The notes beneath the pieces were generated by a model. The model did not search any database and had not been told where the DNA came from. It saw nothing but the letters and a program-made list of their open reading frames with translations. DNA of 60,350 nt from a virus: positions 1 through 60,350 of IMG/VR virus record IMGVR_UViG_3300007735_000768, one strand, 5' to 3'. The translations under genes were made by a program, and so were the position numbers. Positions 1-60,350 of this stretch are shown here, in pieces (within the stretch, counting starts at the first letter, position 1; each line of letters opens with the position of its first letter).

Positions 1-127
1 GAAAAGATCGAGGAACTACGCGCCAAGTTAACTAAATTAGAAATGGAGTCATGATCATGAGAATGGAAGCAAAATTCATTAGACGCAGACGAGTCGTCTT
101 TGCCATTGTGGTAATGATGATCACCGC
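1..127. repeat. Left copy of 127-bp terminal direct repeat (assembly overlap of a circular genome)
   Basis: These bases are identical to the last 127 bases of the window (60224-60350). The repeat cuts through the end of one gene and the start of the next, and both reading frames continue normally across the join. It is therefore best read as the same locus seen twice in a circular sequence, not as a functional repeat. 127 is also a common assembler k-mer length. Unique length is 60,223 bp. Confidence 0.93.
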
Positions 128-242
128 AATGTTCACCTACGCAACACGAGATGTCTGCTATGTCGGACAACCCGAAGGCAACATGTTCGGTTATGGAAGT
201 TGCACGCAGATGATTGATCGAGTGATTGAGGAAGGAAAGTAA
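57..242 (+). CDS. Small membrane-anchored protein of unknown function
   Basis: About 61 residues. A basic stretch (FIRRRRVV) is followed by one hydrophobic segment (FAIVVMMITAMFTYA), giving a single N-terminal membrane anchor with a short tail holding two cysteines. ATG at 51 overlaps the stop of the preceding gene (seen at 60275-60277) as ATGA. ATG at 57 sits 8 bases after GGAG (45-48) and is the better-spaced start. The first part of the gene is repeated at the right end of the window because the genome is circular. I do not recognise a family. Confidence 0.7.
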   Translation: MRMEAKFIRRRRVVFAIVVMMITAMFTYATRDVCYVGQPEGNMFGYGSCTQMIDRVIEEGK

Positions 243-476
243 ATGGGAAAGACGAAACCACGCGTCTTGCTAGTCGAATTGACGGAACAGCAATTCATGG
301 CATTGGCAACTGCGGCAGACAAGTATGAAATCGAGTGCGACGATAATTTAGGCAACTTAGATGAGAATGACCCAACCGATCATAAAGATTTAAAGCAATG
401 GTCTGAAACTAAAGACAACATCAATGATGGTTGGATTGCAATTCGCAACGCATGGCACAAAGCAGGTGCAGTATGA
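243..476 (+). CDS. Hypothetical early protein, 77 aa
   Basis: The ATG follows the previous stop directly (TAAATG), behind a GGAAAG ribosome site, so it is translated with its neighbour. The protein is soluble and acidic in the middle (a run rich in D, E and N around residues 35-55), with one Cys and no motif I recognise. It ends inside an ATGA overlap with the next small gene. Confidence 0.7.
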   Translation: MGKTKPRVLLVELTEQQFMALATAADKYEIECDDNLGNLDENDPTDHKDLKQWSETKDNINDGWIAIRNAWHKAGAV

Positions 477-589
477 CCCTTCTACTGGTGCTTACAGGGG
501 CGATCGTTGCGGGGCTGGGTGTTTATGTGGTCTACCACGATAGCAAGCATGGATACGACTGCTTCCAACCCGAGAAATGGACAAAATAA
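473..589 (+). CDS. 38-aa single-span membrane protein
   Basis: Starts at an ATGA overlap with the preceding gene, so translational coupling is likely. The first 21 residues (MTLLLVLTGAIVAGLGVYVV) form one transmembrane helix, followed by a short polar tail (HDSKHGYDCFQPEKWTK). Very small phage membrane proteins like this are common in early regions. No specific function is supported. Confidence 0.6.
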   Translation: MTLLLVLTGAIVAGLGVYVVYHDSKHGYDCFQPEKWTK

Positions 590-613
590 CCGCGTGTCAT
601 TGTTTAAATGAAT

Positions 614-643
614 TTGACACAATGCGGGGGTAGTGCTTATACT
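614..643 (+). promoter_or_regulatory. Early promoter, cassette copy 1
   Basis: TTGACA at 614-619 and TATACT at 638-643 with an 18-base spacer, followed by ATAAGTGTAAGG and then the leader CCACGAAGGAG before the next start codon. The same arrangement recurs at six other places in the early region. The -10 lies in a short inverted repeat (CTTATA-C-TATAAG). Confidence 0.75.
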
Positions 644-687
644 ATAAGTGTAAGGAAGTGATCCAACTACCACGAAGGAGAAGTCAA

Positions 688-825
688 ATGGCAAGAAAAC
701 CTTTCACTCAGACTTGTTACGAGTGCGGAATCAAGATCGCTCATGGTGAGCAAATCGTGATCAATGAAAACGGATACTTCGTTGTCTACTGCAAGAACGA
801 AGTTCAGGGAAAGGTGGCGGCATAA
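688..825 (+). CDS. 45-aa cysteine-containing small protein
   Basis: First gene after the promoter at 614-643, preceded by the strong leader CCACGAAGGAG. It contains CYEC near the N-terminus and a third Cys near residue 35, so it may bind a metal as a partial zinc knuckle. Its stop is followed directly by the ATG of the next gene. I do not recognise a family. Confidence 0.65.
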   Translation: MARKPFTQTCYECGIKIAHGEQIVINENGYFVVYCKNEVQGKVAA

Positions 826-1023
826 ATGACTACAAAAGGTTCAGTCAGGTCTGACTTTGCTTATGCAAGAAAGTTAATGCGCATGGCAGAGGAAATGATG
901 AAAGATAAATCGATCACCGATTATTCCGAGTCAAGTGAGATTGGTCAGATCGCTAACGAGATGGTCGCAAGTGTTGGGACTTTCTCCCAATGGGTTTCCG
1001 AACAATACGAAAAGGGGCAATGA
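826..1023 (+). CDS. Hypothetical early protein, 65 aa
   Basis: Starts right after the previous stop (TAAATG) and ends in an ATGA junction with the next gene, so it sits inside a tightly packed operon driven from 614-643. The protein is predicted helical and soluble (ARKLMRMAEEMMKDKS), with no motif I can name. Confidence 0.7.
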   Translation: MTTKGSVRSDFAYARKLMRMAEEMMKDKSITDYSESSEIGQIANEMVASVGTFSQWVSEQYEKGQ

Positions 1024-1025
1024 TC

Positions 1026-1220
1026 ATGAAACCAATGTATGACATCGAAGTAACTCCTATGGACGGCAATGCTTATTCGATCATGGGCGCAGTAAGTAAA
1101 GCGATTCGTCGCGCTGGTGCAACTGATGAACAGATCAAGGAGTATCAGGAGAAAAGCAGAAGCGGTGACTATGACAACTTAATTCGCGTAGCAATGCAGT
1201 ATGTCAACATTTCAATTTGA
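1026..1220 (+). CDS. Hypothetical early protein, 64 aa
   Basis: ATG at 1020 overlaps the previous stop, but ATG at 1026 lies 8 bases after AGGGG and is the better start; both are in frame. Soluble, with a charged helix (DEQIKEYQEKSRSGDYDN). Last gene of the first promoter cassette; the next promoter begins directly after its stop. Confidence 0.65.
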   Translation: MKPMYDIEVTPMDGNAYSIMGAVSKAIRRAGATDEQIKEYQEKSRSGDYDNLIRVAMQYVNISI

Positions 1221-1223
1221 TGG

Positions 1224-1252
1224 TTGCAATAAATTAAGTCAGCACTTATACT
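1224..1252 (+). promoter_or_regulatory. Early promoter, cassette copy 2, with a perfect palindrome over the -10
   Basis: TTGCAA at 1224-1229, a 17-base spacer, TATACT at 1247-1252. The -10 is embedded in a perfect inverted repeat CACTTATA-C-TATAAGTG (1243-1259). This is the cleanest copy of the palindrome and would suit a repressor operator. Confidence 0.75.
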
Positions 1253-1283
1253 ATAAGTGTAAGGACGACGAAAGGAAACCAAA

Positions 1284-1463
1284 ATGGCAAAAGGTCAAGT
1301 AACAGAAGTCAATGGTGTTGTGATCATGGTCAGTCAACATGTCGAGATTGATCAGAAAGTATGTGAACACAAGATCGAGCATTGGGTTCATGAACGCTAC
1401 GAAAGCGGATTGGGCGATGCTTATTGGTGCGGTGACTGTAACGAGTTAATGCAGGTCGGTTAA
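1284..1463 (+). CDS. 59-aa zinc-finger-like small protein
   Basis: Placed behind AAAGGAAACC and the promoter at 1224-1252. The C-terminal half has the pattern CEHKIEHW then WCGDCNEL, a C-H-CxxC arrangement that could bind one zinc ion. No family recognised. One or more small CxxC proteins follow most of the early promoters in this phage. Confidence 0.65.
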   Translation: MAKGQVTEVNGVVIMVSQHVEIDQKVCEHKIEHWVHERYESGLGDAYWCGDCNELMQVG

Positions 1464-1498
1464 TCAAATAAACAACTAAACCACGAAGGAGAACCAAA

Positions 1499-1948
1499 AT
1501 GGCAACAAGATCAACAATTGCAGTAAAGCAAGACGACGGATCAGTTAAGGCAATCTATTGCCACTATGACGGCTACCCAACAGGCGTGGGTGTCTTTTTA
1601 ACTAAGTTTTACAATGGCGCGTTTGAGGCAAACCAAATGATCGAAATGGGCAACATGTCAACGATCGGCGCATCAATTGGCGAGAAGGTCGACTTTGGCA
1701 CTTTTCAAGATTTTGGTAAGCAATGCGTGTTCTACGGACGCGACCGCAAGGAGTCAGGTCAGGAAGCACAAACTTATGGATCAGTAACAGAGTGGGTTGC
1801 ATCGATCGGTGAGGCTTGCGAAAACTACGGATACATTTTTATGAACGGCAAGTGGGTTGCCTACGAGCGCGACTACTCATTCGGAATTGCTGGCACTCGC
1901 AAGATCGGTGCAATGTCTATCAAGATCGAGTTTGAGAAAGTTGCGTAA
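1499..1948 (+). CDS. Conserved phage protein of the MATRSTIA type
   Basis: 149 residues beginning MATRSTIAVKQDDGSVKAI, then a CHYDGYPTGVG motif. I know this N-terminal pattern from a widespread phage/plasmid family of unknown function whose members start MATRSTIA and have a CHWDGY-like box. The central part is rich in aromatic residues and Gly. It has its own CCACGAAGGAG leader. Soluble, no membrane segment. The family call is moderately sure; the function is unknown. Confidence 0.75.
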   Translation: MATRSTIAVKQDDGSVKAIYCHYDGYPTGVGVFLTKFYNGAFEANQMIEMGNMSTIGASIGEKVDFGTFQDFGKQCVFYGRDRKESGQEAQTYGSVTEWVASIGEACENYGYIFMNGKWVAYERDYSFGIAGTRKIGAMSIKIEFEKVA

Positions 1949-1964
1949 ATCATTTGAATAATGG

Positions 1965-1994
1965 TTGCAATTTGTCAGAGGTAGAACTTATGAT
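1965..1994 (+). promoter_or_regulatory. Early promoter, cassette copy 3 (divergent -10)
   Basis: TTGCAA at 1965-1970, an 18-base spacer and TATGAT at 1989-1994, in the same position before a CCACGAAGGAG leader as the other copies. The palindrome over the -10 is degenerate here, which may give this promoter different control. Confidence 0.6.
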
Positions 1995-2047
1995 CGCAGT
2001 ATTCAAATCAACAATGGTTTGAAACCAAAATACCACGAAGGAGAAAC

Positions 2048-3028
2048 ATGTCAGATAACATCGAAATCATCAATGGACAAGGCGCGTTTTATGCGTTCCG
2101 CGATCCAGCATGGCACAAACTTGGCACGATCACCGATGAAGCAAAGTCGGCACAAGAGGCACTTGAAATTGCCAAACTTGATTGGACAGTAGAAAAGTAT
2201 CCAATCTTTACAACCGCACCTGACGGCTCAGTTGTTGAAATCGCAGACAAGTTCGCGACAGGTCGAGTTCACAAGGAGATCGGATTCTCCACACTAGGCG
2301 TTGTAGGTAACTACTACGAACCAGTTCAAAATATCGATTCATTTTCAATCTGCGACAACCTAATGTTTGAAGGCGGGTTGGGATTCGAAACTGCTGGATC
2401 ACTTGATCATGGCAAGCGCGTGTTCGTATCAATGAAAGTGCCAAAGCAAGTCGTGATTGGCAATAACAATGATGCGGTCAACCTATTCATGATGGTCACA
2501 AACTCGCACGATGGTTCAAGCCCACTAACAATGGCGGTAACACCAGTTCGACCAGTTTGTGCAAACACAGTAAAACTTGCCTTAGATAAGGCGGTTTCAA
2601 CATACAAAGTGCGCCACACAAAGAACGCGCAAGGTCGAGTAGAAGATGCAAAGCAAGCATTGGGCATCACCTACAACTACTTCGATGAGTTCTCAGTTTG
2701 GGCAAATCGTCTTTACGATCAAGAAATGAGCAAAGGCGAGTATGTGAACTTCGTTAAGGCATTACTTCCAAAGCCCGAAGAAACTGAATTGAACAAGCGC
2801 ACGATCGAGATTTGGGAAAACAAGTTCACCGATATTGTGAAGTTGTGGGATGCACCTACACAGGACAATATTCGAGGAACAGCGTGGGCGGCGTATAACT
2901 CAGTTGTTGAGTATGAGGATTGGTTCTCACCGATTCGTGGCAAGGATGAAGATGTCCGACGCGCTCAACGCATTATCGAAGGCACAAACCAAGGTCTAAA
3001 AGACAAGGCGTTTGCGCTACTTTCATAA
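2048..3028 (+). CDS. DUF932-family phage/plasmid-like protein
   Basis: 326 residues matching the DUF932 pattern: an N-terminal PAWHKLG box, a central GNYYEPVQN segment, FETAGSL-GKRVFVSMKV, and PVRPVCANTVKLAL before a helical C-terminal half. DUF932 proteins are common on phages and plasmids and have no settled biochemical role. The start is fixed by the CCACGAAGGAG leader ending 6 bases upstream. A strong hairpin follows the stop. Confidence 0.88.
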   Translation: MSDNIEIINGQGAFYAFRDPAWHKLGTITDEAKSAQEALEIAKLDWTVEKYPIFTTAPDGSVVEIADKFATGRVHKEIGFSTLGVVGNYYEPVQNIDSFSICDNLMFEGGLGFETAGSLDHGKRVFVSMKVPKQVVIGNNNDAVNLFMMVTNSHDGSSPLTMAVTPVRPVCANTVKLALDKAVSTYKVRHTKNAQGRVEDAKQALGITYNYFDEFSVWANRLYDQEMSKGEYVNFVKALLPKPEETELNKRTIEIWENKFTDIVKLWDAPTQDNIRGTAWAAYNSVVEYEDWFSPIRGKDEDVRRAQRIIEGTNQGLKDKAFALLS

Positions 3029-3035
3029 TTAGAAC

Positions 3036-3072
3036 GGGGCGCGAGATCAATTCCCCAAAAGTCTCGCGCCCC
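3036..3072 (+). terminator. Strong GC-rich hairpin downstream of the DUF932 gene
   Basis: GGGGCGCGAGA (3036-3046) pairs with TCTCGCGCCCC (3062-3072) over 11 bp around a 15-base loop. There is no T-tract on the plus strand, so it may be an attenuator or mRNA stabiliser instead of a simple intrinsic terminator. It fills the only sizeable gap between 2048 and 4823. Confidence 0.55.
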
Positions 3073-3102
3073 ACTTAAAACATTAACCACGGATGAGAGG
3101 AA

Positions 3103-3378
3103 ATGCAAGTGGCGGTAATAACTGAAATCAAACGCGACCCGCAGGACAACATTTTGAAGGCATATGTGCCTTTGACCAAAAACGATCTTGAAGAAATTCT
3201 GATCGCAATGAATTACTTTGAACCTGATGCGATGTATCAGTATGAACATGAGTTGGAATATTCGGAACAAATCACCGAAAAGAAATACAGCACATTGATC
3301 GATGCTCGTGAAATTATTTCAGATGCAAAGGACGCAATTGAGGCGGTATTAAACGCGATGGTAGAAGGAAAGATATGA
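3103..3378 (+). CDS. Hypothetical early protein, 91 aa
   Basis: Preceded by GAGAGGAA 3-9 bases before the ATG. Acidic, mostly helical protein with a Tyr/Glu-rich middle (YQYEHELEYSEQ). The stop overlaps the next ATG by 4 bases, so the two are co-translated. No family recognised. Confidence 0.7.
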   Translation: MQVAVITEIKRDPQDNILKAYVPLTKNDLEEILIAMNYFEPDAMYQYEHELEYSEQITEKKYSTLIDAREIISDAKDAIEAVLNAMVEGKI

Positions 3379-3617
3379 TCATAGAAACAACCGAAGTTCA
3401 AGGCGGTTATATCCTCACACACTATGAGATTCCCGATCGCGTTCCATTGCCGATCAATTGGAAAACGATGCGCGACGAGGCACGACTTGAATGGATTCGA
3501 GCAAATGCTACTGACAAGTATGAATTCGCTCGCAAGGTCGATCCTTGGTATATCACCGATGTAGTAGTCCTACCCAATCCCATGCAAGAACCACCAACCA
3601 CGAAGGAGAAAGCATGA
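3375..3617 (+). CDS. Hypothetical early protein, 80 aa
   Basis: Starts in an ATGA overlap and ends in another one. Its last codons contain the CCACGAAGGAG ribosome site of the next gene (encoding the TTKEKA tail), so the leader motif is used within coding sequence too. Soluble; no motif recognised. Confidence 0.7.
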   Translation: MIIETTEVQGGYILTHYEIPDRVPLPINWKTMRDEARLEWIRANATDKYEFARKVDPWYITDVVVLPNPMQEPPTTKEKA

Positions 3618-4108
3618 GCAAGAAAAAGAAAGCAGGTAATCCTGCAAAGCAGTCGATCAAGTGGACACCTTTTGTTCAAGTGACACCGACTCCCAATCCA
3701 AAAGCAAGAGAAACCGATCCCGAAGGTTATGACCAGTTATGGGCTGACTACGATTCGGGAATTACCAAGATGTATCAGAACAGCCTTTATACCTGCCATG
3801 TTCGACAATTGGGCATGCTAGGAATTGAAGGCACTTTATGGATTTCAATTCGTTCCAATGATCGCAAGGCGGTTCGAGATTGGCGACATTTCCAAAAGAT
3901 CAAGAATGAACTTGCAGGAGAAGAACGCGAGGCGTTAGAAATCTATCCAAAAGAATCTGAATTGATCGATGAAGCAAACACTTACCACTTATGGGTTCTT
4001 GCCTCGACCGACACGATGCCTTTTGGGTTTCATGGCGAGCGCAAAGTAGGGTCAGCCGAGGACGCTGAAAAGATCGGTGCTGGTCAACGCGATCTTGATG
4101 AGGAATGA
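3614..4108 (+). CDS. Conserved phage protein (DUF7694-like)
   Basis: 164 residues. Start at the ATG directly after CCACGAAGGAGAAAGC. The segment ISIRSNDRKAVRDWRHFQKIKNE, followed by EREALEIYPKES, IDEANTYHLWV and an MPFGF box, matches a phage family I recall as DUF7694 (DWR-QRIKNE ... ELYPaES ... D-aNqyHLW). The function is unknown. Its lysine-rich N-terminus (MSKKKKAG) could contact nucleic acid, which is inference. Confidence 0.75.
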   Translation: MSKKKKAGNPAKQSIKWTPFVQVTPTPNPKARETDPEGYDQLWADYDSGITKMYQNSLYTCHVRQLGMLGIEGTLWISIRSNDRKAVRDWRHFQKIKNELAGEEREALEIYPKESELIDEANTYHLWVLASTDTMPFGFHGERKVGSAEDAEKIGAGQRDLDEE

Positions 4109-4111
4109 TCA

Positions 4112-4303
4112 ATGGCGACTTTTATGATCAACCACAACCTAAACGAAGAGGCAAGAAAGATCGCTCGACGATATAAAGTCAACCCCGATTTAGTCAACAC
4201 TATTACAATGTCGGTCGATGAAATCGAAATTAACTATATTGAAGAATTCAAAAACGGCGAAACGGGCATTTGTAGCAAAAAAATTTATAGGAGTAACTCA
4301 TGA
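4112..4303 (+). CDS. Hypothetical early protein, 63 aa
   Basis: Short acidic protein with the start following GAGGAATGATCA. It ends in a 4-base overlap with the next gene. Two regions look helical, the first basic (EEARKIARRYKV). No family recognised. Confidence 0.6.
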   Translation: MATFMINHNLNEEARKIARRYKVNPDLVNTITMSVDEIEINYIEEFKNGETGICSKKIYRSNS

Positions 4304-4683
4304 CACAAGACACTCTTGACTTTAACCCTGCGCCACAGATCGTTCATTGCCCATGCTGTCCGTCTCAGAAGGCGAATAGACGGGCGATTGATGCCAATGT
4401 GGTACGAATAGGTAGGCGTAACCCTGAAACCTCTCAGAAGGCGGCACAAGGCGCATTGCCACGATCAGGAACAAAGCGCAGAATCCTTTATGACTTGATT
4501 TATGCGCGAGGCATTGAAGGCATGACTGATCATGAAATTGAACGAGTTACAGGCTGGCATACCAACACCAGTCGATCAACTAGAAACGGGTTGATGAATG
4601 ATGGTTGGATATGGGATTCAAGAGTGCGCCGAAAGACCCCACAAAACCATGATGCCATTGTATGGATAGCGAGGTTGGTTTGA
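4300..4683 (+). CDS. Helix-turn-helix (winged-helix-like) phage protein
   Basis: 127 residues. The N-terminal part holds HCPCCPSQ, a possible zinc knuckle. Residues about 50-110 read as a winged helix: KRRILYDLIYARGIEGMTDHEIERVTG, the recognition-helix-like HTNTSRSTRNGLMNDGWI, then a wing ending in a WIARLV strand. Similar winged-helix proteins are common in phages and are annotated as DNA-binding. Co-translated with both neighbours by 4-base and 1-base overlaps. It probably acts as a small regulator; the target is unknown. Confidence 0.7.
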   Translation: MTQDTLDFNPAPQIVHCPCCPSQKANRRAIDANVVRIGRRNPETSQKAAQGALPRSGTKRRILYDLIYARGIEGMTDHEIERVTGWHTNTSRSTRNGLMNDGWIWDSRVRRKTPQNHDAIVWIARLV

Positions 4684-4823
4684 TGATCGATCGATTTAGA
4701 CGCTGGAAACCATTTGAATGTTCGAATTGTGGCAATGTTGTTCAGATAAAGAGTCGTAGGAATGAAGATTATGACTGCCCTGAATGTGATACCACGCTGA
4801 TACCAACTAAACCCCCGATGTAG
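4683..4823 (+). CDS. 46-aa zinc-ribbon protein
   Basis: The ATG shares one base with the previous stop. CSNCG at residues 13-17 and CPEC at 32-35 form a two-knuckle zinc ribbon, with a basic stretch (KSRRN) between them. Such mini zinc ribbons often bind nucleic acid or RNA polymerase, but nothing here shows which. Confidence 0.7.
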   Translation: MIDRFRRWKPFECSNCGNVVQIKSRRNEDYDCPECDTTLIPTKPPM

Positions 4824-4892
4824 ACACACCCCGTTACTAAATGCGGGTTGAGGTGAGTTGTGTTACTATTTTATTCCAAGGAGGTAAGTTAT

Positions 4893-5213
4893 ATGTCAAT
4901 TTACTCGACAACGGCTCTGCCGTCGCTTGATCTCATTGGTGGCGTTGAAACTCTGCAACGCATTTTATTGCCCCACACAGAAATTGCTAAAATTGCGTGG
5001 GATCAGAAAAACTTGCGAACAGTTGCAGTTCTTGAAACTCATGGTGCGCACAACGCATTTGAAACAATTGTTGACGCAATGAAAGCATTTGAAGCACCAC
5101 TATTTGAATGTAAATCTCTTTCTGATGCAGTTATTCACGCTCAATTGCTTGCTAAAAACAAAAATGTTGTAGATTTCACACCATTTGATTCACAAGACCC
5201 GTATTCACTTTAA
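4893..5213 (+). CDS. Hypothetical protein, 106 aa
   Basis: Start chosen at the ATG seven bases after a near-perfect ribosome site, AAGGAGGT. The sequence is compact alpha/beta with no Cys cluster: VETLQRILLPHTEIAKIAWDQKNLRTVAVLETHG, then KAFEAPLFECKSLSDAV. The very strong ribosome site suggests high expression. No family recognised. Confidence 0.75.
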   Translation: MSIYSTTALPSLDLIGGVETLQRILLPHTEIAKIAWDQKNLRTVAVLETHGAHNAFETIVDAMKAFEAPLFECKSLSDAVIHAQLLAKNKNVVDFTPFDSQDPYSL

Positions 5214-5215
5214 GA

Positions 5216-5330
5216 TCGATGTTACAATTTTGTAGTTCGATTCATCGACACCAAAGCCATTGGTGATCATGTAAGACCTTCAACCCGAAGGCATCTTAGT
5301 CTTTACTTTAACCACGCAAGGTAAAGGTTA
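5216..5330 (+). ncRNA. Candidate structured leader RNA with a possible pseudoknot
   Basis: Consecutive hairpins fill the gap before the muralytic gene. TCGATG (5216-5221) pairs with CATCGA (5243-5248) and encloses the palindrome TACAATTTTGTA (5223-5234). CACCAA (5249-5254) pairs with TTGGTG (5260-5265). TAAGACCTTC (5272-5281) pairs with GAAGG-ca-TCTTA (5287-5298). Finally TTTAC (5302-5306) pairs with GTAAA (5321-5325) while TAACC in its loop (5309-5313) can pair with GGTTA (5326-5330), an H-type pseudoknot. No tRNA fold fits. It may be a riboswitch-like leader; identity unknown. Confidence 0.4.
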
Positions 5331-5354
5331 GGAAACTCCGTCGTTAGGTGAACG

Positions 5355-5801
5355 GTGAAAATCACTAAATATGAACATCCTATTGTCCTTGGAATTATCT
5401 CCGCAGTAATCGGAATCGGTGTTGGCGGTTACTTCGCACAAGAAGAAGTAATTGTGAAAGCCAAACCAATCACAAAGAAAGTCGAATTAGTCGGAACGAC
5501 TCCTGCGAGCGCACGAAAACTCGCATTGAGCAAACTCGACGATTTCGGCTGGACAAAAAAACAATGGACATGCCTCAATCGTATGTGGGGCAAAGAGTCA
5601 GCATGGAATTACAAAGCCGCATCGCCTACAAAGGATCATGGAATCCCTCAAAGGCATATGAGTAAAGATACAAAGGCTGAGATTCATGCGTTTATGTCTG
5701 ATCCCGTTAAACAAATTAACTGGGGGTTAGGTTATATCAAGGCGCGTTATGGAAATCCATGCTCTGCGTGGGAATTTTGGCAAGCCAACCATTGGTATTG
5801 A
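5355..5801 (+). CDS. Membrane-anchored muralytic (transglycosylase-like) protein
   Basis: 148 residues from a GTG start. Residues about 10-30 are one hydrophobic segment (VLGIISAVIGIGVGGYFA), an anchor or signal. The C-terminal half reads WTCLNRMWGKESAWNYKAASPTKDHGIPQ, then INWGLGYIKARYGNPCSAWEF and a final NHWY. This matches the lysozyme-fold transglycosylase domain of many actinobacterial secreted proteins, with Glu in KESAWN as the likely catalytic acid. It probably cuts the glycan strand of peptidoglycan and complements the CHAP endolysin at 44713. The structured RNA directly upstream may regulate it. Confidence 0.82.
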   Translation: MKITKYEHPIVLGIISAVIGIGVGGYFAQEEVIVKAKPITKKVELVGTTPASARKLALSKLDDFGWTKKQWTCLNRMWGKESAWNYKAASPTKDHGIPQRHMSKDTKAEIHAFMSDPVKQINWGLGYIKARYGNPCSAWEFWQANHWY

Positions 5802-5827
5802 TCATCGCCTGAGTTAAACTTCAAGGC

Positions 5828-6388
5828 ATGACAACCATTATCGCAGTTCAAGGCAAAGACGGAGTGCGATTTGGTGCGGATGCACAAGTCACAAGTGGCA
5901 ACGGGCGCATTGCTAGACATGCACAGATGACCAAGATAACTGAACGCGGTCAGTATGTAATTGCAGGATCAGGCGAGTGCGCACCATGCGACATTGCGCA
6001 ACATATTTGGGAACCACCTGTTCCGAAAGCATCTGATCACACCGACCTATATCACTTCATGATCGCAAAAGTTGTGCCGTCATTGAAAGCATGTTTTAAA
6101 GAGCAAGAATACAAATGGTATGAAGAAGATGAGGAAACAAAATTTGCATTTTTAATCGCACTCGGCGGTCAAGTTTTCGAGTTAGCAGACGACATGAGTA
6201 TCTCGCTCGACTCCAATGGTTTCTATGGAGTCGGTTCAGGAAGTAGTTATGCGATAGGTGCATTGTGCGCTGGTGCAACAATTGAAGAAGCATTGAAAAT
6301 CGCCGCACGAAATGATGCCTATACAAGTGCGCCATTTGTATATTATGATCAAAAGACTCGTCCTAAAACCACGAAGGCGGTAAAATAA
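5828..6388 (+). CDS. Proteasome/HslV-like N-terminal-nucleophile hydrolase
   Basis: 186 residues beginning MTTIIAVQGKDGVRFGADAQVTSG. Removal of Met would expose Thr as nucleophile, and the GADAQ Asp and a Lys near residue 36 fit the proteasome beta-subunit active site. Also present: the GSGEC turn and YGVGSGSSYAIGAL followed by AGATIEEALKIAA, which is the canonical proteasome helix. Proteasome-like proteins occur in some actinophages. Proteasomes are typical of many Actinobacteria, so this may act on host proteins or mimic a host subunit. Its spacing to neighbours indicates co-transcription with the muralytic gene. Confidence 0.82.
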   Translation: MTTIIAVQGKDGVRFGADAQVTSGNGRIARHAQMTKITERGQYVIAGSGECAPCDIAQHIWEPPVPKASDHTDLYHFMIAKVVPSLKACFKEQEYKWYEEDEETKFAFLIALGGQVFELADDMSISLDSNGFYGVGSGSSYAIGALCAGATIEEALKIAARNDAYTSAPFVYYDQKTRPKTTKAVK

Positions 6389-6392
6389 GTTT

Positions 6393-6650
6393 ATGGGAAT
6401 AGCATTTGTAACACAGGATGTTGCTCGCTCGATTTATGAATATGCGGGCAAGAATGGTTTGCCTGATTTTAACGAATTGCCCCCGACAGTTCAGATTTCT
6501 TATATTGAAGAAGCAGAAGCGGCGATTAAAACAGTTTGCAAGCATATGGTGTTGCTATCAGGTCAGGTTGATCCGATCGATGTTCGACCATTTGTGCAGT
6601 CGGTGATTCTAGCACTTGCTCATTCACTCGATCCGAGTATCCATGACTGA
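6393..6650 (+). CDS. Hypothetical protein, 85 aa
   Basis: Starts 5 bases after the proteasome-like gene and overlaps the next gene by 8 bases. Mostly helical: ARSIYEYAGKNGLPDFNELPPTVQ, then YIEEAEAAIKTV. Some actinophage small proteins share this look but I cannot name a family. Confidence 0.65.
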   Translation: MGIAFVTQDVARSIYEYAGKNGLPDFNELPPTVQISYIEEAEAAIKTVCKHMVLLSGQVDPIDVRPFVQSVILALAHSLDPSIHD

Positions 6651-6759
6651 TTCAAAAGTTCATCGCTGTAAATGCGGTGAGTGGTTATACGGCGATCAAG
6701 AATGTATTGTTTGCGACATCATTGAAAAGACGCATTCTCCTAAAAAAGCAACCAAATAA
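6643..6759 (+). CDS. 38-aa zinc-ribbon protein
   Basis: ATG overlaps the previous stop by 8 bases. HRCKCGEW and ECIVCD supply a CxC plus CxxC pair for one zinc. The tail is basic (THSPKKATK). Function unknown. Confidence 0.6.
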   Translation: MTDSKVHRCKCGEWLYGDQECIVCDIIEKTHSPKKATK

Positions 6760-6788
6760 GTTACCCTTAACCTACGAGAAGGGTCAAC

Positions 6789-7052
6789 ATGGACGAAGCA
6801 GAGCAAAAACTCAAAGCGGTAAATGATGCTATTCAAGGTCTTGCGACCCTTCTCGCCCCCGAAGGCGCAATGTGTACCACTTGGATATTGATTACCGAAT
6901 GGATAGACAGCGACGGAAATTTCTGGTTTAGTTCTCATACTGAACCCGAACAACCTGTTTGGAAACAGATCGGAATGGTCGACCACGCTAAATCCGTAAT
7001 GAAGCAACGGTATGAAAGCGAAGTAATGCGCAATGATGATGGTGATTTATAG
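6789..7052 (+). CDS. Hypothetical actinophage-type protein, 87 aa
   Basis: Start behind GAGAAGGGTCAAC; a small hairpin (ACCCTT 6763-6768 with AAGGGT 6779-6784) can mask this ribosome site. The core TTWILITEWIDSDGNFWFSSHTEPEQPVWKQIGMVDHA has the look of a small beta-rich actinophage family of unknown role. Overlaps the next gene by 14 bases. Confidence 0.7.
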   Translation: MDEAEQKLKAVNDAIQGLATLLAPEGAMCTTWILITEWIDSDGNFWFSSHTEPEQPVWKQIGMVDHAKSVMKQRYESEVMRNDDGDL

Positions 7053-7191
7053 TTTAGTAACGGGTTGCTTTGTCGGCGCGTTGTTCACCATTCTTAAATT
7101 CCCACTTCCTGCACCACCCACATTTGCTGGCATTGCTGGCATCATCGGCATTTGGTTAGGCATGATCATAACAATGTGGATAAAGAATTGA
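7039..7191 (+). CDS. XapX-domain small membrane protein
   Basis: 50 residues with two hydrophobic segments. The middle KFPLPAPPTFAGIAGIIGIWLG matches the XapX/DUF1427 signature (pro-rich turn followed by a Gly-rich second helix). XapX proteins are small inner-membrane proteins of unknown role found in bacteria and actinophages. Overlaps the gene before and couples by a TTGA junction to WhiB. Confidence 0.75.
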   Translation: MVIYSLVTGCFVGALFTILKFPLPAPPTFAGIAGIIGIWLGMIITMWIKN

Positions 7192-7496
7192 ATAAGCCAC
7201 CTAAATATCCTGACACAACTGGGTTCGAACCTTGTGCAACAACCGATCCCGAAATATGGTTTCCTGAACGATCAAACCAATATTTGAAAATCGCCGCGCT
7301 CGCTAAATCAATTTGTCAGACATGTCCGATAATGTTTGAGTGTGCTGAATATGCAATCCATACAGATGTGGTTGGCATATGGGGTGCGACAGATGAAAAG
7401 CAAAGACATGCAATACAAAAGGCAAGGAAAATCGAACCTTTTCGATTTGTCAAAATGACAATTGAATGGTTGGACAAAATGAACGCGAAAGCGTAA
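7188..7496 (+). CDS. WhiB-family Fe-S transcription regulator
   Basis: 102 residues if started at TTG 7188, which overlaps the previous stop; GTG 7176 is an alternative. The four cysteines follow the WhiB plan: FEPCATTDPEIWFP, then SICQTCPIMFECAEYA, binding a [4Fe-4S] cluster. GIWGAT is the WhiB turn, followed by a basic helix. WhiB proteins are confined to Actinobacteria and their phages, so this gene is the strongest host marker in the genome. Phage WhiB proteins can dominate host WhiB circuits. It probably regulates host or phage transcription through the main sigma factor. Confidence 0.93.
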   Translation: MNKPPKYPDTTGFEPCATTDPEIWFPERSNQYLKIAALAKSICQTCPIMFECAEYAIHTDVVGIWGATDEKQRHAIQKARKIEPFRFVKMTIEWLDKMNAKA

Positions 7497-7515
7497 CTAA
7501 ACGAGAGGTAGTGAA

Positions 7516-7983
7516 ATGTCAACACCAGTAACACTTGTAGGAAACCTAACGGCTGATCCTGAATTAAAGTTCACACAACAAGGCAAGGCACTTGCTAAAT
7601 TTACGATCGTGACTTCTGAACGATACAAAAACGCAGAAGGAACATGGGAAGATCGAAACACAACATTTTGGAATGTAGTTTGCTGGAATCAATTGGCAGA
7701 ACATGTTGCAGACACTTTGTCTAAAGGTGATCAAGCAATTGTTATGGGCAAGGCGTATCAAAAGTCATGGGAAGATGACAAGACAGGCGAGAAGCGTCAA
7801 CGCACAGAGGTTGAAGCAAAAGAGGTTGGTGCAGGACTTGCTCGCGCATCAGCAAAGATAACTAAATTCACTAAGCCAACAAGCGGTGCGCCTGTGAGCA
7901 ATGATCCGTGGGCAACTTCCGTCAATGATGATCCTTGGACAACCGCATCTGCGCAACCAAGCGACGATTTGCCACCTTTTTAA
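7516..7983 (+). CDS. ssb: Single-stranded DNA-binding protein
   Basis: 155 residues. The OB fold is clear: TPVTLVGNLTADPELKFTQQGKALAKFTIV, the conserved TTFWNVVCWNQLAEHV, and KGDQAIVMGKAYQKSWED. A low-complexity linker leads to an acidic tip DDLPPF, the usual docking tail for partner proteins. It coats ssDNA in replication and in annealing by the ERF protein at 45970. Own ribosome site GAGAGGTAG. Last gene before the head module. Confidence 0.95.
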   Translation: MSTPVTLVGNLTADPELKFTQQGKALAKFTIVTSERYKNAEGTWEDRNTTFWNVVCWNQLAEHVADTLSKGDQAIVMGKAYQKSWEDDKTGEKRQRTEVEAKEVGAGLARASAKITKFTKPTSGAPVSNDPWATSVNDDPWTTASAQPSDDLPPF

Positions 7984-7984
7984 A

Positions 7985-8001
7985 CGGGCGAGTGTTATGC
8001 T
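7985..8001 (+). promoter_or_regulatory. Possible late promoter (-10 only)
   Basis: Shares ACGGGCG then TTATGCTT with the stretch before 56035 and resembles that before 45474, where a -35 is also seen. Here TATGCT is at 7996-8001 but I find no good -35 at 17 bases. It may be an activator-dependent late promoter for the structural genes. Confidence 0.35.
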
Positions 8002-8010
8002 TGTCCGATC

Positions 8011-8151
8011 ATGGACAAACTTGAAGAAACCACGCCCCTTGTTGCTAACGCGATCAGGTTAAATGAGGTCTATAAATCACTTATGGAAGGTGGTTTTACT
8101 TCGGACGAGGCTCTATCATTGATCGCAAAGATGACGAAACCGAACGAGTAG
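8011..8151 (+). CDS. 46-aa protein upstream of portal
   Basis: Small helical protein: VANAIRLNEVYKSLMEGGFTSDEALSLIAKM. Many actinophages carry a similar short 'GF-x-x-x-E-A' helical protein in the same position before portal. No function is established. The promoter-like element lies directly upstream. Confidence 0.65.
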   Translation: MDKLEETTPLVANAIRLNEVYKSLMEGGFTSDEALSLIAKMTKPNE

Positions 8152-8160
8152 GATCAGATT

Positions 8161-9435
8161 ATGCCAACAAGACCCGATCTGAACGAACTAGGCACCAGCG
8201 GCTTACGCCGTAGTGGCGGTTTTATCCATGAGGAATTTTTAACTCAACTACGCGGTAAGCGCGGTCTACTTGTCTATCGTGAAATGGCAGACAACGATCC
8301 TGTTATTGGTTCAATCCTTTACGCGATCGAGAAAGTAATCCTTCGTCTTGACTGGCGCGTTGATCCATATGATGAGTCAGAGGAAGCAAAAGCAATTGCT
8401 GAATTCATCGATGAGTGCATGGAAGATATGTCCGACTCATGGGATCAAACACTTGCATCAATTCTTTCAATGCTCGTTTATGGTTTCTCATTCCATGAAA
8501 TTGTCTACAAGGTTCGCGGTGGCGATTCAAAAGACCCAAAGCGCAATTCAAAACATTCAGACGGAAAGATCGCATGGCGTAAGTTTGCAATTCGATCACA
8601 AGAAACATTAAACAACTGGATGATGGACGAAGATGGCGGTATTCAAGGATTCCGTCAAATGGATCCAACAGGCGGTGGCTTCCGAGAGATTCCTATGGAC
8701 AAAGGTTTGCTATTCCGCACCAATGTCAGCAAGAACAATCCAGAAGGTCGATCACTACTGCGTAACTCATTTAGACCTTGGTATTACAAGCGACGCATTG
8801 AAGAAATTGAAGCGATCGGTATTGAACGCGATCTAGCAGGACTTCCTGTTGCCAAAGTGCCACCTGAGTATTTATCAAGTGGTGCAACTGCGGCACAGCA
8901 AGCCGTTCTTGCAAACATTACTGAAATTGTTCAGAACATTAAGCGAAATGAACAAGAGGGCGTTATCTTCCCAATGATGTATGACGAATCTGGGAAAGAA
9001 ATGTTCTCGCTCGAATTACTTTCATCAGGTGGCTCTCGTCAATTCGATACAGACAAAGTAATTGCTCGTTACGATCAACGAATTTCAATGTCCGTTCTAT
9101 CTGACTTTATCCTTCTTGGACATGAGGCGGTTGGTTCATTCGCACTAGGTTCACAGAAGATGGATTTGTGGACAATGAGCATCGATGCGATCGCTAAGTC
9201 AATTGCAGAGGTTGTTAACCAATACGCAATTCCGCGCCTCTTAAAGTTAAACGGCATGAACACCGAACTTTGCCCTTATCTAACTTACGGACAAGTTTCC
9301 CATGTTGACCTTGGCGAACTTGCCGACTATGTTCAGAAACTAACATCGGCTGGATTGCTGATGCCTGACGAGAACTTGGAAGCATACTTGCGTGAACAGG
9401 CAAGCCTTCCACCTGCGGAGAATACGGTGATCTAA
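8161..9435 (+). CDS. Portal protein (DUF935-like)
   Basis: 424 residues. REMADNDPVIGSILYAIEKVILRLDWRVDP is the conserved portal N-terminal block; MLVYGFSFHEIVYKVR, LLFRTNVSKNNPEGRSLLRNSFRPWYYKR and LQHEAV-like GHEAVGSFALGSQKMDLW follow in the usual order. It forms the ring at one capsid vertex through which DNA passes and to which TerL docks. Next to the MuF-like gene with a 1-base overlap, as is normal for this module. Confidence 0.92.
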   Translation: MPTRPDLNELGTSGLRRSGGFIHEEFLTQLRGKRGLLVYREMADNDPVIGSILYAIEKVILRLDWRVDPYDESEEAKAIAEFIDECMEDMSDSWDQTLASILSMLVYGFSFHEIVYKVRGGDSKDPKRNSKHSDGKIAWRKFAIRSQETLNNWMMDEDGGIQGFRQMDPTGGGFREIPMDKGLLFRTNVSKNNPEGRSLLRNSFRPWYYKRRIEEIEAIGIERDLAGLPVAKVPPEYLSSGATAAQQAVLANITEIVQNIKRNEQEGVIFPMMYDESGKEMFSLELLSSGGSRQFDTDKVIARYDQRISMSVLSDFILLGHEAVGSFALGSQKMDLWTMSIDAIAKSIAEVVNQYAIPRLLKLNGMNTELCPYLTYGQVSHVDLGELADYVQKLTSAGLLMPDENLEAYLREQASLPPAENTVI

Positions 9436-11702
9436 TGTTTGTTGTCCGAAAGGCAGACAATAACTCACCGACTCCACCTCTCAATCCTGACGAAGAAAAT
9501 GTTTCAAAGATTGTTCAACAAGGCATTGGTGATCTTGAAAATGCCGCGATCAGTCGCGAAGTAAAAGATGCAATTGCCTCTCGAAACTATGAGGCGATCG
9601 TAAATGCCTTTCCTTGGGACGAAACAACCAATACTTTAAATTTAACTGCTGACGCATTTGGTAAAACAATTGCAGACAATATTGGCACAGGAATTAAGGC
9701 AGGTTTTAAAGGTCGCTTCGACTACACAGACCCACGATCAATTGCATGGGGAACTGAACAGTCAGCGCGACTTGTTACCGCGGTTACAGACGAAGTTAGA
9801 ACGCAGATTCGTGATGTTATCGGACAGGCATTTACTCAAAACAAAACAGTTGTTGAAACAGCGCGACAACTTCGAACATTTATTGGGCTTAATGCGCGTC
9901 AACAAAACTCACTTGAAAAGTTTATTCAAGCAAACATTGATGCACCTAACTTAGATAAGTTGATCATTGACTATAAGAAGCGCGCTATCAAGTATCGAGC
10001 GAACATGATCGCCCGAACAGAAATTATTACAGCAGAGGCAAATGGTCGCTACCTTGGTTGGACACAAGCGGTCGAGGCAGGATTAGCAGACCCGAAAGGC
10101 ATGAAGCGTTGGAGTGCCGCGATCAGCGAGCGCACTTGCGATACATGCGGTGCAATGAATGGTAAGTCGGTTCAATGGGATCAACCATTTCCAAATGGAG
10201 TATTTAATCCACCCGCTCATGTTATGTGCCGTTGCTCAACATCATTCCTTGATCCTGAGTCAGAGTTAGCGCAAGATTTCATGCCACCTGCCCCTGCGAT
10301 CGTTGCACCACCACGCGAGGACATTCCTGAAAAGATAACTCGGGCGATCAGAGGACTACGCGATTCAACAGCCGCAGTTGAAGCGGCTCATGCAAGCACA
10401 ACACGCGTTTCGGCATTTCAATACGATTCGACAGCAATTGAAAACCTTCATGTTGATGTCGAGAAAGTCGAATTCAATGGTGTGCCATCAACAGAATTAA
10501 GATTCAAGATGACACCTGCCGCATTAAAAGACATTGAAAAGCAAGCGGTTAAGAGTAAAGGCAAGGATTGGTTAGTCAATAAAGAAATAGCGGCGATCGA
10601 TGTCAAGACAGCAGACGGAAAGTTAACATTCTCATCACTTGATCCTGATGCTAGTCAAACATGGACTATTTTAGAACGCAGAACAGTTGGCGATTTAGCA
10701 TGGGATCAACTTGCAAGCACTAACGCAACATATACACGCTATCTTCCTGATGGAACAGCAATTCGAATTATCTCATCTGCTAGAAATGGATACGCATTTC
10801 ACGGAACAACTCGCGTGATCATTCCGGGCAAGCCAACCGCAGAAAAGATTGATGAAATCATGAGCAAGTTAGTGTCGTCTGCTCGTCACTCAACAGAGGC
10901 AGATGTTGACTTGCTAAAAGCAAACCGAATTCTCAGTATCTTCAAACCCGCAGACAAAGACCTTGCTGTAAAAGAGTTTGCAGACAAGAAAAAATATATT
11001 GATGATGTAATTGGCAAATACTGGGGCTTTAAATGGGACGATGTAACTACTGAATTAGATAGTGAAGGTAGATTGCGTTTCTTGCTTCCGCGATCAGTTG
11101 CAGAAAAGATTATGGATAAGACTTCTATTGGTCATATTAACCATTCTTTAAAGTATGGAGTTGTAGGTTCAACAGATGGTTCAACAGTTAAAAACATTGT
11201 TGATTTATTTACCAAAGATGAAAACAAAATGCTCTTGTCAACAACTAATCGTTGGACGCGAGGACTTAACTATGAAGGACAAAGTAGCGTTAAGGATGTA
11301 ACAACGGGTGGCGCGGATTATGTATTTGGTCGCCCCGTTGACAAAGTAAGGGCAGGTTCTTTTCAGAACCTATACCGACTTGAATTTGATGCCGCAGAAC
11401 TATTCCGTCGCACCGATTGGTTTGCATATGCGGCAGATAGTTATGGTGTTCGAAACCCTGCGGCAAAAACATTCTTTAAAGGATCAACAAAGTTCGATGC
11501 CCCTAACTGGTTTGGTGAATTGATGACTGGCGGTAGCAGGGCTGGCGCAGAGATCATGTTTCAAAGCAGTATAGATATGCGTTATGTAACTGCTTTCCCG
11601 ATTCAAGAGAGAATTCAGAAGCCTTTATTTGAGGCATTTTTAAAACTAGGAATTACCGAAATCAACGGCATACCGCTTGATGATTTCTTTAGAACCATAT
11701 AA
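9435..11702 (+). CDS. MuF-like head morphogenesis protein with a large C-terminal extension
   Basis: 755 residues. Residues about 190-275 are the MuF/SPP1 gp7 domain: ARTEIITAEANGRYLGW, the CDTCGAMNGK knuckle and AHVMCRCSTSF. MuF proteins are usually 250-400 residues; here about 450 more follow. The last 160 include TTGGADYVFGRPV, then GAEIMFQSSIDMRYV and LGITEINGIPLDDFF, which to me resemble the end of ADP-ribosyltransferase-like toxin modules, although I cannot confirm a catalytic triad. MuF fusions to effector domains are known in other phages and may be packaged and injected with DNA. Confidence 0.85.
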   Translation: MFVVRKADNNSPTPPLNPDEENVSKIVQQGIGDLENAAISREVKDAIASRNYEAIVNAFPWDETTNTLNLTADAFGKTIADNIGTGIKAGFKGRFDYTDPRSIAWGTEQSARLVTAVTDEVRTQIRDVIGQAFTQNKTVVETARQLRTFIGLNARQQNSLEKFIQANIDAPNLDKLIIDYKKRAIKYRANMIARTEIITAEANGRYLGWTQAVEAGLADPKGMKRWSAAISERTCDTCGAMNGKSVQWDQPFPNGVFNPPAHVMCRCSTSFLDPESELAQDFMPPAPAIVAPPREDIPEKITRAIRGLRDSTAAVEAAHASTTRVSAFQYDSTAIENLHVDVEKVEFNGVPSTELRFKMTPAALKDIEKQAVKSKGKDWLVNKEIAAIDVKTADGKLTFSSLDPDASQTWTILERRTVGDLAWDQLASTNATYTRYLPDGTAIRIISSARNGYAFHGTTRVIIPGKPTAEKIDEIMSKLVSSARHSTEADVDLLKANRILSIFKPADKDLAVKEFADKKKYIDDVIGKYWGFKWDDVTTELDSEGRLRFLLPRSVAEKIMDKTSIGHINHSLKYGVVGSTDGSTVKNIVDLFTKDENKMLLSTTNRWTRGLNYEGQSSVKDVTTGGADYVFGRPVDKVRAGSFQNLYRLEFDAAELFRRTDWFAYAADSYGVRNPAAKTFFKGSTKFDAPNWFGELMTGGSRAGAEIMFQSSIDMRYVTAFPIQERIQKPLFEAFLKLGITEINGIPLDDFFRTI

Positions 11703-11711
11703 AATAAAAGT

Positions 11712-12080
11712 ATGATCAACCGCGAAGATGTGCCACAAGCACTTATCACAACACCACCAATCTGGGGTAGCGTCATTCCTGACGAGATGCCTGTATTTGC
11801 CTTTGGTCCTTTTGTAATGCAACGCGGTAAAGATCGATTATTAGGCATGTATTTGATCGAGGAAGAACCTGATCTATTTTGTTTTTGGGATGGCGCACGA
11901 GAACGCTATTTCCAACTTGAAGATACAAAAGTAGAAGGTGATTCGATCACATTCAAAGGCGGGGCATTTCGACCAATTGCTACAACCGATTCAGACATTC
12001 TTGGATTAGGTAGTGATCGTGTTGGCTTATCACAAACCGACGCGGTAAATAGGGCATTACTCCTATTTCAGCCCGTCTAG
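11712..12080 (+). CDS. Hypothetical head-region protein, 122 aa
   Basis: Begins 10 bases after the MuF-like gene. Mixed strands with an aromatic-rich middle (EEEPDLFCFWDGARERYFQLED) and a C-terminal helix. Could be an immunity or partner protein for the MuF extension because of its position, but nothing in the sequence proves that. No family recognised. Confidence 0.65.
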   Translation: MINREDVPQALITTPPIWGSVIPDEMPVFAFGPFVMQRGKDRLLGMYLIEEEPDLFCFWDGARERYFQLEDTKVEGDSITFKGGAFRPIATTDSDILGLGSDRVGLSQTDAVNRALLLFQPV

Positions 12081-12110
12081 CGGTTAGAATAATCGCTGGG
12101 GGGTTACTAG

Positions 12111-14342
12111 ATGCCTTGGACGATCGAAACAAAAGCACCTGACTGCAAGAGCGGCTATGCCGTTGTTGACGCAAAGGGCAAAACTGTTGGTTGCCATAAA
12201 ACCCGCGCAGATGCCTTATCTCATCAACGCGCACTTTATGTCAATGTAAAGGATGTCACTCAAAAGGACGATCCGACCGCAACCGATGTTCATGTAGACA
12301 CGATCATGCGCCCCTTTAAGATTAAGAAGCCCGCTTTATCAAAGAGCGTAGACACTTTAATTTCACAGCACGACAAACTCCATACTCAAACCGATTCCCC
12401 AAATGATGCACAACTATTCGTTCATCATGCGATCATGGAAGCGATTAGCAAGGCAGGACAAGAGGTAGATTGTTCTTGCGGTGCATGGAGTCAACCTTTA
12501 CTACTTAATAGCGTTTCAACAACCCTTGACGCGCTCGCAAAGGCAGAAAACCCTTCATTGTCACCTGTTGGTCAAATCATTCAAACAGGCATCGATCAAG
12601 GATATAAGTTTGCCGATGTTCTCCACATGCTCGATGTTGGCGGCTACATGATCGTAGTTCGACCAAAAGAAATCGTTGAAGATAGTCAATCCCCAACACT
12701 CGTTGACAAAATCAAAGGATTTATGTCAAAGGAAAAAGCAATTCCCGACTCATTTGTTCCACCACAAGCGGTTCGAGATGAAGCAAAACGCGCCCTTGAA
12801 TGGATAAAAGAAGGACATGCTGGCGCAGGATTTACCGATGTAGGACGCGCTCGCGCCGCCCAACTTGCCAATGGCGAAGGTGTTTCAAGAGAAACCCTCG
12901 CTCGTATGAAATCTTTTCTTGCTCGACATTCAGTTGATGCACAAGGTAAGGGTTATCACACAGGCGAGGCTGGGTATCCGTCACCCGGTCGGGTTGCGTT
13001 TGCCGCATGGGGTGGGTCTGCGGCAAAGACTTGGGTAGATAAACTGTTTCGACAGTATGATCTTGCAAAATCAACAGGCGAGATTGAAACAGTATTTAAA
13101 TCTAATGAAAAGCGATTCACACTCGGACCTTGGTATATCCCTGATCGACAAGATGCGCATGGGGAATGGACAGATAGCGAAGAATTACAAACTGCTCTAT
13201 GGGATTATGTGAAGTCAGGCGATCGTAGAATCCGTTTGCAACATCGTAAGAGTGTTGTTGCAGGTGAATGGGTTGAAACAATGACATGGCCGTATCCCGT
13301 AACAGTTCCAATGATGAAAGCAGACGGCACAGAAGCAGATGTTACTTATCCAAGTGGAACAGTATTCATGGGAGTGCAATGGGAACCTTGGGCATGGGAA
13401 TTAGTTAAAGCAGGAAAGTTAACTGGTTATTCGATCGGTGGTAAATCAGAAAGATTGATGGTTGATTTTCCAGAGCAAGATGATATTATTAACATGCAGG
13501 TAGCAAAACATGGAACGCACGATCAGAAAACTCATGGTCGTCGTGGTGGCATACCTCAACAAGGTGGCGCTCGCGCAGGTATGGGCGATATTAAAATCAC
13601 CGATGCAATGGCGGCTGAGATGCAAGGCGGTTCTGCCGCACCATTCTTAGTCAAAAATGAAAATGGTGATTGGGAATTCACACCTGAGCGTCAAGCATTA
13701 CATGATCGTATAGTCAAAGAATCTGTTGATGGCGTTCCAAGTTCCGCAGACCCAACATATGTTGTTATGGGTGGTGGACCCGCGGCAGGTAAATCAACAA
13801 TTCTTGAAAGCGGTCAAGTATCACTTCCAAAGAACACAGTTGAAGTCAACGCCGATACTTGCAAGACAAAACTTCCTGAATGGGATACGGCAGGTGCTAA
13901 TCGCGCTTCTGTTACTCATGCAGAATCGTCATATCTTGCAAAGCGAACACAAGCGGCGGCGTTCGAGCGTAAGCAAAACATCGTGCTTGACGGAACAGGT
14001 GACACATCTCCTGCATCTATGACAGGCAAAATCGACACAGCAAGAGCGGCAGGTTACAAAGTCGAAGCGCACTATGTCACATTGCCAACGGACATGGCTG
14101 TGGCAAACGCACTTGCACGAGGACAAAAGACAGGTCGCTTTGTTCCAGAAGAAGTGATCAGGACAACCCACGCAGGAGTATCAACAACATTTCCGCAAGT
14201 CGCGGGTAAGTTTGACTCAGTTACTCTTTACGACACAACAGTATTTGGTGCAACAAAAGTAATTGCCACAGGCGGTAAAGGTGCATTAGACATCATAGAT
14301 AAAGTCGCCTATGACGCATTTCTAGCGAAAGGTAACGCATGA
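12111..14342 (+). CDS. Capsid maturation protease (XkdF-like) fused to a zeta-toxin-like kinase
   Basis: 743 residues in modules. Residues 1-48: MPWTIETKAPDCKSGYAVV with a GCHKTRADA turn, a short domain seen ahead of actinophage proteases. About 214-315: FVPPQAVRDEAKRALEW and GYPSPGRVAFAAWGG, a phage domain of unknown role. About 334-462: XkdF-type serine protease, RFTLGPWYIPD, LQHRKS, YPSGTVFMGVQWEPWAWELVKAG and GYSIGGKS. About 465-475: KHGTHDQKTHG. About 525-743: zeta-toxin-like kinase, P-loop GGGPAAGKST at 553-563, NADTCK and NIVLDGTGDT. Protease and kinase in one chain is unusual. Confidence 0.88.
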   Translation: MPWTIETKAPDCKSGYAVVDAKGKTVGCHKTRADALSHQRALYVNVKDVTQKDDPTATDVHVDTIMRPFKIKKPALSKSVDTLISQHDKLHTQTDSPNDAQLFVHHAIMEAISKAGQEVDCSCGAWSQPLLLNSVSTTLDALAKAENPSLSPVGQIIQTGIDQGYKFADVLHMLDVGGYMIVVRPKEIVEDSQSPTLVDKIKGFMSKEKAIPDSFVPPQAVRDEAKRALEWIKEGHAGAGFTDVGRARAAQLANGEGVSRETLARMKSFLARHSVDAQGKGYHTGEAGYPSPGRVAFAAWGGSAAKTWVDKLFRQYDLAKSTGEIETVFKSNEKRFTLGPWYIPDRQDAHGEWTDSEELQTALWDYVKSGDRRIRLQHRKSVVAGEWVETMTWPYPVTVPMMKADGTEADVTYPSGTVFMGVQWEPWAWELVKAGKLTGYSIGGKSERLMVDFPEQDDIINMQVAKHGTHDQKTHGRRGGIPQQGGARAGMGDIKITDAMAAEMQGGSAAPFLVKNENGDWEFTPERQALHDRIVKESVDGVPSSADPTYVVMGGGPAAGKSTILESGQVSLPKNTVEVNADTCKTKLPEWDTAGANRASVTHAESSYLAKRTQAAAFERKQNIVLDGTGDTSPASMTGKIDTARAAGYKVEAHYVTLPTDMAVANALARGQKTGRFVPEEVIRTTHAGVSTTFPQVAGKFDSVTLYDTTVFGATKVIATGGKGALDIIDKVAYDAFLAKGNA

Positions 14343-14551
14343 CAACCGATACACCACGAATCGAACGCATGTATCTTGAAATCCTTTTGGGGATTGATCA
14401 AAAAGATTCATTACTCAAACCATTAACCGATGCTGAAAAGGCTCAATGGGGTCGCATCGACAAACAAGTGAAAGAGATTCGAGCAATGGGTGGGGAATTT
14501 GAAATCCCTAACGAAGTGCCTCAATCAAATCCAGTTGCGGTCGTTGAATGA
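14339..14551 (+). CDS. Hypothetical protein, 70 aa
   Basis: Overlaps both neighbours by 4 bases, so it is translated together with the protease-kinase fusion. Helical and acidic: MYLEILLGIDQKDSLLKPLTDAEKAQWGRIDKQVKEIRAMGG. Its position directly after a zeta-like kinase makes an antitoxin-like partner conceivable, but there is no recognisable epsilon antitoxin sequence. Function unknown. Confidence 0.65.
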   Translation: MTTDTPRIERMYLEILLGIDQKDSLLKPLTDAEKAQWGRIDKQVKEIRAMGGEFEIPNEVPQSNPVAVVE

Positions 14552-14922
14552 TCACTTTATTTAAACATGGTTCTCATGATCAGAAAACGCATGGGCATGC
14601 TGGCTTAGTGCCTCATGGTTCTGCGGGGGGCGATGCAGTTCACAGAAATTTAGGCATGCACCTTGCACCAATTAGCGCAAAGGTTGATGGGATCAAATCA
14701 AATCCAACGATCGCAGGAGATTTAGCACAAGCAAAAGTCACACTTCATGCCGCATCAATCGCACCGACTGCTATGGCGAGCGCACAAGCATTAGGCAACA
14801 CTCGTTTAGCATTATCAAGTGCGGCGCGGAAAGTTACTGGAACAAATACCCCGTTAGCCATTACACTTGCTGATATTGGCAAAGAAGCACAACGACTTTC
14901 TGACTCATTGTTGCGACCATAG
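14548..14922 (+). CDS. Head-associated protein starting with an HDQKTHG motif
   Basis: 124 residues starting MITLFKHGSHDQKTHGHAG. The KHG-T/S-HDQKTHG block is also present in the preceding protease fusion just before its kinase. The remainder is Ala-rich and helical (AQAKVTLHAASIAPTAMASAQALG). This His-rich block recurs in actinophage head proteins. It may be a maturation cleavage or packaging signal, which is inference. Confidence 0.7.
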   Translation: MITLFKHGSHDQKTHGHAGLVPHGSAGGDAVHRNLGMHLAPISAKVDGIKSNPTIAGDLAQAKVTLHAASIAPTAMASAQALGNTRLALSSAARKVTGTNTPLAITLADIGKEAQRLSDSLLRP

Positions 14923-14934
14923 GAACGGACGATC

Positions 14935-15438
14935 ATGGAAACTGAATGGACATTAGTTCAACCTTCAATGCCTGAAATGGAAATGGAAGAAGTCGTAGAC
15001 CTTCAAAAGAGCCTACGCACACTCCTTGCCAACACAGTAACTATTTCTTTACGCGCTCAGGGATACCATTGGAATGTTCGCGGTATTCATTTCGCCGCAT
15101 ACCATAAGTTATTTGGTGACATCTATGAGGACATTCATGAATCGATCGATCCAACAGCAGAGTGGTTGCGCAAATTAGGTTACGAAGCACCATACACACT
15201 TGGCGAGTTCATGAATGATCGCGACATTGAAGAACCGATCAAGCAGATTAGTTTGGCTATGCAGATTCAAACATTACTGCAAGGCATCGAGCAGTTAGAA
15301 GAATGCACAGAACATTGCTTAGAGGTTGCAACAGCCGAGGACGAACAAGGTCTGATCAATTTCCTTGCAGGTCGCCTAGACATGCTTGAAAAGTGGGAAT
15401 GGCAATTGAACACATCTGTAAATGAAGGGTTTATGTAA
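14935..15438 (+). CDS. Dps-like ferritin
   Basis: 167 residues of the Dps/ferritin four-helix fold. LRTLLANTVTISLRAQGYHWNVRG starts helix A; HKLFGDIYEDIHESIDPTAEWLRKLG carries the inter-subunit ferroxidase pattern of Dps (His of HWN, a second His, Asp and Glu of SIDPTAE). TLLQGIEQLEECTEHCLE and GRLDMLEKWEWQL give the other helices. Dps proteins oxidise and store iron and protect DNA. Inside the head gene cluster, it may be expressed late and perhaps packaged. Confident on fold; the role in the phage is inferred. Confidence 0.9.
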   Translation: METEWTLVQPSMPEMEMEEVVDLQKSLRTLLANTVTISLRAQGYHWNVRGIHFAAYHKLFGDIYEDIHESIDPTAEWLRKLGYEAPYTLGEFMNDRDIEEPIKQISLAMQIQTLLQGIEQLEECTEHCLEVATAEDEQGLINFLAGRLDMLEKWEWQLNTSVNEGFM

Positions 15439-15723
15439 ATGAGTATTGTGGTTAATGACGGCAATAGCACACCGATCAATGTTCATGGCATAGTGATCCA
15501 AAAGAGCCTATCTACGGGTTCAATGGTTACATGGCAAGCATCGGGTGGTTCTGCAACTGGCAAAATTGAACGCATTGTTCGCGAAGGCAGTTTGAACATT
15601 CCTAATTCTAAATTTACAATCAACGCAGAAAAAGATGACCCTGCGGTTTTGATCAGAGTTTATCGTGACGGCAAACCAACGGATACTTTGGTCGGTCATA
15701 AAATGTCTACTTTAAAAGGTTAA
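15439..15723 (+). CDS. Tudor-like (DUF2945-type) protein with a shared N-terminal tag
   Basis: 94 residues. Residues 1-16 (MSIVVNDGNSTPINVH) are nearly the same as the start of the next protein. Residues about 27-94 read GSMVTWQASGGSATGKIERIVREG, then KDDPAVLIRVYRDGKPTDTLVGHKMSTL, matching the small beta-barrel of hypervirulence-associated Tudor/DUF2945 proteins. The role is unknown; a virion-associated decoration or DNA-protein contact is possible. Confidence 0.75.
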   Translation: MSIVVNDGNSTPINVHGIVIQKSLSTGSMVTWQASGGSATGKIERIVREGSLNIPNSKFTINAEKDDPAVLIRVYRDGKPTDTLVGHKMSTLKG

Positions 15724-15725
15724 CT

Positions 15726-16160
15726 ATGAGCATTGTTATCAATGATGGCAACACAGCCCCAGTAGCGGTTCATCGTGAAGCGGCAAAGGCGGCATGCCCT
15801 ACTGCAACAAAAGACATTGCCGTAAATCTTGCTCATCGAGGCAAAGCGATCAAGACAGCCGCTTATGGTCCTTTAAATCCATCAGAACCAAACAATGAGT
15901 TTTGGCAAGCAAAGGCTGATAACTGGGATATTTCAATTGCTGAGGCAAAGACATCTCGTTGTGGCAATTGCGCGGCTTTCATTCAAACAAAGCAAATGCT
16001 TGACTGCATCGATGCAGGGTTATCCGCTGGCGATTCCAACTCAGAAAACGCGTGGGATACGATCAAGGCTGGTAATCTTGGCTACTGCGAAGCATTTGAC
16101 TTCAAGTGCGCAAGTAAAAGAACTTGCGACGCATGGATAGCGGGGGGACCTGTAAAATGA
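15726..16160 (+). CDS. Cysteine-rich head-region protein with a shared N-terminal tag
   Basis: 144 residues. The first 16 (MSIVINDGNTAPVAVH) repeat those of the preceding protein. The body has EFWQAKADNWDISIAEAKTSRCGNCAAF, MLDCID, LGYCEAFDFKCASKRTCDAW, six cysteines spaced like a metal or Fe-S site. Similar Cys-rich proteins occur in many marine and freshwater phages and are sometimes annotated high-potential iron-sulfur-like. I do not think the cofactor is established. Confidence 0.72.
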   Translation: MSIVINDGNTAPVAVHREAAKAACPTATKDIAVNLAHRGKAIKTAAYGPLNPSEPNNEFWQAKADNWDISIAEAKTSRCGNCAAFIQTKQMLDCIDAGLSAGDSNSENAWDTIKAGNLGYCEAFDFKCASKRTCDAWIAGGPVK

Positions 16161-16351
16161 GTATTAAAAGCACTAAGTTGCGCAAGTATCTAACTGTTCC
16201 TGTTCTACATTCATCAGGAAAGCGCAAGAACTTAATCGTTAAGACGATCACAGATCAGAACACATTTACTGTTGGCACATACAAAGGCACAACAGCATCA
16301 GTTACTCGTCAGACACCTTCAACAAAGAATGGCACAGTCTTCATCGACTAA
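16157..16351 (+). CDS. Small beta-rich protein, paralogue A
   Basis: 64 residues; ATG in a 4-base overlap, behind GGGGGGA. The part LIVKTITDQNTFTVGTYKGTTASVTR is clearly related to AIVKTVTDQNTLTVSVGKGTAFSVTR in the next gene. Short beta proteins in this position are probably virion decoration subunits (inference). Confidence 0.75.
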   Translation: MSIKSTKLRKYLTVPVLHSSGKRKNLIVKTITDQNTFTVGTYKGTTASVTRQTPSTKNGTVFID

Positions 16352-16356
16352 TTCTT

Positions 16357-16542
16357 ATGGCAAAAACCATTCAGGTTGGAACCGCGCTTCATGTCAAGAC
16401 AACTGCTGGCAGAATTCGTCATGCAATTGTTAAAACAGTTACTGATCAAAACACTTTAACTGTTAGCGTAGGCAAAGGAACAGCGTTCTCTGTAACTCGC
16501 GCATCATCGACTGTTACTCGCGGCACTCAATTTAACCAGTAA
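16357..16542 (+). CDS. Small beta-rich protein, paralogue B
   Basis: 61 residues, a tandem paralogue of the preceding gene sharing the VKT-TDQNT-TV and KGT-SVTR segments and the same length. The pair arose by local duplication. Probably a structural decoration protein; function not shown. Confidence 0.75.
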   Translation: MAKTIQVGTALHVKTTAGRIRHAIVKTVTDQNTLTVSVGKGTAFSVTRASSTVTRGTQFNQ

Positions 16543-16543
16543 C

Positions 16544-17098
16544 ATGACTAACCCCAACCGCATTTCAAACGGCGAGGTTATTGCTCGCAAGTATATTTCT
16601 CGAACAGGTTACAAGTTCGGTGATGATACTTACCAAGAAACCGCCATGGGTTTACTAACGCGTTGGACACCTAACTTTTCTGCAACAGGTTTGACTTATA
16701 CAGGAACAGGCGAAACGCACCCGACCTACAACAGTTACTATGTTAAGCATCTTCAAATGGTGACATTTATTATTAAAGTCAACCTATCAACAGTTACTAA
16801 TTTTGGCACAGGGCAATTCAGCGTTGAACTTCCCTTTTTACCTTTAAACGGATTTGCAAGTCATTTCCCTGCATGGTGCTGGGTTGACCCGACGCAACCC
16901 GCAGACGAATTAAACGGGCATATAGTCCTACAAGCCGATCATCTACCTAATACCAAAACCCTTGACTTGCATTGGTATCAGGCAACCACAGCCGCCCCAA
17001 AACCTATTATAGAAAAGTTATTTGTTCAAGGCGATCCCGTCACTTTGACAACCAGTTCCTTGTTGTATATCAACGGCACTTATATTTCAAACGAATAG
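16544..17098 (+). CDS. Beta-rich virion protein, possibly a head fibre or spike
   Basis: 184 residues, starting one base after the previous stop. No helix-rich parts; many aromatic and Thr residues (GLTYTGTGETHPTYNSYYVKHLQMVTF, FSVELPFLPLNGFASHFPAWCW). This composition suits a jelly-roll or fibre head domain. Situated between decoration-like genes and scaffold, it could decorate the capsid. No named family. Confidence 0.65.
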   Translation: MTNPNRISNGEVIARKYISRTGYKFGDDTYQETAMGLLTRWTPNFSATGLTYTGTGETHPTYNSYYVKHLQMVTFIIKVNLSTVTNFGTGQFSVELPFLPLNGFASHFPAWCWVDPTQPADELNGHIVLQADHLPNTKTLDLHWYQATTAAPKPIIEKLFVQGDPVTLTTSSLLYINGTYISNE

Positions 17099-17102
17099 AG
17101 TT

Positions 17103-17207
17103 ATGGGACACGCGTTTCAAGCACAATTTCCTCAACCATATGTTAGCCTTTTACTACCGAAATTTGGGCTGACCTCTATGGTTGAGGTAGGCGTAAAAAC
17201 CAAATAG
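17103..17207 (+). CDS. Possible 34-aa protein
   Basis: An open frame MGHAFQAQFPQPYVSLLLPKF... fills the gap between two real genes, starting 5 bases after the previous stop, and ends just before the GGGGTAAGGAG site of scaffold. Its ribosome site is weak. Coding is possible, not certain. Confidence 0.35.
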   Translation: MGHAFQAQFPQPYVSLLLPKFGLTSMVEVGVKTK

Positions 17208-17222
17208 GGGTAAGGAGAAATT

Positions 17223-18098
17223 ATGGCGAAAGCACCAAAGATGGTTCGCCTTTCAATCGATGAAACTAGCGGCGTTGATCACCCTGCACATTTAACCGAA
17301 GGTTGGATGATCATGAAATCAGCAAGTGTTGATGAAATCGATGCCGTAATTGATTCTTTAACCGAAACACAAACTCAATCATCAAAGGAGGACTCAGTGT
17401 CTAATGAGAATGAAGTTGTAACTGAGGACGCAGTTGTAGCCGAGGCGCCAGTCGCAGAAGCAACAGAAACTGAGTCACCAGCAGACGACAAAGACGCAAA
17501 GATCGCCGAACTTGAAGCCGAATTAGAAAAGGCTAAGAAGATGCCACCATTCATGTCTCCTGACAAGATGGACGGCGAAAGCGATGAAGAATACAAGAAG
17601 CGCATGAAGAAGATGGAAGAAGAAAAGGCAATGAAGAAGTCTGAGGACACAGTTGAGAAGTCAATTGAATCCGTAGAAAAAGCATTTGCATTTGAAAAAG
17701 CACGCGCTGACGAAGCGGTTGCACTTCTCCAAAAAGAACGCAATGAGCGCGCAGATGCAGAAGCCATTGCTAAAGCAAAGAATTGGAGCAACCTTCCACT
17801 AGATGCGGAAAAAGTTGGTCCAGCACTTCGTCAATTGTCACTAATTAACGAAGACCTAGCAAAAAGCATTGAAGGCATTCTTGAAGCCGTCAACGCACAA
17901 GCACAAACATCAAATCTATTTGCGGAAATCGGCAAGTCAGTCGATGCAGGAACAGACGCTTACTCACGCATGACAGCGCTCGCTAAGGCGGCAGTTGAAT
18001 CAGGTGTTGCGAAGTCAATGGAACAGGCAATGGCAGATGTAGCGATCGCAAACGCAGATCTCTATTCACAGTATCTAACCGAGAAGGGTGCTAAGTAA
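17223..18098 (+). CDS. Capsid scaffolding protein
   Basis: 291 residues. The N-terminus (VRLSIDETSGVDHPAHLTEGWMIMKSA) looks like the tail of actinophage prohead proteases. Residues 60-180 are acidic then highly charged coiled coil (IAELEAELEKAKK, KRMKKMEEEKAMKK), and a C-terminal helical part (NADLYSQYLTEKGAK) could bind the capsid protein. That layout is typical of phage scaffolds. An internal GTG at 17397 behind a perfect AAAGGAGG suggests a second, shorter product. Located just before decoration and major capsid genes, as expected. Confidence 0.8.
   Translation: MAKAPKMVRLSIDETSGVDHPAHLTEGWMIMKSASVDEIDAVIDSLTETQTQSSKEDSVSNENEVVTEDAVVAEAPVAEATETESPADDKDAKIAELEAELEKAKKMPPFMSPDKMDGESDEEYKKRMKKMEEEKAMKKSEDTVEKSIESVEKAFAFEKARADEAVALLQKERNERADAEAIAKAKNWSNLPLDAEKVGPALRQLSLINEDLAKSIEGILEAVNAQAQTSNLFAEIGKSVDAGTDAYSRMTALAKAAVESGVAKSMEQAMADVAIANADLYSQYLTEKGAK
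17384..17399 (+). promoter_or_regulatory. Internal ribosome site and in-frame GTG inside the scaffold gene
   Basis: AAAGGAGG at 17384-17391, 5 bases before GTG at 17397, in the scaffold frame (Val59). Initiation here would make a 233-residue protein without the N-terminal 58 residues. Nested in-frame scaffold starts are known, for example lambda Nu3 within C. Confidence 0.5.
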
Positions 18099-18100
18099 AA

Positions 18101-18493
18101 ATGGCATACGAATTTAGTAATTACAGCGTAAAGGTAACCCTCGTCGCAGGTGCTGACCTTTCTGCTTTGCAGTACTACTTCGTCAAGTTGAATTCATCAG
18201 GTCAAGCAGTCGCATGCGCGGCGGCAACTGATGTTCCAGTTGGCGTATTACAGAACGCACCAACATCAGGACAGGAAGCAGAAGTCCTAGTTGTTGGCGG
18301 CACAAAGATTGTTGCAGGAGCGGCTATTACTCTCCCATCAGCAATCGGAACAGGTGCAACAGGCAAGGCTGTTGCTCTCGCAACAACAGACACAACCAAG
18401 TATGTAGTTGGCTCATTGATTACAGCATCAGCCGCAGATGGAAACATCGTGACTGCTGTTGTTAACTGCGCTAACGCAACACGAGCAAACTAA
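18101..18493 (+). CDS. Head decoration protein (DUF2190-like)
   Basis: 130 residues, nearly all small and beta-forming: VKVTLVAGADLSALQYYFVKLNSSGQAV, VPVGVLQNAPTSGQEAEVLVVGGTKIVAGAAIT, then a C-terminal strand region. This matches the DUF2190/capsid-cement type that sits just before major capsid protein in many phages and stabilises the shell. Confidence 0.8.
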   Translation: MAYEFSNYSVKVTLVAGADLSALQYYFVKLNSSGQAVACAAATDVPVGVLQNAPTSGQEAEVLVVGGTKIVAGAAITLPSAIGTGATGKAVALATTDTTKYVVGSLITASAADGNIVTAVVNCANATRAN

Positions 18494-18507
18494 GGGGAGC
18501 GACTTAA

Positions 18508-19485
18508 ATGCCACAACCAAATGTAAATAGCACACACATTGATGCTATTCTCACAAACATTTCTGTTGCTTATCTACAAAAGCAGGACAACTTTATCGCT
18601 GATAAGGTTTTCCCTGTAATTCCAGTAGATAAGAAATCGAACAAGTATTTCGTCTACACAAAGAATGACTGGTTCCGCGATGAGGCACAACGCCGCGCCG
18701 ATGCAACCGAGTCTGCTGGTAGCGGATACTCACTCACAACAGCAACTTACAACACAGATGTCTTTGCATTCCACAAGGATGTAGGCGATCAGACAGTTGC
18801 TAACTCAGATGCACCATTGAACCCACTTCGCGAAGCCGCAGAATTCGTTACACAGCGTCTATTGCTTCGTCGTGAATTGCAGTTCGTATCTGACTTCTTC
18901 ACCACAGGTGTATGGGGAACAGATGTAACAGGTGTTGCAGGTTCACCATCAACAGGCGAAACAAAGCAGTGGTCAGATTACTCAGCATCAGACCCAATCA
19001 ATGACATCGAAGCGGCAAAGGCGTCAATCCTTTCAACAACAGGTATCGAGGCAAACACACTCGTTCTTGGTTACGATGTATTCCGTCAGTTGAAGAATCA
19101 CCCTGACCTAGTTGATCGCATCAAGTACACATCTTCACAGACCATCACAACCGACATGCTCGCGGCAATGTTTGACATTCCACGCGTTATGGTTGCAAAG
19201 GCTGTAAAGGCAACAAACAACGAAGGTGCCGCTGGCGCATACTCATTTGCTTATGGCAAGGGCGCGCTACTTTGCAATGTCGCAACAAACCCAGGAGTTC
19301 TAACTCCTTCTGCTGGATACCAGTTCTCATGGACTGGCGTTTCAGGCGGTCTTGGTGCAAACATTGGAACATCTTCATTCCGTATGGAGTCAATCAAGGC
19401 AACTCGTGTCGAGGCTGAAATGGCATTTGACAACAAGGTAGTTGCTAACGATCTTGGCTACTTCTGGAACACAATCGTTGCTTAA
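18508..19485 (+). CDS. Major capsid protein
   Basis: 325 residues. The block YLQKQDNFIADKVFPVIPVDKKSNKYFVYTKNDWFRDEAQRRA is the N-terminal arm and start of the HK97-type fold seen in many environmental phage capsid proteins; EFVTQRLLLRRELQFVSDFF is the long spine helix; TLVLGYDVFRQLKNHPDLVDRIKYT is the conserved P/A domain segment. Strong GGGGAG ribosome site, and a terminator follows, consistent with very high expression. It forms the icosahedral shell with the protein at 18101. Confidence 0.92.
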   Translation: MPQPNVNSTHIDAILTNISVAYLQKQDNFIADKVFPVIPVDKKSNKYFVYTKNDWFRDEAQRRADATESAGSGYSLTTATYNTDVFAFHKDVGDQTVANSDAPLNPLREAAEFVTQRLLLRRELQFVSDFFTTGVWGTDVTGVAGSPSTGETKQWSDYSASDPINDIEAAKASILSTTGIEANTLVLGYDVFRQLKNHPDLVDRIKYTSSQTITTDMLAAMFDIPRVMVAKAVKATNNEGAAGAYSFAYGKGALLCNVATNPGVLTPSAGYQFSWTGVSGGLGANIGTSSFRMESIKATRVEAEMAFDNKVVANDLGYFWNTIVA

Positions 19486-19498
19486 TTAACTTGATTAG

Positions 19499-19526
19499 GA
19501 GGGGAGAGCAGAAATGTTCTCCCCTT
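19499..19526 (+). terminator. Intrinsic terminator after the capsid gene
   Basis: AGGGGAGA (19500-19507) pairs with TCTCCCCT (19518-19525), with an outer G-U pair, a 10-base loop and TTCTTTC after it. Partial read-through is expected because more virion genes follow in the same direction. Confidence 0.75.
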
Positions 19527-19547
19527 CTTTCATAGATAAGGAAAATA

Positions 19548-19736
19548 ATGAAAGTCAAAATCCTCAAGGCATTTGTTGTAGACGGAAAGATGTTGGAAGT
19601 CGGATCAATTCATGACGCATCATCTTGGAGAAATGTTAAGACGCTAGAAGGATCGCGCTACATTGCGCCGATCTATTACACAAGCGAAAACGAAACAAAC
19701 AAAGAAACCAAACCTTCTGCCGTAAAAAAGGCATAA
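19548..19736 (+). CDS. Small virion-region protein, 62 aa
   Basis: Begins MKVKILKAFVVDGKMLEVGS, a small beta domain like the head-tail joining or capsid-associated small proteins that follow capsid genes in siphophages, with a Lys/Glu-rich tail. Ribosome site AAGGAAAATA. A weaker hairpin (GGGCG with CGCCC, about 19756-19778) lies between it and the next gene. Confidence 0.65.
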   Translation: MKVKILKAFVVDGKMLEVGSIHDASSWRNVKTLEGSRYIAPIYYTSENETNKETKPSAVKKA

Positions 19737-19796
19737 AGGAAGTAAGATTGGGGGGCGTGGAGTAATCTGCGCCCTTTAATCATTTAAGGAGCAGTC

Positions 19797-20369
19797 GTGG
19801 CAATTCCAGCAAACCTCAGCCTTGTAACAGTTACAGGCACATACATCGATATTAGCGGTGTTCCTATTGCTGGACAGGTTAAATTCACCCCACGCGCAGT
19901 TCTTCGAAATGTTACTTCAAATGTGATTCTTGTTAACTCAACGATCGTAGTCACACTTGATGCTAACGGCTCATTCTCACAGCAACTTGTAGCAACAGAT
20001 GACAATGACGCATCACCAATCAACTTCACATACTTTGTAGAAGAAGCATTCGTAGGCGGTCGCCAATTCGATATTTTGCTTCCTGCGGCAACTGCAACAA
20101 TTGATCTTGCAGATGTTTCTCCTGCTATTGCGAACGACGGCACAGGCGCACTTTATATTAGCGCGGCAGAATTCAATGATTATGAGGCGCGATTAACTAT
20201 TGTTGAAGGCAAGGCGGGTGCGGTAGAAACATATCTTGCAAGCCTACAAAGTGCGCTCGCAACTGCTATTACTAATTCAAACAACGCTCGCGCATTAGTT
20301 AACTCATATGTCACCTCTATTGGCAATATAGGAGATAACGGAATCCTTTATCCTTCAAGGGCGTTCTAA
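19797..20369 (+). CDS. Fibre/decoration protein with a beta-sandwich N-terminus, paralogue A
   Basis: 190 residues from a GTG start behind AAGGAGCAGTC. Residues about 5-110 (LSLVTVTGTYIDISGVPIAGQVKFTP, FTYFVEEAFVGGRQFDILLP) form an immunoglobulin-like domain with a clear homologue in the next protein. The C-terminal part is a helical stalk (EARLTIVEGKAGAVETYLASLQSAL). Probably a virion fibre; the location after capsid and before connectors suggests either head fibres or tail fibres. Confidence 0.72.
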   Translation: MAIPANLSLVTVTGTYIDISGVPIAGQVKFTPRAVLRNVTSNVILVNSTIVVTLDANGSFSQQLVATDDNDASPINFTYFVEEAFVGGRQFDILLPAATATIDLADVSPAIANDGTGALYISAAEFNDYEARLTIVEGKAGAVETYLASLQSALATAITNSNNARALVNSYVTSIGNIGDNGILYPSRAF

Positions 20370-21442
20370 TGGCACTTCCATTAAACATTACTCAAATCAC
20401 TTTGACGGGTCAGTATCTTAATTTTCAAGGTCAAGCGATCGATGGTCAAGTAAAGATTTATCCATCGCAGGTATTGATCGACTCAGCCGCCGATCGCATC
20501 ATCATTCCTTCAACGATCACAGTTGACTTAGTTGCAGGTGCGTTCAGCGTAAGCGTTCCGATTACAAATGATCCCGATGTTAACCCTTTAAACTATTACT
20601 ACTACTTTGAAGAATCGTTTGAGGGTGGTCGCACTTACATCATTTCATTACCTGCAAGCCTCGGCGCATCTGTTGACATATCCGACCTTCGAACCGATCA
20701 ATCAATTGTTGAATACATTCAACCGATCGCCTATCAACTATGGCCGCCTCTCCAAATACGAACACAGGATCTTGAAACCGACTACATCAATGCAACAAAT
20801 CCCGCAACAACTTTGCCAATTCCGGGAACTTATCAATGGCTCTATCTTTACTTCGATACCTATGCTTCAATGGCAAGCACATGGGCAACATACGCGAGCG
20901 CGGTCAATCCAAATCTTGTTTTAACTAACGCTCGGGTTGGTCAAATCTATGATCGTATGACCCGCCTTAATAATTACTCAGCAACCACAACCGACTTGCG
21001 CGAAACAACAAATTTGGGCGTTGTAAGTCGCACAGGATATAACGCGGTTGCGGCAAAGTTTGGAACATACACAGCAGTCGCGGCTCAGTATGTCAATTAT
21101 GCCGCGCTCGCGTCAGCAACATTTACTTGGTCATATGCGCAAGTCGGAACGCTTATTGGAAACATTGGCAATGCCCTTACGGGAACCGATCGCACCGAAT
21201 ACGCAAGCCTTACCGATCCATTGCTCAGTTTAACAACAACCAAAACAGGTAACGATTATGGTGCTTTGACTTTGTCAGGTCTTACAAACGAGCAAGCCGC
21301 AGGTGCGTTTGCGACATACGGCGCACTTGCCGCTGGGTCGTTTTCTATTACAGTTCGCGATTGGGCTGATAGACTAAGAACTGCGGCTAATCGTCCTTCA
21401 CCGCTACTTACAAGGAGTTATGAGTATGGCATTAACATATAA
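20369..21442 (+). CDS. Fibre/decoration protein, paralogue B
   Basis: 357 residues; 1-base overlap with paralogue A. Its N-terminal 110 residues (ITQITLTGQYLNFQGQAIDGQVKIYP, YYYYFEESFEGGRTYIISLP) duplicate the Ig-like domain of the gene before. The rest is Tyr-, Ala- and Thr-rich with recurring FGTYTAVAAQYVNYAALA-like units, likely a repetitive shaft. Receptor binding is possible, not shown. Confidence 0.72.
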   Translation: MALPLNITQITLTGQYLNFQGQAIDGQVKIYPSQVLIDSAADRIIIPSTITVDLVAGAFSVSVPITNDPDVNPLNYYYYFEESFEGGRTYIISLPASLGASVDISDLRTDQSIVEYIQPIAYQLWPPLQIRTQDLETDYINATNPATTLPIPGTYQWLYLYFDTYASMASTWATYASAVNPNLVLTNARVGQIYDRMTRLNNYSATTTDLRETTNLGVVSRTGYNAVAAKFGTYTAVAAQYVNYAALASATFTWSYAQVGTLIGNIGNALTGTDRTEYASLTDPLLSLTTTKTGNDYGALTLSGLTNEQAAGAFATYGALAAGSFSITVRDWADRLRTAANRPSPLLTRSYEYGINI

Positions 21443-21755
21443 AGTCCTAGGACAATCTGCCCCTGCCGCCGCAACGCTCACAGATATTTATACTGTTCCA
21501 TCTGCAACCTACGCGATCATCAACTCCGTAGTTGTTTGCAATACAGGATCAAGTTCAACAACATTTCGTGTTTCAGTCGCCAAAGATGGCGCGGCTGATA
21601 CCCTTGCTCAATATGTTGCTCGCGAAGTAATTATCAACGGCAATTCAACAACAGAACTAGCGTTAGGTATAACGATGGACGCGGCAGATGTATTAAGAGT
21701 TTATTCAACATCTGGTAGCCTTTCATTTAATGCCTTTGGCGTAGAGATCGTTTAG
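21426..21755 (+). CDS. Small beta-structured virion protein
   Basis: About 109 residues; ATG at 21426 is 8 bases after GGAG (21414-21417), while ATG 21420 is only 2 away. IYTVPSATYAIINSVVVCNTGSSSTTFRVSVA and TTELALGITMDAADVLRVYS define a jelly-roll-like domain related to the protein at 22301. Overlaps the preceding gene. Probably an oligomeric fibre tip or decoration. Confidence 0.7.
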   Translation: MALTYKVLGQSAPAAATLTDIYTVPSATYAIINSVVVCNTGSSSTTFRVSVAKDGAADTLAQYVAREVIINGNSTTELALGITMDAADVLRVYSTSGSLSFNAFGVEIV

Positions 21756-21764
21756 GAGATATAG

Positions 21765-22253
21765 ATGCCAACAACATCAGGCGGGTTAAGATACCCAGCG
21801 TCAACAGATGCGATCAATATTCCATTGGATATGGCAAATCTTGCCAACGATGTTCAGACATACATCAACGCTAACGCCTTGACAACTACTGGAACCTACA
21901 CCCTAACAAACAAAAAAATTGGTTCAACAGGTCTTGGTTGGACAGGATCATCGGGACAAACAACTTTCACAACAACACTTCAAGCGACTATTCCAACAGG
22001 CAACAACACAGTCACTATTCCCAACGCCTCAGGAACTATCTCTCTAATTTCATTAGCGGAAACACTTTCCAACAAGACATTCCAGAATCAAATTTCGATC
22101 AATGGCTCCGCATCGGGAACAGCGATCATCACAGCCCCAAATACCGCAGGAACTCCCACCCTAACCCTTCCTACAACAACAGGCACACTTGCCATTGTTG
22201 ACGATATTGGTCAAGGAGAAATGCTCGTCGTAATGGGAGTTTACGGCGGTTAA
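21765..22253 (+). CDS. Fibre-like protein with Thr-rich repeats
   Basis: 162 residues. The start (TTSGGLRYPASTDAINIPLDMANLANDVQTYI) is a common attachment motif of phage fibre proteins, and the body is a low-complexity beta series (TTTGTYTLTNKKIGSTGLGWTG, ETLSNKTFQNQISINGSASGTAIITAP). Such sequences form trimeric shafts. Virion fibre is the best call. Confidence 0.72.
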   Translation: MPTTSGGLRYPASTDAINIPLDMANLANDVQTYINANALTTTGTYTLTNKKIGSTGLGWTGSSGQTTFTTTLQATIPTGNNTVTIPNASGTISLISLAETLSNKTFQNQISINGSASGTAIITAPNTAGTPTLTLPTTTGTLAIVDDIGQGEMLVVMGVYGG

Positions 22254-22300
22254 TCAAACCTTTTATGGCAGAATAAGCCCTAGACGAAAGAGGATAAGAA

Positions 22301-22606
22301 ATGCCAGTTAATACACCGAAGGCACTTGCGCGAGGCGCGTTTGCTACCTCATCTGCAACGCTTTACACAGTTCCTGCATTGACTACCGCGATCATTACAA
22401 ACATTGTGGTCACAAACAGCGCGGCATCATCTGCAACTTTCACCCTCGTTCTAGACGGCGTTGATCTTTTCAAGACAACAACAATTGCCGCTAACTCATC
22501 TGTTGTAATGGACATGAAGCAAGTATTGACAACTACCAAATTGATCACAGGACTTGCATCTGCTGTTACTGTTAACTACCACATTAGTGGAGTGGAGAGC
22601 GTCTAA
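22301..22606 (+). CDS. Small beta-structured virion protein, paralogue of 21426
   Basis: 101 residues. SSATLYTVPALTTAIITNIVVTNSAASSATFTLVLDGV parallels LTDIYTVPSATYAIINSVVVCNTGSSSTTFRVSV in the gene at 21426, so the two are duplicates split by a fibre gene. Likely a fibre or capsid-surface subunit. Confidence 0.7.
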   Translation: MPVNTPKALARGAFATSSATLYTVPALTTAIITNIVVTNSAASSATFTLVLDGVDLFKTTTIAANSSVVMDMKQVLTTTKLITGLASAVTVNYHISGVESV

Positions 22607-22608
22607 TC

Positions 22609-23070
22609 ATGGCAATCAATACTTATCCCGCAGTCGCGTCACCAATTAAATCAATTCAGCGCGGAAGCGCGGCTGGTGCAGGAACAGTAACTATTACTGC
22701 TATTGATATTTCTAAGTCAACAGTAAATGTTTTTGGGTCGGCATCATCAGGAACGGTTGCGGCATCATTTGGTCTTAATGCGCCAGGTTCAGGCAATGTG
22801 CGCCTTCATGGTGTTTCGAGTTACCACCAAAATAACTTTGGTCAAGTTCAAGCGCCTACTGGTGCTACATTTGGTAATACTTGGACCAACTCCAACGGCG
22901 GAAATAACTATTATTGGTATTTTGATACTGCCGTAAACGCGGGTACCGCGCCAACACCTAATGCTGGTTCAAATAATCTTGTAGCCGCAGTTGTGCAAGG
23001 GTATCTTTCAAACTCGACATCGCTAGTCGTATCAGGCGCTTGTCGCTGGGAAGTTGTGGAGTATAACTAA
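22609..23070 (+). CDS. Gly/Asn-rich virion protein
   Basis: 153 residues, beta-rich, with GVSSYHQNNFGQVQAPTGATFGNTWTNSNGG. Starts 2 bases after the previous gene. A surface-exposed adhesin-like domain is plausible. No family recognised. Confidence 0.65.
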   Translation: MAINTYPAVASPIKSIQRGSAAGAGTVTITAIDISKSTVNVFGSASSGTVAASFGLNAPGSGNVRLHGVSSYHQNNFGQVQAPTGATFGNTWTNSNGGNNYYWYFDTAVNAGTAPTPNAGSNNLVAAVVQGYLSNSTSLVVSGACRWEVVEYN

Positions 23071-23498
23071 TGAAATCTTTTATTCAATTACATGATGGTA
23101 TCGGTTTTGCAATTATTCACACAGAAGGCGATGTAGACCATACTGTTACTCCCGATCACATAACCGCAGTTGAAGTTGATTCGGACAATCCAAGTCAATT
23201 TTTAAAAATGAAATATGATGAAAAAACAAAATCATGGTCGCAAGCACCTCTCATTTACTACGGCGAAGTTGATGATCGCGGAAATGTAATTGAAATTCGC
23301 AGAACTTATTTTGTTCACGAAACTGAGGGCATGCCTATTTTGCCAGAAGATTTTGAGCCTAATTGGAAATGGATCAATAATGAATGGGTGAAACCATACA
23401 TTGAAAGCGAAGTTATTGTTTCTGAACTAACCGCACCAACAGAAACAGAAGAAGAAAGAATTGCAAGAGTGACCGCTTTAGGCGGCACCCCTAATTGA
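23070..23498 (+). CDS. Probable fibre-associated protein, 142 aa
   Basis: One-base overlap with the gene before. Acidic, mixed alpha/beta; the segment LPEDFEPNWKWINNEWVKP resembles the C-terminal part of tail-fibre assembly or fibre-base proteins. The last gene of the fibre series before a strong terminator. Confidence 0.6.
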   Translation: MKSFIQLHDGIGFAIIHTEGDVDHTVTPDHITAVEVDSDNPSQFLKMKYDEKTKSWSQAPLIYYGEVDDRGNVIEIRRTYFVHETEGMPILPEDFEPNWKWINNEWVKPYIESEVIVSELTAPTETEEERIARVTALGGTPN

Positions 23499-23521
23499 CA
23501 TTCAGCATCAAATAAAAGATG

Positions 23522-23556
23522 ATAGCGTCTATCTTACATCAAAAGATAGGCGCTAT
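23522..23556 (+). terminator. Terminator/attenuator hairpin before the inserted island
   Basis: ATAGCGTCTATCTT (23522-23535) pairs with AAGATAGGCGCTAT (23543-23556) over 14 bp with one G-U and a 7-base loop, then ATGTTTTTT. It would end transcription of the fibre genes. The next start codon lies at its foot, so it can also hide that gene's ribosome site. Confidence 0.75.
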
Positions 23557-23557
23557 T

Positions 23558-24262
23558 ATGTTTTTTAAAAAGAAAGAACCAGTAATCACTTTTGTTCCTT
23601 TCTTATCGTTTCATTTATCTTCTCAACCAGTTCTTGCCTCGCAGGTTGTTCCAGAATGGTATAAAAAAACAGCAAGTTACATACCCGAAGAAAAAAAATT
23701 AACTTCCGAGAGAACTATTAAACGGTGCATGCCTGTTTTCGATGCAATGAGCGCGGGTTATATTATTTCTACGCCTTGCGATATAAGTGTGACTCAAATA
23801 GACGGAGAGCCACAATACGAACCTTCAATGAGAGACACTATTCAATATCATCCTCAAAAACAAGCAACTTTTCATCCTAAAGCACATCCTTTTCAATTCC
23901 CAAAATTTATTAACGCTTGGGGCATAAAAACCCCCAAAGGATACTCATGTTTATTTATTGCACCTATGCACAATGAAAATCCTTGGTTTGAATGTTTAGC
24001 AGGTCTTGTAGACACCGATCGTTACGATGCGCCCGTGAATTTTCCATTTGTTTTAAAAGACCCAAAATTTGAAGGCATTATTCCAGCAGGAACGCCAATG
24101 ATTCAAGTCATTCCTTTTAAGCGAGAAGATTGGGGTTACGGAATTGGAAATGATAAAGATGTTCTCAATGCGCAGGAAACAGATAAAGAATTAAGTATCG
24201 TTTTTTTTGATAGATACAAACGACTATTCCGAGATAAAAAAATATGGAATAGAAAACTTTAG
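23558..24262 (+). CDS. Protein of the WYK...KTPKGYS...PFKREDW family, copy 1 (DUF6065-like)
   Basis: 234 residues from ATG 23558; a longer start at 23519 would begin before the hairpin and is unlikely. Shared with the gene at 24259: PEWYKK, IKRCMPVFDAMSAGYI, KTPKGYS, GLVDTDRYD, FEGIIPAGTPMIQVIPFKREDW. I recall this family as DUF6065, frequent in environmental phages; the number should be checked. The function is unknown. Very Lys/Ile-rich and AT-rich compared with flanking genes. Confidence 0.72.
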   Translation: MFFKKKEPVITFVPFLSFHLSSQPVLASQVVPEWYKKTASYIPEEKKLTSERTIKRCMPVFDAMSAGYIISTPCDISVTQIDGEPQYEPSMRDTIQYHPQKQATFHPKAHPFQFPKFINAWGIKTPKGYSCLFIAPMHNENPWFECLAGLVDTDRYDAPVNFPFVLKDPKFEGIIPAGTPMIQVIPFKREDWGYGIGNDKDVLNAQETDKELSIVFFDRYKRLFRDKKIWNRKL

Positions 24263-24942
24263 TTATAGTTTTTTTTGACCCATTTATTTTTCTTATACCA
24301 ACCGCTAAAAGAAAGCGTTGATATTCTGTGATTCTTTCTTCCTTCTTTAACGAGTTGATCGTTATCTTCTTTTGATAACCAATCCTCTCGTTTGAAAGGA
24401 ATAATTTGATAAATTGGAGTTCCTTTTTTAATAATGCCTTCAAAATTGTTATCAATAAAAAAAGGTAGCCTACCCGTGTGCATAATTCCATCAGTATCAA
24501 CTACCGCGCTCATTGTTGTAAATGGTAAATCAAATCTATTTAAAGGATGAGTGATCAAAGAACTATAACCCTTAGGCGTTTTCATGAAATAAGGAATAAG
24601 CCATGTCAATCTTTGTTGAGAGTGACCAGCGGGTGTTGGAAGTAACATAGTTGAGTCCATTGGTCTTTGTTCAATAGGAATTAACTCGGGAGTATGCCAA
24701 GAAAATGTTTTACTACCATCGGGTTTAGTTTCTACTAAAATGTCACACCACAATTCGGCAATGTAACCTGTTGTCAATCCGTCCAAAAAAGGAACACATC
24801 TTTTTAAGGTTTGAGATGTTGGGTGACTGTCATAAGTTAACGGGGTTTGCTTATACCAATTAGGTATGTAATTTTTTGCAGGTTTTGGATTATTAAATAC
24901 ATCGCCATTGCCAAATTCAATAATAGGTTTTTTATTAAACAT
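24259..24942 (-). CDS. Protein of the same family, copy 2 (minus strand)
   Basis: 227 residues starting at ATG 24942, seven bases after GGAG. Shares PNWYKQ, LKRCVPFLDGLTTGYI, KTPKGYS, AVVDTDG and FEGIIKKGTPIYQIIPFKREDW with the plus-strand copy at 23558. The two stop codons overlap tail to tail by 4 bases. Opposed orientation of two paralogues implies duplication with inversion or separate capture. Confidence 0.72.
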   Translation of the reverse strand: MFNKKPIIEFGNGDVFNNPKPAKNYIPNWYKQTPLTYDSHPTSQTLKRCVPFLDGLTTGYIAELWCDILVETKPDGSKTFSWHTPELIPIEQRPMDSTMLLPTPAGHSQQRLTWLIPYFMKTPKGYSSLITHPLNRFDLPFTTMSAVVDTDGIMHTGRLPFFIDNNFEGIIKKGTPIYQIIPFKREDWLSKEDNDQLVKEGRKNHRISTLSFSGWYKKNKWVKKNYN

Positions 24943-24946
24943 TTTG

Positions 24947-25663
24947 TTACTCCATAATATTCTTTTTAATTGATTTTGAAATTGCCTTTTGCAAGCCATT
25001 CTTATTAAATCTTGAATACAAAGAAGTCAAACTTGATGACTTTTGATATTTCTTGTAATCAATACAAGCCTGAGATAGATTCATTAAATCTTGATCAAAA
25101 TGAAAGCGTTTTAAGATAACAGGTTTCTCCGTATTAAATTTAACATATGCGATAGGGTCTCCTTTTTTAATGCTTACAAAATTGACATTTTCATTTAATT
25201 GTATTGCGGCTTCTACGGGTCTAAACCAAGAATTTATATTAAAAGTTCCCGGAACGAAATGCCCATTAAAAACTTGAGGGTGTAAATAAGCGGGCATTGC
25301 TACCATTTCTAACGGCTCATCAGACCAAAAAATCCAATTGTTTAATATAGAAAAAGTAAAGGCATTTTCAACTGTCGCTTCTTTTTTTGTTACAAATTTA
25401 ATAGTTTCTAAATCGCTTTCAGGCAATTGCATAATGCCTAAAGTCGAATGTAACCCAAAAGTAACTTCAAACGGAGATTCTAAAACAAAACTATTTTTGA
25501 CAGTATTTAGAAAAGCGTGACATTGAAACCAATTGTCGTGCTTGTTGGTTTTATTTTGCTTATATTTTATTGATGAAAGAACAGATTTCGGTTCATCATA
25601 TAAAAGATGCAAAGAAGCAAAGTCGGTACTTGGATACCAAGGTGACCAATAAACTATTTTCAT
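24947..25663 (-). CDS. Divergent relative of the same family, copy 3
   Basis: 238 residues; no KTPKGYS box, but the order of an aromatic N-terminus (IVYWSPWYPS), a central substrate-like WSDEPLEMVAMPAYLHPQVFNGHFVPGTFNIN, and IKKGDPIAYVKFNTEKPVIL corresponds to the middle and the GTP-IxVIPF end of its neighbours. It is separated by 4 bases from copy 2 and abuts the oxygenase, so the three minus-strand genes are one operon. Function unknown. Confidence 0.65.
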   Translation of the reverse strand: MKIVYWSPWYPSTDFASLHLLYDEPKSVLSSIKYKQNKTNKHDNWFQCHAFLNTVKNSFVLESPFEVTFGLHSTLGIMQLPESDLETIKFVTKKEATVENAFTFSILNNWIFWSDEPLEMVAMPAYLHPQVFNGHFVPGTFNINSWFRPVEAAIQLNENVNFVSIKKGDPIAYVKFNTEKPVILKRFHFDQDLMNLSQACIDYKKYQKSSSLTSLYSRFNKNGLQKAISKSIKKNIME

Positions 25664-26215
25664 TTAAATAAAGTCAATATTGATTACACAACGGTAGTCA
25701 TGCTTAATTGGTTTTGAAGAGGCATGATATTGCAACCCGTCAAAAATAACTCCACGACCCATTCTAGGGCTTACCCTCAATGCTTCCGTTAAATCCTTTT
25801 TTTCAATATTTATGCCTTCATGCCAAAATTGTTCAAAAAAAACAGTATCTCCGTCCGAATCATTTACATAGTATAAAAAAACTTTATGTGGAGTATTTTG
25901 ATCAACATGAGGTGCAAGATAATCGCTTGATGTTGCCCTTGTTGTTATATTTGATTTAATTCGAATAATTTCATTAACCGCAATTGAATGTTTTAATGTA
26001 AAATTTTTAAACAGACGCAAGATTCCCGCAGATGTGTTTGTGTCGGCAAACACGCTATGAACAAATTGAAAAGAGTGATCGTTTTCTAGTGATTCTTTAG
26101 AAGAACGCTCAATATTTGTCTGAGGCTGAAATTGCCATACTCCATGCGTCAACAAACCTTGTTGAAATTCTAAAGCGGATTCATAGGGGATAAAATTGTC
26201 ATCTTGAATAATCAT
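25664..26215 (-). CDS. 2-oxoglutarate/Fe(II)-dependent oxygenase (prolyl-4-hydroxylase type)
   Basis: 183 residues. His103-Val-Asp105 (APHVDQNTPHK) and His164 (LQYHASSKP) form the iron-binding facial triad, and Arg175 in HDYRCVINID binds 2-oxoglutarate; GVIFDG and the aromatic FLYYVND fit the double-stranded beta-helix. It would hydroxylate a substrate that the sequence does not reveal, perhaps a virion protein or small molecule. First gene of the minus-strand operon. Confidence 0.85.
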   Translation of the reverse strand: MIIQDDNFIPYESALEFQQGLLTHGVWQFQPQTNIERSSKESLENDHSFQFVHSVFADTNTSAGILRLFKNFTLKHSIAVNEIIRIKSNITTRATSSDYLAPHVDQNTPHKVFLYYVNDSDGDTVFFEQFWHEGINIEKKDLTEALRVSPRMGRGVIFDGLQYHASSKPIKHDYRCVINIDFI

Positions 26216-26221
26216 AAAACT

Positions 26222-26250
26222 AGCCTACTCTGGTGTCGGGTTGAGTTCAA
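26222..26250 (-). promoter_or_regulatory. Minus-strand promoter for the oxygenase operon, probably leaderless
   Basis: On the minus strand TTGAAC (26245-26250) and TAGGCT (26222-26227) are 17 bases apart. The -10 lies 6 bases before the ATG, so transcription would start at or next to the start codon, as in leaderless actinobacterial mRNAs. Confidence 0.5.
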
Positions 26251-26272
26251 GCCTTAGTTGGGGTAGGGCGTG

Positions 26273-26278
26273 TAAGAT
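26273..26278 (+). promoter_or_regulatory. Possible leaderless promoter (-10) for the connector genes
   Basis: TAAGAT lies 6 bases before the ATG at 26285. No convincing -35 is seen. It mirrors the minus-strand arrangement across the divergent gap 26216-26284. Confidence 0.35.
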
Positions 26279-26284
26279 AGAGGC

Positions 26285-26725
26285 ATGACTTTTACCTATG
26301 TAGGACCCGCGACCTCTGATCGCGATAAGGTGCGCTTTCTTATTCAGGACACGGATTCAAATAACCCGCATATGACTGATGAGGAAATCAATTGGTTGAT
26401 CAGCGAATGGGCAGATGTTTATGACGCGGCGGCTAACGCGGCAGATGTCCTTGCTGGTTCATACGCTCACAAGGCTGACTACAACAAGTCGGTCGGAGAT
26501 TTAAGTTTAAGTGAAACATTCTCAACACAGTCACAGCGTTTCTCGTCACTTGCAACTAGCCTTCGACTTAATCGCATGCGTCGCTATGTCCCAACATGGG
26601 TTGCAAATGCAGAAGCACTTAAATCAACTGCCGATCGTGTTGTAGATACTCACAACACAGATGCGTTTATGGGTCAAATGGATAATCCACGCGGAACGGG
26701 TCTTTACTCAGACGGAGAAAGTTAA
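26285..26725 (+). CDS. Head-tail connector (adaptor) protein
   Basis: 146 residues. The pattern YVGPATSDRDKVRFLIQDTDSNNPHMTDEEINWLI, followed by a helical AANAADVLAGSYAHKADYNKSVGDLSLSE, is typical of the first connector ring protein (HK97 gp6/SPP1 gp15 type). Starts a row of overlapping connector genes ending at 27874. Confidence 0.82.
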   Translation: MTFTYVGPATSDRDKVRFLIQDTDSNNPHMTDEEINWLISEWADVYDAAANAADVLAGSYAHKADYNKSVGDLSLSETFSTQSQRFSSLATSLRLNRMRRYVPTWVANAEALKSTADRVVDTHNTDAFMGQMDNPRGTGLYSDGES

Positions 26726-27078
26726 TGTCGCATCAATGGACAGGACCCGAAGGCATTGATGCCAAGTTTGCAGAAATGATGACTGACACGATCGTGTTTA
26801 ACGCGGGATCAGCCATTGACAAATATGGCAAGCGCACTTATGGTGGAACTACAACAACTGCAACAGGTCGAATTGTATTTGAAAATCGCTTGATGAAAGA
26901 TGCAGAAGGACAAGACATTGTTTCAACAGGTCGCGTTTATCTCTATGGTGCTTATGGGTCGCTGACTCTTGCTGACAAAATAACTTTGCCAAATGGAACA
27001 ACACCCGTGATCATTGCACTTGAAACAAAGAAAGATACAGGCGGCAATCACCACACAGTTGTTCACTTTGGTGTCTAA
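26725..27078 (+). CDS. Head closure/stopper-like protein
   Basis: 117 residues, one-base overlap with the adaptor. Beta-rich: GRIVFENRLMKDAEGQDIVSTGRVYL, LTLADKITLPNGTTPVIIAL, HHTVVHFGV. The barrel-like pattern and order fit the SPP1 gp16 type head-completion protein that closes the capsid exit. Confidence 0.75.
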   Translation: MSHQWTGPEGIDAKFAEMMTDTIVFNAGSAIDKYGKRTYGGTTTTATGRIVFENRLMKDAEGQDIVSTGRVYLYGAYGSLTLADKITLPNGTTPVIIALETKKDTGGNHHTVVHFGV

Positions 27079-27479
27079 TGGAAATCTACTTCACAAACCT
27101 TGATCGTATTCAAGCGGCAATTGCGGCATCGGGTAAAGCGGGTGCAGAGGTAGCGGCTCGCGCATTGCGTCACGAAGCACAAGAGGCATTTGCACGATCA
27201 CAAGATCAAGTTCCTGTTGATACAGGCGCACTCAAAGGATCGGGTCGAGTTCGACCTGAAACAGGCGGTGTTTTTCATGCGGGCAATGAGGTCTTTGTTG
27301 AATTGACTTACGGATCAACCGCGGTCAGTTACTCAGTTCCTGTTCACGAAAACCTCGAAGCGCATCACCCTCACGGCAATGCCAAGTATCTTGAAATCCC
27401 AATGGCACAACAAGCCGCTGGTGCAGGTGGGCGCATTGCTGATAAAGTAGAGGCAATTCAGAAAGGAATGATCAAATGA
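27078..27479 (+). CDS. HK97 gp10-like head-tail joining protein
   Basis: 133 residues. ARALRHEAQEAFARSQDQVPVDTGALKGSGRV is the signature of the HK97 gp10/minor capsid family (PVDTG-L+-S), with YSVPVHENLEAHHPHGNAKYLE following. It joins the tail to the head. Overlaps both neighbours. Confidence 0.85.
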   Translation: MEIYFTNLDRIQAAIAASGKAGAEVAARALRHEAQEAFARSQDQVPVDTGALKGSGRVRPETGGVFHAGNEVFVELTYGSTAVSYSVPVHENLEAHHPHGNAKYLEIPMAQQAAGAGGRIADKVEAIQKGMIK

Positions 27480-27874
27480 TCCTAGAGGCATTAGGCGATT
27501 ATTTAGTCACCAATAACAAAGGCACATTGGGTTCAACGATCTTCTTAGGCAAGATGCCAGCAAGTCCTGACTATTGCATTACTGTCTACGAGTATGAAGG
27601 CGTTCCACCGAAAGAATCATTTGGCACAGCCGCCTTTGACATTGACATGCCTCGAATTCAAGTTGTAGTTCGAGCGGCTCGCGATGATTACCCAACTGCT
27701 CGTGATGCGGCAGAATCAATTCGACAACTTTTCGCATCGATCACGAACTTAACGATTTCTTCAACGAAGGTCTTGCGTGTCGCGTCAATAGGCTCTACCC
27801 TTCCTTTAGGCTTAGATGATAAGGACAGACCTCGCATCAGTGCTAACTTTCAGGCATATGTAGAAAGACAGTAA
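27476..27874 (+). CDS. Tail terminator protein
   Basis: 132 residues; 4-base overlap with gp10-like. PASPDYCITVYEYEGVPPKESFG and MPRIQVVVRAARDDYPTARDAAESIRQLF match the tail-terminator/minor capsid family that caps the tail tube. Position after gp10-like supports this. Confidence 0.8.
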   Translation: MILEALGDYLVTNNKGTLGSTIFLGKMPASPDYCITVYEYEGVPPKESFGTAAFDIDMPRIQVVVRAARDDYPTARDAAESIRQLFASITNLTISSTKVLRVASIGSTLPLGLDDKDRPRISANFQAYVERQ

Positions 27875-28026
27875 TGAGCGAGCCGATCAAAGACCCTTAC
27901 GGAAGGGGCGCAAATCGTGACGAAACTCCCAAGTGCTGGCGGTGCGGCAGAATCCTTGCCGAATACCTCACAGTCCCATACTCGCTCAAATGCTCTCGAT
28001 GCAAAGCAGTCAATCAGCACCTTTAA
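27874..28026 (+). CDS. Mu Com-like zinc-ribbon protein
   Basis: 50 residues; the ATG shares a base with the previous stop. KCWRCGRILAEYL and KCSRCKAVNQH give the paired CxxC knuckles and C-terminal VNxH of Com-like proteins. Mu Com binds mRNA to switch on translation of mom. Phage relatives are often found beside tail genes; RNA binding here is inference. It overlaps the next gene in another frame. Confidence 0.75.
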   Translation: MSEPIKDPYGRGANRDETPKCWRCGRILAEYLTVPYSLKCSRCKAVNQHL

Positions 28027-28261
28027 AGAAGGGTTGACGCAACTCGTCAACAATCCAAAAGTATTTGCAGGGCAAGAGTGTTTTGTTGGACAAATGCTTG
28101 CTAATTTAAACAACGAAGAATCATTGTTACTCCATACCGCGCTCGCGGATAAACGAATTCGACATGTTGATCTTGTTCGTCTTTGTGAGGCAGAAGGTTA
28201 CAAAATGAGCGAGGCAACTATGCGCAGACATCGCGCAGGTGGTTGCAGGTGCGATAAGTGA
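27917..28261 (+). CDS. Small HTH-like protein (start uncertain)
   Basis: The full frame from GTG 27917 overlaps the Com-like gene by 110 bases, so the true start may be later (for example TTG 28033). The clear part, ECFVGQMLANLNNEESLLLHTALADKRIRHVDLVRLCEAEG followed by MSEATMRRHRAGGCRC, looks like a helix-turn-helix protein of actinophages. Its stop overlaps the GTG of the next gene. Confidence 0.65.
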   Translation: MTKLPSAGGAAESLPNTSQSHTRSNALDAKQSISTFKEGLTQLVNNPKVFAGQECFVGQMLANLNNEESLLLHTALADKRIRHVDLVRLCEAEGYKMSEATMRRHRAGGCRCDK

Positions 28262-29460
28262 CATTTTCTGATCGTGTAAAAGCATTGGTAGGCGAGGCAG
28301 ACGCTGAACAGAACGAACCGCCAAAGCGCGATCGGAAAGCGCAATGGGTTCCGGGCATTGAATGGAAAGGTGACGAAGGCGAAGTCACAACCCTTCCAAT
28401 GGAAGGCGATAATCACCCCGACTGGTCAAGCATCCTCAAAATATGGGGATTAGACCCTGAACAATTTTCGGTCGTTGAACCTGTCTTGTTCAATGTATGG
28501 GGAAGTCCTGATGGCATCTTGAATCGCCAATGGAAGGGCAAAGTAATTCGCAATAAACCCGAGTTGGGTAGTCCTTACGATTTAGAGGCATTACGCGATG
28601 AGATCAAACGCCACAAACCAAAGAAAGTTCAACCATTGCATGGCGATGGTGTGTTCAATGTTGTCCTTGCAGATTGGCAAATAGGTAAATCAGAGGGCGG
28701 TGGAAGTCAAGCCACAGCCAAGCGTGTTTTAGATGCCATAGAAGCCGTTAAAGGGCGCGTAGACGAGTTAAAACGATTAAAGCGACCTCTAGGCACACTC
28801 CAAATCATATGGACGGGAGATAGCGTTGAAGGCTGTCTAGGGCATTATGAGATGCAGACATTTAGCGTCGACCTTGATCGGCGAGCGCAAGTAAATGCAG
28901 TTCGAACATTATTGCTAGAGGCAATTCGTCAATGGTCGCCTCACTTTGAGAAAGTGCGCATAGTTGCAGTTGGGGGAAATCATGGCGAAAATCGATCGGC
29001 AAACGGCAAAGCGTTCACAACCCTTGCCGACAATGATGATCTTGCTGTCATTGACCAAGTCAAAGACGCCTTGGAATTCAACCCAGAGGTCTATGGGCAT
29101 GTTGAAACGATTATTGCGCCTGATCATCTTTCGCTCACAGTCGAAACGGCGGGGTGGATTCTAGGTTTAACGCATGGTCACACAGCACGATCAGGTGGCA
29201 CAGCAGAACAAAAGTTAAAGACATGGTTAAGCAAAATGGCACTTGGTCGTCAACCAATTGGCGAATCAGACATTTTGATCACAGGTCATTACCACCATTT
29301 GCGTCAAGCAGATTGGGGAAGCGTTCATTGGATTCAAGCACCAGCACTAGACGGGGGATCAGAATGGTTCAGAATGACAAGCGGAGAACACAGCGAAGCG
29401 GGAATGTTGACCTTCGCGACATACCCCGAAGCGAAGGTGAAGGATTTACAAATTCTATGA
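28258..29460 (+). CDS. Metallophosphoesterase (calcineurin-like, Mre11/SbcD type)
   Basis: 400 residues. Motifs in order: VLADWQIGK, WTGDSVEG, GGNHGE, LTHGHT and TGHYHH, which supply the two-metal site of the calcineurin-like phosphoesterase fold. The closest architecture is actinophage proteins annotated as Mre11-like nucleases or phosphatases. It probably cuts DNA ends or dephosphorylates a nucleotide; no SbcC partner is visible. It lies among tail genes, an unusual site for a DNA enzyme. Confidence 0.87.
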   Translation: MTFSDRVKALVGEADAEQNEPPKRDRKAQWVPGIEWKGDEGEVTTLPMEGDNHPDWSSILKIWGLDPEQFSVVEPVLFNVWGSPDGILNRQWKGKVIRNKPELGSPYDLEALRDEIKRHKPKKVQPLHGDGVFNVVLADWQIGKSEGGGSQATAKRVLDAIEAVKGRVDELKRLKRPLGTLQIIWTGDSVEGCLGHYEMQTFSVDLDRRAQVNAVRTLLLEAIRQWSPHFEKVRIVAVGGNHGENRSANGKAFTTLADNDDLAVIDQVKDALEFNPEVYGHVETIIAPDHLSLTVETAGWILGLTHGHTARSGGTAEQKLKTWLSKMALGRQPIGESDILITGHYHHLRQADWGSVHWIQAPALDGGSEWFRMTSGEHSEAGMLTFATYPEAKVKDLQIL

Positions 29461-29756
29461 TGACACCAAAAGACATTGCCGATTATGCAGTTTCATTGGT
29501 AAGTGGTGATCGTCAAAATGATTATGGTCATCCATTAGACGACTTTACTCGCGCTGGAAAAATATGGGAAGCAATTCTTGGCGTTCCTGTTTCGGCAGAG
29601 CAAGTTGCATTGTGCATGGTTGGAGTGAAGATCGCTCGCGAAGTCAATAGACAAAAGATCGACAACGCAGTTGATGGCATTGGTTATTTCTTAACCCTTA
29701 CTATGGTTCAGCAAGAACGCGCCGAGCGCGAAAGACAAAATCAGCAACCCGAGTGA
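29457..29756 (+). CDS. DUF6378-like phage protein
   Basis: 99 residues starting in an ATGATGA overlap. DRQNDYGHPLDDFTRAGKIWEAILGVPVSAEQVALCMVGVKIAREVNRQKIDNAVDGIGY matches the phage family with RQ-YG-P-DF, W, K-AR and DN--D--GY positions (DUF6378), helical and distantly like MazG nucleotide pyrophosphohydrolases. A house-cleaning role is possible but not proven. Confidence 0.8.
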   Translation: MMTPKDIADYAVSLVSGDRQNDYGHPLDDFTRAGKIWEAILGVPVSAEQVALCMVGVKIAREVNRQKIDNAVDGIGYFLTLTMVQQERAERERQNQQPE

Positions 29757-29854
29757 TAACATTATCTTGATCGTGTCCTTAGTGACCCCAACCGTTGTCG
29801 TGACCAAGAGTCCTATTCGGTACTGGGGTCGTCCTGCCTAAAAAGGAGGCAAAA

Positions 29855-30109
29855 ATGGCTCAGTACCGCGCAACGGTGGGAATTGATTATCCACCAAACA
29901 AGCGTGTTGAAGCAGGAGAAATTGTTTCTGACCTGCCCGGAGATTCTATTAAGTGGCTCCTTGAACAAGGACTAATCGAATCACCTGACAAGAAATCAAC
30001 AGCAAAAGAAATTATTGAAGAAGTAATTGAAGAACCAAAGGTTGAAGAAACCAAGGTTGAAGAAATAGTTGCAGAAGTTCCTGCCTCAGAAGAAGGAGAG
30101 GCTGAATAA
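29855..30109 (+). CDS. Small tail-region protein, 84 aa
   Basis: Strong site AAAAAGGAGGCAAAA. The N-terminal half (YRATVGIDYPPNKRVEAGEIVSDLPGDSIKWLLEQGLIE) is a small SH3-like or FlgN-like domain seen beside tail-tube genes; the C-terminal half is a Glu-rich tail. A GACCCC/GGGGTC pair (about 29784-29838) can form a hairpin in the 98-base gap upstream. Function unknown. Confidence 0.65.
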   Translation: MAQYRATVGIDYPPNKRVEAGEIVSDLPGDSIKWLLEQGLIESPDKKSTAKEIIEEVIEEPKVEETKVEEIVAEVPASEEGEAE

Positions 30110-30849
30110 TGCCTACATTCCGTCATGGTAAAAATACTATCGTCATGTTTGACAAGTATGATCTAAGCACATATTTCAACATGGCAACAACATCAGCAAT
30201 GGCAGAACCTGTTGACACAACAACATTTGGTTCAGCAAATAAAACTTATGCAGTCGGCATGAAAGACGCAACAGTTTCATTTGAAGGACTATGGGATGGT
30301 TCAACAGATGCAGTTGATGAAGTTCTAAGTGCGGCTGTTACAGCGACAGCAGACAAAGTTATTACTGTTGGTTCAGAAGGTGCGGCAATTGGTCGTCGTG
30401 CTAAGTTGATCAACAGCATTGAAAGTTCATATGAAATCAAAGCCGCAGTTGCCGACATGGTAACAATCTCCGCAGAAGTTCAAGCAAGCGGAATTAAAGG
30501 TGGCTTAGATGGCGGTGTATTGCTCGCCGCTCAACAGACAGTATCAAGCGTTACTGCAAACACTAGCGTTGACAACGCCGCCTCTAGCGCAAATGGTGGC
30601 GTTGCACATCTGCATGTTACGAGCAACACTCGTAATGGTGCGGCAACAATCAAAGTGCAACATTCTGCCAATAACTCAACATGGGCAGACCTTGTTGTAT
30701 TTACAGCAACAACCTCTACCACTACAACATCGCAACGCGTTGAAGTAGCGGCTGGAACAACAGTAAATCGATACATTCGCGCTAATGTGTCAGCCATTGC
30801 TGGGTCAACAGGCTCAGTAACCATCACCGTTGGATTCGCAAGGAGATAA
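30109..30849 (+). CDS. Tail tube protein paralogue with a C-terminal extension
   Basis: 246 residues. It opens MPTFRHGKN like the next protein and shares TTTFGSANKTYAVGMKDATVSFEGLWDG with that gene's TTSFGSTSKSYVIGFSDSTISVEGSFDA. Residues about 145-246 add a Thr/Ser-rich beta domain (VQHSANNSTWADLVVFTATTSTTTTSQRVEV), like surface Ig-type add-ons on tail tubes. Probably a second, decorated tube subunit. Confidence 0.8.
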   Translation: MPTFRHGKNTIVMFDKYDLSTYFNMATTSAMAEPVDTTTFGSANKTYAVGMKDATVSFEGLWDGSTDAVDEVLSAAVTATADKVITVGSEGAAIGRRAKLINSIESSYEIKAAVADMVTISAEVQASGIKGGLDGGVLLAAQQTVSSVTANTSVDNAASSANGGVAHLHVTSNTRNGAATIKVQHSANNSTWADLVVFTATTSTTTTSQRVEVAAGTTVNRYIRANVSAIAGSTGSVTITVGFARR

Positions 30850-30850
30850 A

Positions 30851-31267
30851 ATGCCAACATTTCGCCACGGTAAAAACTCGCAGTTCACAATCGCCGATAG
30901 CGGGGCAGTAGTTCGTGACATCAGCAACACGCTGAACTCGATCACAATGCCACGCTCTATCGAAACTTTGGAAACCACTTCTTTCGGATCTACATCAAAG
31001 TCCTATGTAATTGGTTTCTCAGATTCAACAATTTCAGTTGAAGGTTCATTCGACGCAACAGTTGACGGATACCTTTCAGGACTTGTTGGCAATGACACAG
31101 CGAGCGCGTTCGTTTATGGTCCAGAAGGATCAACAGTAGGTCAAGTCAAGTTCACAGGTTCAGCGTTCCTTACTTCATACGAAGTAAAGGGCGGAGTAGG
31201 CGACATCGTTTCTTACTCAGCAGAATTTCAAGTAACTGGCGCGATCACACGCGGAACTTACGCTTAA
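30851..31267 (+). CDS. Major tail tube protein
   Basis: 138 residues, start behind AAGGAGATAAA. MPTFRHGKNSQFTI and the strand-rich TLETTSFGSTSKSYVIGFSDSTISVEGSF identify the siphovirus tail-tube fold. The compact size favours this copy as the main tube subunit, with the gene before as a variant. Directly ahead of the tail chaperones, the normal position. Confidence 0.85.
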   Translation: MPTFRHGKNSQFTIADSGAVVRDISNTLNSITMPRSIETLETTSFGSTSKSYVIGFSDSTISVEGSFDATVDGYLSGLVGNDTASAFVYGPEGSTVGQVKFTGSAFLTSYEVKGGVGDIVSYSAEFQVTGAITRGTYA

Positions 31268-31328
31268 ACAACTTAATAACCCAAACCCAAGTCGAGTCCT
31301 AGAGACCCAATAGAAAAGAGAGAGCATC

Positions 31329-31709
31329 GTGTCCATAAGAGACCTAATTTTAAATAGCAATGATATTCCACGCGAACTTGTAAAAGTTAAAGAGTGGAAC
31401 ATCGAAGTTGAAGTTCGAGGAATGACAGGCGCAGAGCGCACTCGTATTCTTGATCTTGCCCAAGGCGACGGGGGAATGAACCTTCAAATGGTTTATCCCG
31501 AAATTGTTATTTCAACAGCGTTCGATCCTGAAAGTGGAGAACAAATTTTTTCTCCCGCAGATCGCACAGCGTTGCTCTCAAAGTCAGCAAACGCACTAGA
31601 TACCCTCGCAACTGTTGGTATGCGTTTGTCAGGTTTTCTAGCGGAAACATCAAATGACTTGGGAAAAGATTCATCCGAAACGGCTATCGAAGGTTCGTCT
31701 TCGAATTAG
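31329..31709 (+). CDS. Tail assembly chaperone, short form (lambda G-like)
   Basis: 126 residues from GTG. RELVKVKEWNIEVEVRGMTGAERTRILDLAQ and FDPESGEQIFSPADRTALLSKSANALDTLATVGMRLSG match tail chaperones between tube and tape-measure genes. The end of the frame contains a slippery sequence that yields the longer G-T form. Confidence 0.85.
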   Translation: MSIRDLILNSNDIPRELVKVKEWNIEVEVRGMTGAERTRILDLAQGDGGMNLQMVYPEIVISTAFDPESGEQIFSPADRTALLSKSANALDTLATVGMRLSGFLAETSNDLGKDSSETAIEGSSSN

Positions 31710-31849
31710 CACAAAGGTTGGGAAGGACTGTTGACGAATTACTTCACGGCAGTCCTTCCCATAACCCTATCTCCGCGATCGAACTCGCAGAATGGGAAGC
31801 GTTAGAGCAAGTCCGTAATTGGGAACAAGAGCAAGCAAATCGGAGGTGA
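31329..31849 (+). CDS. Tail assembly chaperone, frameshifted long form (G-T)
   Basis: After the slip at 31661-31667 the -1 frame runs RFIRNGYRRFVFELAQRLGRTVDELLHG, then AIELAEWEALEQVRNWEQEQ, to TGA at 31847-31849. The downstream frame has no good start of its own and carries the usual G-T features (LAQRLGRTV-ELL, AEW). Long and short forms guide tail-tube assembly on the tape measure. Confidence 0.85.
31661..31667 (+). other. Programmed -1 ribosomal frameshift site G GGA AAA
   Basis: The heptamer GGGAAAA is read as ..G GGA AAA in the zero frame of the chaperone gene, the exact phase for a -1 tandem slip. Lambda uses GGGAAAG in the same place. Confidence 0.85.
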
Positions 31850-31852
31850 CAT

Positions 31853-34800
31853 GTGGCTGACTACAATATAAAAGGCAAAATGACCCTCGAAACAGGGTCG
31901 TTTATTTCATCTGCCCAAGCCGCTTCCAATTCACTTAATGGTTTAAATTCATCAACAAAAACAACTTCTGTTGGCATGCGCATGTTAAAGCGTGGTGTTA
32001 TGGCGGCTGGTGTTGCATTAGGTGGACTTGCCGCCGCGGGAATTAAAGCCGCTTCGGATTATCAGCAAGCAAACATTGCATTTACAACAATGCTTGGTTC
32101 GGCAGAGAAATCAACAAAGTTCCTTCAAGAAATGCGCGACTTTGCCGCCAAGACACCATTTGAATTACCCGATCTCTTAACTGGCGCTCGTCGCTTGATG
32201 GCAATGGGATTTGCCGCAGAAGAAATCAAACCCATGCTTACCGCCGTTGGAGATGCCGCCGCAGGTCTTGGCGTTGGCGCGGAAGGTGTAAATCGAATCA
32301 CCCTTGCACTTGGTCAAATGAAAGCAAAGGGAAAAGTTTCTGGCGAAGAAATGCGTCAGTTAGCAGAAGCAGGTATTCCTGCATGGAAGTATCTTGCAGA
32401 AGCGGCTGGTAAATCAACAGCCGAAATGATGAAGTTGGGCGAACAAGGCGCGATCCCAGCAGAACAAGCAATTCAAGTATTGATCAAAGGCATGGAAGAT
32501 GGCATTGGAACCGCTCGCGGTTTCGGTGGCATGATGGATCAACAGTCGCGAACAATGGCTGGTTTGATGTCAACACTTAAAGACACAGTTCGAAACGCAT
32601 TTGTTGACGGATTCAATAAATATGTTCCGCAAATTAGCACAGTATTTGAAAAACTTATTCCTAAAGTCGGTGGATTTGTTCAAAAGTTCATTGACGCAAT
32701 GGGTTGGTTAGTAAGCAATGTAGGTAAAGTCCTTGGTGGAATTGCTACGATCATTGAACCTATCTTTAAGAATTTCTTGCTTCCTGCGTTTGCAATTGTT
32801 GGCGCGGCTATCTATGTAGTTGTTGAAGCACTCGGTCGCGTTGGTCAATTTATTTCAAACAATAAAACTTTATTTCAAGGATTAGCAACTGCCGTTGGCG
32901 TTGCCGCGCTCGCTTATATGGGTCTTTATGTTGGTGTAGGTATTTACAACACCATAGCCGCTATCTCAATTGCGCGAACTAAACTTATGGCACTATGGCA
33001 AGCGCGTACTGCAATTGCTACAACTGCATTAACGCGAGCGCAAGCATTACTCAATGCAACAATGGCGTTCAACCCAATTGGTTTAGCCATTGCCGCCGCG
33101 GTTGCTCTTATCGCTGTTTTTGTTGCACTTTGGAATCATTCAGAAGCGTTCCGCAAGGCAGTTATTTTCTTGGCTAAGGGTGTTGTTCAATATGTCGCTT
33201 TCATGATCAGAGCATGGGGCGGGTTGATCGAAACTATCCTTAAAGTTGTAACAGGACCATTGCGTTTATTCCTTGGCGTTCTTTCTCATTTGCCGGGGAT
33301 AGGTGGCGCCGCTAAAAAAGGTTTAGAGTTAGTTAATAAAGGCATTGAAGGTGTTGGCAATTTTGCTGAAACAACCGCTAAAAAGGTTGAAGGTTTCACT
33401 AAAACTCTTGACTCATTGCAAAACAAAAAAATTAGTTTGCCTAAGTTTGGTGGCGGAGTTAAAGCAGGATACGGCGAAGGTGCATTTAAATATGGCGACG
33501 GAACGACTCCTGAAATCGCCGATCCGACTGCTGGATTTGCTGACGCGCTCAAAGGTGGTAGCGACGAAGCAAATGAAAAGGCTAAAGCCGCCGCAGAAAA
33601 ACTTAAAGAGGCACAACGCGCACTTAAAGAGTCAGTTCAAAACTACAACGACTTTATTAAGAATGATTTTGCTAAAGGCTTTACAGACGGCGCAGACAAC
33701 GCTCGCGATGCAATCCTTAACGGACTAGACAAACTTAAATCAGTATTTGAGGCACAAGCAGAAATGCTTGAAGGTGCGGCTCTTGATAACTTGTGGAAAG
33801 CATGGGACAAGGTAAATACCAAGGTTCGCGGATATATCGATCAAGCAATGAAGGTTGCGCAAGACCTCGAAGATGTTCAGAATCAACTTGACGATGCCAA
33901 CAAGCGTCTTGAAGAAGCAATTGCAAACCGCGCAGAGGGCGCAAAAGCATTTGCCGAAGTATTAAAGACACCATTTGGCGAACCAAGTGCGCTTGAAAAG
34001 GGTCTTGCAAGTGGCGAAGCAACTGTTGATTCGATCATTTCAATGTATGACAGCATGCGCGAGGCAATTGATAAGCGTTTTGACGGCATTGGTGGCACTC
34101 GTAAAGACGAGTTGATCAATTACCTTACTGATCAGACAGCAAAACTTGTAGCACTAGCAAAGCGACGCGATCAAGCGGCTAAGGCTCTTGACGAGGCACA
34201 AAAGCACCTTGATGATGTTCTTTCACAGCAAGCATCATTCAAGACAAGCATTGTTGACAGCATCAAGTCATTTGGAACCGCGCTCGCCGACCTTTCAAAG
34301 TCAAATGGCGATAACACGATCAAGGTTATTAAGACAGCAAGCGGTCTTGTTATTACTCAAATGACTACCGCTAAGTCAGGCGTTGATTTAATTACTGACA
34401 AGTTAAAGGCAAACCTACAAACTATTCAGGACTTTACAACCAACATTCAATTGCTCTTAACTAAGGGTTACAACAAAGAGTATGTTCGCCAACTGCTTGA
34501 AGCGGGTCCAGAAGCCGCTGGTGCAACAGCCGCGCTTCTTGCTCAAAGCGGGACTGACACAGTAGACACAGTTAATTCGCTCTATGATCAAATCAATAAA
34601 GCATCTGAGCAATTCGGTTCAAAGATGTCCGAAACTTTCTACGGCAATGCTGTATCAATGGCAAAGGCGATGGTTGACGGCGCACAAAGCGAATACACAA
34701 ACATCATGACCGAAATGACTTCGATCTACAACGGAATTAAAGATAAGTTAACTCCGCTCAAAGATGTTGGCACAAATGTTGGTGAAGATTTAATTCAAGC

Positions 34801-35485
34801 AATGATCGACAAGTTAAATGCTCGTAAAGCAGAACTTATCGCCCTTGCTCAATCAATTGCCGCCGCAGTAGCCGCCGCTATGCAAGCCGCCGCCGCAGGA
34901 ATTGGCGTTGGCGTTTCAACATATGTCCCACCCGTAGTTACTGGTGGTGGCGGTGGCGGTGGTGGCGATACTGCCTCAGCCGATGCACAAAAAGAACTTG
35001 ATGATGCAAATGCCGCACTTGCTGACGCATTAGCCGAACTAGATAAGTCATCTACTGATTTAAGCAAAGTGCTTGATAGTTTAGGATCATCTGCTAAAAC
35101 TGCTACAAAAGCGGTTTCAGGAACTACAACATACACAGTTAAATCAGGCGACACATTAAGTGCAATTGCTAAAAAGGCTGGAACAACGCTAGATACTATC
35201 CTTGATCTTAACCCTAAATTTGAAAGTGTTCCAAAATACAAAGACGGCAATATGATCTGGGCGGGAACAACTGTTAAGTTGCCTACCGCGCCAACTGTTA
35301 GCACAGCACCAACAACATCATTTGGTGGTTTCTCTACTGATTCACAAAATTGGGCAAAGACAGGTGGAACAACAACAAACATCGCCGAAGGTGCTGTTAA
35401 AGTTACACTTTCATCAAATGTGCCAGCAGATGATGTTGAACCAATTATGACTCGCGCACTATTGAACGCACTAGGGGCAAGATAA
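31853..35485 (+). CDS. Tape measure protein with a C-terminal LysM domain
   Basis: 1,210 residues from GTG, directly after the chaperones. Residues about 60-260 are the TIGR-type tape-measure N-terminus (AKTPFELPDLLTGARRLMAMG, GEEMRQLAEAGIPAWKYLAEAAGKS). About 290-540 has several hydrophobic helices. Long coiled coils follow (about 590-900), then a Gly-rich linker. About 1093-1145 is LysM: TYTVKSGDTLSAIAKKAGTT, a peptidoglycan-binding repeat. It sets tail length and probably helps cross the cell wall during injection. Confidence 0.93.
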   Translation: MADYNIKGKMTLETGSFISSAQAASNSLNGLNSSTKTTSVGMRMLKRGVMAAGVALGGLAAAGIKAASDYQQANIAFTTMLGSAEKSTKFLQEMRDFAAKTPFELPDLLTGARRLMAMGFAAEEIKPMLTAVGDAAAGLGVGAEGVNRITLALGQMKAKGKVSGEEMRQLAEAGIPAWKYLAEAAGKSTAEMMKLGEQGAIPAEQAIQVLIKGMEDGIGTARGFGGMMDQQSRTMAGLMSTLKDTVRNAFVDGFNKYVPQISTVFEKLIPKVGGFVQKFIDAMGWLVSNVGKVLGGIATIIEPIFKNFLLPAFAIVGAAIYVVVEALGRVGQFISNNKTLFQGLATAVGVAALAYMGLYVGVGIYNTIAAISIARTKLMALWQARTAIATTALTRAQALLNATMAFNPIGLAIAAAVALIAVFVALWNHSEAFRKAVIFLAKGVVQYVAFMIRAWGGLIETILKVVTGPLRLFLGVLSHLPGIGGAAKKGLELVNKGIEGVGNFAETTAKKVEGFTKTLDSLQNKKISLPKFGGGVKAGYGEGAFKYGDGTTPEIADPTAGFADALKGGSDEANEKAKAAAEKLKEAQRALKESVQNYNDFIKNDFAKGFTDGADNARDAILNGLDKLKSVFEAQAEMLEGAALDNLWKAWDKVNTKVRGYIDQAMKVAQDLEDVQNQLDDANKRLEEAIANRAEGAKAFAEVLKTPFGEPSALEKGLASGEATVDSIISMYDSMREAIDKRFDGIGGTRKDELINYLTDQTAKLVALAKRRDQAAKALDEAQKHLDDVLSQQASFKTSIVDSIKSFGTALADLSKSNGDNTIKVIKTASGLVITQMTTAKSGVDLITDKLKANLQTIQDFTTNIQLLLTKGYNKEYVRQLLEAGPEAAGATAALLAQSGTDTVDTVNSLYDQINKASEQFGSKMSETFYGNAVSMAKAMVDGAQSEYTNIMTEMTSIYNGIKDKLTPLKDVGTNVGEDLIQAMIDKLNARKAELIALAQSIAAAVAAAMQAAAAGIGVGVSTYVPPVVTGGGGGGGGDTASADAQKELDDANAALADALAELDKSSTDLSKVLDSLGSSAKTATKAVSGTTTYTVKSGDTLSAIAKKAGTTLDTILDLNPKFESVPKYKDGNMIWAGTTVKLPTAPTVSTAPTTSFGGFSTDSQNWAKTGGTTTNIAEGAVKVTLSSNVPADDVEPIMTRALLNALGAR

Positions 35486-35486
35486 A

Positions 35487-37010
35487 ATGGCGGTAACAAC
35501 ACTATCTCCTAACGCAACTGCATCAGGATCAACGCTTTACACGATCACAGGCGGTTCGGCAAATATTCATACTGCACTATCTGACGGCTCAGATGGAACA
35601 TTTATTCAGAAAGCAAATACCATTACAGGTTCAGCCGATCTTATTATGGATTTTGGCACATTAACTTTGACATCTGCGCAACGCGTCAAGCAAGTGCGTT
35701 TGCGTATTCGAGCATCTACTCCTAACGACACAGGTAAGATCAATGCTTATCTTGGTTGTCGTATTAGTCGACAAAACTATTTCTATTCAGGTTCGGCAAT
35801 TCGTGGCGCATATACATCAGCGACAACATTTACAGGACCTTACTTTACTTCCGCACCTGACGGCTCTGACTGGAATCAAACAAATTTAAACAACCTTCGC
35901 ATGAAAGTTAAAGAATATAAAGACACGACTGATCGTGGAAAAGTTTATGAATTGTTCGTTGATGTTGATATTGCGGCTCAACCATCAGTCGGAGTGGTTT
36001 CAGAGCCTACATCAAGCGTTTCATCATCATCTCCTGACATTACTTGGACATATGTTGACGCAACGGATAACTCAACACAGGATTACTATGAAATTAAAGT
36101 ATTTTCTTCTGCGCAATACAACGCGGCAGGGTGGAATGTAAATACATCGACTCCTACATGGACATCAAGTGCGGTTGCATCAACTGATCAAAACTCAGTT
36201 GTTGGTGCATTGTTAACTCCCGGAGTTTATCGTTGCTATGTTCGCGTTGCTAAAGACATCAACGGATCACCATTTTGGTCTGCATGGAATAACTCAGAAT
36301 TTACAGTTAACTATTCAACGCAAGCAGTTCCAACAATGACTGTTTCATGGTCTGCAACACTTGGCAAAGCATCTTTCGTAAATCAAGGAACATCATTGGG
36401 TGTAGGTCTGACAAGTCAGTATCATCAAGTTCAACGATCAGATGACTCAGGCGCAAATTGGAACTATATCCGAGATGGCGAAACTATTACGCTCAATGCT
36501 TCAAATCAAAGTGTTATTTCTGATTACGAAGCACCTCGCGGAATTACAGCCTATTACCGATGCCGCGCTGTTGGCGTTGACTCTAACTCAAATGAATACC
36601 CATCAGGTTGGTCGGTTACTCAGCAGGTTTTGATTACAAATGACTCATCTTGGTGGTTTAAATGTATTCAAACACCAACTCTTAATCAAGGGTCAGTTCG
36701 AGTTTTAAAAGAATTAGATGTTGTTGTCGATGAACCTAACATTACTTTCCGACCATTGGGCGCAACTAAACCGACCATTGTTGCAGGACCATTGCAAGGT
36801 GAAGATGGTGCATATAACATCAAAACTGTTACAGAGGCAGAATGGGATGCGTTCTATCCATTACTTGTGCATCAAGGCAAAATTCTTGTTCAAGACCCAT
36901 TTGGTAATCAGAAATGGATTCGCATTACTGATCGTAAATGGACAGCAGAAACTCAAAGCGGCAATGTCTATCGCGACATTACTTTGAAGTATGTAGAAAT
37001 TGCGGAATAA
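35487..37010 (+). CDS. Distal tail/minor tail protein with fibronectin-like domains
   Basis: 507 residues, after the tape measure. The N-terminal part (TFIQKANTITGSADLIMDFGTLTLTS, VRLRIRAS) is a carbohydrate-binding-like beta sandwich. About 165-390 has two Ig/Fn3-like domains (EPTSSVSSSSPDITWTYVDATD, FWSAWNNSEFTV, YYRCRAVGVDSNSNEY). The C-terminus (FRPLGATKPTIVAGPLQGEDGAYNI) resembles distal tail proteins. Likely at the tail tip and in contact with cell-surface glycans. Confidence 0.78.
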   Translation: MAVTTLSPNATASGSTLYTITGGSANIHTALSDGSDGTFIQKANTITGSADLIMDFGTLTLTSAQRVKQVRLRIRASTPNDTGKINAYLGCRISRQNYFYSGSAIRGAYTSATTFTGPYFTSAPDGSDWNQTNLNNLRMKVKEYKDTTDRGKVYELFVDVDIAAQPSVGVVSEPTSSVSSSSPDITWTYVDATDNSTQDYYEIKVFSSAQYNAAGWNVNTSTPTWTSSAVASTDQNSVVGALLTPGVYRCYVRVAKDINGSPFWSAWNNSEFTVNYSTQAVPTMTVSWSATLGKASFVNQGTSLGVGLTSQYHQVQRSDDSGANWNYIRDGETITLNASNQSVISDYEAPRGITAYYRCRAVGVDSNSNEYPSGWSVTQQVLITNDSSWWFKCIQTPTLNQGSVRVLKELDVVVDEPNITFRPLGATKPTIVAGPLQGEDGAYNIKTVTEAEWDAFYPLLVHQGKILVQDPFGNQKWIRITDRKWTAETQSGNVYRDITLKYVEIAE

Positions 37011-38158
37011 TGTATCCAACGAGCGGTGCGTTTAAGACGGCAATTGCTGGTGATCATACAGTTATTGCTAAAGCCGAAGTATGGAACGATGATCGAAAAT
37101 TACTTGACCTTGAAATTGATGAAGGCAAAGTAACAGTTAACTTTCGCAATGTTTCTCGCCGAACTTGCGAAATTCATTTAGTGACAACTCGCGATACTGA
37201 TAACTTAGTTCCAGATACAGGATTCGATTATCTCGCACCTTTTGGTAACTTACTAAAAATTTATCGAGGCGTGAGATATACAGACGGCACAGATGAGTAT
37301 GTTCCTCTTGGCGTTTTCGTGATCACCGAAGTTAAAGTATCTGATACAAATGACGGCGTTCAAATTGTTGTTTCAGGAGAAGATAAATCTCTTATTGTTT
37401 CTCGTAATAAATGGACATCAACCTATCAAATGGTTTCAGGAACGCTTGAAGCATCTTTAACTGCTTTATTACAGAACCGCTATCCTGATATTGAAATTAA
37501 CTTCCCGACTACAAATGTGAGTGTTAATCAAGTTGTTTTAGGTGCAGATCGTGGAGTCGATCCATGGAAAGACGCTGTATATCTCGCCGAATTAGTTGGT
37601 TATGATCTTTTTTTTGATGTCAACGGCATTTGCGTCATGAAACAATTTCCAACACTCGATGCCGCAACAGTTGTTGCAACCTATAAAGAGGGAGAAGGAA
37701 CAACAGTCACCTCTCTTGATCGAACAATCTCAACAAAAGAAACCTACAACGGGGTCATTTATACAATTGAAGGATCGCAAGTAACAACCCCTATTCGCGT
37801 CGAAGCATGGGATGAAGACTCAACTAGCCCAACCTATCGCTACGGCGTTTTTGGTTCTGTGCCAACATTTGTTACTACAAGCCTTATTGGAACATCTGCC
37901 GACGCGATCAAGGCGGCTACTTTGCTTCTTAACACCTACATCGGCGCACAAGAGCAAATAACTTTTAAATCGATCGTTGACCCGTCACTAGATGTGAACG
38001 ATGTTATCTATATTAAATCAGAAGGTGCTAAAGTCGACCGCACCGTGATCATTGATCAAATGGATATTCCGCTTCGAGTCGAAGGCGAATTAAATGTCCA
38101 AACCCGAGTTGTGCGCGTTGTTGGTGCTAACGAAATTGTTGCAGTGGGAGATTCATAA
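37010..38158 (+). CDS. Tail-tip/baseplate protein (DUF5047-like)
   Basis: 382 residues; ATG overlaps the previous stop by one base. EVWNDDRKLLDLEIDEGKVTVNFRNVSRRTCEIHL, then LKIYRGVRYTDGTDEYVPLGVFVI match actinophage tail proteins with DUF5047. The middle and C-terminus (TIEGSQVTTPIRVEAWDEDSTSPTY, RVEGELNVQTRVVRV) resemble gp27-like hub domains. Likely forms the tail hub. Confidence 0.82.
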   Translation: MYPTSGAFKTAIAGDHTVIAKAEVWNDDRKLLDLEIDEGKVTVNFRNVSRRTCEIHLVTTRDTDNLVPDTGFDYLAPFGNLLKIYRGVRYTDGTDEYVPLGVFVITEVKVSDTNDGVQIVVSGEDKSLIVSRNKWTSTYQMVSGTLEASLTALLQNRYPDIEINFPTTNVSVNQVVLGADRGVDPWKDAVYLAELVGYDLFFDVNGICVMKQFPTLDAATVVATYKEGEGTTVTSLDRTISTKETYNGVIYTIEGSQVTTPIRVEAWDEDSTSPTYRYGVFGSVPTFVTTSLIGTSADAIKAATLLLNTYIGAQEQITFKSIVDPSLDVNDVIYIKSEGAKVDRTVIIDQMDIPLRVEGELNVQTRVVRVVGANEIVAVGDS

Positions 38159-38604
38159 TGGAAATTGGTTCTTTACTTCAAAAAATTGTTGAGCAAAACC
38201 TTACTTTTGGCATGCACTTTGCAATTGTTACCGCAGTAACAACCCAAGCGGCTTCTACAACAACAGCGACGGGTAGCGTCAGCACAGCAACTAAAGCAGT
38301 AACTTTAAGTGCCGCAAACTCTGCAATTGTTCCGGGCATGGCGGTAACGGGAACCAATATACAAGCCTCAACTTATGTTTATTCTATAAACGGAACGGAC
38401 ATGGTTTTAACAAAAGTAGGCGCGTCAATCAATGCGGCGGCGGCTTTAACATTTTATTCTACTCGTGTTTCTATTCAACTATCAGGAGCATCAACGGCTA
38501 TTACGGGAATCCGATATTTGGCGTCTTACACACCCGCGGTTAATGATGTAGTTGTTTGCTTGACTAATTCAACAGATATTATTGTTTTGGGCAAACTAAC
38601 TTAG
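38158..38604 (+). CDS. Small baseplate protein with an OB-like ending
   Basis: 148 residues; overlaps the preceding stop. A Thr/Ala-rich insert (TTQAASTTTATGSVSTATKAVTL) splits an OB-like fold that ends TPAVNDVVVCLTNSTDIIVLGKLT, the usual finish of phage baseplate hub OB domains. Position after the DUF5047-like gene fits. Confidence 0.72.
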   Translation: MEIGSLLQKIVEQNLTFGMHFAIVTAVTTQAASTTTATGSVSTATKAVTLSAANSAIVPGMAVTGTNIQASTYVYSINGTDMVLTKVGASINAAAALTFYSTRVSIQLSGASTAITGIRYLASYTPAVNDVVVCLTNSTDIIVLGKLT

Positions 38605-38649
38605 CGTTTTGCTAAACCAATACAGAGCAACCCTTGTTACCCTTGACCT

Positions 38650-38946
38650 ATGACATTTCTTGAAATTGCTGGCTCTATCGGCGTGATCGGGGGGTCTATT
38701 CTTACGACTCATGTAGTCTTAACGAAATTGGTGTGGAAACCTGTGAAAAAAGCCTTAGTTGATGAAATGAAGAAAGAACTAGATTGCCGTCTAGACCCTA
38801 TCCTTGAACTTGTGTCCCAGTTGAAAACCAACGGGGGATCGCATCTTGCTGATAGAATCGTTAGACTAGAAGAACGACAAACAGGCATTGGTCAGCGAAT
38901 TGATGATGTCTACGATCTTGTCAAAGCGATGAAGGAGTCAAAATGA
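38650..38946 (+). CDS. Small membrane protein with a coiled-coil tail
   Basis: 98 residues. One N-terminal hydrophobic helix (AGSIGVIGGSILTTHVVLTKLVW) and a charged coiled coil (LADRIVRLEERQTGIGQRIDDVYDLVKAMKES). Such proteins occur next to holins in actinophages. Overlaps the next gene by 4 bases, so it is probably a holin partner. Confidence 0.68.
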   Translation: MTFLEIAGSIGVIGGSILTTHVVLTKLVWKPVKKALVDEMKKELDCRLDPILELVSQLKTNGGSHLADRIVRLEERQTGIGQRIDDVYDLVKAMKESK

Positions 38947-39251
38947 ACCCTAAGTTCCAAGCAATGCTTGAATCATATCTCCGCAACCTAGCAGGTCAAG
39001 TGATCGGTGCTATTGCGATCGTTGGACACGGCGCAAGCCCAACTACTTTTACAGCCTCACAATGGATCAATGTTTCAAATGCACTATGGGCATCTTTGAT
39101 TCCAGTTGTAGTTCGTTACTTAAATAAGAAAGACCCTGCATTTGGATTGATCGCAGGAAGTGTTCTTAAAGAAGGACAGAAGGCAACTGCAACAGCAATT
39201 AAGAAAACCGCCAAGAAAGCACCTGCTAAAAAGTCAACAAAGGGTAAGTAA
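38943..39251 (+). CDS. Holin-like membrane protein with a basic tail
   Basis: 102 residues. Two hydrophobic parts (GQVIGAIAIVGHGAS and WASLIPVVVRYL) followed by a Lys/Ala tail (KKTAKKAPAKKSTKGK). The same layout is frequent among actinophage holins. It is separate from the lysis genes at 44.3-45.2 kb, so a role in DNA injection is an alternative. Confidence 0.65.
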   Translation: MNPKFQAMLESYLRNLAGQVIGAIAIVGHGASPTTFTASQWINVSNALWASLIPVVVRYLNKKDPAFGLIAGSVLKEGQKATATAIKKTAKKAPAKKSTKGK

Positions 39252-39253
39252 CT

Positions 39254-42046
39254 ATGCCAATTACAACCTCTACATCTGGCACTACAACGACTTTTGTTCC
39301 AACAGAGGTTTTGTATGACCCTACCAATAAGTTGCGCGTTGCAACCCCTGAATCACTTATTGATACTGACTTTGAATACGGCACACAGACAACAAAGTGG
39401 GAAAACCTTGCTGTTGTAAATAACATGCCTTTTGCTTATTCAAGTTCAAACTCAATTCCTAATATTGTTTCAATGCAGTTTGTTGCAGGTTCTCGTCAAG
39501 TAATCGTGACTCTTGGTTCAGGAACAGCACCTGCAAACGGAACTCCTATCTATGTTCAAGACGCATTACTTTCACCTGCAAATGGAAACTTTATTGTTGA
39601 AACAGGTGGCGGCACAACAGTTTGGACATTTAAGGCTCGCGCAACAAATAACAGTTCATTTACCGCAATTTTTGATCCTAATAAAACAGCCATTTATGCT
39701 GGAACTTTATTTACAAACGCACCTATTTCGCCACAAGGCACATACATTGTTAACACAAGCAATAGACAAGTCAAAGTAACAACAACCACACCTCATGGAC
39801 TTGCAATTGGTAACGAAATTATTGTTACTGGTATTACTGGCACAAACCCACCTAATGGTATGTGGGAAGTTGCATCGATCGAATCACCAACAATTTTTGC
39901 TTACTATGTTGACTCTGCATCAGGAACGCCATCTGCGTTAACTGTTTCAAGTATGAATCTTTATGTCCGACCTTCCGCTCAATTCCTGCACCGCCCATTT
40001 GATGGTGGTGTTATTTTCTCATCTAACGGCAATTCAAATTATGAAGCCGCAGTTCGCCAAACTCGTCGTTATTTCCGTTACCAATCAGGTAAAGGTATTC
40101 AGATTTCATCTGGAACGATCATTAAGCCAACACTTCAAGTTGACTCTATAACCGCAAGTGGAACAACAGTTACAGTTCAAACAAAAGAACGCCATAATTT
40201 GTGGACAGGCGCAACAGTTGTTGTTTCAGGTGTTACAAATGACAATACCTACAACGGAACATTCGTAGTTACTCGAGTAATTTCCTACAATTCATTTAGT
40301 TACACCGCAGGAACAACTCCCGTTAATTTAACTGCAACAGGACCTTTTATTGTTGCTGTTTCAAATTGGTATGGTGCGATCAATCGCCTTGGTTTGTTTG
40401 ATGATCAAAATGGTGTTTTTTTTGAATACGACGGACAGCAAATTTATGCTGTTCGACGAACATCAACATTCCAACTTCCGGGAAGATATACAGTAACAAG
40501 CGGTTCTGATCAAGTAACGCGAACATCTGTTTCGTTCCCAACCGCAAACCTTAGTCAGTTAAACATTGGCGAGTTTGTAGTTATTCGTGGCATGTCATAC
40601 CGAATTATTGGTATTACAGATGACAACACAATGACAATTAGCCCTGCCTATCGCGGTTCAACAGCAACTATGGTTCAAGTGACAAAGACAGTTGATACAC
40701 GCATTCCACAGTCACAATGGAACATCGACAAGATGGACGGCACAGGAACTAGCGGTTACAACCTTGATTTAACTAAAATGCAGATGTTCTATATCGACTA
40801 CACATGGTATGGCGCAGGTGCAATCCGTTGGGGATTCCGCGCAACTAATGGTCAAGTCACTTATTGCCATCGCATAGCAAATAACAATGTGAACGCAGAG
40901 GCTTACATGCGATCAGGAAACCTTCCTGCTCGTTACGAAACACGCATGGAACCACCATACACTCGCCTTGCTGGAACATTAACTGGCGCGGCTGGAACTA
41001 TGCAAGTTGTTGACACCTCTGCCTTCCCATCATCTGGAGTATTGCTTGTTCGCGACAATACAAAGTGCGAATATGTTTCCTACACAGGCAAAACAGCAAC
41101 AACATTTACAGGTTTGCAACGGTCACTCGCTGGAATTCCTGGGGGTGTTGCAACAACTGTTGCCGCAGGACAGAATCAAATTACTGTCGCATCGACCGCA
41201 CTCCTTATGAGAGGCATGCGCCTTTATGATCTTGCAACAGGTTACTTGCCCGAAGGTGCATTTATTCAATCAATTGATAGCGCAACGCAATTCACTTCAA
41301 GTGTTGCGGTGACAGGACCTAATCCAACTATAACTATTCCACCAATGGATAATGGTTCACCACAAGTGTTCACATTCACAGCACTCACAGGTGCTCCAAT
41401 CTTGGTCGAATTATCACAACCAACATATGCACCAACTATTTCTCACTGGGGAACATCGGTGATCATGGATGGTCGCTTTGATGAAGATAAGTCGCTCATC
41501 TTTACATATGGACAAACTGTCTTTACAAACATTGCCTCTAACGCAACGAAGGCTCTTATGAGTATTCGCGTTGCACCTTCGGTCGATAATGGTATTGGCG
41601 CGGCGTTTGGTGTTCGTGAATTGATTAACCGCATGCAGTTGAAACTTGTTTCACTTGGTGTAACTTGTAAAACACCTTCATCAAACTATTTGATTACAGC
41701 AGTTATCAATGGCGTTCCGTCATCTGCAACATCATGGACAAGCCCAACTGGTAACTCCGCGACACTAACAAACTCATCGCTTGCGCAGATTGCCGATTAT
41801 CAGGGCGGTTCAACTACAATTACTGGTGGAGAAACAACTGGTGGCTTCCTTTCACAAGGAACAGACACACTTGATCTTCGTAACTTGCGTGACTTAGGTA
41901 ATGCAATTATGGGCGGGGGTTCAACATTGGCGAATCAGCAGATTTTCCCTGATGGTCCCGATGTCCTTACATTCCTAGTAACAAATATCTCAGCGGCGGC
42001 TATTGATGTAGCAGGTCGTGTTTCATGGACAGAAGCACAGGCATAA
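39254..42046 (+). CDS. Large tail fibre/receptor-interacting structural protein
   Basis: 930 residues, beta-rich throughout. Several copies of an adhesin-like strand unit appear (TTTTPHGLAIGNEIIVTGITGTNPPNGMWEV and VQTKERHNLWTGATVVVSGVTNDNTYNGTFVV), with FRYQSGKGIQISSGT and WYGAGAIRWGFR. Similar large proteins lie downstream of tail-hub genes in T4-like and other environmental phages. A strong terminator follows. Likely the main tail adhesin. Confidence 0.78.
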   Translation: MPITTSTSGTTTTFVPTEVLYDPTNKLRVATPESLIDTDFEYGTQTTKWENLAVVNNMPFAYSSSNSIPNIVSMQFVAGSRQVIVTLGSGTAPANGTPIYVQDALLSPANGNFIVETGGGTTVWTFKARATNNSSFTAIFDPNKTAIYAGTLFTNAPISPQGTYIVNTSNRQVKVTTTTPHGLAIGNEIIVTGITGTNPPNGMWEVASIESPTIFAYYVDSASGTPSALTVSSMNLYVRPSAQFLHRPFDGGVIFSSNGNSNYEAAVRQTRRYFRYQSGKGIQISSGTIIKPTLQVDSITASGTTVTVQTKERHNLWTGATVVVSGVTNDNTYNGTFVVTRVISYNSFSYTAGTTPVNLTATGPFIVAVSNWYGAINRLGLFDDQNGVFFEYDGQQIYAVRRTSTFQLPGRYTVTSGSDQVTRTSVSFPTANLSQLNIGEFVVIRGMSYRIIGITDDNTMTISPAYRGSTATMVQVTKTVDTRIPQSQWNIDKMDGTGTSGYNLDLTKMQMFYIDYTWYGAGAIRWGFRATNGQVTYCHRIANNNVNAEAYMRSGNLPARYETRMEPPYTRLAGTLTGAAGTMQVVDTSAFPSSGVLLVRDNTKCEYVSYTGKTATTFTGLQRSLAGIPGGVATTVAAGQNQITVASTALLMRGMRLYDLATGYLPEGAFIQSIDSATQFTSSVAVTGPNPTITIPPMDNGSPQVFTFTALTGAPILVELSQPTYAPTISHWGTSVIMDGRFDEDKSLIFTYGQTVFTNIASNATKALMSIRVAPSVDNGIGAAFGVRELINRMQLKLVSLGVTCKTPSSNYLITAVINGVPSSATSWTSPTGNSATLTNSSLAQIADYQGGSTTITGGETTGGFLSQGTDTLDLRNLRDLGNAIMGGGSTLANQQIFPDGPDVLTFLVTNISAAAIDVAGRVSWTEAQA

Positions 42047-42061
42047 AATCGAGGTAACAAA

Positions 42062-44299
42062 ATAAACAAATCTTCAAATAAGAAGAACCCCACCCAAGTA
42101 GCAAGTCGGGTGGGGTTTTTTCTTTCCGTTTTGTCACTAGCGTTTTCATTCAATGTTGCGTTAGATTCTACTGACGCGTCTGCAAGTTGTGTCACAACCG
42201 CTCAATCAATTGCAACAGCGCAAACCGCGCCTGTCACTTTAAACGAAACTGTTACGGCGACAACAGAAGGACAAACAGTTACATCGACTCCTGTGATCGT
42301 TCAAGATACTTGCGGCGGCGATGATGTTTCGTATCAAGTTGCACTTCCAACAGCAGTTAACTTTGGTGGAACAACTTACAACGCAGTTTATGCAACAACT
42401 AACTCAACAATTATTTTTGGGCGACAAGACAACACTTATCACACATGGCCGTCTAGTCCTTCAATTTCAGTTAACGCCTATGACTGGGTTGTTTTAAATC
42501 CTGCCAATCAGCCTCAATATCCCGCAGGTTGGAAAGCGGAAGATGAGCATTTAATTATTTCTTCAAGTCAGGCGGGTTTTCAAGTAGACCTTGCTGTTCG
42601 ACCATATGGTGCAAATGCCGCGGGAACGCCTTTGTCTACGATCGTTGTAACTGCCGCGATCAATCCTGACAACACTTTAAGTATTACTTATCTGTCTGAT
42701 GTTCAGGCGGGGTTGCAGACTCGAACTGGCGTTGTAATGCCTGACGGAACTCATCTGACTCTTGAACAAGCGGGAATGACTCGAGTATATGTTGCTCCTG
42801 TGGTAACGCCTGAATCAATTGCCACGCCGTCACCAACTCCAACACCCGAACAAACCCCCACACCGACACCGACCCCAACAGTAGAGCCGACACCCACACC
42901 CATTCCATCGCCTACTCCTTCACCATCGCCAACGAATTTGCCCGATCCAACGCCATCTCCAAGTCCGACATCCGAACCAACGCAGTCGCCAACTCCGACT
43001 CCTTCGCCAACAACAGAGCCTTTACCTTCACCAACTCCTTCTCCAACGAGTCCTGCCCCAACACCAACTCCGTCTGAACCTGCTGTAACTCCAACTCCAA
43101 CGCCTTTACCACAGCCTTCCAATAGTTCTCCGTCGCCTGAACCATCTCCTACTCCTTCCGTCGAACCTTCTCCAACTCCGACTTCAACACCTGAACCTGC
43201 ACCTGTTCCCACACCAACGCCTGTTCCAACGCCCGAACCCGCGCCTCAACCTGTTCCCGTTCCTCAGCCCGTTCCCGAACCTTTGCCTTCTCGTCCTGAA
43301 CCACCGATAGCACCACCAACACAACCAACGGCGCCAGTAGAGCCAATGCCACAACCATTGCCACAACCTGAACCTGCCCCTGAACCTGCACCCGAACCCC
43401 CTGTTGTTGACAACAATCCTACTCCTGAACAACCGCCCGCAGAAGCCCCATCAGAACCCGTAGAACCGCCACCAGCGGTCGAAGAACCCCCAGTTGCTAT
43501 TCCTGACCCCGAAGGATCAATTGGCGAGCCTCCTACGCCTGTGGAAGAAGCGCCAGCCCCACCAACAGAAGAACCGCCAGCAGTTGAAGAGCCAGCACCA
43601 ATCGACCCACCTGCCGAGGAACCTGTTGCCCCCGAGTTGCCACCTGAAATACCAGCAGAACCACCATTAGTAGAACCAGAGCCAAGTAATCCGTCACCTG
43701 AACCATTAGAGCCTCCTGTTGTTACGGCGGAAACATGGGAACCGCCCGTTGCACCTGAAGAATACTTGAGTTCTGAAGAAATACAAGCCTACAAAGAAAT
43801 TGGCATTGTTCCTAACAGCGTTGATCAATTACCAACAGACAAACCGAAGTTACCTGACGCATCAGAATTAGTTCCACGCGTTCAACAAGATGTTAAAGGT
43901 GTTGAAAACGGCGGCATTGAATTCTTTGGAACAAAAGATCAACCACAAGTTATTGGCGAAGACGGCAAATTAACACCGCCGCCACCACCGCCTAATTCGG
44001 GATTACCAATCGATCCCGATGCGATCACAACCGAGGAAACATTTCTTGGTCAAGTCGGTGGAGTGACTTTTAACTCTCCCGATGTTGCAGTTGTTGTAGA
44101 ATTAGTCGAAGTCAGCGTTCCTGACTTGATCGATGCGATCCCAAGCGCAGGTGAGGCAATTCAAGCAATAAATACCGCTTATGTTGCGCTCGCCAATGTT
44201 GGTAATGATATGAGTCCCGTGACTCGTAAAAAGGCTAAGAAAGTCTTAGTCGGAACCATTATCGCTAGTCCTTTATTTAGAAGGAAGTTTGGGGAGTAA
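42062..44299 (+). CDS. Secreted proline/threonine-rich surface-spanning protein
   Basis: A signal-peptide-like N-terminus ([20 protein letters not shown]) leads to a globular part with [20 protein letters not shown] and [13 protein letters not shown]. About 300 residues of Pro-rich linker follow, first [11 protein letters not shown] then PEPAPEPP, and a C-terminal helical domain ([16 protein letters not shown] ... [24 protein letters not shown]). The start is unclear: GTG 42110 lacks a ribosome site, while ATA 42062 lies 6 bases after GAGGT and gives the basic stretch [15 protein letters not shown] before the hydrophobic part. The linker could span the cell wall. Confidence 0.75.
42086..42120 (+). 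terminator. Strong intrinsic terminator, overlapping the next gene's N-terminal codons
   Basis: AACCCCACCC (42086-42095) pairs with GGGTGGGGTT (42108-42117) with a 12-base loop and a run of T. It has all features of a Rho-independent terminator, yet the reading frame of the proline-rich protein runs through it. Confidence 0.88.
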
Positions 44300-44472
44300 T
44301 GAAGCAATTCTTAGGAGATATGGCATCTCAAATTTTTACTTTTGTTGGTTTGTTTTGTGCATGGTTAGTTTTAACAGGTAGCGCAAAAACAGTTGTTGGT
44401 TACGCAATCCTCATCTCTACCTTCTTATGGATGGTCACTTACCCTTTAAGAAAAGAAGATGACGATGAATAG
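44299..44472 (+). CDS. 57-aa two-span membrane protein (holin candidate)
   Basis: ATG overlaps the stop of the proline-rich gene (TAATGA). Two hydrophobic helices (IFTFVGLFCAWLVLTGS and VVGYAILISTFLWMVTYPL) end in an acidic RKEDDDE tail. Directly before another membrane protein and the CHAP endolysin, so it is part of the lysis cassette; holin or antiholin. Confidence 0.7.
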   Translation: MKQFLGDMASQIFTFVGLFCAWLVLTGSAKTVVGYAILISTFLWMVTYPLRKEDDDE

Positions 44473-44710
44473 TTTATTGAATGTATTGATGCGCATAGTT
44501 GCGGTGTTTGCCGCTTCTGCGTTGCCTATCATTGGTGCAGGGTCAGTATTTGGTATGGATGTCATTAAATCTATGCTCATGGCGGGATTACTAGGCGTTT
44601 CAACGGTAGTTGAAGCCCTTGCTCGCGCCTTCCTCGATGATGGTAAATTAAGCAAACAAGAAATCAACGATGCCTTTGCCAAGGTCGATCGTAAAAAACC
44701 TAAGGAGTAA
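44459..44710 (+). CDS. Holin-like membrane protein
   Basis: 83 residues (ATG 44459, or 44465 two codons later). Two hydrophobic helices, MRIVAVFAASALPIIGAGSVFGM and KSMLMAGLLGVSTVVEALARAF, then a charged tail (DDGKLSKQEINDAFAKVDRKKPKE). It overlaps the preceding small membrane gene and ends 2 bases before the endolysin; this supports a holin role. Confidence 0.75.
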   Translation: MTMNSLLNVLMRIVAVFAASALPIIGAGSVFGMDVIKSMLMAGLLGVSTVVEALARAFLDDGKLSKQEINDAFAKVDRKKPKE

Positions 44711-44712
44711 AA

Positions 44713-45186
44713 ATGGCATTAGATGTAAAGAAATTACTTGCGCTTTGTGAGGCTTCGGTCGGATATACAGAAGGTGCAAACAACGATACTACTTTTGGTA
44801 AGTGGTTCGGACTCAACAACCAACCTTGGTGCGCGATGTCTGCTTCAAAGATGTATTTTGATGCTGGTGCAATCGAGTCAGTTGCTAACACCAAAAAAGG
44901 TTTCGCGTCATGCGATGCGTGGTTAAAGTATTTGACCAAAAACAACCAAACTGTACCAATCGGACAAGCACAGGCTGGCGATGTAGTTTTCTTCCAATTT
45001 GACGAAGATGCTCAGGCTGATCATGTTGGTATTGTGAAGGGTCACAATACTACCCTCAAAGTCCTTTATGTATATGAAGGCAACACTTCAAGCGGTAAGG
45101 CTGGCTCTCAATCCAATGGCGACGGCTACTACCTAAAGAAGCGCGACTACAAAACGATCATGGCAGTTGGTCGACCAAAAGCATAA
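44713..45186 (+). CDS. CHAP-domain endolysin
   Basis: 157 residues. QPWCAMSASKMYFDAGA carries the catalytic Cys, AGDVVFFQFDEDAQADHVGIV the His, and VYEGNTSSGKAG the third polar residue of a CHAP amidase/peptidase. No signal peptide and no separate wall-binding domain, so release depends on the holin genes just upstream. It cuts the peptide part of peptidoglycan and, with the transglycosylase-like protein at 5355, gives two muralytic activities. Confidence 0.9.
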   Translation: MALDVKKLLALCEASVGYTEGANNDTTFGKWFGLNNQPWCAMSASKMYFDAGAIESVANTKKGFASCDAWLKYLTKNNQTVPIGQAQAGDVVFFQFDEDAQADHVGIVKGHNTTLKVLYVYEGNTSSGKAGSQSNGDGYYLKKRDYKTIMAVGRPKA

Positions 45187-45206
45187 TTTGTAATAAACTA
45201 AAAAAG

Positions 45207-45250
45207 GAAGCAAGGCTCTTACCCCAAGTAAAAGAGCCTTGCTTCTTTTT
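45207..45250. terminator. Terminator 1 after the endolysin
   Basis: GAAGCAAGGCTCTT (45207-45220) and AAGAGCCTTGCTTC (45232-45245) pair over 14 bp with an 11-base loop and a T-tract; an A-run on the left makes it usable on both strands. Confidence 0.93.
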
Positions 45251-45274
45251 CTATTATCGCAGATGCACTAATTA

Positions 45275-45313
45275 AAAAAGGCAAGACCCTCGCAATGAAG
45301 GTCTTGCCTTTTT
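45275..45313. terminator. Terminator 2, tandem to terminator 1
   Basis: AAAAAGGCAAGACC (45275-45288) and GGTCTTGCCTTTTT (45300-45313) form a perfect inverted repeat of 14 bp with an 11-base loop. Two unrelated strong terminators 30 bases apart insulate the lysis genes from the next transcription block. Confidence 0.93.
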
Positions 45314-45397
45314 ACAACCGCCAACTTAATGGCTACCACGAAGTTGCAATGATGAGTATGTCAGAGGTGGCGTGTAAATTTCAAATTGTGTCGATGG

Positions 45398-45426
45398 TTG
45401 TTTATTTACTAAACGGGCATTATGTT
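45398..45426 (+). promoter_or_regulatory. Promoter for the recombination/DNA-modification block
   Basis: TTGTTT (45398-45403), a 17-base spacer and TATGTT (45421-45426), within AAACGGGCATTATGTTT, the same text as ACGGGCGTTATGCTTT before 56035. The leader then has CCACGAAAGGAG before ATG 45474. It could drive the block up to terminase. Confidence 0.6.
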
Positions 45427-45473
45427 TCGATAGTCGAAAGACACTCCTACAAACCACGAAAGGAGACAAACAA

Positions 45474-45977
45474 ATGAATCTACGCGAAACCGCTTTGCGA
45501 CTAGCCGCAATTACAGTTGTGGCAGATGCCGCGAAAGATGCGAAAGACAGGCTCCGTGATCAATTTGCAGAACAGTTAAATGCTGTTGGTGCAGATGCCG
45601 CAAAAGCCTCGCTCGACGATACGGAAATTGCTAAAGTTTCTCTTGTTAGTCCCAAGTCAAGTGCAACAGTAGTTCATGAAACAGCGTTCATTAAGTTCGT
45701 TGAAAACATCATGCCTACTGAAATTGTTAAATCAGTTCGCGACAGTTACAAGAAAGTGTTTCTTGAAAATTGCGTGAATGTTGATGGCAAAACAATCTAT
45801 ATACCAACGGGTGAAGTTGTTGATTTCATCAGTTTCAAGAATCGTGAATCTTATGTTAGTTGCAGATTCGCAACAGGAGGGCGCGAGGCAATTGCTGACG
45901 CGTTCCGATCAGGAACATTAAATCCTGCTCAATTGCTCGATGAAGAACCCGCAGAAATTGAGGGTAGTCATGTCTGA
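45474..45977 (+). CDS. Hypothetical protein of the recombination operon, 167 aa
   Basis: Strong leader CCACGAAAGGAG. An Ala-rich helical N-terminus (LAAITVVADAAKDAKDRLRDQFAEQL), then a SPKSSATVVHETAFIKFVE beta part and a C-terminal GTLNPAQLLD. Overlaps ERF by 8 bases. Similar proteins stand beside recombinases in actinophages; the role is unknown. Confidence 0.7.
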   Translation: MNLRETALRLAAITVVADAAKDAKDRLRDQFAEQLNAVGADAAKASLDDTEIAKVSLVSPKSSATVVHETAFIKFVENIMPTEIVKSVRDSYKKVFLENCVNVDGKTIYIPTGEVVDFISFKNRESYVSCRFATGGREAIADAFRSGTLNPAQLLDEEPAEIEGSHV

Positions 45978-46608
45978 TCAAAAACCAACAATTCATGAGT
46001 CAATGGCAAAGGTCATGGCAAGCGTTTCATCGGTTGCTAAAAAAGATAAAAACACCTCACAGGGTTTTAACTTTCGAGGTATTGATGCGGTATTAAATGC
46101 CGTAGCCCCTGCATTGCGTGAACATGGTGTGATCGTGATGCCTAAAGTCAAATGGCATGAATACAAGACAGTTGAAGTTGGTCAAAAGCGAACTCAAATG
46201 GCGCATGTCATTATCTCAGTTGTCTACACATTCACAGGTGTTGCAGGTGATTCTATTGAATGTGAAGTGTTGGGCGAGGCGATGGATTCAGGTGATAAGG
46301 CAGTTGCAAAAGCGATGTCCGTTGCCTTTCGAATTGCATTACTTCAAGCACTCGCATTACCAACAGATGAACCCGATCCTGACTCATACAGTTATGAACG
46401 ATCTGAGGCAAAACCTCACGCAACCATTGATCAAGTTGAAGCATGGAAAATGCGCATACTCGACGCGGTTGATGGTCAAGTCCTTGAATACATCAGACAA
46501 GAGTTATCAAACTTTGAATTTTCTGATGCACTTCGAAATGATTTGGCAAGTGTCTACACGACACGCTTGAAAGACCTTAAAACACCAAAGGTCACACAAC
46601 AGCAATAG
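45970..46608 (+). CDS. erf: ERF-family single-strand annealing recombinase
   Basis: 212 residues. IHESMAKVMASVSSVAKKDKNTSQGFNFRGIDAVLNAVAPALREHGVIVMP, then VYTFTGVAGDSIECEVLGEAMDSGDKAVAKAMSVAFRIALLQALALPT with EPDPDS, match the ERF core, including the Gly-rich GEA-D-GDKA segment. It anneals complementary single strands, probably together with the SSB at 7516, in replication or genome circularisation. ATG 45970 overlaps the gene before. Confidence 0.92.
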   Translation: MSDQKPTIHESMAKVMASVSSVAKKDKNTSQGFNFRGIDAVLNAVAPALREHGVIVMPKVKWHEYKTVEVGQKRTQMAHVIISVVYTFTGVAGDSIECEVLGEAMDSGDKAVAKAMSVAFRIALLQALALPTDEPDPDSYSYERSEAKPHATIDQVEAWKMRILDAVDGQVLEYIRQELSNFEFSDALRNDLASVYTTRLKDLKTPKVTQQQ

Positions 46609-46624
46609 AAATTGTTGTATTGTT

Positions 46625-46660
46625 CGCGACCCGTCAGACATTGGCGGGTCGCGTTCATTT
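46625..46660 (+). terminator. Terminator-like hairpin after erf
   Basis: CGCGACCCG (46625-46633) pairs with CGGGTCGCG (46645-46653), with an 11-base loop, followed by TTCATTTT. Confidence 0.72.
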
Positions 46661-46978
46661 TGCCGATAGAAAGGCGTTAAACATCTAGCACGACTCATCA
46701 TCGTGTCACCCCGTTAGATGGGTTAGTTTTGCTTTGCAATGATGATGTAAGGCGTAGCGGTAAAACGATAAGCCGCGAGCATGATCAATATGTCTAAAAC
46801 GAGTTGCCTAGACATGATCATCAATTGATTATGCAAATAGCGCAACTGTCGCACTTGTAGTGAGTGCGACCTATCGACATGACCGAACCGAAGGGTGACG
46901 AGAAATTAGAGATAGTCCACACAAGGCTATCTCTAATCACTCCCTCTAGGATCGGAGAAATAATGATAAGGTGACCAA
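46661..46978. other. Structured non-coding gap between erf and the HNH gene
   Basis: No convincing gene. It contains three more inverted repeats: ATGTCTA/TAGACAT (46789-46795, 46809-46815) between two TGATCA boxes, GTCGCACT/AGTGCGAC (46848-46855, 46863-46870), and ATTAGAGATAG/CTATCTCTAAT (46905-46915, 46927-46937). It may hold a small RNA, an attenuator, or an origin-like element. The longest open frames here have poor starts and cross the hairpins. Confidence 0.5.
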
Positions 46979-47362
46979 ATGGCAAAACGAAACACAGGTC
47001 CGACAAAAGAAGTTCGTGAAATGGTTTTAGATAGAGCAAAACATCGTTGCGAAAAATGCGGCAGTCTGCTCGGCATGAATATGTCTTATTCCATACATCA
47101 TCGAATTCCTCGCGGCATGGGTGGGTCTGATCGCGCTGAATTAAATCAACCTTCAAATTTGCTCGCGTTATGCGGTTCGGGAACAACAGGTTGCCATGGG
47201 TGGGTGGAATCGCATCGATCGGACTCTTATGAGGACGGCTGGTTATGCTATCGAAATGACGACCCCAAGACAGTCATGGTCAAAGTTGCAGATTCTCAGC
47301 CCATGAGTGATAAGTTTCAGTATGTCTATCTCACAGATGACGGAACATACCAACCCGTCTAA
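46979..47362 (+). CDS. HNH endonuclease
   Basis: 127 residues. HRCEKCGSLLGM, then SIHHRIPRGMGGSD, NLLALCGSGTTGCHGWVESHR give the HNH fold with two zinc knuckles and the catalytic HH-N-H. Stand-alone phage HNH proteins nick DNA in recombination or packaging. The upstream region is strongly structured. It overlaps the RusA-like gene by 26 bases. Confidence 0.92.
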   Translation: MAKRNTGPTKEVREMVLDRAKHRCEKCGSLLGMNMSYSIHHRIPRGMGGSDRAELNQPSNLLALCGSGTTGCHGWVESHRSDSYEDGWLCYRNDDPKTVMVKVADSQPMSDKFQYVYLTDDGTYQPV

Positions 47363-47792
47363 ACCTTGCACAACCTGTGGCGCGTTTTCAGGTGATCAAT
47401 GTGCTGAAGGATGTCTTGATCAAATGATCACTTATCGAATTGAATATGGCGCACGACCTTGGACAACAAACAGCGAGCGCGCAGGAAATCGATGGGAACG
47501 CGCAAAAAATGTTAAAGAGTGGCGCGAGGCGTTTTTTTATTTAACCAAAGCACAAAAAATACCAAAACTCAAATGGGCTACGATCACAATTGAACCTTGG
47601 CAAAAAGGTGGCGTGTTTCAAGATGTTGCATCGTGTAATCCCGCGTCTAAAGCGGCAATTGATGGGATCGTAGATGCTGGTGTGCTTGACGATGACTCAC
47701 CGCAGTATCTAAGATCGGTTACATTCCTGAGACCACAACGCGGAAAAAATGCTATGGTTCTCTACCTACATGGGGTTAAGCAAGAGGGGTAA
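47337..47792 (+). CDS. RusA-like Holliday-junction resolvase
   Basis: About 151 residues from ATG 47337. The first 30 residues contain CTTCGAFSGDQCAEGC, a small zinc part. The rest (MITYRIEYGARPWTTNSERAGN, VFQDVASCNPASKAAIDGIVDAGVLDDDSPQYLRSVTF) follows actinophage RusA-like proteins with the D-x-N/P-x-K-x-x-D-G-h-hDD core, although the first Asp is placed a little differently from E. coli RusA. It resolves recombination junctions. Confidence 0.72.
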   Translation: MTEHTNPSKPCTTCGAFSGDQCAEGCLDQMITYRIEYGARPWTTNSERAGNRWERAKNVKEWREAFFYLTKAQKIPKLKWATITIEPWQKGGVFQDVASCNPASKAAIDGIVDAGVLDDDSPQYLRSVTFLRPQRGKNAMVLYLHGVKQEG

Positions 47793-47794
47793 TT

Positions 47795-48067
47795 ATGAGT
47801 GAAATTATTTTGGCAAACGGACAAACAGGACTTGACCTCGTTGCATCAATGACGAAAGAAATGCGTGAACATCAAGAGGCAATTGCGCGACTCTCAAAAG
47901 AACGAAAAAAGGTAGTTATAGCACTTCGAACTCAATTTGGTTCAGCAGAGTCAACAGAGCGCGTGACATTTAAAAAAATTGCAGAGGCTATGGGAACGAC
48001 CGATCAAAGCGTCTACAAAATACTTTTCCCACCAACAAAGAAAAAATCCGATTCGATTTCTGAATGA
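47795..48067 (+). CDS. Sigma-like/HTH DNA-binding protein
   Basis: 90 residues. A charged helix (EHQEAIARLSKERKKVVIALR) precedes a helix-turn-helix (TFKKIAEAMGTTDQSVYKIL). Small HTH proteins of this kind are frequent in actinophages. Overlaps the next gene by 4 bases. Target unknown. Confidence 0.68.
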   Translation: MSEIILANGQTGLDLVASMTKEMREHQEAIARLSKERKKVVIALRTQFGSAESTERVTFKKIAEAMGTTDQSVYKILFPPTKKKSDSISE

Positions 48068-49236
48068 CCATGACTTCAAATTTGCAAGGCGAGAATGTTG
48101 ACATCGCCTCGCTAGAATCATTTCCAAATAACCCCCGTATAGGCGATCTCGGGACAATTAAAGAAAGTCTGAGGCGATTGGGTCAGTATCGTCCGATCGT
48201 CGTTCACAAGGCAACACGACGCGTCTTAGCGGGACATCATGTATGGCAAGCGGCAAAAGATTTAGGTTGGGAAACGATCGCAGTTACTTGGGTTGATGGC
48301 GATGAAACATTCTGCAAGAAAGTAGTCCTTGCCGATAATCGAACAGCCGATCTAGGCAGTTATCAAAACGCGGTATTGACAGACCTTCTGCGCTCGCTAC
48401 CCGACTTGATCGCAACAGGTTATGACGCAATTCCAAGAACGCTAGACAAAGAACTTGCATTTACAAAACCTGCACCACGCGAAACAAAACCACGCAAAAA
48501 AGTCATTTGCGGATCATTAAATTACAAAGTTGATCATCTTGCGTGGGAAATATGGCACGATCAAATTTTTGAAGAGTGCGGTGGACAGAAAGTAAAGATT
48601 CCTCGTCAAATAGGAAGTCGACTTGGCATTGAACTCACAACAAAAGCAAAGAATCGCAAACTTAAATTTTCTAACGAAGCAACTATGGCGATTATCGAAA
48701 CACAAGAATTGCCAATTGACTCAGTAGAGCCGTTTTATCGAAATGCGCGAGAGGGTGACATAGGCGCAATTTGTGAGAGCCTTTCAACGCTAGGACAATT
48801 CAGACCTATTGTTGTCAATCGTCGAACACGCGAAATACTGGTCGGTAACCATACATGGGCGGCGGCAAAAGCATTGAAATGGAAAACGATCGCAGTAAGT
48901 TGGGTGGATGTAGATGAAGAAACTGCAACTCGTATTGTTCTTGTTGATAATCGTTCAACCGATCTTGCGACCTACGATGAAGCATTGCTTCGTCAAACTA
49001 TGGTCAACATCGACCTTCAAGGAACTGGTTGGGATTTGGAAGAAATGAATGATTTGTTTTCTGGAATGGAAACACGACCAAAAGCGACAAAACGCATCAA
49101 ATTAAAAGTGGGACAATATCTCGTACCAGTCGAGTCAGAGGCATTACTTGAATGGATAGACAAGTTACCCGAAGGTAAAGAAATTGAACATATAGCGAAT
49201 TTACTATTGCTACCTATCTCAGAATTACCAAACTAG
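48064..49236 (+). CDS. Tandem double ParB/sulfiredoxin-like domain protein
   Basis: 390 residues containing the same domain twice. Copy 1 (about 15-110): FPNNPRIGDLGTIKESLRRLGQYRPIVVHKATRRVLAGHHVWQAAKDLGW. Copy 2 (about 220-320): FYRNAREGDIGAICESLSTLGQFRPIVVNRRTREILVGNHTWAAAKALKW, each ending VLxDNR-T/S-DL. Between them is a basic segment with SRLGIELTTKAKNRKLKFS. ParB-like domains bind CTP or cut DNA in other proteins. Directly before the DNA transglycosylase, so it could bind or assist it. Confidence 0.85.
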   Translation: MTMTSNLQGENVDIASLESFPNNPRIGDLGTIKESLRRLGQYRPIVVHKATRRVLAGHHVWQAAKDLGWETIAVTWVDGDETFCKKVVLADNRTADLGSYQNAVLTDLLRSLPDLIATGYDAIPRTLDKELAFTKPAPRETKPRKKVICGSLNYKVDHLAWEIWHDQIFEECGGQKVKIPRQIGSRLGIELTTKAKNRKLKFSNEATMAIIETQELPIDSVEPFYRNAREGDIGAICESLSTLGQFRPIVVNRRTREILVGNHTWAAAKALKWKTIAVSWVDVDEETATRIVLVDNRSTDLATYDEALLRQTMVNIDLQGTGWDLEEMNDLFSGMETRPKATKRIKLKVGQYLVPVESEALLEWIDKLPEGKEIEHIANLLLLPISELPN

Positions 49237-49250
49237 GGTAGGGTTCAACA

Positions 49251-50078
49251 ATGAGAATGACTTTCGCATTAGGCACTTCGCCTACGCACTCAGCGATCAT
49301 CAACGAAATTCAACCAAAAAACATTCTTGTGGCGTTCCCATATGCAAAAGCATTAGACACTCTCACTTACAAACCTGAATATGTCATGACCGACTCAGGC
49401 GCGTTCACAGCATGGAATGTGGGCAAGAAAGTGGACATAGTGGCATATGCGGATTGGGCGTTGTCACAGCAAGCAAAGTTTCCACGCGTCTTGTCAGTTA
49501 ACTTAGATGTGATTCCGGGCGAGAAAGGTCGAACTTCAACTGCCAAAGAACGAATTGACGGCATGAAGCAATCGATCAAAAATGCAGATTACTTACGCGC
49601 TCGCGGTTTGAATGTCATGGAAGTGTTTCATCAAGACGAACCAAAAGAGTTTTTAAATGAGTTAGTTGATCGTTTGCCAAAAGATTCAGTTTTAGGCATC
49701 TCACCTCGTAACGATAAGCATTTGAAAGCCAAAGTCGAGTGGCAAGCCGTTGTCATGCGCTCGCTGATCGAAAAGTGCGGCAAAGAAAACTTGCCTCGAA
49801 CTCATGGATTAGCGGTAACAAGCATTGAAATGTTACGCAATTTTCCCTACTATTCTGGTGATTCATCAACATGGGTTAACCCTTTCCGCTATGGCGGTTA
49901 TGTAGATGAGCGCGGAAGAATTGTGGGAATTGACACGATCATGAGCAAGCGACCTAGCGGTAGCGAGTCAAATGATGCGCTTCATTTCTTTGCAAGGGAA
50001 AGTATCTACAACTTAATTCGTGTAGGCGACGCTATGACTTCATTGTGGAGTAAGCGTGGAATCGACTGGAAGGACTAA
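49251..50078 (+). CDS. dpdA: DpdA-like 7-deazaguanine DNA transglycosylase
   Basis: 275 residues. The TGT-type barrel is visible: VMTDSGAFTAW, SVNLDVIPGEKGR (Asp of the second motif), LNVMEVFHQDEP, VLGISPRND, THGLAVTSIEML and YSGDSSTWVNPFRYG. These are the marks of phage DpdA, related to tRNA-guanine transglycosylase but acting on DNA, where it exchanges guanine for a 7-deazaguanine base. It lacks the long zinc domain of tRNA enzymes. The presence of the full preQ0/preQ1 route next to it supports the role. Confidence 0.88.
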   Translation: MRMTFALGTSPTHSAIINEIQPKNILVAFPYAKALDTLTYKPEYVMTDSGAFTAWNVGKKVDIVAYADWALSQQAKFPRVLSVNLDVIPGEKGRTSTAKERIDGMKQSIKNADYLRARGLNVMEVFHQDEPKEFLNELVDRLPKDSVLGISPRNDKHLKAKVEWQAVVMRSLIEKCGKENLPRTHGLAVTSIEMLRNFPYYSGDSSTWVNPFRYGGYVDERGRIVGIDTIMSKRPSGSESNDALHFFARESIYNLIRVGDAMTSLWSKRGIDWKD

Positions 50079-50079
50079 A

Positions 50080-50760
50080 ATGGCAAAAACACCTGCATTG
50101 GTGATCAAGAATATTCCGATCAACGAAATTGATCCGAATCCTTGGAATCCCAACAAACAAAATGAACGCCAATACCAAGCGGAAATTGAATCTATTGCCG
50201 AAAACGGATTCCTTGCGCCTATTTTGGTTCGCGAAAATGGCGACCGCCACGAAATTATTGATGGTGAACATAGGTGGAAAGCATTGCGTCAGATTGCAGA
50301 AGATGGGGTCGACGCAAAACAAAATGTTCCTGAATTGATCAAAGCGGGAACTATTCCTGCCATTGTGATCGATGTCAACGATATTCAAGCAAAGAAGTTA
50401 ACGATCATCATGAACGAAACTCGCGGTCGTGCCGATCTTGCCGACCTTGGTGCATTACTTCAAGAAATCTCAGTTGACTTAGGCGATGATTTGCTGATCG
50501 GTTTGCCATATACCGATGGACAACTCAAAGAACTAATGGGCATGGCTGACTTTGACTGGGATCAATTTGAAAAAGGCGCATCAGATAAAGAATTTGATAA
50601 TGCAGACGGAGATGGTTTCCGCGTGACCGCACTTCTGAATGAAGAAGATGAGGCGCGTTGGAAGGGTTATCTAGCACAGTTGCGTGGCGACTTGCCTGAT
50701 GAACCAAAAGAACAAGCAGGGGCGTTGATCGCGCACTTGATGAATAAAGCAGGACTATAA
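50080..50760 (+). CDS. ParB-like nuclease-domain protein
   Basis: 226 residues, starting 2 bases after dpdA. INEIDPNPWNPNKQNERQYQAEIESIAENGFLAPILVREN-GDRHEIIDGEHRWKALRQI is a typical ParB N-terminal domain with the GEHR box, then KLTIIMNETRGRAD. Phage ParB-like proteins often sit beside DNA-modifying enzymes. It may target or regulate DpdA, or bind modified DNA (inference). Confidence 0.87.
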   Translation: MAKTPALVIKNIPINEIDPNPWNPNKQNERQYQAEIESIAENGFLAPILVRENGDRHEIIDGEHRWKALRQIAEDGVDAKQNVPELIKAGTIPAIVIDVNDIQAKKLTIIMNETRGRADLADLGALLQEISVDLGDDLLIGLPYTDGQLKELMGMADFDWDQFEKGASDKEFDNADGDGFRVTALLNEEDEARWKGYLAQLRGDLPDEPKEQAGALIAHLMNKAGL

Positions 50761-50804
50761 CCGAGGTATCTAGGAAACCCTCACTATAAAAAACAGGAGA
50801 TAAA

Positions 50805-51233
50805 ATGACACAAACAGATCACTTGACCGTTCTTGGTCAAAGAGTAGAAGGATCACTAACAAAAGATCAGTTGGAATTTTTTCCAGCACCCGAGCATGTT
50901 GATCATGTCAAGTTTGAGACGCGTGAATTCACTTCATTGTGTCCTGTAACCGATCAACCCGATCTTTACACAGTAATAATTGAATACTCACCTAACGGGC
51001 GTTGCGTTGAGTCAAAGTCACTCAAGTTATATCTTGGGCAATGGCGAAACAAAGGCATCTTTGGCGAGGCGATCACAGCACAGATTGCATCTGATTTATT
51101 TGAAGTATTGGACGCGGGTTGGGTTGAAGTTAAGACGATTCAGCAAGCGCGTGGCGGTTTGGTTATGACAGCAGTTGCTTCACGATCAAAGGGTTACAAG
51201 TTGGAAGATGGAGAGTTGGTGCCAAATGCCTAA
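50805..51233 (+). CDS. queF: preQ0 reductase (QueF)
   Basis: 142 residues. EFTSLCPVTDQPDLYTV carries the catalytic Cys and Asp (C-x6-D), and ESKSLKLYLG is the NADPH-binding QueF motif; YSPNGRCVES and a helical IFGEAITAQI complete the tunnelling fold. It reduces 7-cyano-7-deazaguanine (preQ0) to preQ1 with NADPH. The intact NADPH motif argues against the amidino-transferring QueF-like enzymes. This predicts that the DNA base is preQ1 and not preQ0. Confidence 0.92.
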   Translation: MTQTDHLTVLGQRVEGSLTKDQLEFFPAPEHVDHVKFETREFTSLCPVTDQPDLYTVIIEYSPNGRCVESKSLKLYLGQWRNKGIFGEAITAQIASDLFEVLDAGWVEVKTIQQARGGLVMTAVASRSKGYKLEDGELVPNA

Positions 51234-51939
51234 AGCCGCAGTTGTCGCATCAGGCGGCATGGATAGTGCAACACTCGCATGGCATTACTACTCAAAAGGC
51301 TATGACATTCATCTGATCGGTTTTAATTATGGTCAGCGACATGTCAAAGAACTTGATTATCTACAAAAGATCGCGTTTGCAATTGAAGCAGATTTCACGA
51401 TCGTAGACATGGGATTCATGGCAGATTTGCTTCATGGATCATCATTGACAACTGACGGGGGCGAAGTTCCTGATGGGCATTACCGAGAAGAAACAATGAG
51501 AGCAACTGTTGTGCCTAATCGAAATGCGATCATGTTGTCTATTGCAACGGGCATAGCGGTCGCGGAACAATGTGAAGTTGTGGCAACTGGAATCCATTCA
51601 GGCGATCACTACATCTATCCTGATTGCCGTCCGTCATTCTTTGAACCTCTACAAGCCGCGTTTAAGGCTGGAACAGAAGGACATTCATTGCCTGATTTCC
51701 GTCTTGAAGCACCATTTATCGATAAGACAAAAGCAGACATTGCGGCTTATGGAAATGAATTAGGTGTTGATTACACAATTACTTGGTCATGCTACAAGGG
51801 CGGCGAAGAACATTGTGGTCGTTGTGGAACATGCGTTGAACGCATTGAAGCATTTATTGACGCAGGAGTTAAAGACCCAACCGATTATGCAGAGGGCATT
51901 GAATTCGCGCTCGCCGAAATCGAAAAGCGCCGTGTTTAG
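51226..51939 (+). CDS. queC: 7-cyano-7-deazaguanine synthase (QueC)
   Basis: 237 residues from ATG 51226, 8 bases inside queF. VVASGGMDSATLAWH is the PP-loop for ATP, GFNYGQRH follows, ATVVPNRNAIML is the conserved central block, and SCYKGGEEHCGRCGTCVER provides the zinc-binding cysteines. It converts 7-carboxy-7-deazaguanine to preQ0 with ATP and ammonia. Overlaps queD by 8 bases. Confidence 0.95.
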   Translation: MPKAAVVASGGMDSATLAWHYYSKGYDIHLIGFNYGQRHVKELDYLQKIAFAIEADFTIVDMGFMADLLHGSSLTTDGGEVPDGHYREETMRATVVPNRNAIMLSIATGIAVAEQCEVVATGIHSGDHYIYPDCRPSFFEPLQAAFKAGTEGHSLPDFRLEAPFIDKTKADIAAYGNELGVDYTITWSCYKGGEEHCGRCGTCVERIEAFIDAGVKDPTDYAEGIEFALAEIEKRRV

Positions 51940-52375
51940 ATCCACAAAGCGTTATGGTCATGAAGTAGGTTTCAGTTGCGCGTTCCGTCAATGGAAAGCC
52001 GACTCTCATTGCAACCGACTTCATGGCTATGCGCTTGCCTTCACATTCACTTTTGAGGCAACCGAACTTGATCATCGCAATTGGGTAGTTGACTTTGGCG
52101 GTTTGAAAGCATTGAAGAATATGCTGGAAAAAACCTTTGATCATAAAACAGTTGTAGCGGAAGATGATCCTTATTTATTTGAATTACAGAATCTTGATCG
52201 ATTAGGAGTTCTTGATCTTGTTGTGCTTCCTGCAACAGGATGCGAGAAATTCGCGGCACTTGCCTACGAACTTGCAATGGAAGTTTTAAAGCGTGACGGA
52301 TTCTACCCGCGTTGTCGAGTTGTGAAAGTAGAGGTAGCAGAACATGGCGCGAATTCTGCAATTTACATCCCATGA
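51932..52375 (+). CDS. queD: 6-carboxytetrahydropterin synthase-like (QueD), divergent zinc site
   Basis: 147 residues from GTG 51932. FSCAFRQWKADSHCNRLHGYALAFTF aligns with the QueD FxAAHRL...CxxLHGH region: Cys and one His are kept, but the first zinc His is Phe and the last His of HGH is Tyr. FDHKTVVAEDDP and KVEVAEHGANSA keep the Asp-His and Glu. The same HGY and AFRQW forms occur, to my memory, in other phages, so it is a phage branch. It should make 6-carboxytetrahydropterin. Confidence 0.88.
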   Translation: MFRSTKRYGHEVGFSCAFRQWKADSHCNRLHGYALAFTFTFEATELDHRNWVVDFGGLKALKNMLEKTFDHKTVVAEDDPYLFELQNLDRLGVLDLVVLPATGCEKFAALAYELAMEVLKRDGFYPRCRVVKVEVAEHGANSAIYIP

Positions 52376-53091
52376 CAACTGAAACGCCCAACAGAGAGCG
52401 TTGGGTGAATATCAACGAAGTATTTGGACCCACAATCCAAGGCGAAGGTATTCACACAGGGCAACGCGTCGGATTTGTTCGATTAGCAGGGTGCAACCTT
52501 GCATGCTCATGGTGTGATACGCCTTATTCATGGGATTGGGACAGATTTGATCGTAAAGAGGAATCTCATAAAACGCTGATCAGCGAACTTGCTACTCAGA
52601 TAAAAAACATGGGCGTTGATCGCATCATCTTGACTGGTGGTGAACCTATGTTGCAACAAACGGCAATATGGGATTTAAAAGCATCGATCGGTGACATAGA
52701 CATAGACATTGAAACCAATGGAACGATCTTGCCTAACATCAAAACGATCAACGCGGTAGACATGTTCTGCGTTAGCCCGAAACTTGCCCATGGTGGCGAT
52801 TTGCTGGAAGTTCGACGAACCAAAGCACTTGAAGCCTTTTCATACATAGCGGGGGAAGGTCGAGCGATATTCAAGTTTGTTTGCCAATGGGCATCTGACT
52901 TTGATGAAATAGACGAGATCATTACTCAATTCAAAATCCCGCGCAACGCAGTTTGGATTATGCCCGAAGGCGTGACACAACTTGCTCAAATGGAAACAAT
53001 GCACCGACTCGCAGATGAGGCGATCAATAGAGGTTTCAATATCTCACCACGCCTTCATGTGCTTATTTGGAATACGGAACGAGGACGCTAA
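52372..53091 (+). CDS. queE: 7-carboxy-7-deazaguanine synthase (QueE, radical SAM)
   Basis: 239 residues; ATG overlaps the queD stop. GPTIQGEGIHTGQRVGFVRLAGCNLACSWCDTPYSW has the CX3CX2C cluster motif and the QueE-specific start, and ILTGGEPMLQQ the GGE motif for S-adenosylmethionine. It contracts the pterin ring to 7-carboxy-7-deazaguanine. Confidence 0.95.
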   Translation: MTTETPNRERWVNINEVFGPTIQGEGIHTGQRVGFVRLAGCNLACSWCDTPYSWDWDRFDRKEESHKTLISELATQIKNMGVDRIILTGGEPMLQQTAIWDLKASIGDIDIDIETNGTILPNIKTINAVDMFCVSPKLAHGGDLLEVRRTKALEAFSYIAGEGRAIFKFVCQWASDFDEIDEIITQFKIPRNAVWIMPEGVTQLAQMETMHRLADEAINRGFNISPRLHVLIWNTERGR

Positions 53092-53649
53092 ATGGCAGTA
53101 GATGTTGAAAAGATTGAGGCTCTCACGCGTGAGTTGCTCATTGCAATAGGTGAAGACCCCGATCGTGAAGGCATAATCGATACTCCTAAACGCTACGCAA
53201 AATGGTGGAAAGAGTTTATGGATTATGACGCGGGAAAGGTTGAAACAGCGTTTGAGATTCAAAATAGTGATCAAATGGTTGCTGTTAGAGGCATGAAGGT
53301 ATGGTCGCTTTGTGAACATCATCTATTGCCGTTTAGTGCAACAGTCAGCATTGGATATATTCCAAATGATCGTGTTCTAGGACTTTCTAAGTTTGCTCGC
53401 GTCGCTCATGAACAAGCACACAAATTGCAACTTCAAGAACGCCTTGTGACAGACATTGCCGATCGTTTAAGCATGATCATGAACACCGAGAACATTGCGG
53501 TCGTTGCAGACGGCTCGCACTCTTGTATGACCATGAGAGGGGTTAGAACAGAGGGAAGTATGAGAACATCAGTTATGCGTGGTGTGTTTAGAGATGAACA
53601 TGAAACACGCGCTGAGTTCCTTAACCTTGTTTCTAATTCAGGAAACTAA
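53092..53649 (+). CDS. folE: GTP cyclohydrolase I (FolE)
   Basis: 185 residues, starting directly after the queE stop. EDPDREGIIDTPKRYAKWWKEFM, SLCEHHLLPFSATVSIGYIPND, GLSKFARVAHEQAHKLQLQERL and HSCMTMRGV are the standard FolE blocks, including the zinc Cys/His residues. It makes dihydroneopterin triphosphate from GTP, the first step of the deazaguanine route, so the phage need not use host GTP cyclohydrolase. Confidence 0.96.
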   Translation: MAVDVEKIEALTRELLIAIGEDPDREGIIDTPKRYAKWWKEFMDYDAGKVETAFEIQNSDQMVAVRGMKVWSLCEHHLLPFSATVSIGYIPNDRVLGLSKFARVAHEQAHKLQLQERLVTDIADRLSMIMNTENIAVVADGSHSCMTMRGVRTEGSMRTSVMRGVFRDEHETRAEFLNLVSNSGN

Positions 53650-53668
53650 ACGGGAGTAGACTTACCAA

Positions 53669-54169
53669 ATGGCAAAGCGCACAGGACGCAAAGTAACCCC
53701 TGCAACAGATGTAAGGGTTGAGCGTCTGATCGAGGCATTGAAGGCTGGAAACTACCTTGAACATGCTTGCGATTACGCTGGGATCGGGAAATCAACTGTC
53801 TATCGATGGCTTGACAGAGGGCAACAGGAAGCAGAAAACATCGAACAAGGGTTGAAACCCGATCGCCATGAGAAGCAGTATGTAGAGTTATGGGACGCTA
53901 TAAAAAGGGCAAGGAGTGAGGCAACTGTCCGAAATGTTGCGTTAATTCAACAAGCGGCACGAAATGGAACATGGCAAGCGGCGGCATGGTGGCTTGAAAG
54001 AACCGCGCCTCAGCAATATGGGCGATCAGTTAGAGCAGAGGTTACGGGCGAGAATGGTGAACCTATCAAGGTGTCCGTTACAGTCAATGCTCTAGAAGCA
54101 AAGATCGCGGCGTTGATTGGAGAAATTGATGAGTCAAGCGATTCAGAAATTATTGACGCTACCGAGTGA
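53669..54169 (+). CDS. terS: Terminase small subunit
   Basis: 166 residues. AGNYLEHACDYAGIGKSTVYRWLDRGQ is the DNA-binding helix-turn-helix; LWDAIKRARSEATVRNVALIQQAARNGTWQAAAWWLERT matches the central helices of phage TerS. It selects phage DNA for packaging. TerL starts within its last 41 bases. Confidence 0.9.
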   Translation: MAKRTGRKVTPATDVRVERLIEALKAGNYLEHACDYAGIGKSTVYRWLDRGQQEAENIEQGLKPDRHEKQYVELWDAIKRARSEATVRNVALIQQAARNGTWQAAAWWLERTAPQQYGRSVRAEVTGENGEPIKVSVTVNALEAKIAALIGEIDESSDSEIIDATE

Positions 54170-55739
54170 TCAACGAACCGAAATCCTCAAACGCCTCTCA
54201 TTTGAGGAACGAGAGTTATTAAGCACTTTCATTGAGGAAAAGCACAATAACCCTTACTCAAAGTATGAAGATGACCCGATCGGATTTGTCAACATTGCAT
54301 TAGGCGAAACTCTATGGTCAAAACAAAAAGAAATCCTTTTATCGCTTAAAGAGAATAAACGAACTGTTGTTCCTGCATGCCACGCCCCCGGAAAATCCCA
54401 TATAGCCGCCCGAGCGATCGCATGGTGGGTTGCTGTCCACCCTGTTGGCACAGCGCAAGTTGTCACGACCGCTACGACCTTTAGACAAGTTCGAAACATC
54501 TTATGGCCTCATATCCGCAAAGTCGCTCGCAAATTAGACCTTAAAGGCGAAGTCAACACAGTTGAGTGGAAGATCAATGGGGAAATGGTTGCCTATGGAT
54601 TCTCTGCATCAGATAACGATGAAACAGCAATTCAGGGTGTTCACGCACCACACTTGTTGATCGTTGTTGACGAGGCTGGTGGCATCTCGCCTATTTTGGG
54701 CGCGGCAATGGAATCACTTATGACTGGTGGTCATACTCGTTTGCTCATCTTAGGAAACCCGCCTACCGATCAAGAAGGATCATGGTTCGAGCGCACTTGT
54801 TCATCTGATTTATACAATGTCATTCCAATTGGCGCATATGACACACCAAACTTTACAGGCGAGGACGCTGGTTCATGTAAGTCATGTCCTGCAAATGTGC
54901 CACCGCATGCCGTTGCCACTCACCTTGTTGATCAAACATGGGTAGACGATGTGATCAAGGAGTTTGGTGAGGAATCTGCATTTGTTGAAGCGCGTGTCCA
55001 TGCTCGGTTCCCGTCTGTTGTTGCAAACAAAGTCATTCCGCTTTCATGGATTGAGGCGGCTGGTGAAAATGAGTTGCCTGAACAAGGTGCAATTCGAATA
55101 GGCGTGGATGTTGCGGCAGATGGCGGTGATGAGTTTGTTATTGCATGGGCTGATGGCATGCGTTGTTCGGTTCGTCATAAGTCAAGTGGCAAGTCAAATG
55201 CTAACGCCGTCGATGTTGCAGGAGTCATTCTTGAACAAATACTGGAAGCAGAACGCGTTCACAAGAGTAGGCAGATAAGTGATCAGGTTCGCGTCAAGAT
55301 CGATGCCATTGGTGTCGGTTGGGGCGTTGCGTCAGTTCTTAAAACATGGGGATTGGAACAAAGGCACAATTCAAAAATAGTTGCCGTGAATGTTGCAGAA
55401 CGCGCTCGCGATCATAACCGCATGTCTAACCAACGCGCCGAAATGTGGTGGAACGCTCGCCAATTGCTACAACCAAAACCTGACGGCACACAAGATGTTC
55501 GACTTGACATTGATCACCGCGCAAATGCACAACTTACAGGACCGACATATTCGAGCGATTCATCAGGACGCATTAAGATCGAGTCAAAGGCTGAAATGAA
55601 ACGACGCGGAATCCCGTCACCTGACCGCGCAGAAGCCGTTTTGCTATCACTCTACGATCCCCCTGGGTCGATGTCGCCCGATATTGCTATGCCTGTTTCG
55701 TTCAAACAAGGCAACGATTGGGATTTGGGCAAATTCTAA
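54129..55739 (+). CDS. terL: Terminase large subunit
   Basis: 536 residues from ATG 54129 behind GGAGAAATTG. CHAPGKSHIAARAIAW is the Walker A region, LLIVVDEAGGIS Walker B, LILGNPPT the coupling motif, and GVDVAADGGDEFVIAW begins the RNase H-like nuclease, with GVGWGVASVL and RAEMWW later. It cuts and pumps DNA into the portal. Its downstream flank is the repeat array at 55.74 kb. Confidence 0.96.
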   Translation: MSQAIQKLLTLPSDQRTEILKRLSFEERELLSTFIEEKHNNPYSKYEDDPIGFVNIALGETLWSKQKEILLSLKENKRTVVPACHAPGKSHIAARAIAWWVAVHPVGTAQVVTTATTFRQVRNILWPHIRKVARKLDLKGEVNTVEWKINGEMVAYGFSASDNDETAIQGVHAPHLLIVVDEAGGISPILGAAMESLMTGGHTRLLILGNPPTDQEGSWFERTCSSDLYNVIPIGAYDTPNFTGEDAGSCKSCPANVPPHAVATHLVDQTWVDDVIKEFGEESAFVEARVHARFPSVVANKVIPLSWIEAAGENELPEQGAIRIGVDVAADGGDEFVIAWADGMRCSVRHKSSGKSNANAVDVAGVILEQILEAERVHKSRQISDQVRVKIDAIGVGWGVASVLKTWGLEQRHNSKIVAVNVAERARDHNRMSNQRAEMWWNARQLLQPKPDGTQDVRLDIDHRANAQLTGPTYSSDSSGRIKIESKAEMKRRGIPSPDRAEAVLLSLYDPPGSMSPDIAMPVSFKQGNDWDLGKF

Positions 55740-55740
55740 A

Positions 55741-55967
55741 AAACCTGCACCTTTTCTAAAAAACCTGCACCCACACTTTTGCTCACGCGTAACGAAAAAG
55801 ACTACCTGCGCCCACACCGCAAAACCTGCACCCACAGCAACCATACTTAAATTCCACGCGTAAATTCAGAAATAAAACCTGCGCCCATACTCGACTTTTA
55901 CGCGTAAATAGAAAGTTAACCTGCGCCCATACTCAATTCTTTACCCATACTTTGAAACACGCTTAAA
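55741..55967. repeat. Iteron-like array between terL and the early region
   Basis: Six copies of CCTGCRCCCAYAC (starts about 55744, 55764, 55805, 55825, 55878, 55920; the first is shortened) and a partial copy at 55944. Four boxes ACGCGTAA or a variant (55785, 55856, 55900, 55959) alternate with them; the third is the palindrome TTTACGCGTAAA. No gene fits. Distances between copies are 20, 41, 20, 53 and 42 bases. Confidence 0.88.
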
Positions 55968-55975
55968 AATGATCA

Positions 55976-56004
55976 TTGATTTCTGACACAACGGGCGTTA
56001 TGCT
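55976..56004 (+). promoter_or_regulatory. Promoter downstream of the repeat array
   Basis: TTGATT (55976-55981), a 17-base spacer and TATGCT (55999-56004), within ACGGGCGTTATGCTTT. The leader CCACGAGGGAG before ATG 56035 is a variant of the common one. Confidence 0.6.
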
Positions 56005-56034
56005 TTGCAAAACCTATCCACGAGGGAGTAACAA

Positions 56035-56331
56035 ATGGCACAAGAAAACATCATTGAATTAAAGAACCTAGATGATCATGCACTTGATTACTGGCGTTTC
56101 TTTCTTGAAGATCAAAAAACAAACATTATTAAGGCAGACGACTTTCGATTTGTCTTTTATGCAGATCGCGAACTTGGCGATGCACAAGCAAGGACTTTTA
56201 CCGACGGCGAGCGCGGATTAACCGATGCAGAATGGGAAAAGGCAAAACTATCGATCAACCAAGATCGAATTGATCAGATCATTACTGACATGTTCTCAGA
56301 CGCAATTTATGAAGCGGTGATGATCAAATGA
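56035..56331 (+). CDS. Hypothetical early protein, 98 aa
   Basis: First gene after the repeat array. Acidic, soluble: HALDYWRFFLEDQKTNIIKADDFRFVFYADRELGDAQARTF, then a helical C-terminus. The following ATG overlaps its stop. Probably expressed first after infection because of the position. No family recognised. Confidence 0.72.
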   Translation: MAQENIIELKNLDDHALDYWRFFLEDQKTNIIKADDFRFVFYADRELGDAQARTFTDGERGLTDAEWEKAKLSINQDRIDQIITDMFSDAIYEAVMIK

Positions 56332-56504
56332 GTGGAGTTTCACTTTTAGTTAAATGGTATGCAATGGGAGTCGAAGGCAATGGAACGCCTTGGTTAGAAA
56401 CTTTTGTTGCGCCCGATCGTAAAGACAAAGCCTACGAAATACTCGAAAGGTTGGTTAAAGATAAACCTTGTTGCACAGTCATCGCTTTGGAAAAGATGAA
56501 GTAG
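56328..56504 (+). CDS. 58-aa hypothetical protein
   Basis: ATGA overlap with the gene before. One beta-rich part (SGVSLLVKWYAMGVEGNGTPWLETFVAP) and a helical EILERLVKDKPCC. No motif recognised. A two-way terminator follows. Confidence 0.62.
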   Translation: MSGVSLLVKWYAMGVEGNGTPWLETFVAPDRKDKAYEILERLVKDKPCCTVIALEKMK

Positions 56505-56535
56505 ACACATCCTTTCCTTCTCGGGGCAAAACAGG

Positions 56536-56568
56536 CGGAGTAACCTTTTACGCGGGGTTACTCCGTCT
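56536..56568. terminator. Terminator between converging genes
   Basis: CGGAGTAACC (56536-56545) and GGTTACTCCG (56556-56565), 10 bp, a 10-base loop and TCTTT. It serves the plus-strand pair before it and overlaps the end of the minus-strand gene at 56558. Confidence 0.8.
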
Positions 56569-56773
56569 TTGCTTTGTTCCAATGATGAAATGACTTGATA
56601 TAAACAGAGGCGTAGGCGATCGCGGCAAATAAGAATCCATACTGCTTAGTTGTGATCGCATAGATTGACCAAAGGACTTCGTTTGTGATCAAGACGAGCC
56701 AACCCCATATAGTTTTTCTACCAACAAAATAAATCCCAGTTATGCCTACAAGTCCTAACACCCATGACCACAT
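56558..56773 (-). CDS. Small three-span membrane protein
   Basis: 71 residues with about three hydrophobic helices (WVLGLVGITGIYFVG, WGWLVLITNEVLWSIYAI, FLFAAIAYASVYI) and a short charged tail. The spacing and aromatic content recall small PnuC-like phage proteins, but it is too short for a transporter. It shares its start base with the stop of the next minus-strand gene, so both are one operon. Confidence 0.68.
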   Translation of the reverse strand: MWSWVLGLVGITGIYFVGRKTIWGWLVLITNEVLWSIYAITTKQYGFLFAAIAYASVYIKSFHHWNKAKTE

Positions 56774-57564
56774 TATGCGTTTGCCAACTTTGCTGATCGT
56801 TTCTCATCTCGATCATGTTGCATGCCACCAAATGTCTTACCCGCCATTTTCTTTTTAAAGTGAGCAATGTTGTTTGCAACGATTCCTACTTTGTTTGATG
56901 GCATGAGCGCGGCAAGAATGTCTGAATCTTCCTGATCTGTATATCCTGCCTCAATCAATTCCTCGATCGTCGGAAACACCTCTGCATGACGATCAACTTC
57001 AACATTGATCAAATGATCTTGCTTACCCCCCATTGAGTAAATCAAAATAAAGTTATCGGGTAAATCGCCATACTCCTTAGTCATCGCAACTTCTTTGGTA
57101 TATGCGTAAAAGAGCAAATGTTGATTCTTTCGAGCAATGTCAATCCATGCCTCAAAATACTCGCGACTAAAGAAATCACCTGAGTCATGAATACGAATTG
57201 CCTTACCACCATGTATCGCCCACAACTTTTGCCATTGTGTGAAATAGCGTTGATCAAGTAAAGGATAGAAGCGAGCAAGTTTGTTGGTTGGGTTATATCG
57301 CTTATGGCGCAGTTCCTCGATCATGGCAAGTTTCCAACCGACTAAATCATTCTTCACCCATTCAAGGTTTCGCATATGCGCACCGCGAACATTGGAGAAA
57401 AGATAAGTGCCGTTTCTTGCATAGCACACAGTCGCGCATGCACCCGCGTTAGGGCAGACATTCATGTTCGTTCCGTCGGTCAATGTGACAGCAAACGCTG
57501 GAAGTGTCCAGTTGAAGATTCCGTCTGCGCGTAGTTCTGAGTTTTGGCGTAAAAGTGTTGACAT
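56773..57564 (-). CDS. GP88-family protein with a cysteine cluster
   Basis: 263 residues. NMNVCPNAGACATVCYARNGTYLF has three Cys (CX5CX3C, then Tyr-Ala), followed by RIHDSGDFFSREYFEAW and YSMGGKQDHLI. I recognise the phage GP88 family. The conserved cysteine trio plus HDSGDF recalls radical-SAM-like or other Fe-S enzymes, as in the DUF5131 group, but the spacing is not the classic CX3CX2C. Reaction unknown. On the minus strand against the early genes. Confidence 0.78.
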   Translation of the reverse strand: MSTLLRQNSELRADGIFNWTLPAFAVTLTDGTNMNVCPNAGACATVCYARNGTYLFSNVRGAHMRNLEWVKNDLVGWKLAMIEELRHKRYNPTNKLARFYPLLDQRYFTQWQKLWAIHGGKAIRIHDSGDFFSREYFEAWIDIARKNQHLLFYAYTKEVAMTKEYGDLPDNFILIYSMGGKQDHLINVEVDRHAEVFPTIEELIEAGYTDQEDSDILAALMPSNKVGIVANNIAHFKKKMAGKTFGGMQHDRDEKRSAKLANA

Positions 57565-57615
57565 AAGGTGATCGTATATTGCAACACGCCAAATAGGAAG
57601 TGTTACTTATATGAG

Positions 57616-57645
57616 TTGACACATTACGGGGGTTGACCTTATACT
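57616..57645 (+). promoter_or_regulatory. Early promoter, cassette copy 4
   Basis: TTGACA (57616-57621), an 18-base spacer and TATACT (57640-57645), then ATAAGTGTAAGG; almost the same as copy 1 at 614. It lies in the divergent gap with the GP88 operon. Confidence 0.78.
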
Positions 57646-57674
57646 ATAAGTGTAAGGGAAAGAAAGGAAATCAA

Positions 57675-57887
57675 ATGTCTAAACAATGTAACCGATGCGG
57701 TAAGGCTGGATTGGTTTGGAAACAAAGCAAGAAAGGCAATTGGTACTTAGCAGTTGAACAAAAGTGGCAAGGCGACATGTATGGCGCAATCCGCACTTTC
57801 TATCCTGCACACCAATGCGTTCAAGAAGAAAGTTATGAACGCAACGAAAGTTTCTTATTCGACTTACAAGCAAGAAGCGGCGCATGA
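57675..57887 (+). CDS. 70-aa zinc-knuckle protein
   Basis: ATG 57675 after AAAGGAAATCAA. SKQCNRCGKAGLVWKQSKKGNWYLA and a later HQC give a CxxC plus H/C set, resembling small phage proteins with CNKCG-GL-W-Q-KKG. Basic N-terminal half. Function unknown. Confidence 0.72.
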   Translation: MSKQCNRCGKAGLVWKQSKKGNWYLAVEQKWQGDMYGAIRTFYPAHQCVQEESYERNESFLFDLQARSGA

Positions 57888-57893
57888 TCATGG

Positions 57894-57922
57894 TTGCAAT
57901 TGTTAAAATAAGAACTTATACT
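57894..57922 (+). promoter_or_regulatory. Early promoter, cassette copy 5
   Basis: TTGCAA (57894-57899), a 17-base spacer, TATACT (57917-57922), then ATGAATGTAAGC, and CCACGAAGGAG before the next gene. Confidence 0.75.
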
Positions 57923-57957
57923 ATGAATGTAAGCAAACGACCACGAAGGAGAACATC

Positions 57958-58350
57958 ATGAATCAAGAAGTAATGAATCAAGCAAATGTCTTCGCTACCG
58001 AGGCAAGCAAGGTGGTTTTTGAACCTGCTTACGGCGCAAAATACAAGGCGATCTACGAGGCAGTTGCAAAGCGCAAATATATTGTGATCAGAGAAACTGA
58101 TCGTCAAGTCGATTATGGTCATGGCAAAGGTTGGGAATTCTACGGACGCGATTCTGTGGTCTGCATGATCAACATGGAAACAGGCGATGTTTTCAAGTTA
58201 GAAGGTTACAACCAGCCAGCAAAGACACCACGCTACAACATCATTAAAAATGTTGATCAAATGATTGAAAACTTCAAAGTTGGCGGTAACAACGGCGGGT
58301 TTATGTATCAGGACTTCAAAGACATCAAAATCGAGAGAAAGGCGGCATAG
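57958..58350 (+). CDS. Hypothetical early protein, 130 aa
   Basis: Strong leader. Mixed alpha/beta: KYKAIYEAVAKRKYIVIRETDRQVDYGHGKGWEFYGRDSVVCMINMETGDVFK, with a C-terminal basic end. Soluble. No family I can name; it is one of the longer proteins of this early block, so likely important in takeover. Confidence 0.72.
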   Translation: MNQEVMNQANVFATEASKVVFEPAYGAKYKAIYEAVAKRKYIVIRETDRQVDYGHGKGWEFYGRDSVVCMINMETGDVFKLEGYNQPAKTPRYNIIKNVDQMIENFKVGGNNGGFMYQDFKDIKIERKAA

Positions 58351-58352
58351 CA

Positions 58353-58589
58353 ATGACTATCTACAACGAGCATGTCCAAACTGAAACAGGTTTTGTGTTT
58401 GAACGCAAAAACCCAACAGGTTTCTTTGAGTGGGAGAAGGTAGAAATTAACTTCGCCACAAACCACACCTACGCGTGGGGAAGCAATAACTCATTTGCGG
58501 TCGAGGTTCATCCTGATCGAGCAACAGCAGTCGCTAGATACCATGAATGGATTACATCAAACATGGTAAGAGTCGGTTGCAATTCATAA
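58353..58589 (+). CDS. Hypothetical early protein, 78 aa
   Basis: Two bases after the previous stop. Aromatic and beta-rich: FVFERKNPTGFFEWEKVEINFATNHTYAWGSNNSFAVEVHPDRATAVARYHEW. The next promoter's -35 lies inside its last codons. No family recognised. Confidence 0.7.
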   Translation: MTIYNEHVQTETGFVFERKNPTGFFEWEKVEINFATNHTYAWGSNNSFAVEVHPDRATAVARYHEWITSNMVRVGCNS

Positions 58590-58605
58590 AATAAAATCTT
58601 ATACT
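58577..58605 (+). promoter_or_regulatory. Early promoter, cassette copy 6
   Basis: TTGCAA (58577-58582), a 17-base spacer and TATACT (58600-58605), then ATGAATGTAGG and CCACGAAGGAG. The -35 overlaps coding sequence of the gene before. Confidence 0.75.
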
Positions 58606-58643
58606 ATGAATGTAGGAAACAATAAACCACGAAGGAGAAAAAA

Positions 58644-58970
58644 ATGACACAAATAGCAGAAAAGAAATATGTTCGCCAAGTTGATGCAAAAACATTGGTA
58701 AATCAAATTGGCATGATGAATGTCTTGGCAATAAGTGGCGGTCGCGTTATTGATCGTGGAACAGGAATCACTTTGCCAGTCGGTCACGGATACAGCGTTG
58801 AGATCGATTTGAACTTTATGGATTTCTACGATGTCAAGCGCGTCTACACAAGAGGCGGTAAGCGCGTGGTTAAGGGTGAGGCAGTCGATGTTGATTGCTT
58901 CGAAGTCGGAGAGGTTGCTTACAAAGCAAGTTGCTATGTAAATGTCAGTTTTGGAGAGGACAAGAGATGA
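58644..58970 (+). CDS. Hypothetical early protein, 108 aa
   Basis: CCACGAAGGAG leader. AKTLVNQIGMMNVLAISGGRVIDRGTGITLPVGHGYSVEIDLNFMDFYDVKRVYTRGGKR resembles a conserved actinophage early family of unknown role with the MNVLAISGGR segment. Soluble, basic middle. Overlaps the next gene by 4 bases. Confidence 0.75.
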   Translation: MTQIAEKKYVRQVDAKTLVNQIGMMNVLAISGGRVIDRGTGITLPVGHGYSVEIDLNFMDFYDVKRVYTRGGKRVVKGEAVDVDCFEVGEVAYKASCYVNVSFGEDKR

Positions 58971-59119
58971 CACAGAACATTGTCTTGGATCAACAAGGAA
59001 AACAGAATTTCAATTCAGTAATGATCATGATGAAATTCGTTGATCAAATGGTTGCAAAAGGTTACACAAAAGATGAGGCGATCGCCGCGATTGAACAAAT
59101 AGTTAGGGGGAGTAAATAA
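58967..59119 (+). CDS. 50-aa hypothetical protein
   Basis: ATGA overlap before and one-base overlap after. Helical: NSVMIMMKFVDQMVAKGYTKDEAIAAIEQI looks like a small UBA-like or HTH helix pair. No function supported. Confidence 0.65.
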   Translation: MTQNIVLDQQGKQNFNSVMIMMKFVDQMVAKGYTKDEAIAAIEQIVRGSK

Positions 59120-59448
59120 TGGCTAAGATAACAATTGTTTGGTGTGCCTTCGCTGGTAGTTGGAGTGAAGAACGCGAAAAGGAATCAGGTCGCAAAGGAA
59201 TCACAAGGGTTGAATTCGAAATGCCAACAACTCCTGCGATCGATGATGAAATGATCTGCGATCAGATTTACAAAGAAACAAATACTTATCGTGGAAACAT
59301 TTGGGATCAGTTCAATGAGCAGTTTCCAAAGGATCGTTCACACACCGCAATTAGCGTTGGTGACATGATCGGGATTGATGATCGTTTCTACTTCTGTGCC
59401 GATGTTGGTTGGGTAAAGGCATATGAAAAGATAGTTGCAAATGTTTAA
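59119..59448 (+). CDS. Hypothetical early protein, 109 aa
   Basis: ITIVWCAFAGSWSEEREKESGRKGITRVEFEMPTTPAID, with a C-terminal YFCADVGWVKAYEK; a compact mixed fold seen in other actinophages. Cotranslated with the gene before. The following promoter begins in its last codons. Confidence 0.7.
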   Translation: MAKITIVWCAFAGSWSEEREKESGRKGITRVEFEMPTTPAIDDEMICDQIYKETNTYRGNIWDQFNEQFPKDRSHTAISVGDMIGIDDRFYFCADVGWVKAYEKIVANV

Positions 59449-59463
59449 TTGAGAACTCATAAT
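59435..59463 (+). promoter_or_regulatory. Early promoter, cassette copy 7 (weaker)
   Basis: TTGCAA (59435-59440), a 17-base spacer and CATAAT (59458-59463), then ATGAATGTAGG and CCACGAAGGAG. Confidence 0.65.
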
Positions 59464-59496
59464 ATGAATGTAGGACAAACCACGAAGGAGATCAAA

Positions 59497-59628
59497 ATGG
59501 CAAACTGCCCAAAGTGCAAGTCAGAAAATTCATTGATCGTTTCTACCGACCTTAAATGGGGCAAAATCAACAAATGGCAACACTTCATGCGATGCGTTGC
59601 ATGTTACTACGAAAGTGGGGTGAAATAA
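59497..59628 (+). CDS. 43-aa zinc-ribbon protein
   Basis: NCPKCKSEN and RCVACYY supply two CxxC knuckles around a basic WGKINKWQHF stretch. First gene after cassette 7, and its stop is followed at once by the next ATG (TAAATG). Probable nucleic-acid or protein contact; function unknown. Confidence 0.7.
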   Translation: MANCPKCKSENSLIVSTDLKWGKINKWQHFMRCVACYYESGVK

Positions 59629-59964
59629 ATGGCAAGTAATGTAGTTAAAAAACTCTCTATTGAATTAGACGGACATAGTTTCGCTGACCTTGCTGGCATG
59701 ATCGAGGAAAAGGTTGTTGAGAAGATTCAAGAACTTATTGAAACGGAATGTTCAGAGTTATCAAATATGGGAGATGACGGAAACACAGAACTCTCATTAG
59801 AGGACACCGATATCTCGGTCACAGGCGACGGGTTAGAAGCCACTATTTACTTTAATCGAGAGTCGGGCAAATTCGCCGCAACAAGTGATGTAGAGGACGA
59901 AGTTATTAGTCGTCTGCAAAACCAAGACATCGAAGTGTCTTTTCACTTCTCGCTTGTGGTTTAA
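59629..59964 (+). CDS. Hypothetical early protein, 111 aa, acidic
   Basis: Starts immediately after the previous stop. Very acidic (IEEKVVEKIQELIETECSELSNMGDDGNTELSLEDTDISVTGDGLEATIYF), mixed alpha/beta. Small acidic phage proteins can act as DNA mimics, but nothing specific supports that here. Confidence 0.7.
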   Translation: MASNVVKKLSIELDGHSFADLAGMIEEKVVEKIQELIETECSELSNMGDDGNTELSLEDTDISVTGDGLEATIYFNRESGKFAATSDVEDEVISRLQNQDIEVSFHFSLVV

Positions 59965-59980
59965 CAAAAAGGAGAAATCA

Positions 59981-60073
59981 ATGGCAAAAACCCTACAAGA
60001 AAAACTTGATCAAGTTGCAAAAGAGTTAGAACCAATCCTGCACGAACTACTAAATGAAATCGAGGAAAAGTAA
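59981..60073 (+). CDS. 30-aa helical peptide
   Basis: Good site AAAAGGAGAAATCA before ATG. MAKTLQEKLDQVAKELEPILHELLNEIEEK is one amphipathic helix with a heptad pattern. The stop is followed directly by the next ATG, so the spacing supports real translation despite the size. Confidence 0.55.
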   Translation: MAKTLQEKLDQVAKELEPILHELLNEIEEK

Positions 60074-60277
60074 ATGTCAACATACACACCGCGCCATAAG
60101 GCAAGTGCAACCGCTCGCATGAACGCGATCAAGCGTCTGATCGAGGAAAACCAATTCCGTTGGGCAGAAATCTACAAAGAGGAAAAAATCAAGATCGGTG
60201 TTCGCCCAAGTAAGTCACCACAGGAAAAGATCGAGGAACTACGCGCCAAGTTAACTAAATTAGAAATGGAGTCATGA
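60074..60277 (+). CDS. Hypothetical early protein, 67 aa, basic helical
   Basis: TAAATG junction before and ATGA overlap after. Two basic helices: ASATARMNAIKRLIEENQFRWAEIYKEEKIKIG and EKIEELRAKLTKLE. The last 18 codons also form the left edge of the window because of circularity. Confidence 0.7.
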   Translation: MSTYTPRHKASATARMNAIKRLIEENQFRWAEIYKEEKIKIGVRPSKSPQEKIEELRAKLTKLEMES

Positions 60278-60350
60278 TCATGAGAATGGAAGCAAAATTC
60301 ATTAGACGCAGACGAGTCGTCTTTGCCATTGTGGTAATGATGATCACCGC
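60224..60350. repeat. Right copy of the 127-bp terminal direct repeat
   Basis: Identical to 1-127; marks closure of the circle. Confidence 0.93.
60280..60350 (+). CDS. Second, partial view of the gene at 57-242
   Basis: The first 71 bases of the small membrane protein gene, cut by the window end. Not a separate gene; see the entry at 57. Confidence 0.7.
   Translation, partial: MRMEAKFIRRRRVVFAIVVMMIT

What the first reader, a model, noticed from the sequence alone, without database searches (positions are those of the whole stretch)
12111..14342. Capsid protease fused to a zeta-toxin-like kinase
One 743-residue frame joins an XkdF-type prohead protease to a complete P-loop kinase resembling zeta toxins (GGGPAAGKST, NADTCK, NIVLDGTGDT). 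The protease would be inside the prohead, so the kinase could be packaged and injected, or cut free during maturation at the KHGTHDQKTHG linker. Zeta toxins phosphorylate UDP-N-acetylglucosamine and stop wall synthesis, or other small molecules; a virion-delivered kinase would be an unusual takeover or exclusion tool.
Basis: partly seen in the sequence, partly recalled or inferred. Interest (0 to 1): 0.8.

Follow-up and report, generated by a model that had tools for sequence, protein, structure and literature searches.

The report
Phage protease-kinase fusion with address tag
A phage of actinobacteria joins its capsid-maturing protease to a toxin-like kinase through a short peptide tag that related phages place in front of many different toxin-like domains, often beside a probable antidote, which suggests a shared way of loading weapons into virus heads.

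Summary
ORF 12111-14342 (743 aa) joins an XkdF protease (Pfam E 3.6e-11) to a zeta-type kinase (E 1.9e-27), both with conserved active-site residues. It is not an assembly error: L003 has the same fusion (75% identity), and L229 has protease-tag-kinase with a different tag.

The "linker" KHGTHDQKTHG is the more interesting part. It is one of at least three tag types (HG, GRF, HPFRGN), mostly preceded by hydrophobic-x-Lys, that sit before many unrelated modules in phage head-region ORFs (ADP-ribosyltransferases, alarmone synthetases, zeta kinases). Loci almost never mix types, yet homologous modules carry different types in different phages. HG tags are conserved as protein, not as DNA.

The kinase travels with a small ORF (window 14339-14551), a probable antidote. 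In sister phages the protease ORF carries an N-terminal domain that changes with the effector encoded just upstream; after alarmone synthetases it resembles IapK, a proven immunity protein.

Best reading: a virion-loaded effector with an antidote, the protease acting as carrier and perhaps cutter. Packaging, cutting, toxicity and substrate are inferred; nothing here measures them.

The parts
12111..14342 (+). 743-aa ORF: N-terminal region, phrog_2859-type domain, XkdF protease, HG tag, zeta-type kinase
12111..12755 (+). N-terminal region (residues 1-215); matches in 24 of the loci held
   Evidence: tblastn
12756..13052 (+). domain matching phrog_2859 positions 164-262 (residues 216-314), function unknown; matches in 61 of the loci held
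13086..13454 (+). XkdF/Peptidase_S78_2 prohead protease domain (residues 326-448; His378, Ser441)
   Evidence: E 3.6e-11; His and Ser 69 of 69
13500..13538 (+). V464-A465-K466 followed by the HG tag (K466-G476); a cut after K466 is predicted, not shown
13572..14339 (+). zeta-type kinase module (residues 488-743; Walker A 554-563, Lys561, Asp582, Asp627, Arg670, Arg676)
14339..14551 (+). 70-aa ORF overlapping the kinase stop by 4 bases; candidate antidote
14548..14922 (+). 124-aa ORF whose N-terminus (L4-F5-K6, then the tag to G16) carries the second HG tag of the window; function unknown
9435..11702 (+). MuF head protein (755 aa) with a C-terminal extension of about 465 aa of unknown function
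   Evidence: Phage_Mu_F E 3.4e-14; (no PDB match)
11712..12080 (+). 122-aa ORF that accompanies the MuF C-terminal extension; candidate partner or immunity protein
8161..9435 (+). portal protein (Mu type)
   Evidence: Portal_Mu E 4.1e-45
18508..19485 (+). major head protein
   Evidence: phrog_1005 E 5e-98

Best explanation
The ORF is a virion-loaded effector cassette. Steps shown by sequence: an XkdF prohead protease with conserved active site, a peptide tag, and a zeta-type kinase with conserved active site form one polypeptide, and a 70-aa ORF overlaps its stop. Steps inferred: (1) the protease, a prohead component, carries the kinase into the assembling head; (2) the 70-aa protein binds the kinase in the producing cell and keeps it harmless; (3) the tag is an address or processing signal read by a phage-specific head factor, and the hydrophobic-x-Lys in front of it (here V464-A465-K466) is a likely cut site that frees the kinase; (4) the kinase enters the next host with the DNA and phosphorylates a small metabolite (a UDP-sugar or NAD-like nucleotide), slowing growth or countering defence. 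In sister phages the same protease-effector bond is made differently: the effector lies in the ORF just upstream and the protease ORF carries an N-terminal domain matched to that effector, IapK-like when the effector is an alarmone synthetase.
For: Domains and residues. Kinase fold. Same fusion in L003 and, with another tag, in L229. Tag: three types; beyond the matches used as search seeds, HG-seeded loci hold 296 HG, 5 GRF and 0 HPFRGN, GRF-seeded 22 GRF, 0 HG and 1 HPFRGN, HPFRGN-seeded 83 HPFRGN, 1 HG and 0 GRF; 30 of 44 loci found through the protease alone carry tags, each of one type. 8 of the 13 largest clusters of post-tag modules hold more than one tag type. HG tags in one locus with unrelated flanks share 51.6% of codons (68 pairs, none identical) against 50.0% between loci (7999 pairs), so they are kept as protein. 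The small ORF follows the kinase in 9 of 9 loci (6 contigs) that hold a match to it, and no other locus held gave a match. Protease N-domain type by upstream effector: alarmone synthetase to domain R 18 of 18, zeta to domain B 5 of 8, never exchanged. Domain R resembles IapK: profile score 26.3, 0 of 100 column shuffles reach it (maximum 18.9). The alarmone-synthetase module matches PDB 8vx3 SaSAS (E 4.9e-20) and the C-terminus of MuF head proteins of Streptococcus phages, whose toxins are neutralised by IapK (PMC12226406, passages seen).
Against: No virion proteomics, toxicity or cleavage data exist here. XkdF was found in 30 of 50 tagged contigs tested; of the 20 without it one has a Clp-type protease and one a sub-threshold S78 match, so the tag is not strictly tied to a recognised prohead protease, although contigs may be fragments. 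HPFRGN tags have Lys at the expected place in only 114 of 193. L047 and L084 mix HG and GRF in one ORF. The 70-aa ORF family (A) and the zeta-linked protease N-domain (B) are not directly alike (SW maximum p 0.28, mean-score p 0.053); they are joined only through the L022/L023 ORFs (C), and the first profile comparisons gave no A-B or B-C match. Neither resembles IapK, and the 70-aa model matches no PDB fold. In L047 the protease N-domain after a zeta kinase is of neither type. Zeta Glu116, essential in the model toxin (PMC6356619), is Asp here.
Confidence: 0.5

Rival explanations
1. The kinase is delivered or made as a counter-defence or repair enzyme rather than a toxin: it acts on a nucleotide signal, RNA end or NAD-like metabolite early in infection, and the small ORF is a folding partner.
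For: In Arthrobacter phage Laroye the XkdF domain is joined to a 2H-phosphoesterase-like domain (HVTLAY...HITVAY, by eye), an RNA-end or signal-cleaving type of enzyme (recalled). The kinase is tied between zeta and AvrRxo1-ORF1 folds, and polynucleotide kinases follow at Z 12.9. No integrase or resolvase match in the record, so toxin use between lysogens is not suggested.
Against: The small ORF moves with the kinase, and the neighbouring module type in sister phages is a known toxin family with a known immunity protein.
Confidence: 0.25
2. The tag is only a flexible linker or a leftover of module shuffling, with no recognition by any factor.
For: Gly-rich stretches follow many tags; modules are plainly shuffled.
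Against: Fixed residues (K, H, H, Q, H at 1.00 in 138 non-redundant windows), one type per locus with synonymous sites free to vary: a mere linker would not keep its residues, and DNA copying would keep its codons.
Confidence: 0.12
3. The fused kinase works in the producing cell late in infection, for instance weakening the wall before lysis or excluding other phages, and is not packaged.
For: The ORF lies among head genes and is presumably expressed late; zeta toxins can stop wall synthesis (PMC6356619, passages seen).
Against: Being joined to a prohead protease and carrying a tag shared by MuF-containing ORFs (L054) favours a head location; a co-made antidote would blunt such a use.
Confidence: 0.1

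Closest known systems
MuF polymorphic toxins of prophages (Apk2 with IapK and Aph1; PMC5576092 and PMC12226406, passages seen)
   Same: A head protein carries a C-terminal toxin domain and immunity genes follow; sister phages of the window carry the same alarmone-synthetase module and an IapK-like domain.
   Different: Here the carrier of the kinase is the XkdF protease, not MuF; a peptide tag joins carrier and effector; in sister phages the immunity-like domain is fused to the protease; no integrase or resolvase was found.
Polyvalent proteins of phages, including zeta-like kinases fused to MuF (PMC5512222, passages seen)
   Same: Multi-domain, probably virion-delivered phage proteins, with the same kinase class; Cyanophage PSS2 gp30 is MuF-zeta.
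   Different: The terms found in that paper's text gave no XkdF fusion (XkdF: 0 occurrences), and the passages seen name no tag; the fusion to a prohead protease and the tag types are what is added here.
Epsilon/zeta and PezAT toxin-antitoxin systems
   Same: Kinase fold (Z 18.1 to 3q8x, 17.1 to 2p5t), catalytic residues, small partner gene.
   Different: Fused to a phage head protein; the partner is downstream, 70 aa and without detectable likeness to a solved antitoxin; Glu116 is Asp.
Capsid targeting sequences of phages T4 and P1 (PMC9024508, passages seen) and prohead-protease propeptides of SPN3US (PMC10052503, passages seen)
   Same: Short N-terminal signals load cargo into heads; several head proteins share one short protease motif (A-x-E at P3-P1 in SPN3US).
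   Different: The tags here are longer, come in several types, also stand between modules inside one ORF, and have not been tested.
Arthrobacter Laroyevirus gp18 (annotated RNA ligase)
   Same: Same place after portal and MuF, XkdF domain about 61% identical.
   Different: An N-terminal 2H-like domain instead of a C-terminal kinase; no tag found.

Membership tests
Zeta toxin family (PF06414) | Profile match over the curated cut-off | tested here: met
   E 1.9e-27, 96.5 bits against cut-off 22.3
Zeta toxin family (PF06414) | Residues essential in model zeta (K46, D67, E116, R158, R171; PMC6356619) | tested here: inconclusive
   Lys561, Asp582, Arg670 and Arg676 are in place by motif, but Glu116 is Asp627; conserved 18-19 of 19. 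Matching Arg670 and Arg676 to R158 and R171 is inferred from position.
Zeta toxin family (PF06414) | Phosphorylates UDP-N-acetyl sugars; toxic | not testable with these tools
   fold ties with AvrRxo1-ORF1
Epsilon/zeta toxin-antitoxin module | Cognate antitoxin gene beside the toxin | tested here: inconclusive
   a co-occurring 70-aa ORF (9 of 9 loci), but no sequence or fold link to a known antitoxin
XkdF prohead protease (PF14550) | Profile match and conserved His and Ser | tested here: met
   E 3.6e-11; His378 and Ser441 in 69 of 69
XkdF prohead protease (PF14550) | Gene lies among head genes between portal and major head protein | tested here: met
   portal 8161-9435, MuF 9435-11702, major head protein 18508-19485
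XkdF prohead protease (PF14550) | Cuts head proteins | not testable with these tools
   no experiment
MuF polymorphic toxins | MuF domain at the N-terminus of the toxin polypeptide | tested here: not met
   no MuF match in the 743-aa ORF; MuF is a separate ORF with its own extension
MuF polymorphic toxins | Immunity gene next to the toxin gene | tested here: inconclusive
   70-aa ORF co-occurs; an IapK-like domain is found only in sister phages
MuF polymorphic toxins | Carried by temperate phages | tested here: inconclusive
   no PF00589 or PF00239 match in the 60,350-base record; the record may be incomplete
T4/P1-type capsid targeting sequence | Short signal sufficient to bring a protein into the head | not testable with these tools
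   recurrence and position only

The most novel reading that the evidence does not exclude
Tailed phages use a peptide address code: each phage lineage keeps one tag type, hydrophobic-x-Lys followed by HG, GRF or HPFRGN, on a changeable arsenal of toxins and head proteins, so that its own head machinery loads and cuts them. The prohead protease doubles as loading chaperone, either by being fused to the toxin (window, L003, L229) or by carrying that toxin's immunity domain (IapK-like or zeta-linked) at its own N-terminus, so that toxin and antidote enter the head together and the protease parts them during maturation.
Probability: 0.3. Interest if true: 0.92.

Novelty: new variant of a known kind. 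Interest (0 to 1): 0.75.

Why it matters
If true, phage heads carry a sorted payload chosen by a short exchangeable tag, and a capsid protease escorts toxins with or without their antidotes. That would explain how one phage can carry several toxins without harming its producer, give a sequence rule for finding virion-delivered effectors, many of them of unknown function, and offer simple tags for loading proteins into phage heads. It would also make testable the old question of what the enzyme domains fused to MuF and other head proteins do.

Tried and rejected
Assembly or frameshift artefact: rejected (L003 and L229). Inactive P-loop in relatives: rejected (19 of 19). Tag as a DNA-level repeat or product of gene conversion: rejected for HG tags by codon comparison. 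Tag as a bacterial or prophage-wide feature: 29 stretches in genome contigs matched a looser pattern; judged from the listed frames, L173 is convincing and L176 possible, the rest look like chance or wrong-frame matches and were not studied one by one. A direct link between the 70-aa ORF and IapK: not found. Profile comparison of the small ORF families gave a weak A-C match only and none for A-B and B-C; the A-C and B-C links rest on shuffled Smith-Waterman tests. The MuF C-terminal extension gave no PDB match by profile. The full-length structure model is poor outside the kinase, including the protease, so it says nothing special about the tag. First tag script used a wrong regex and found nothing, mended. 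A blastn search with an L206 stretch found no isolate. A Pfam scan of the alarmone-synthetase module found nothing; the profile search of the PDB did. A possible fourth tag (SEAGRxAAxxRW) was seen in 4 loci only and was not pursued. Pfam hints of SprT-like and GNAT domains in tagged ORFs are below the curated cut-offs.

Literature: 'HDQKTHG' occurs in none of the papers of the library searched. That is one string of one tag type, figures are not held and most subscription journals are missing, so the tag may be known elsewhere; the other searches were judged from their listings, and no paper describing the tag stood out.

Full report
What is there. ORF 12111-14342 is open for 743 codons. It holds an N-terminal region (1-215), a stretch matching phrog_2859 (216-314), an XkdF-type protease (326-448, Pfam E 3.6e-11), the peptide KHGTHDQKTHG (466-476) and a zeta-type kinase (542-707, E 1.9e-27). 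It lies after a Mu-type portal, a MuF protein and a 122-aa ORF, and before the major head protein. The record is an IMG/VR virus contig of 60,350 bases. It encodes a WhiB protein (7233-7412, E 7.9e-16), which from general knowledge points to an actinobacterial host, and gave no match to the phage integrase or resolvase families.

Both enzymes look intact. In XkdF the His at 378 and the Ser at 441 are kept in 69 of 69 aligned domains. In 19 distinct kinase modules Lys561, Asp582, Asp627 and Arg670 are kept in 19 of 19 and Arg676 in 18 of 19. In the model zeta toxin K46, D67, E116, R158 and R171 are essential (PMC6356619, passages seen). By the alignment the first two match Lys561 and Asp582 (zeta numbering recalled) and E116 is Asp here; the match of the two arginines is inferred from position. 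The predicted kinase (block pLDDT 72-94 over 491-740) matches AvrRxo1-ORF1 (Z 18.9, rmsd 3.5, 231 aligned), zeta 3q8x (Z 18.1, 3.2, 214) and PezT 2p5t (Z 17.1, 3.3, 206), which are close to tied. The substrate is therefore open. The protease part of that model is poor.

The fusion recurs. L003 holds the same architecture at 75% identity. L229 holds XkdF, a tag of another type and a zeta kinase in one 488-aa ORF. Elsewhere the kinase has other partners. Of 22 loci with a kinase match, 17 show a tag ahead of it (partly by eye: L047 and L183 are variants), L051 is cut off, and L146 (Cyanophage PSS2, MuF-zeta), L046, L022 and L023 show none of the three types. In L010, L012, L015 and L016 it is a stand-alone tagged protein; in L144 and L060 it follows a ParB-like domain (by eye) and a tag.

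The linker is a recurrent tag. An exact DNA pattern for KHGxHDQKTHG hit 99 stretches of viral contigs, often two to five times per stretch. In 138 non-redundant windows the profile is [VILMF]-x-K-H-G-x-H-[DN]-Q-x-[TS]-H-G-x-W-A, with no shared sequence further out. Relatives of the window use other tags at the same kind of place: GRF (K-[FY]NPxH..xGRF[AT]-SGG) and HPFRGN (KGDxPGHPFRGNQY). Lys stands directly before the tag in 484 of 487 distinct HG matches and 72 of 72 GRF matches (some were chosen with patterns that require Lys), and five places before GH in 114 of 193 HPFRGN matches, for which no Lys was required; V, I, L, M or F stands at P3 in 461 of 487 HG matches. The regexes match 538, 89 and 232 times in 1,875,716 residues against 3, 0 and 0 in reversed ORFs.

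Each phage keeps to one type. Leaving out the matches that served as seeds, HG-seeded loci hold 296 HG, 5 GRF and 0 HPFRGN tags; GRF-seeded loci 22 GRF, 0 HG and 1 HPFRGN; HPFRGN-seeded loci 83 HPFRGN, 0 GRF and 1 HG. The exceptions are L047 and L084, which truly mix HG and GRF, L182, and a probably spurious HG match in L243. Of 44 loci found through the protease alone, 30 carry tags, and each carries only one type: 16 HPFRGN, 10 HG, 4 GRF. Yet 8 of the 13 largest clusters of post-tag modules contain more than one tag type. HG tags in the same locus with unrelated flanks share 51.6% of codons (68 pairs, none identical) against 50.0% between loci (7999 pairs). The HG tag is thus kept as protein and not copied as DNA, which fits a factor within each phage that reads it.

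What the tag precedes. Modules include ADP-ribosyltransferases (ADPrib_exo_Tox E 1.7e-7 in L053), an alarmone-synthetase module (profile match to PDB 8vx3 SaSAS, E 4.9e-20), zeta kinases, and weak or by-eye zincin and GNAT domains. One tag follows a MuF domain in L054 (by eye). The modules look like the effectors of polyvalent proteins and MuF toxins (PMC5512222, PMC5576092, passages seen).

Effector and antidote. A 64-70 aa ORF overlaps or abuts the kinase stop in 9 loci (6 contigs), and tblastn finds it in no other locus held. Its model is a two-helix hairpin without a PDB match. In HG phages the protease is a separate ORF just after the effector ORF, and its N-terminal domain depends on that effector. 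Of 72 distinct XkdF ORFs, 18 follow an alarmone synthetase and all 18 have domain R; 8 follow a zeta kinase, of which 5 have domain B, L022 and L023 have a small separate ORF (C) instead, and L047 has neither; the other 46 follow neither effector. R and B are never exchanged (Fisher 3e-5, but the loci are related and the profiles were built from some of the same sequences). Domain R resembles IapK: profile score 26.3 against a maximum of 18.9 in 100 column shuffles, and mean alignment score 32.4 against 23.2 with standard deviation 0.9 (0 of 500). IapK lies right after MuF-Apk2 in prophages and is known to neutralise it (PMC12226406, passages seen). A-C and B-C are alike by shuffled alignment (0 of 300 each), A-B is not significant (0.28; mean score 0.053), and R is unlike A and B. 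Profile comparison gave only a weak A-C match. In the same way the MuF C-terminal extension and the 122-aa ORF occur together in 9 loci including the window, while 100 loci with a MuF match lack both and L184 has the extension alone.

How it most likely works. The XkdF protease brings the kinase into the prohead, by fusion in this phage and perhaps by an immunity-domain bridge in sister phages. The antidote protects the producing cell. The tag is an address or processing signal; the hydrophobic-x-Lys before it resembles in form the short P3-P2-P1 motifs of prohead proteases (A-x-E in SPN3US, PMC10052503, passages seen). Short N-terminal signals that load head proteins are known in T4 and P1 (PMC9024508, passages seen). 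Against a strict role of XkdF as reader: 20 of 50 tagged contigs tested show no XkdF; by seed, 15 of 18 HG, 8 of 14 GRF and 3 of 14 HPFRGN contigs have it, as do 4 of 4 protease-found ones. Of the 20, one has a Clp protease and one a sub-threshold S78 match. No baseline for untagged contigs was measured.

Verdict. The fusion is real, recurrent and probably functional. Zeta kinases on head proteins were known; a prohead protease as carrier, the tag types and the effector-matched protease N-domains appear to be additions, within the limits of the searches named. New variant of a known kind, with a bolder reading left open.

Noticed in passing
window 9435-11702 and 11712-12080: The MuF protein has a C-terminal extension of about 465 aa of unknown function that co-occurs with a 122-aa ORF in 9 loci; 100 other MuF loci lack both. 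It looks like a second effector and immunity pair.
   Followed up: partly
window 14548-14922: A 124-aa ORF starts with the same HG tag after only 6 residues; L003 has a homologue with a variant tag (KHLAGKHNQHTHAHAG), so a non-enzymatic small protein also carries the tag.
   Followed up: partly
window 14935-15438: A Dps/ferritin-like protein (Ferritin E 4.6e-14) is encoded between the effector genes and the major head protein.
   Followed up: no
window 51175-53091: Three neighbouring ORFs look by eye like the 7-cyano-7-deazaguanine genes queC, queD and queE, suggesting modified phage DNA.
   Followed up: no
L147 5296-6417 (Arthrobacter phage Laroye gp18): Annotated RNA ligase, but by eye a 2H-phosphoesterase-like domain joined to an XkdF protease; phrog_14859 carries the same doubtful name.
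   Followed up: partly
L022, L023, L181, L192: A repeated SEAGRxAAxxRW motif may be a fourth tag type; it was found once in each of 4 loci and 0 times in reversed ORFs.
   Followed up: partly
L047 and L084: These loci carry HG and GRF tags within one 983-aa ORF, the clear exceptions to one tag type per phage.
   Followed up: partly
L173 1059 onward: A 7-kb contig of an Actinobacteria MAG holds an HG-tagged 253-aa ORF and an XkdF ORF, probably a phage fragment, and hints at the host group.
   Followed up: no
L053 6744, L109 7611, L117 9463, L063 1173 (ORF starts on the coding strand): In these loci XkdF is fused directly behind a ParB-like DGHHTW domain with no alarmone synthetase or zeta match in the ORF upstream.
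   Followed up: no

What the first reader, a model, noticed from the sequence alone, without database searches (positions are those of the whole stretch)
48064..53649. Complete preQ1 pathway next to a DpdA-like enzyme: predicted 7-deazaguanine (dPreQ1) phage DNA
Seen: FolE, QueD, QueE, QueC and QueF motifs in consecutive overlapping genes, with a DpdA-like transglycosylase just upstream. Known: FolE-QueD-QueE-QueC make preQ0, QueF reduces it to preQ1, and DpdA enzymes insert such bases into DNA; the known examples include phage 9g (dG+), CAjan (dPreQ0) and HVTV-1 (dPreQ1). Inference: because QueF keeps both its catalytic Cys/Asp and the NADPH motif ESKSLKLYL, this phage should carry dPreQ1 and so resist host restriction. 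A preQ1-type system in a probable actinophage would be notable.
Basis: partly seen in the sequence, partly recalled or inferred. Interest (0 to 1): 0.85.

Follow-up and report, generated by a model that had tools for sequence, protein, structure and literature searches.

The report
Phage operon for 7-deazaguanine DNA modification
This uncultured phage, probably of an actinobacterium, carries a complete and actively conserved gene set for replacing some guanines in its DNA with a modified base (most likely preQ1), a known anti-restriction trick that already has an isolated look-alike, Arthrobacter phage Mufasa8.

Summary
Window 49251-53649 holds DpdA, ParB, QueF, QueC, QueD, QueE and FolE in tight tandem, just before the terminase genes. 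DpdA has a TGT-like predicted fold and keeps the two aspartates shared with experimentally studied phage DpdAs (CAjan, Dp-1). QueF scores above the preQ1-synthase cut-off and has the published QueF residues. All genes are under purifying selection (dN/dS 0.05-0.13). Modification of the phage DNA with dPreQ1 is the best reading.

It is not new in an actinophage. Isolated Arthrobacter phage Mufasa8 has the same seven genes in the same order, and Mycobacterium phages Knocker and Rinkes carry the same functions. DpdA with QueF is common in viral contigs.

One caveat for the dPreQ1 call: the residue before the substrate-binding Glu of QueF is Gly, whereas QueF of Dp-1 and of HCTV-5 has His there.

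Relatives show turnover at this locus: full cassette; DpdA-YhhQ-QueF-QueC only; DpdA-YhhQ only; and, in a near-full-length relative without DpdA, QueC or FolE, a conserved QueF-derived protein that has lost the catalytic Cys and NADPH motif.

Verdict: new member of a known kind.

The parts
48064..49236 (+). Two-domain ParB-like protein (390 aa); long-term resident of the locus, role unknown
   Evidence: Pfam ParB_N 1.8e-11, phrog_8071 5.8e-84; in most terminase relatives
49251..50078 (+). DpdA, predicted DNA guanine transglycosylase (275 aa); Asp48 and Asp204 conserved
   Evidence: phrog_887 1e-30; AF2 model matches QTRT1; alignment with CAjan and Dp-1 DpdA
50080..50760 (+). Second ParB-like protein (226 aa), directly downstream of DpdA in its subtype
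   Evidence: Pfam ParB_N 1.1e-12; neighbourhoods; 46% to Mufasa8 gp91
50805..51233 (+). QueF, preQ0 reductase (142 aa); Gly in place of His before the substrate Glu
   Evidence: TIGR03139 107.1 bits over cut-off 86.9; residues
51226..51939 (+). QueC, preQ0 synthase
   Evidence: Pfam QueC 2.7e-61; TIGR00364 over cut-off
51932..52375 (+). QueD-type 6-carboxytetrahydropterin synthase, variant zinc site (HGY)
   Evidence: phrog_2389 1.1e-42; Pfam PTPS 5.2e-18; sequence
52372..53091 (+). [quoted passage not shown]
   Evidence: phrog_2076 1.1e-58; Pfam Radical_SAM 1.7e-11
53092..53649 (+). FolE, GTP cyclohydrolase I
   Evidence: Pfam 1e-56; TIGR00063 over cut-off
53669..54169 (+). Terminase small subunit, downstream boundary of the cassette
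   Evidence: phrog_4102 1.5e-34
54129..55739 (+). Terminase large subunit, 54% to Arthrobacter phages

Best explanation
The segment is a phage DNA-modification cassette. FolE, QueD, QueE and QueC make preQ0 from GTP (established pathway; here inferred from homology). QueF reduces preQ0 to preQ1 with NADPH (inferred). DpdA, a shortened TGT-fold enzyme with two conserved aspartates, swaps selected guanines in the phage DNA for preQ1 (inferred from studied phage DpdAs). The dPreQ1-bearing genome is then poorly cut by host restriction enzymes (inferred from published phages). The ParB-like neighbours are long-term residents of this locus and are not needed to explain the chemistry.
For: Family matches for every step. 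QueF over the preQ1-synthase cut-off, 107.1 against 86.9 bits, with Cys, Asp, the ESKSLKLYL motif and Glu88 in the published QueF positions (criteria in PMC5372742). DpdA model pLDDT 79.6, pTM 0.80; best PDB match is QTRT1 of tRNA-guanine transglycosylase, E 9.5e-6, TM 0.65. Asp48 and Asp204 invariant with CAjan DpdA, whose deletion removes the modification, and with DpdA of Dp-1, whose DNA holds dPreQ1 (PMC6884629). Same gene order in Mufasa8. dN/dS 0.05-0.13 for all cassette genes against the 59.4-kb relative L100. QueF near DpdA in 83 of 113 DpdA loci (a redundant set chosen by similarity to this DpdA).
Against: No chemistry is shown. QueF has Gly where Dp-1 and HCTV-5 have His. QueD is a variant with HGY in place of HGH and Phe in place of the first His; it scores 41.7 bits against the QueD cut-off of 89.25, although 33 of 84 DpdA-linked QueDs have HGY. 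DpdA lacks the CxCxxC zinc motif of tRNA TGT, as do all 113 DpdAs here.
Confidence: 0.75

Rival explanations
1. The cassette modifies DNA, but the main base is not dPreQ1. The Gly-variant QueF is inactive, slow or leaky, so DpdA inserts preQ0, or a partly reduced product ends up in DNA.
For: Gly replaces His before the substrate Glu in the whole window clade; Cys in Mufasa8, Knocker and Rinkes; Met, Gln, Tyr or Ile in other phages. The QueFs of Dp-1 (dPreQ1 measured) and HCTV-5 have His.
Against: The position is not one of the published QueF-defining residues. The substitution is stable within a clade under purifying selection (QueF dN/dS 0.07-0.09), and QueF stays next to DpdA.
Confidence: 0.14
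2. The TGT-like enzyme acts on host or phage tRNA rather than on DNA.
For: PHROG and record annotations call the family queuine tRNA-ribosyltransferase; the best PDB fold match is a tRNA TGT subunit.
Against: The TGT Pfam model does not match here but rings in all 14 control genomes, while phrog_887 rings in none of them; zinc motif absent; relatives CAjan and Dp-1 have modified DNA.
Confidence: 0.05
3. The cassette is a decaying passenger without present function.
For: Close relatives have lost parts of it: L105 lacks QueD, QueE and FolE, and L101 lacks DpdA, QueC and FolE.
Against: All genes are intact in the window and in L100 and L002, with dN/dS 0.05-0.13.
Confidence: 0.03

Closest known systems
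Arthrobacter phage Mufasa8 (NC_049478), isolated phage
   Same: DpdA-ParB-QueF-QueC-QueD-QueE-FolE in identical order; DpdA 47.5%, ParB 46%, QueF 44% identity.
   Different: HGH-type QueD; Cys rather than Gly before the QueF Glu; no terminase directly after FolE; no two-domain ParB annotated directly upstream of DpdA. Its DNA chemistry is not reported in anything read here.
Mycobacterium phages Knocker and Rinkes
   Same: ParB, QueF, DpdA, QueC, QueD, QueE, FolE upstream of terminase.
   Different: QueF precedes DpdA; DpdA is only distantly similar; an adenylate kinase gene lies before terminase.
Streptococcus phage Dp-1 (dPreQ1 measured)
   Same: QueF, QueC, QueD, QueE, FolE and a DpdA with the same two Asp (PMC6884629).
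   Different: DpdA about 24% identical and encoded last; QueF has His before the Glu; carries a QueT transporter; no ParB.
Escherichia phage CAjan (dPreQ0 measured; dpdA deletion unmodified)
   Same: DpdA family, 25% identity over 203 residues, and preQ0 pathway.
   Different: No QueF annotated; CAjan DNA carries dPreQ0.
Halovirus HVTV-1 (dPreQ1 measured)
   Same: preQ0 pathway with a QueF-like protein; its relative HCTV-5 was read here.
   Different: Archaeal virus; no DpdA was recognised in it in PMC6884629.

Membership tests
Unimodular QueF (preQ0 reductase) | Catalytic Cys, Asp, substrate Glu and E(S/L)K(S/A)hK(L/Y)(Y/F/W) motif present together (criteria of PMC5372742) | tested here: met
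   FTSLCPVTDQPD, VESKSLKLYL, IFGEA
Unimodular QueF (preQ0 reductase) | Score above NCBIfam TIGR03139 preQ(1) synthase cut-off | tested here: met
   107.1 against 86.9 bits
Unimodular QueF (preQ0 reductase) | His immediately before the substrate Glu, as in Dp-1 and HCTV-5 QueF (not part of the published definition) | tested here: not met
   Gly in window and clade
Unimodular QueF (preQ0 reductase) | NADPH-dependent reduction of preQ0 to preQ1 | not testable with these tools
   needs enzyme assay
Phage DpdA | Sequence relationship to experimentally studied phage DpdA | tested here: met
   phrog_887 1e-30; CAjan 25% over 203 aa, E 2e-16
Phage DpdA | TGT-like fold | tested here: met
   AF2 pLDDT 79.6; QTRT1 top PDB match, E 9.5e-6, TM 0.65; other barrel folds score lower
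Phage DpdA | Two conserved aspartates (DSGAF and DSS positions) | tested here: met
   Asp48 and Asp204 invariant in 8 diverse DpdAs
Phage DpdA | Exchange of guanine in DNA | not testable with these tools
   needs LC-MS or in vitro assay
tRNA-type TGT | TGT Pfam model and CxCxxC zinc motif | tested here: not met
   no PF01702 match; motif absent
preQ0 pathway (FolE, QueD, QueE, QueC) | FolE and QueC above curated cut-offs | tested here: met
   TIGR00063 186.2 against 181.6; TIGR00364 182.2 against 150.3
preQ0 pathway (FolE, QueD, QueE, QueC) | QueE: CX3CX2C radical-SAM motif and QueE family match | tested here: met
   CNLACSWC in the translation; phrog_2076 1.1e-58; below the clade-specific NCBIfam QueE cut-offs
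preQ0 pathway (FolE, QueD, QueE, QueC) | QueD: canonical three-His zinc site and QueD cut-off | tested here: not met
   FSCAF...LHGY instead of FSAAH...LHGH; 41.7 against 89.25 bits. Phage QueD family phrog_2389 matches at 1.1e-42

The most novel reading that the evidence does not exclude
The Gly-variant QueF of this phage clade has altered nitrile-reductase chemistry, so that these phages carry a 7-deazaguanine other than dPreQ1, for example one from a released imine (7-formyl type). A QueF-derived protein that has lost the catalytic Cys and NADPH motif but kept the substrate Glu persists under purifying selection in sister phages without DpdA, which suggests that this QueF lineage does evolve new roles.
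Probability: 0.06. Interest if true: 0.7.

Novelty: new member of a known kind. Interest (0 to 1): 0.38.

Why it matters
It adds a metagenomic lineage, probably of actinophages, to the 7-deazaguanine-DNA phages, and points to an isolated phage (Mufasa8) on which the predicted dPreQ1 can be measured directly. The close relatives form a natural series, from complete synthesis through transporter-assisted forms to loss with a retained QueF derivative lacking catalytic residues, which makes gain and loss of a base modification traceable at one locus.

Tried and rejected
Nucleotide search of the phage collection found no near relative. Phmmer of DpdA against PDB sequences found nothing, so the fold was predicted instead. 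Idea: ParB proteins are partners that guide DpdA. Weakened: a ParB sits next to the terminase in most relatives found by terminase, without DpdA, and both ParBs persist in L101 and L102, which have no DpdA (whole L101 contig). Idea: the aberrant QueD means a broken pathway. Rejected as specific to this phage: the HGY type occurs in 33 of 84 DpdA-linked QueDs. Idea: a phage-encoded YhhQ next to DpdA is new. Rejected: phage YhhQ homologues, and DpdA-only viruses relying on uptake or on the host, are already discussed in PMC6884629 and PMC8651126, and CAjan has a putative preQ0 transporter. A search for QueE in four records gave nothing but had no positive control and is not relied on alone. Two papers on newer phage 7-deazaguanines were not held, so later discoveries could not be checked.

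Full report
What is there. The window is one viral contig record of 60,350 bases, GC about 44%, no tRNA gene, with portal, head, tape-measure and endolysin genes. From 48064 on, all on the + strand and tightly packed: a two-domain ParB-like gene, DpdA, a second ParB-like gene, QueF, QueC, QueD, QueE, FolE, then terminase small and large subunits.

The biosynthetic genes. FolE, QueC and QueF exceed curated NCBIfam cut-offs. QueE has the CX3CX2C radical-SAM motif and matches the phage QueE family at 1e-58. QueD matches the phage QueD family at 1e-42 but is a variant: FSCAF and HGY replace the canonical FSAAH and HGH. That variant is common: 33 of 84 QueDs found near DpdA have HGY, so it is a phage subtype, not a defect of this genome. 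QueF meets the published criteria (Cys, Asp, Glu, QueF motif; PMC5372742) and the preQ1-synthase model. The residue before the Glu is Gly throughout the window clade, Cys in Mufasa8 and the mycobacteriophages, His in Dp-1 and HCTV-5, and Met or others elsewhere. Whether this changes the product is unknown.

DpdA. The 275-residue protein has no Pfam or NCBIfam match but matches phrog_887 at 1e-30. Its AF2 model (pLDDT 79.6, pTM 0.80, eight-sequence alignment) matches QTRT1, the catalytic subunit of tRNA-guanine transglycosylase, best among PDB chains (E 9.5e-6, TM 0.65). Alignment with Mufasa8, Cellulophaga phiSM, Dp-1, CAjan and others leaves Asp48 and Asp204 invariant. CAjan without dpdA has no modification, and Dp-1 DNA contains dPreQ1 (PMC6884629). 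The tRNA-TGT zinc motif is absent here and in all DpdAs examined.

Selection. Against the 59.4-kb relative L100, dN/dS is 0.06 for DpdA, 0.07 QueF, 0.13 QueC, 0.07 QueD, 0.06 QueE, 0.05 FolE, similar to TerL at 0.07. The cassette is maintained.

How ordinary it is. Arthrobacter phage Mufasa8 has the same seven genes in the same order. Mycobacterium phages Knocker and Rinkes carry the same functions. In 113 loci with a DpdA (IMG/VR, phage records, genomes; redundant and selected by similarity), QueF is near DpdA in 83, QueC and FolE in 97 each. So DpdA with QueF is a common arrangement and is already present in actinophages.

Host. The terminase is 54% identical to Arthrobacter phages Waltz, Shrooms, Ottawa, Laroye and others, the two-domain ParB is closest to Arthrobacter phages, and DpdA to Mufasa8. 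An actinobacterial host is likely but not shown.

The locus in relatives. Eighty loci with similar terminases were read. L100 and L002 have the full cassette. L105 (same contig as L003 and L022) has ParB, DpdA, ParB, a YhhQ/Vut_1 transporter, QueF and QueC, but no QueD, QueE or FolE. L101 to L104 have no DpdA, QueC or FolE where sequence is available (L101 is a near-full-length 59.6-kb contig, checked). They keep a QueF-derived protein in which the catalytic Cys is Asn or Ser and ESKSLKLYL has become DGDSLSNYL or ESDSLHNYL. It still matches Pfam QueF at 1e-8, keeps the substrate Glu, and its pairwise dN/dS is about 0.07-0.2. Many other terminase relatives have a ParB before the terminase and none of these genes. 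In Arthrobacter phages Ottawa and Laroye the same slot holds ParBs with a TET/JBP-like oxygenase (below the Pfam cut-off) and a P-loop nucleotide kinase, or with a PAPS-reductase-like protein and an annotated methyltransferase. The slot therefore seems to host different DNA-modification genes in different phages.

Relatives by DpdA. L023 (42-kb contig) has DpdA, ParB and YhhQ but no QueC or FolE, a candidate salvage form. L005 to L008, and L033, have one or two GNAT acetyltransferases directly after DpdA, which could acylate the amine of preQ1. These are leads, not tested.

Judgement. Shown: gene content, order, conserved active-site residues, purifying selection, recurrence; the fold is predicted. 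Inferred: enzyme activities, insertion into DNA, dPreQ1 as the product, protection from restriction. The finding is a new member of a known kind, with an open question about the QueF variant.

Noticed in passing
L101:8121-8495, L102:6484-6858, L103:67-438, L104 about 370-741: QueF-derived protein without the catalytic Cys and NADPH motif, kept under purifying selection in phages lacking DpdA, QueC and FolE: a possible repurposed QueF.
   Followed up: partly
L023:4827-7044 and L033:8277-10783; also L093 and L180: DpdA beside a YhhQ/Vut_1 queuosine-precursor transporter with no preQ0 synthesis genes in the available sequence: candidate salvage-based DNA modification. Phage YhhQ as such is already reported.
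   Followed up: partly
L105:3967-8518: DpdA, YhhQ, QueF and QueC without QueD, QueE or FolE near them; raises the question whether the transporter brings in a substrate of QueC. The 32-kb contig is incomplete.
   Followed up: partly
L005:3799-4736, L006:8762-9696, L007:8762-9696, L008:672-1112, L033:9783-10184: One or two GNAT acetyltransferase genes directly after DpdA; possible N-acylation of dPreQ1, for which no paper was found in the library searched.
   Followed up: partly
L019:226-6106 (Laroye) and L020:1469-6404 (Ottawa); window slot 48064-53649: The ParB-to-terminase slot of related Arthrobacter phages holds other DNA-modification genes: TET/JBP-like oxygenase with P-loop kinase, or PAPS-reductase-like protein with annotated methyltransferase.
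   Followed up: partly
window 48064-49236 and 50080-50760: Two ParB-like genes flank DpdA; the second lies downstream of DpdA in nearly all loci of this DpdA subtype, yet both persist in L101 and L102 without DpdA. Function unknown.
   Followed up: partly
L004:9493-10134 and Pseudanabaena phage Pan1 (L014:5065-5715): A CxxCxxCC (YkgJ-type) cysteine-cluster protein inside two otherwise different DpdA-QueF cassettes.
   Followed up: no
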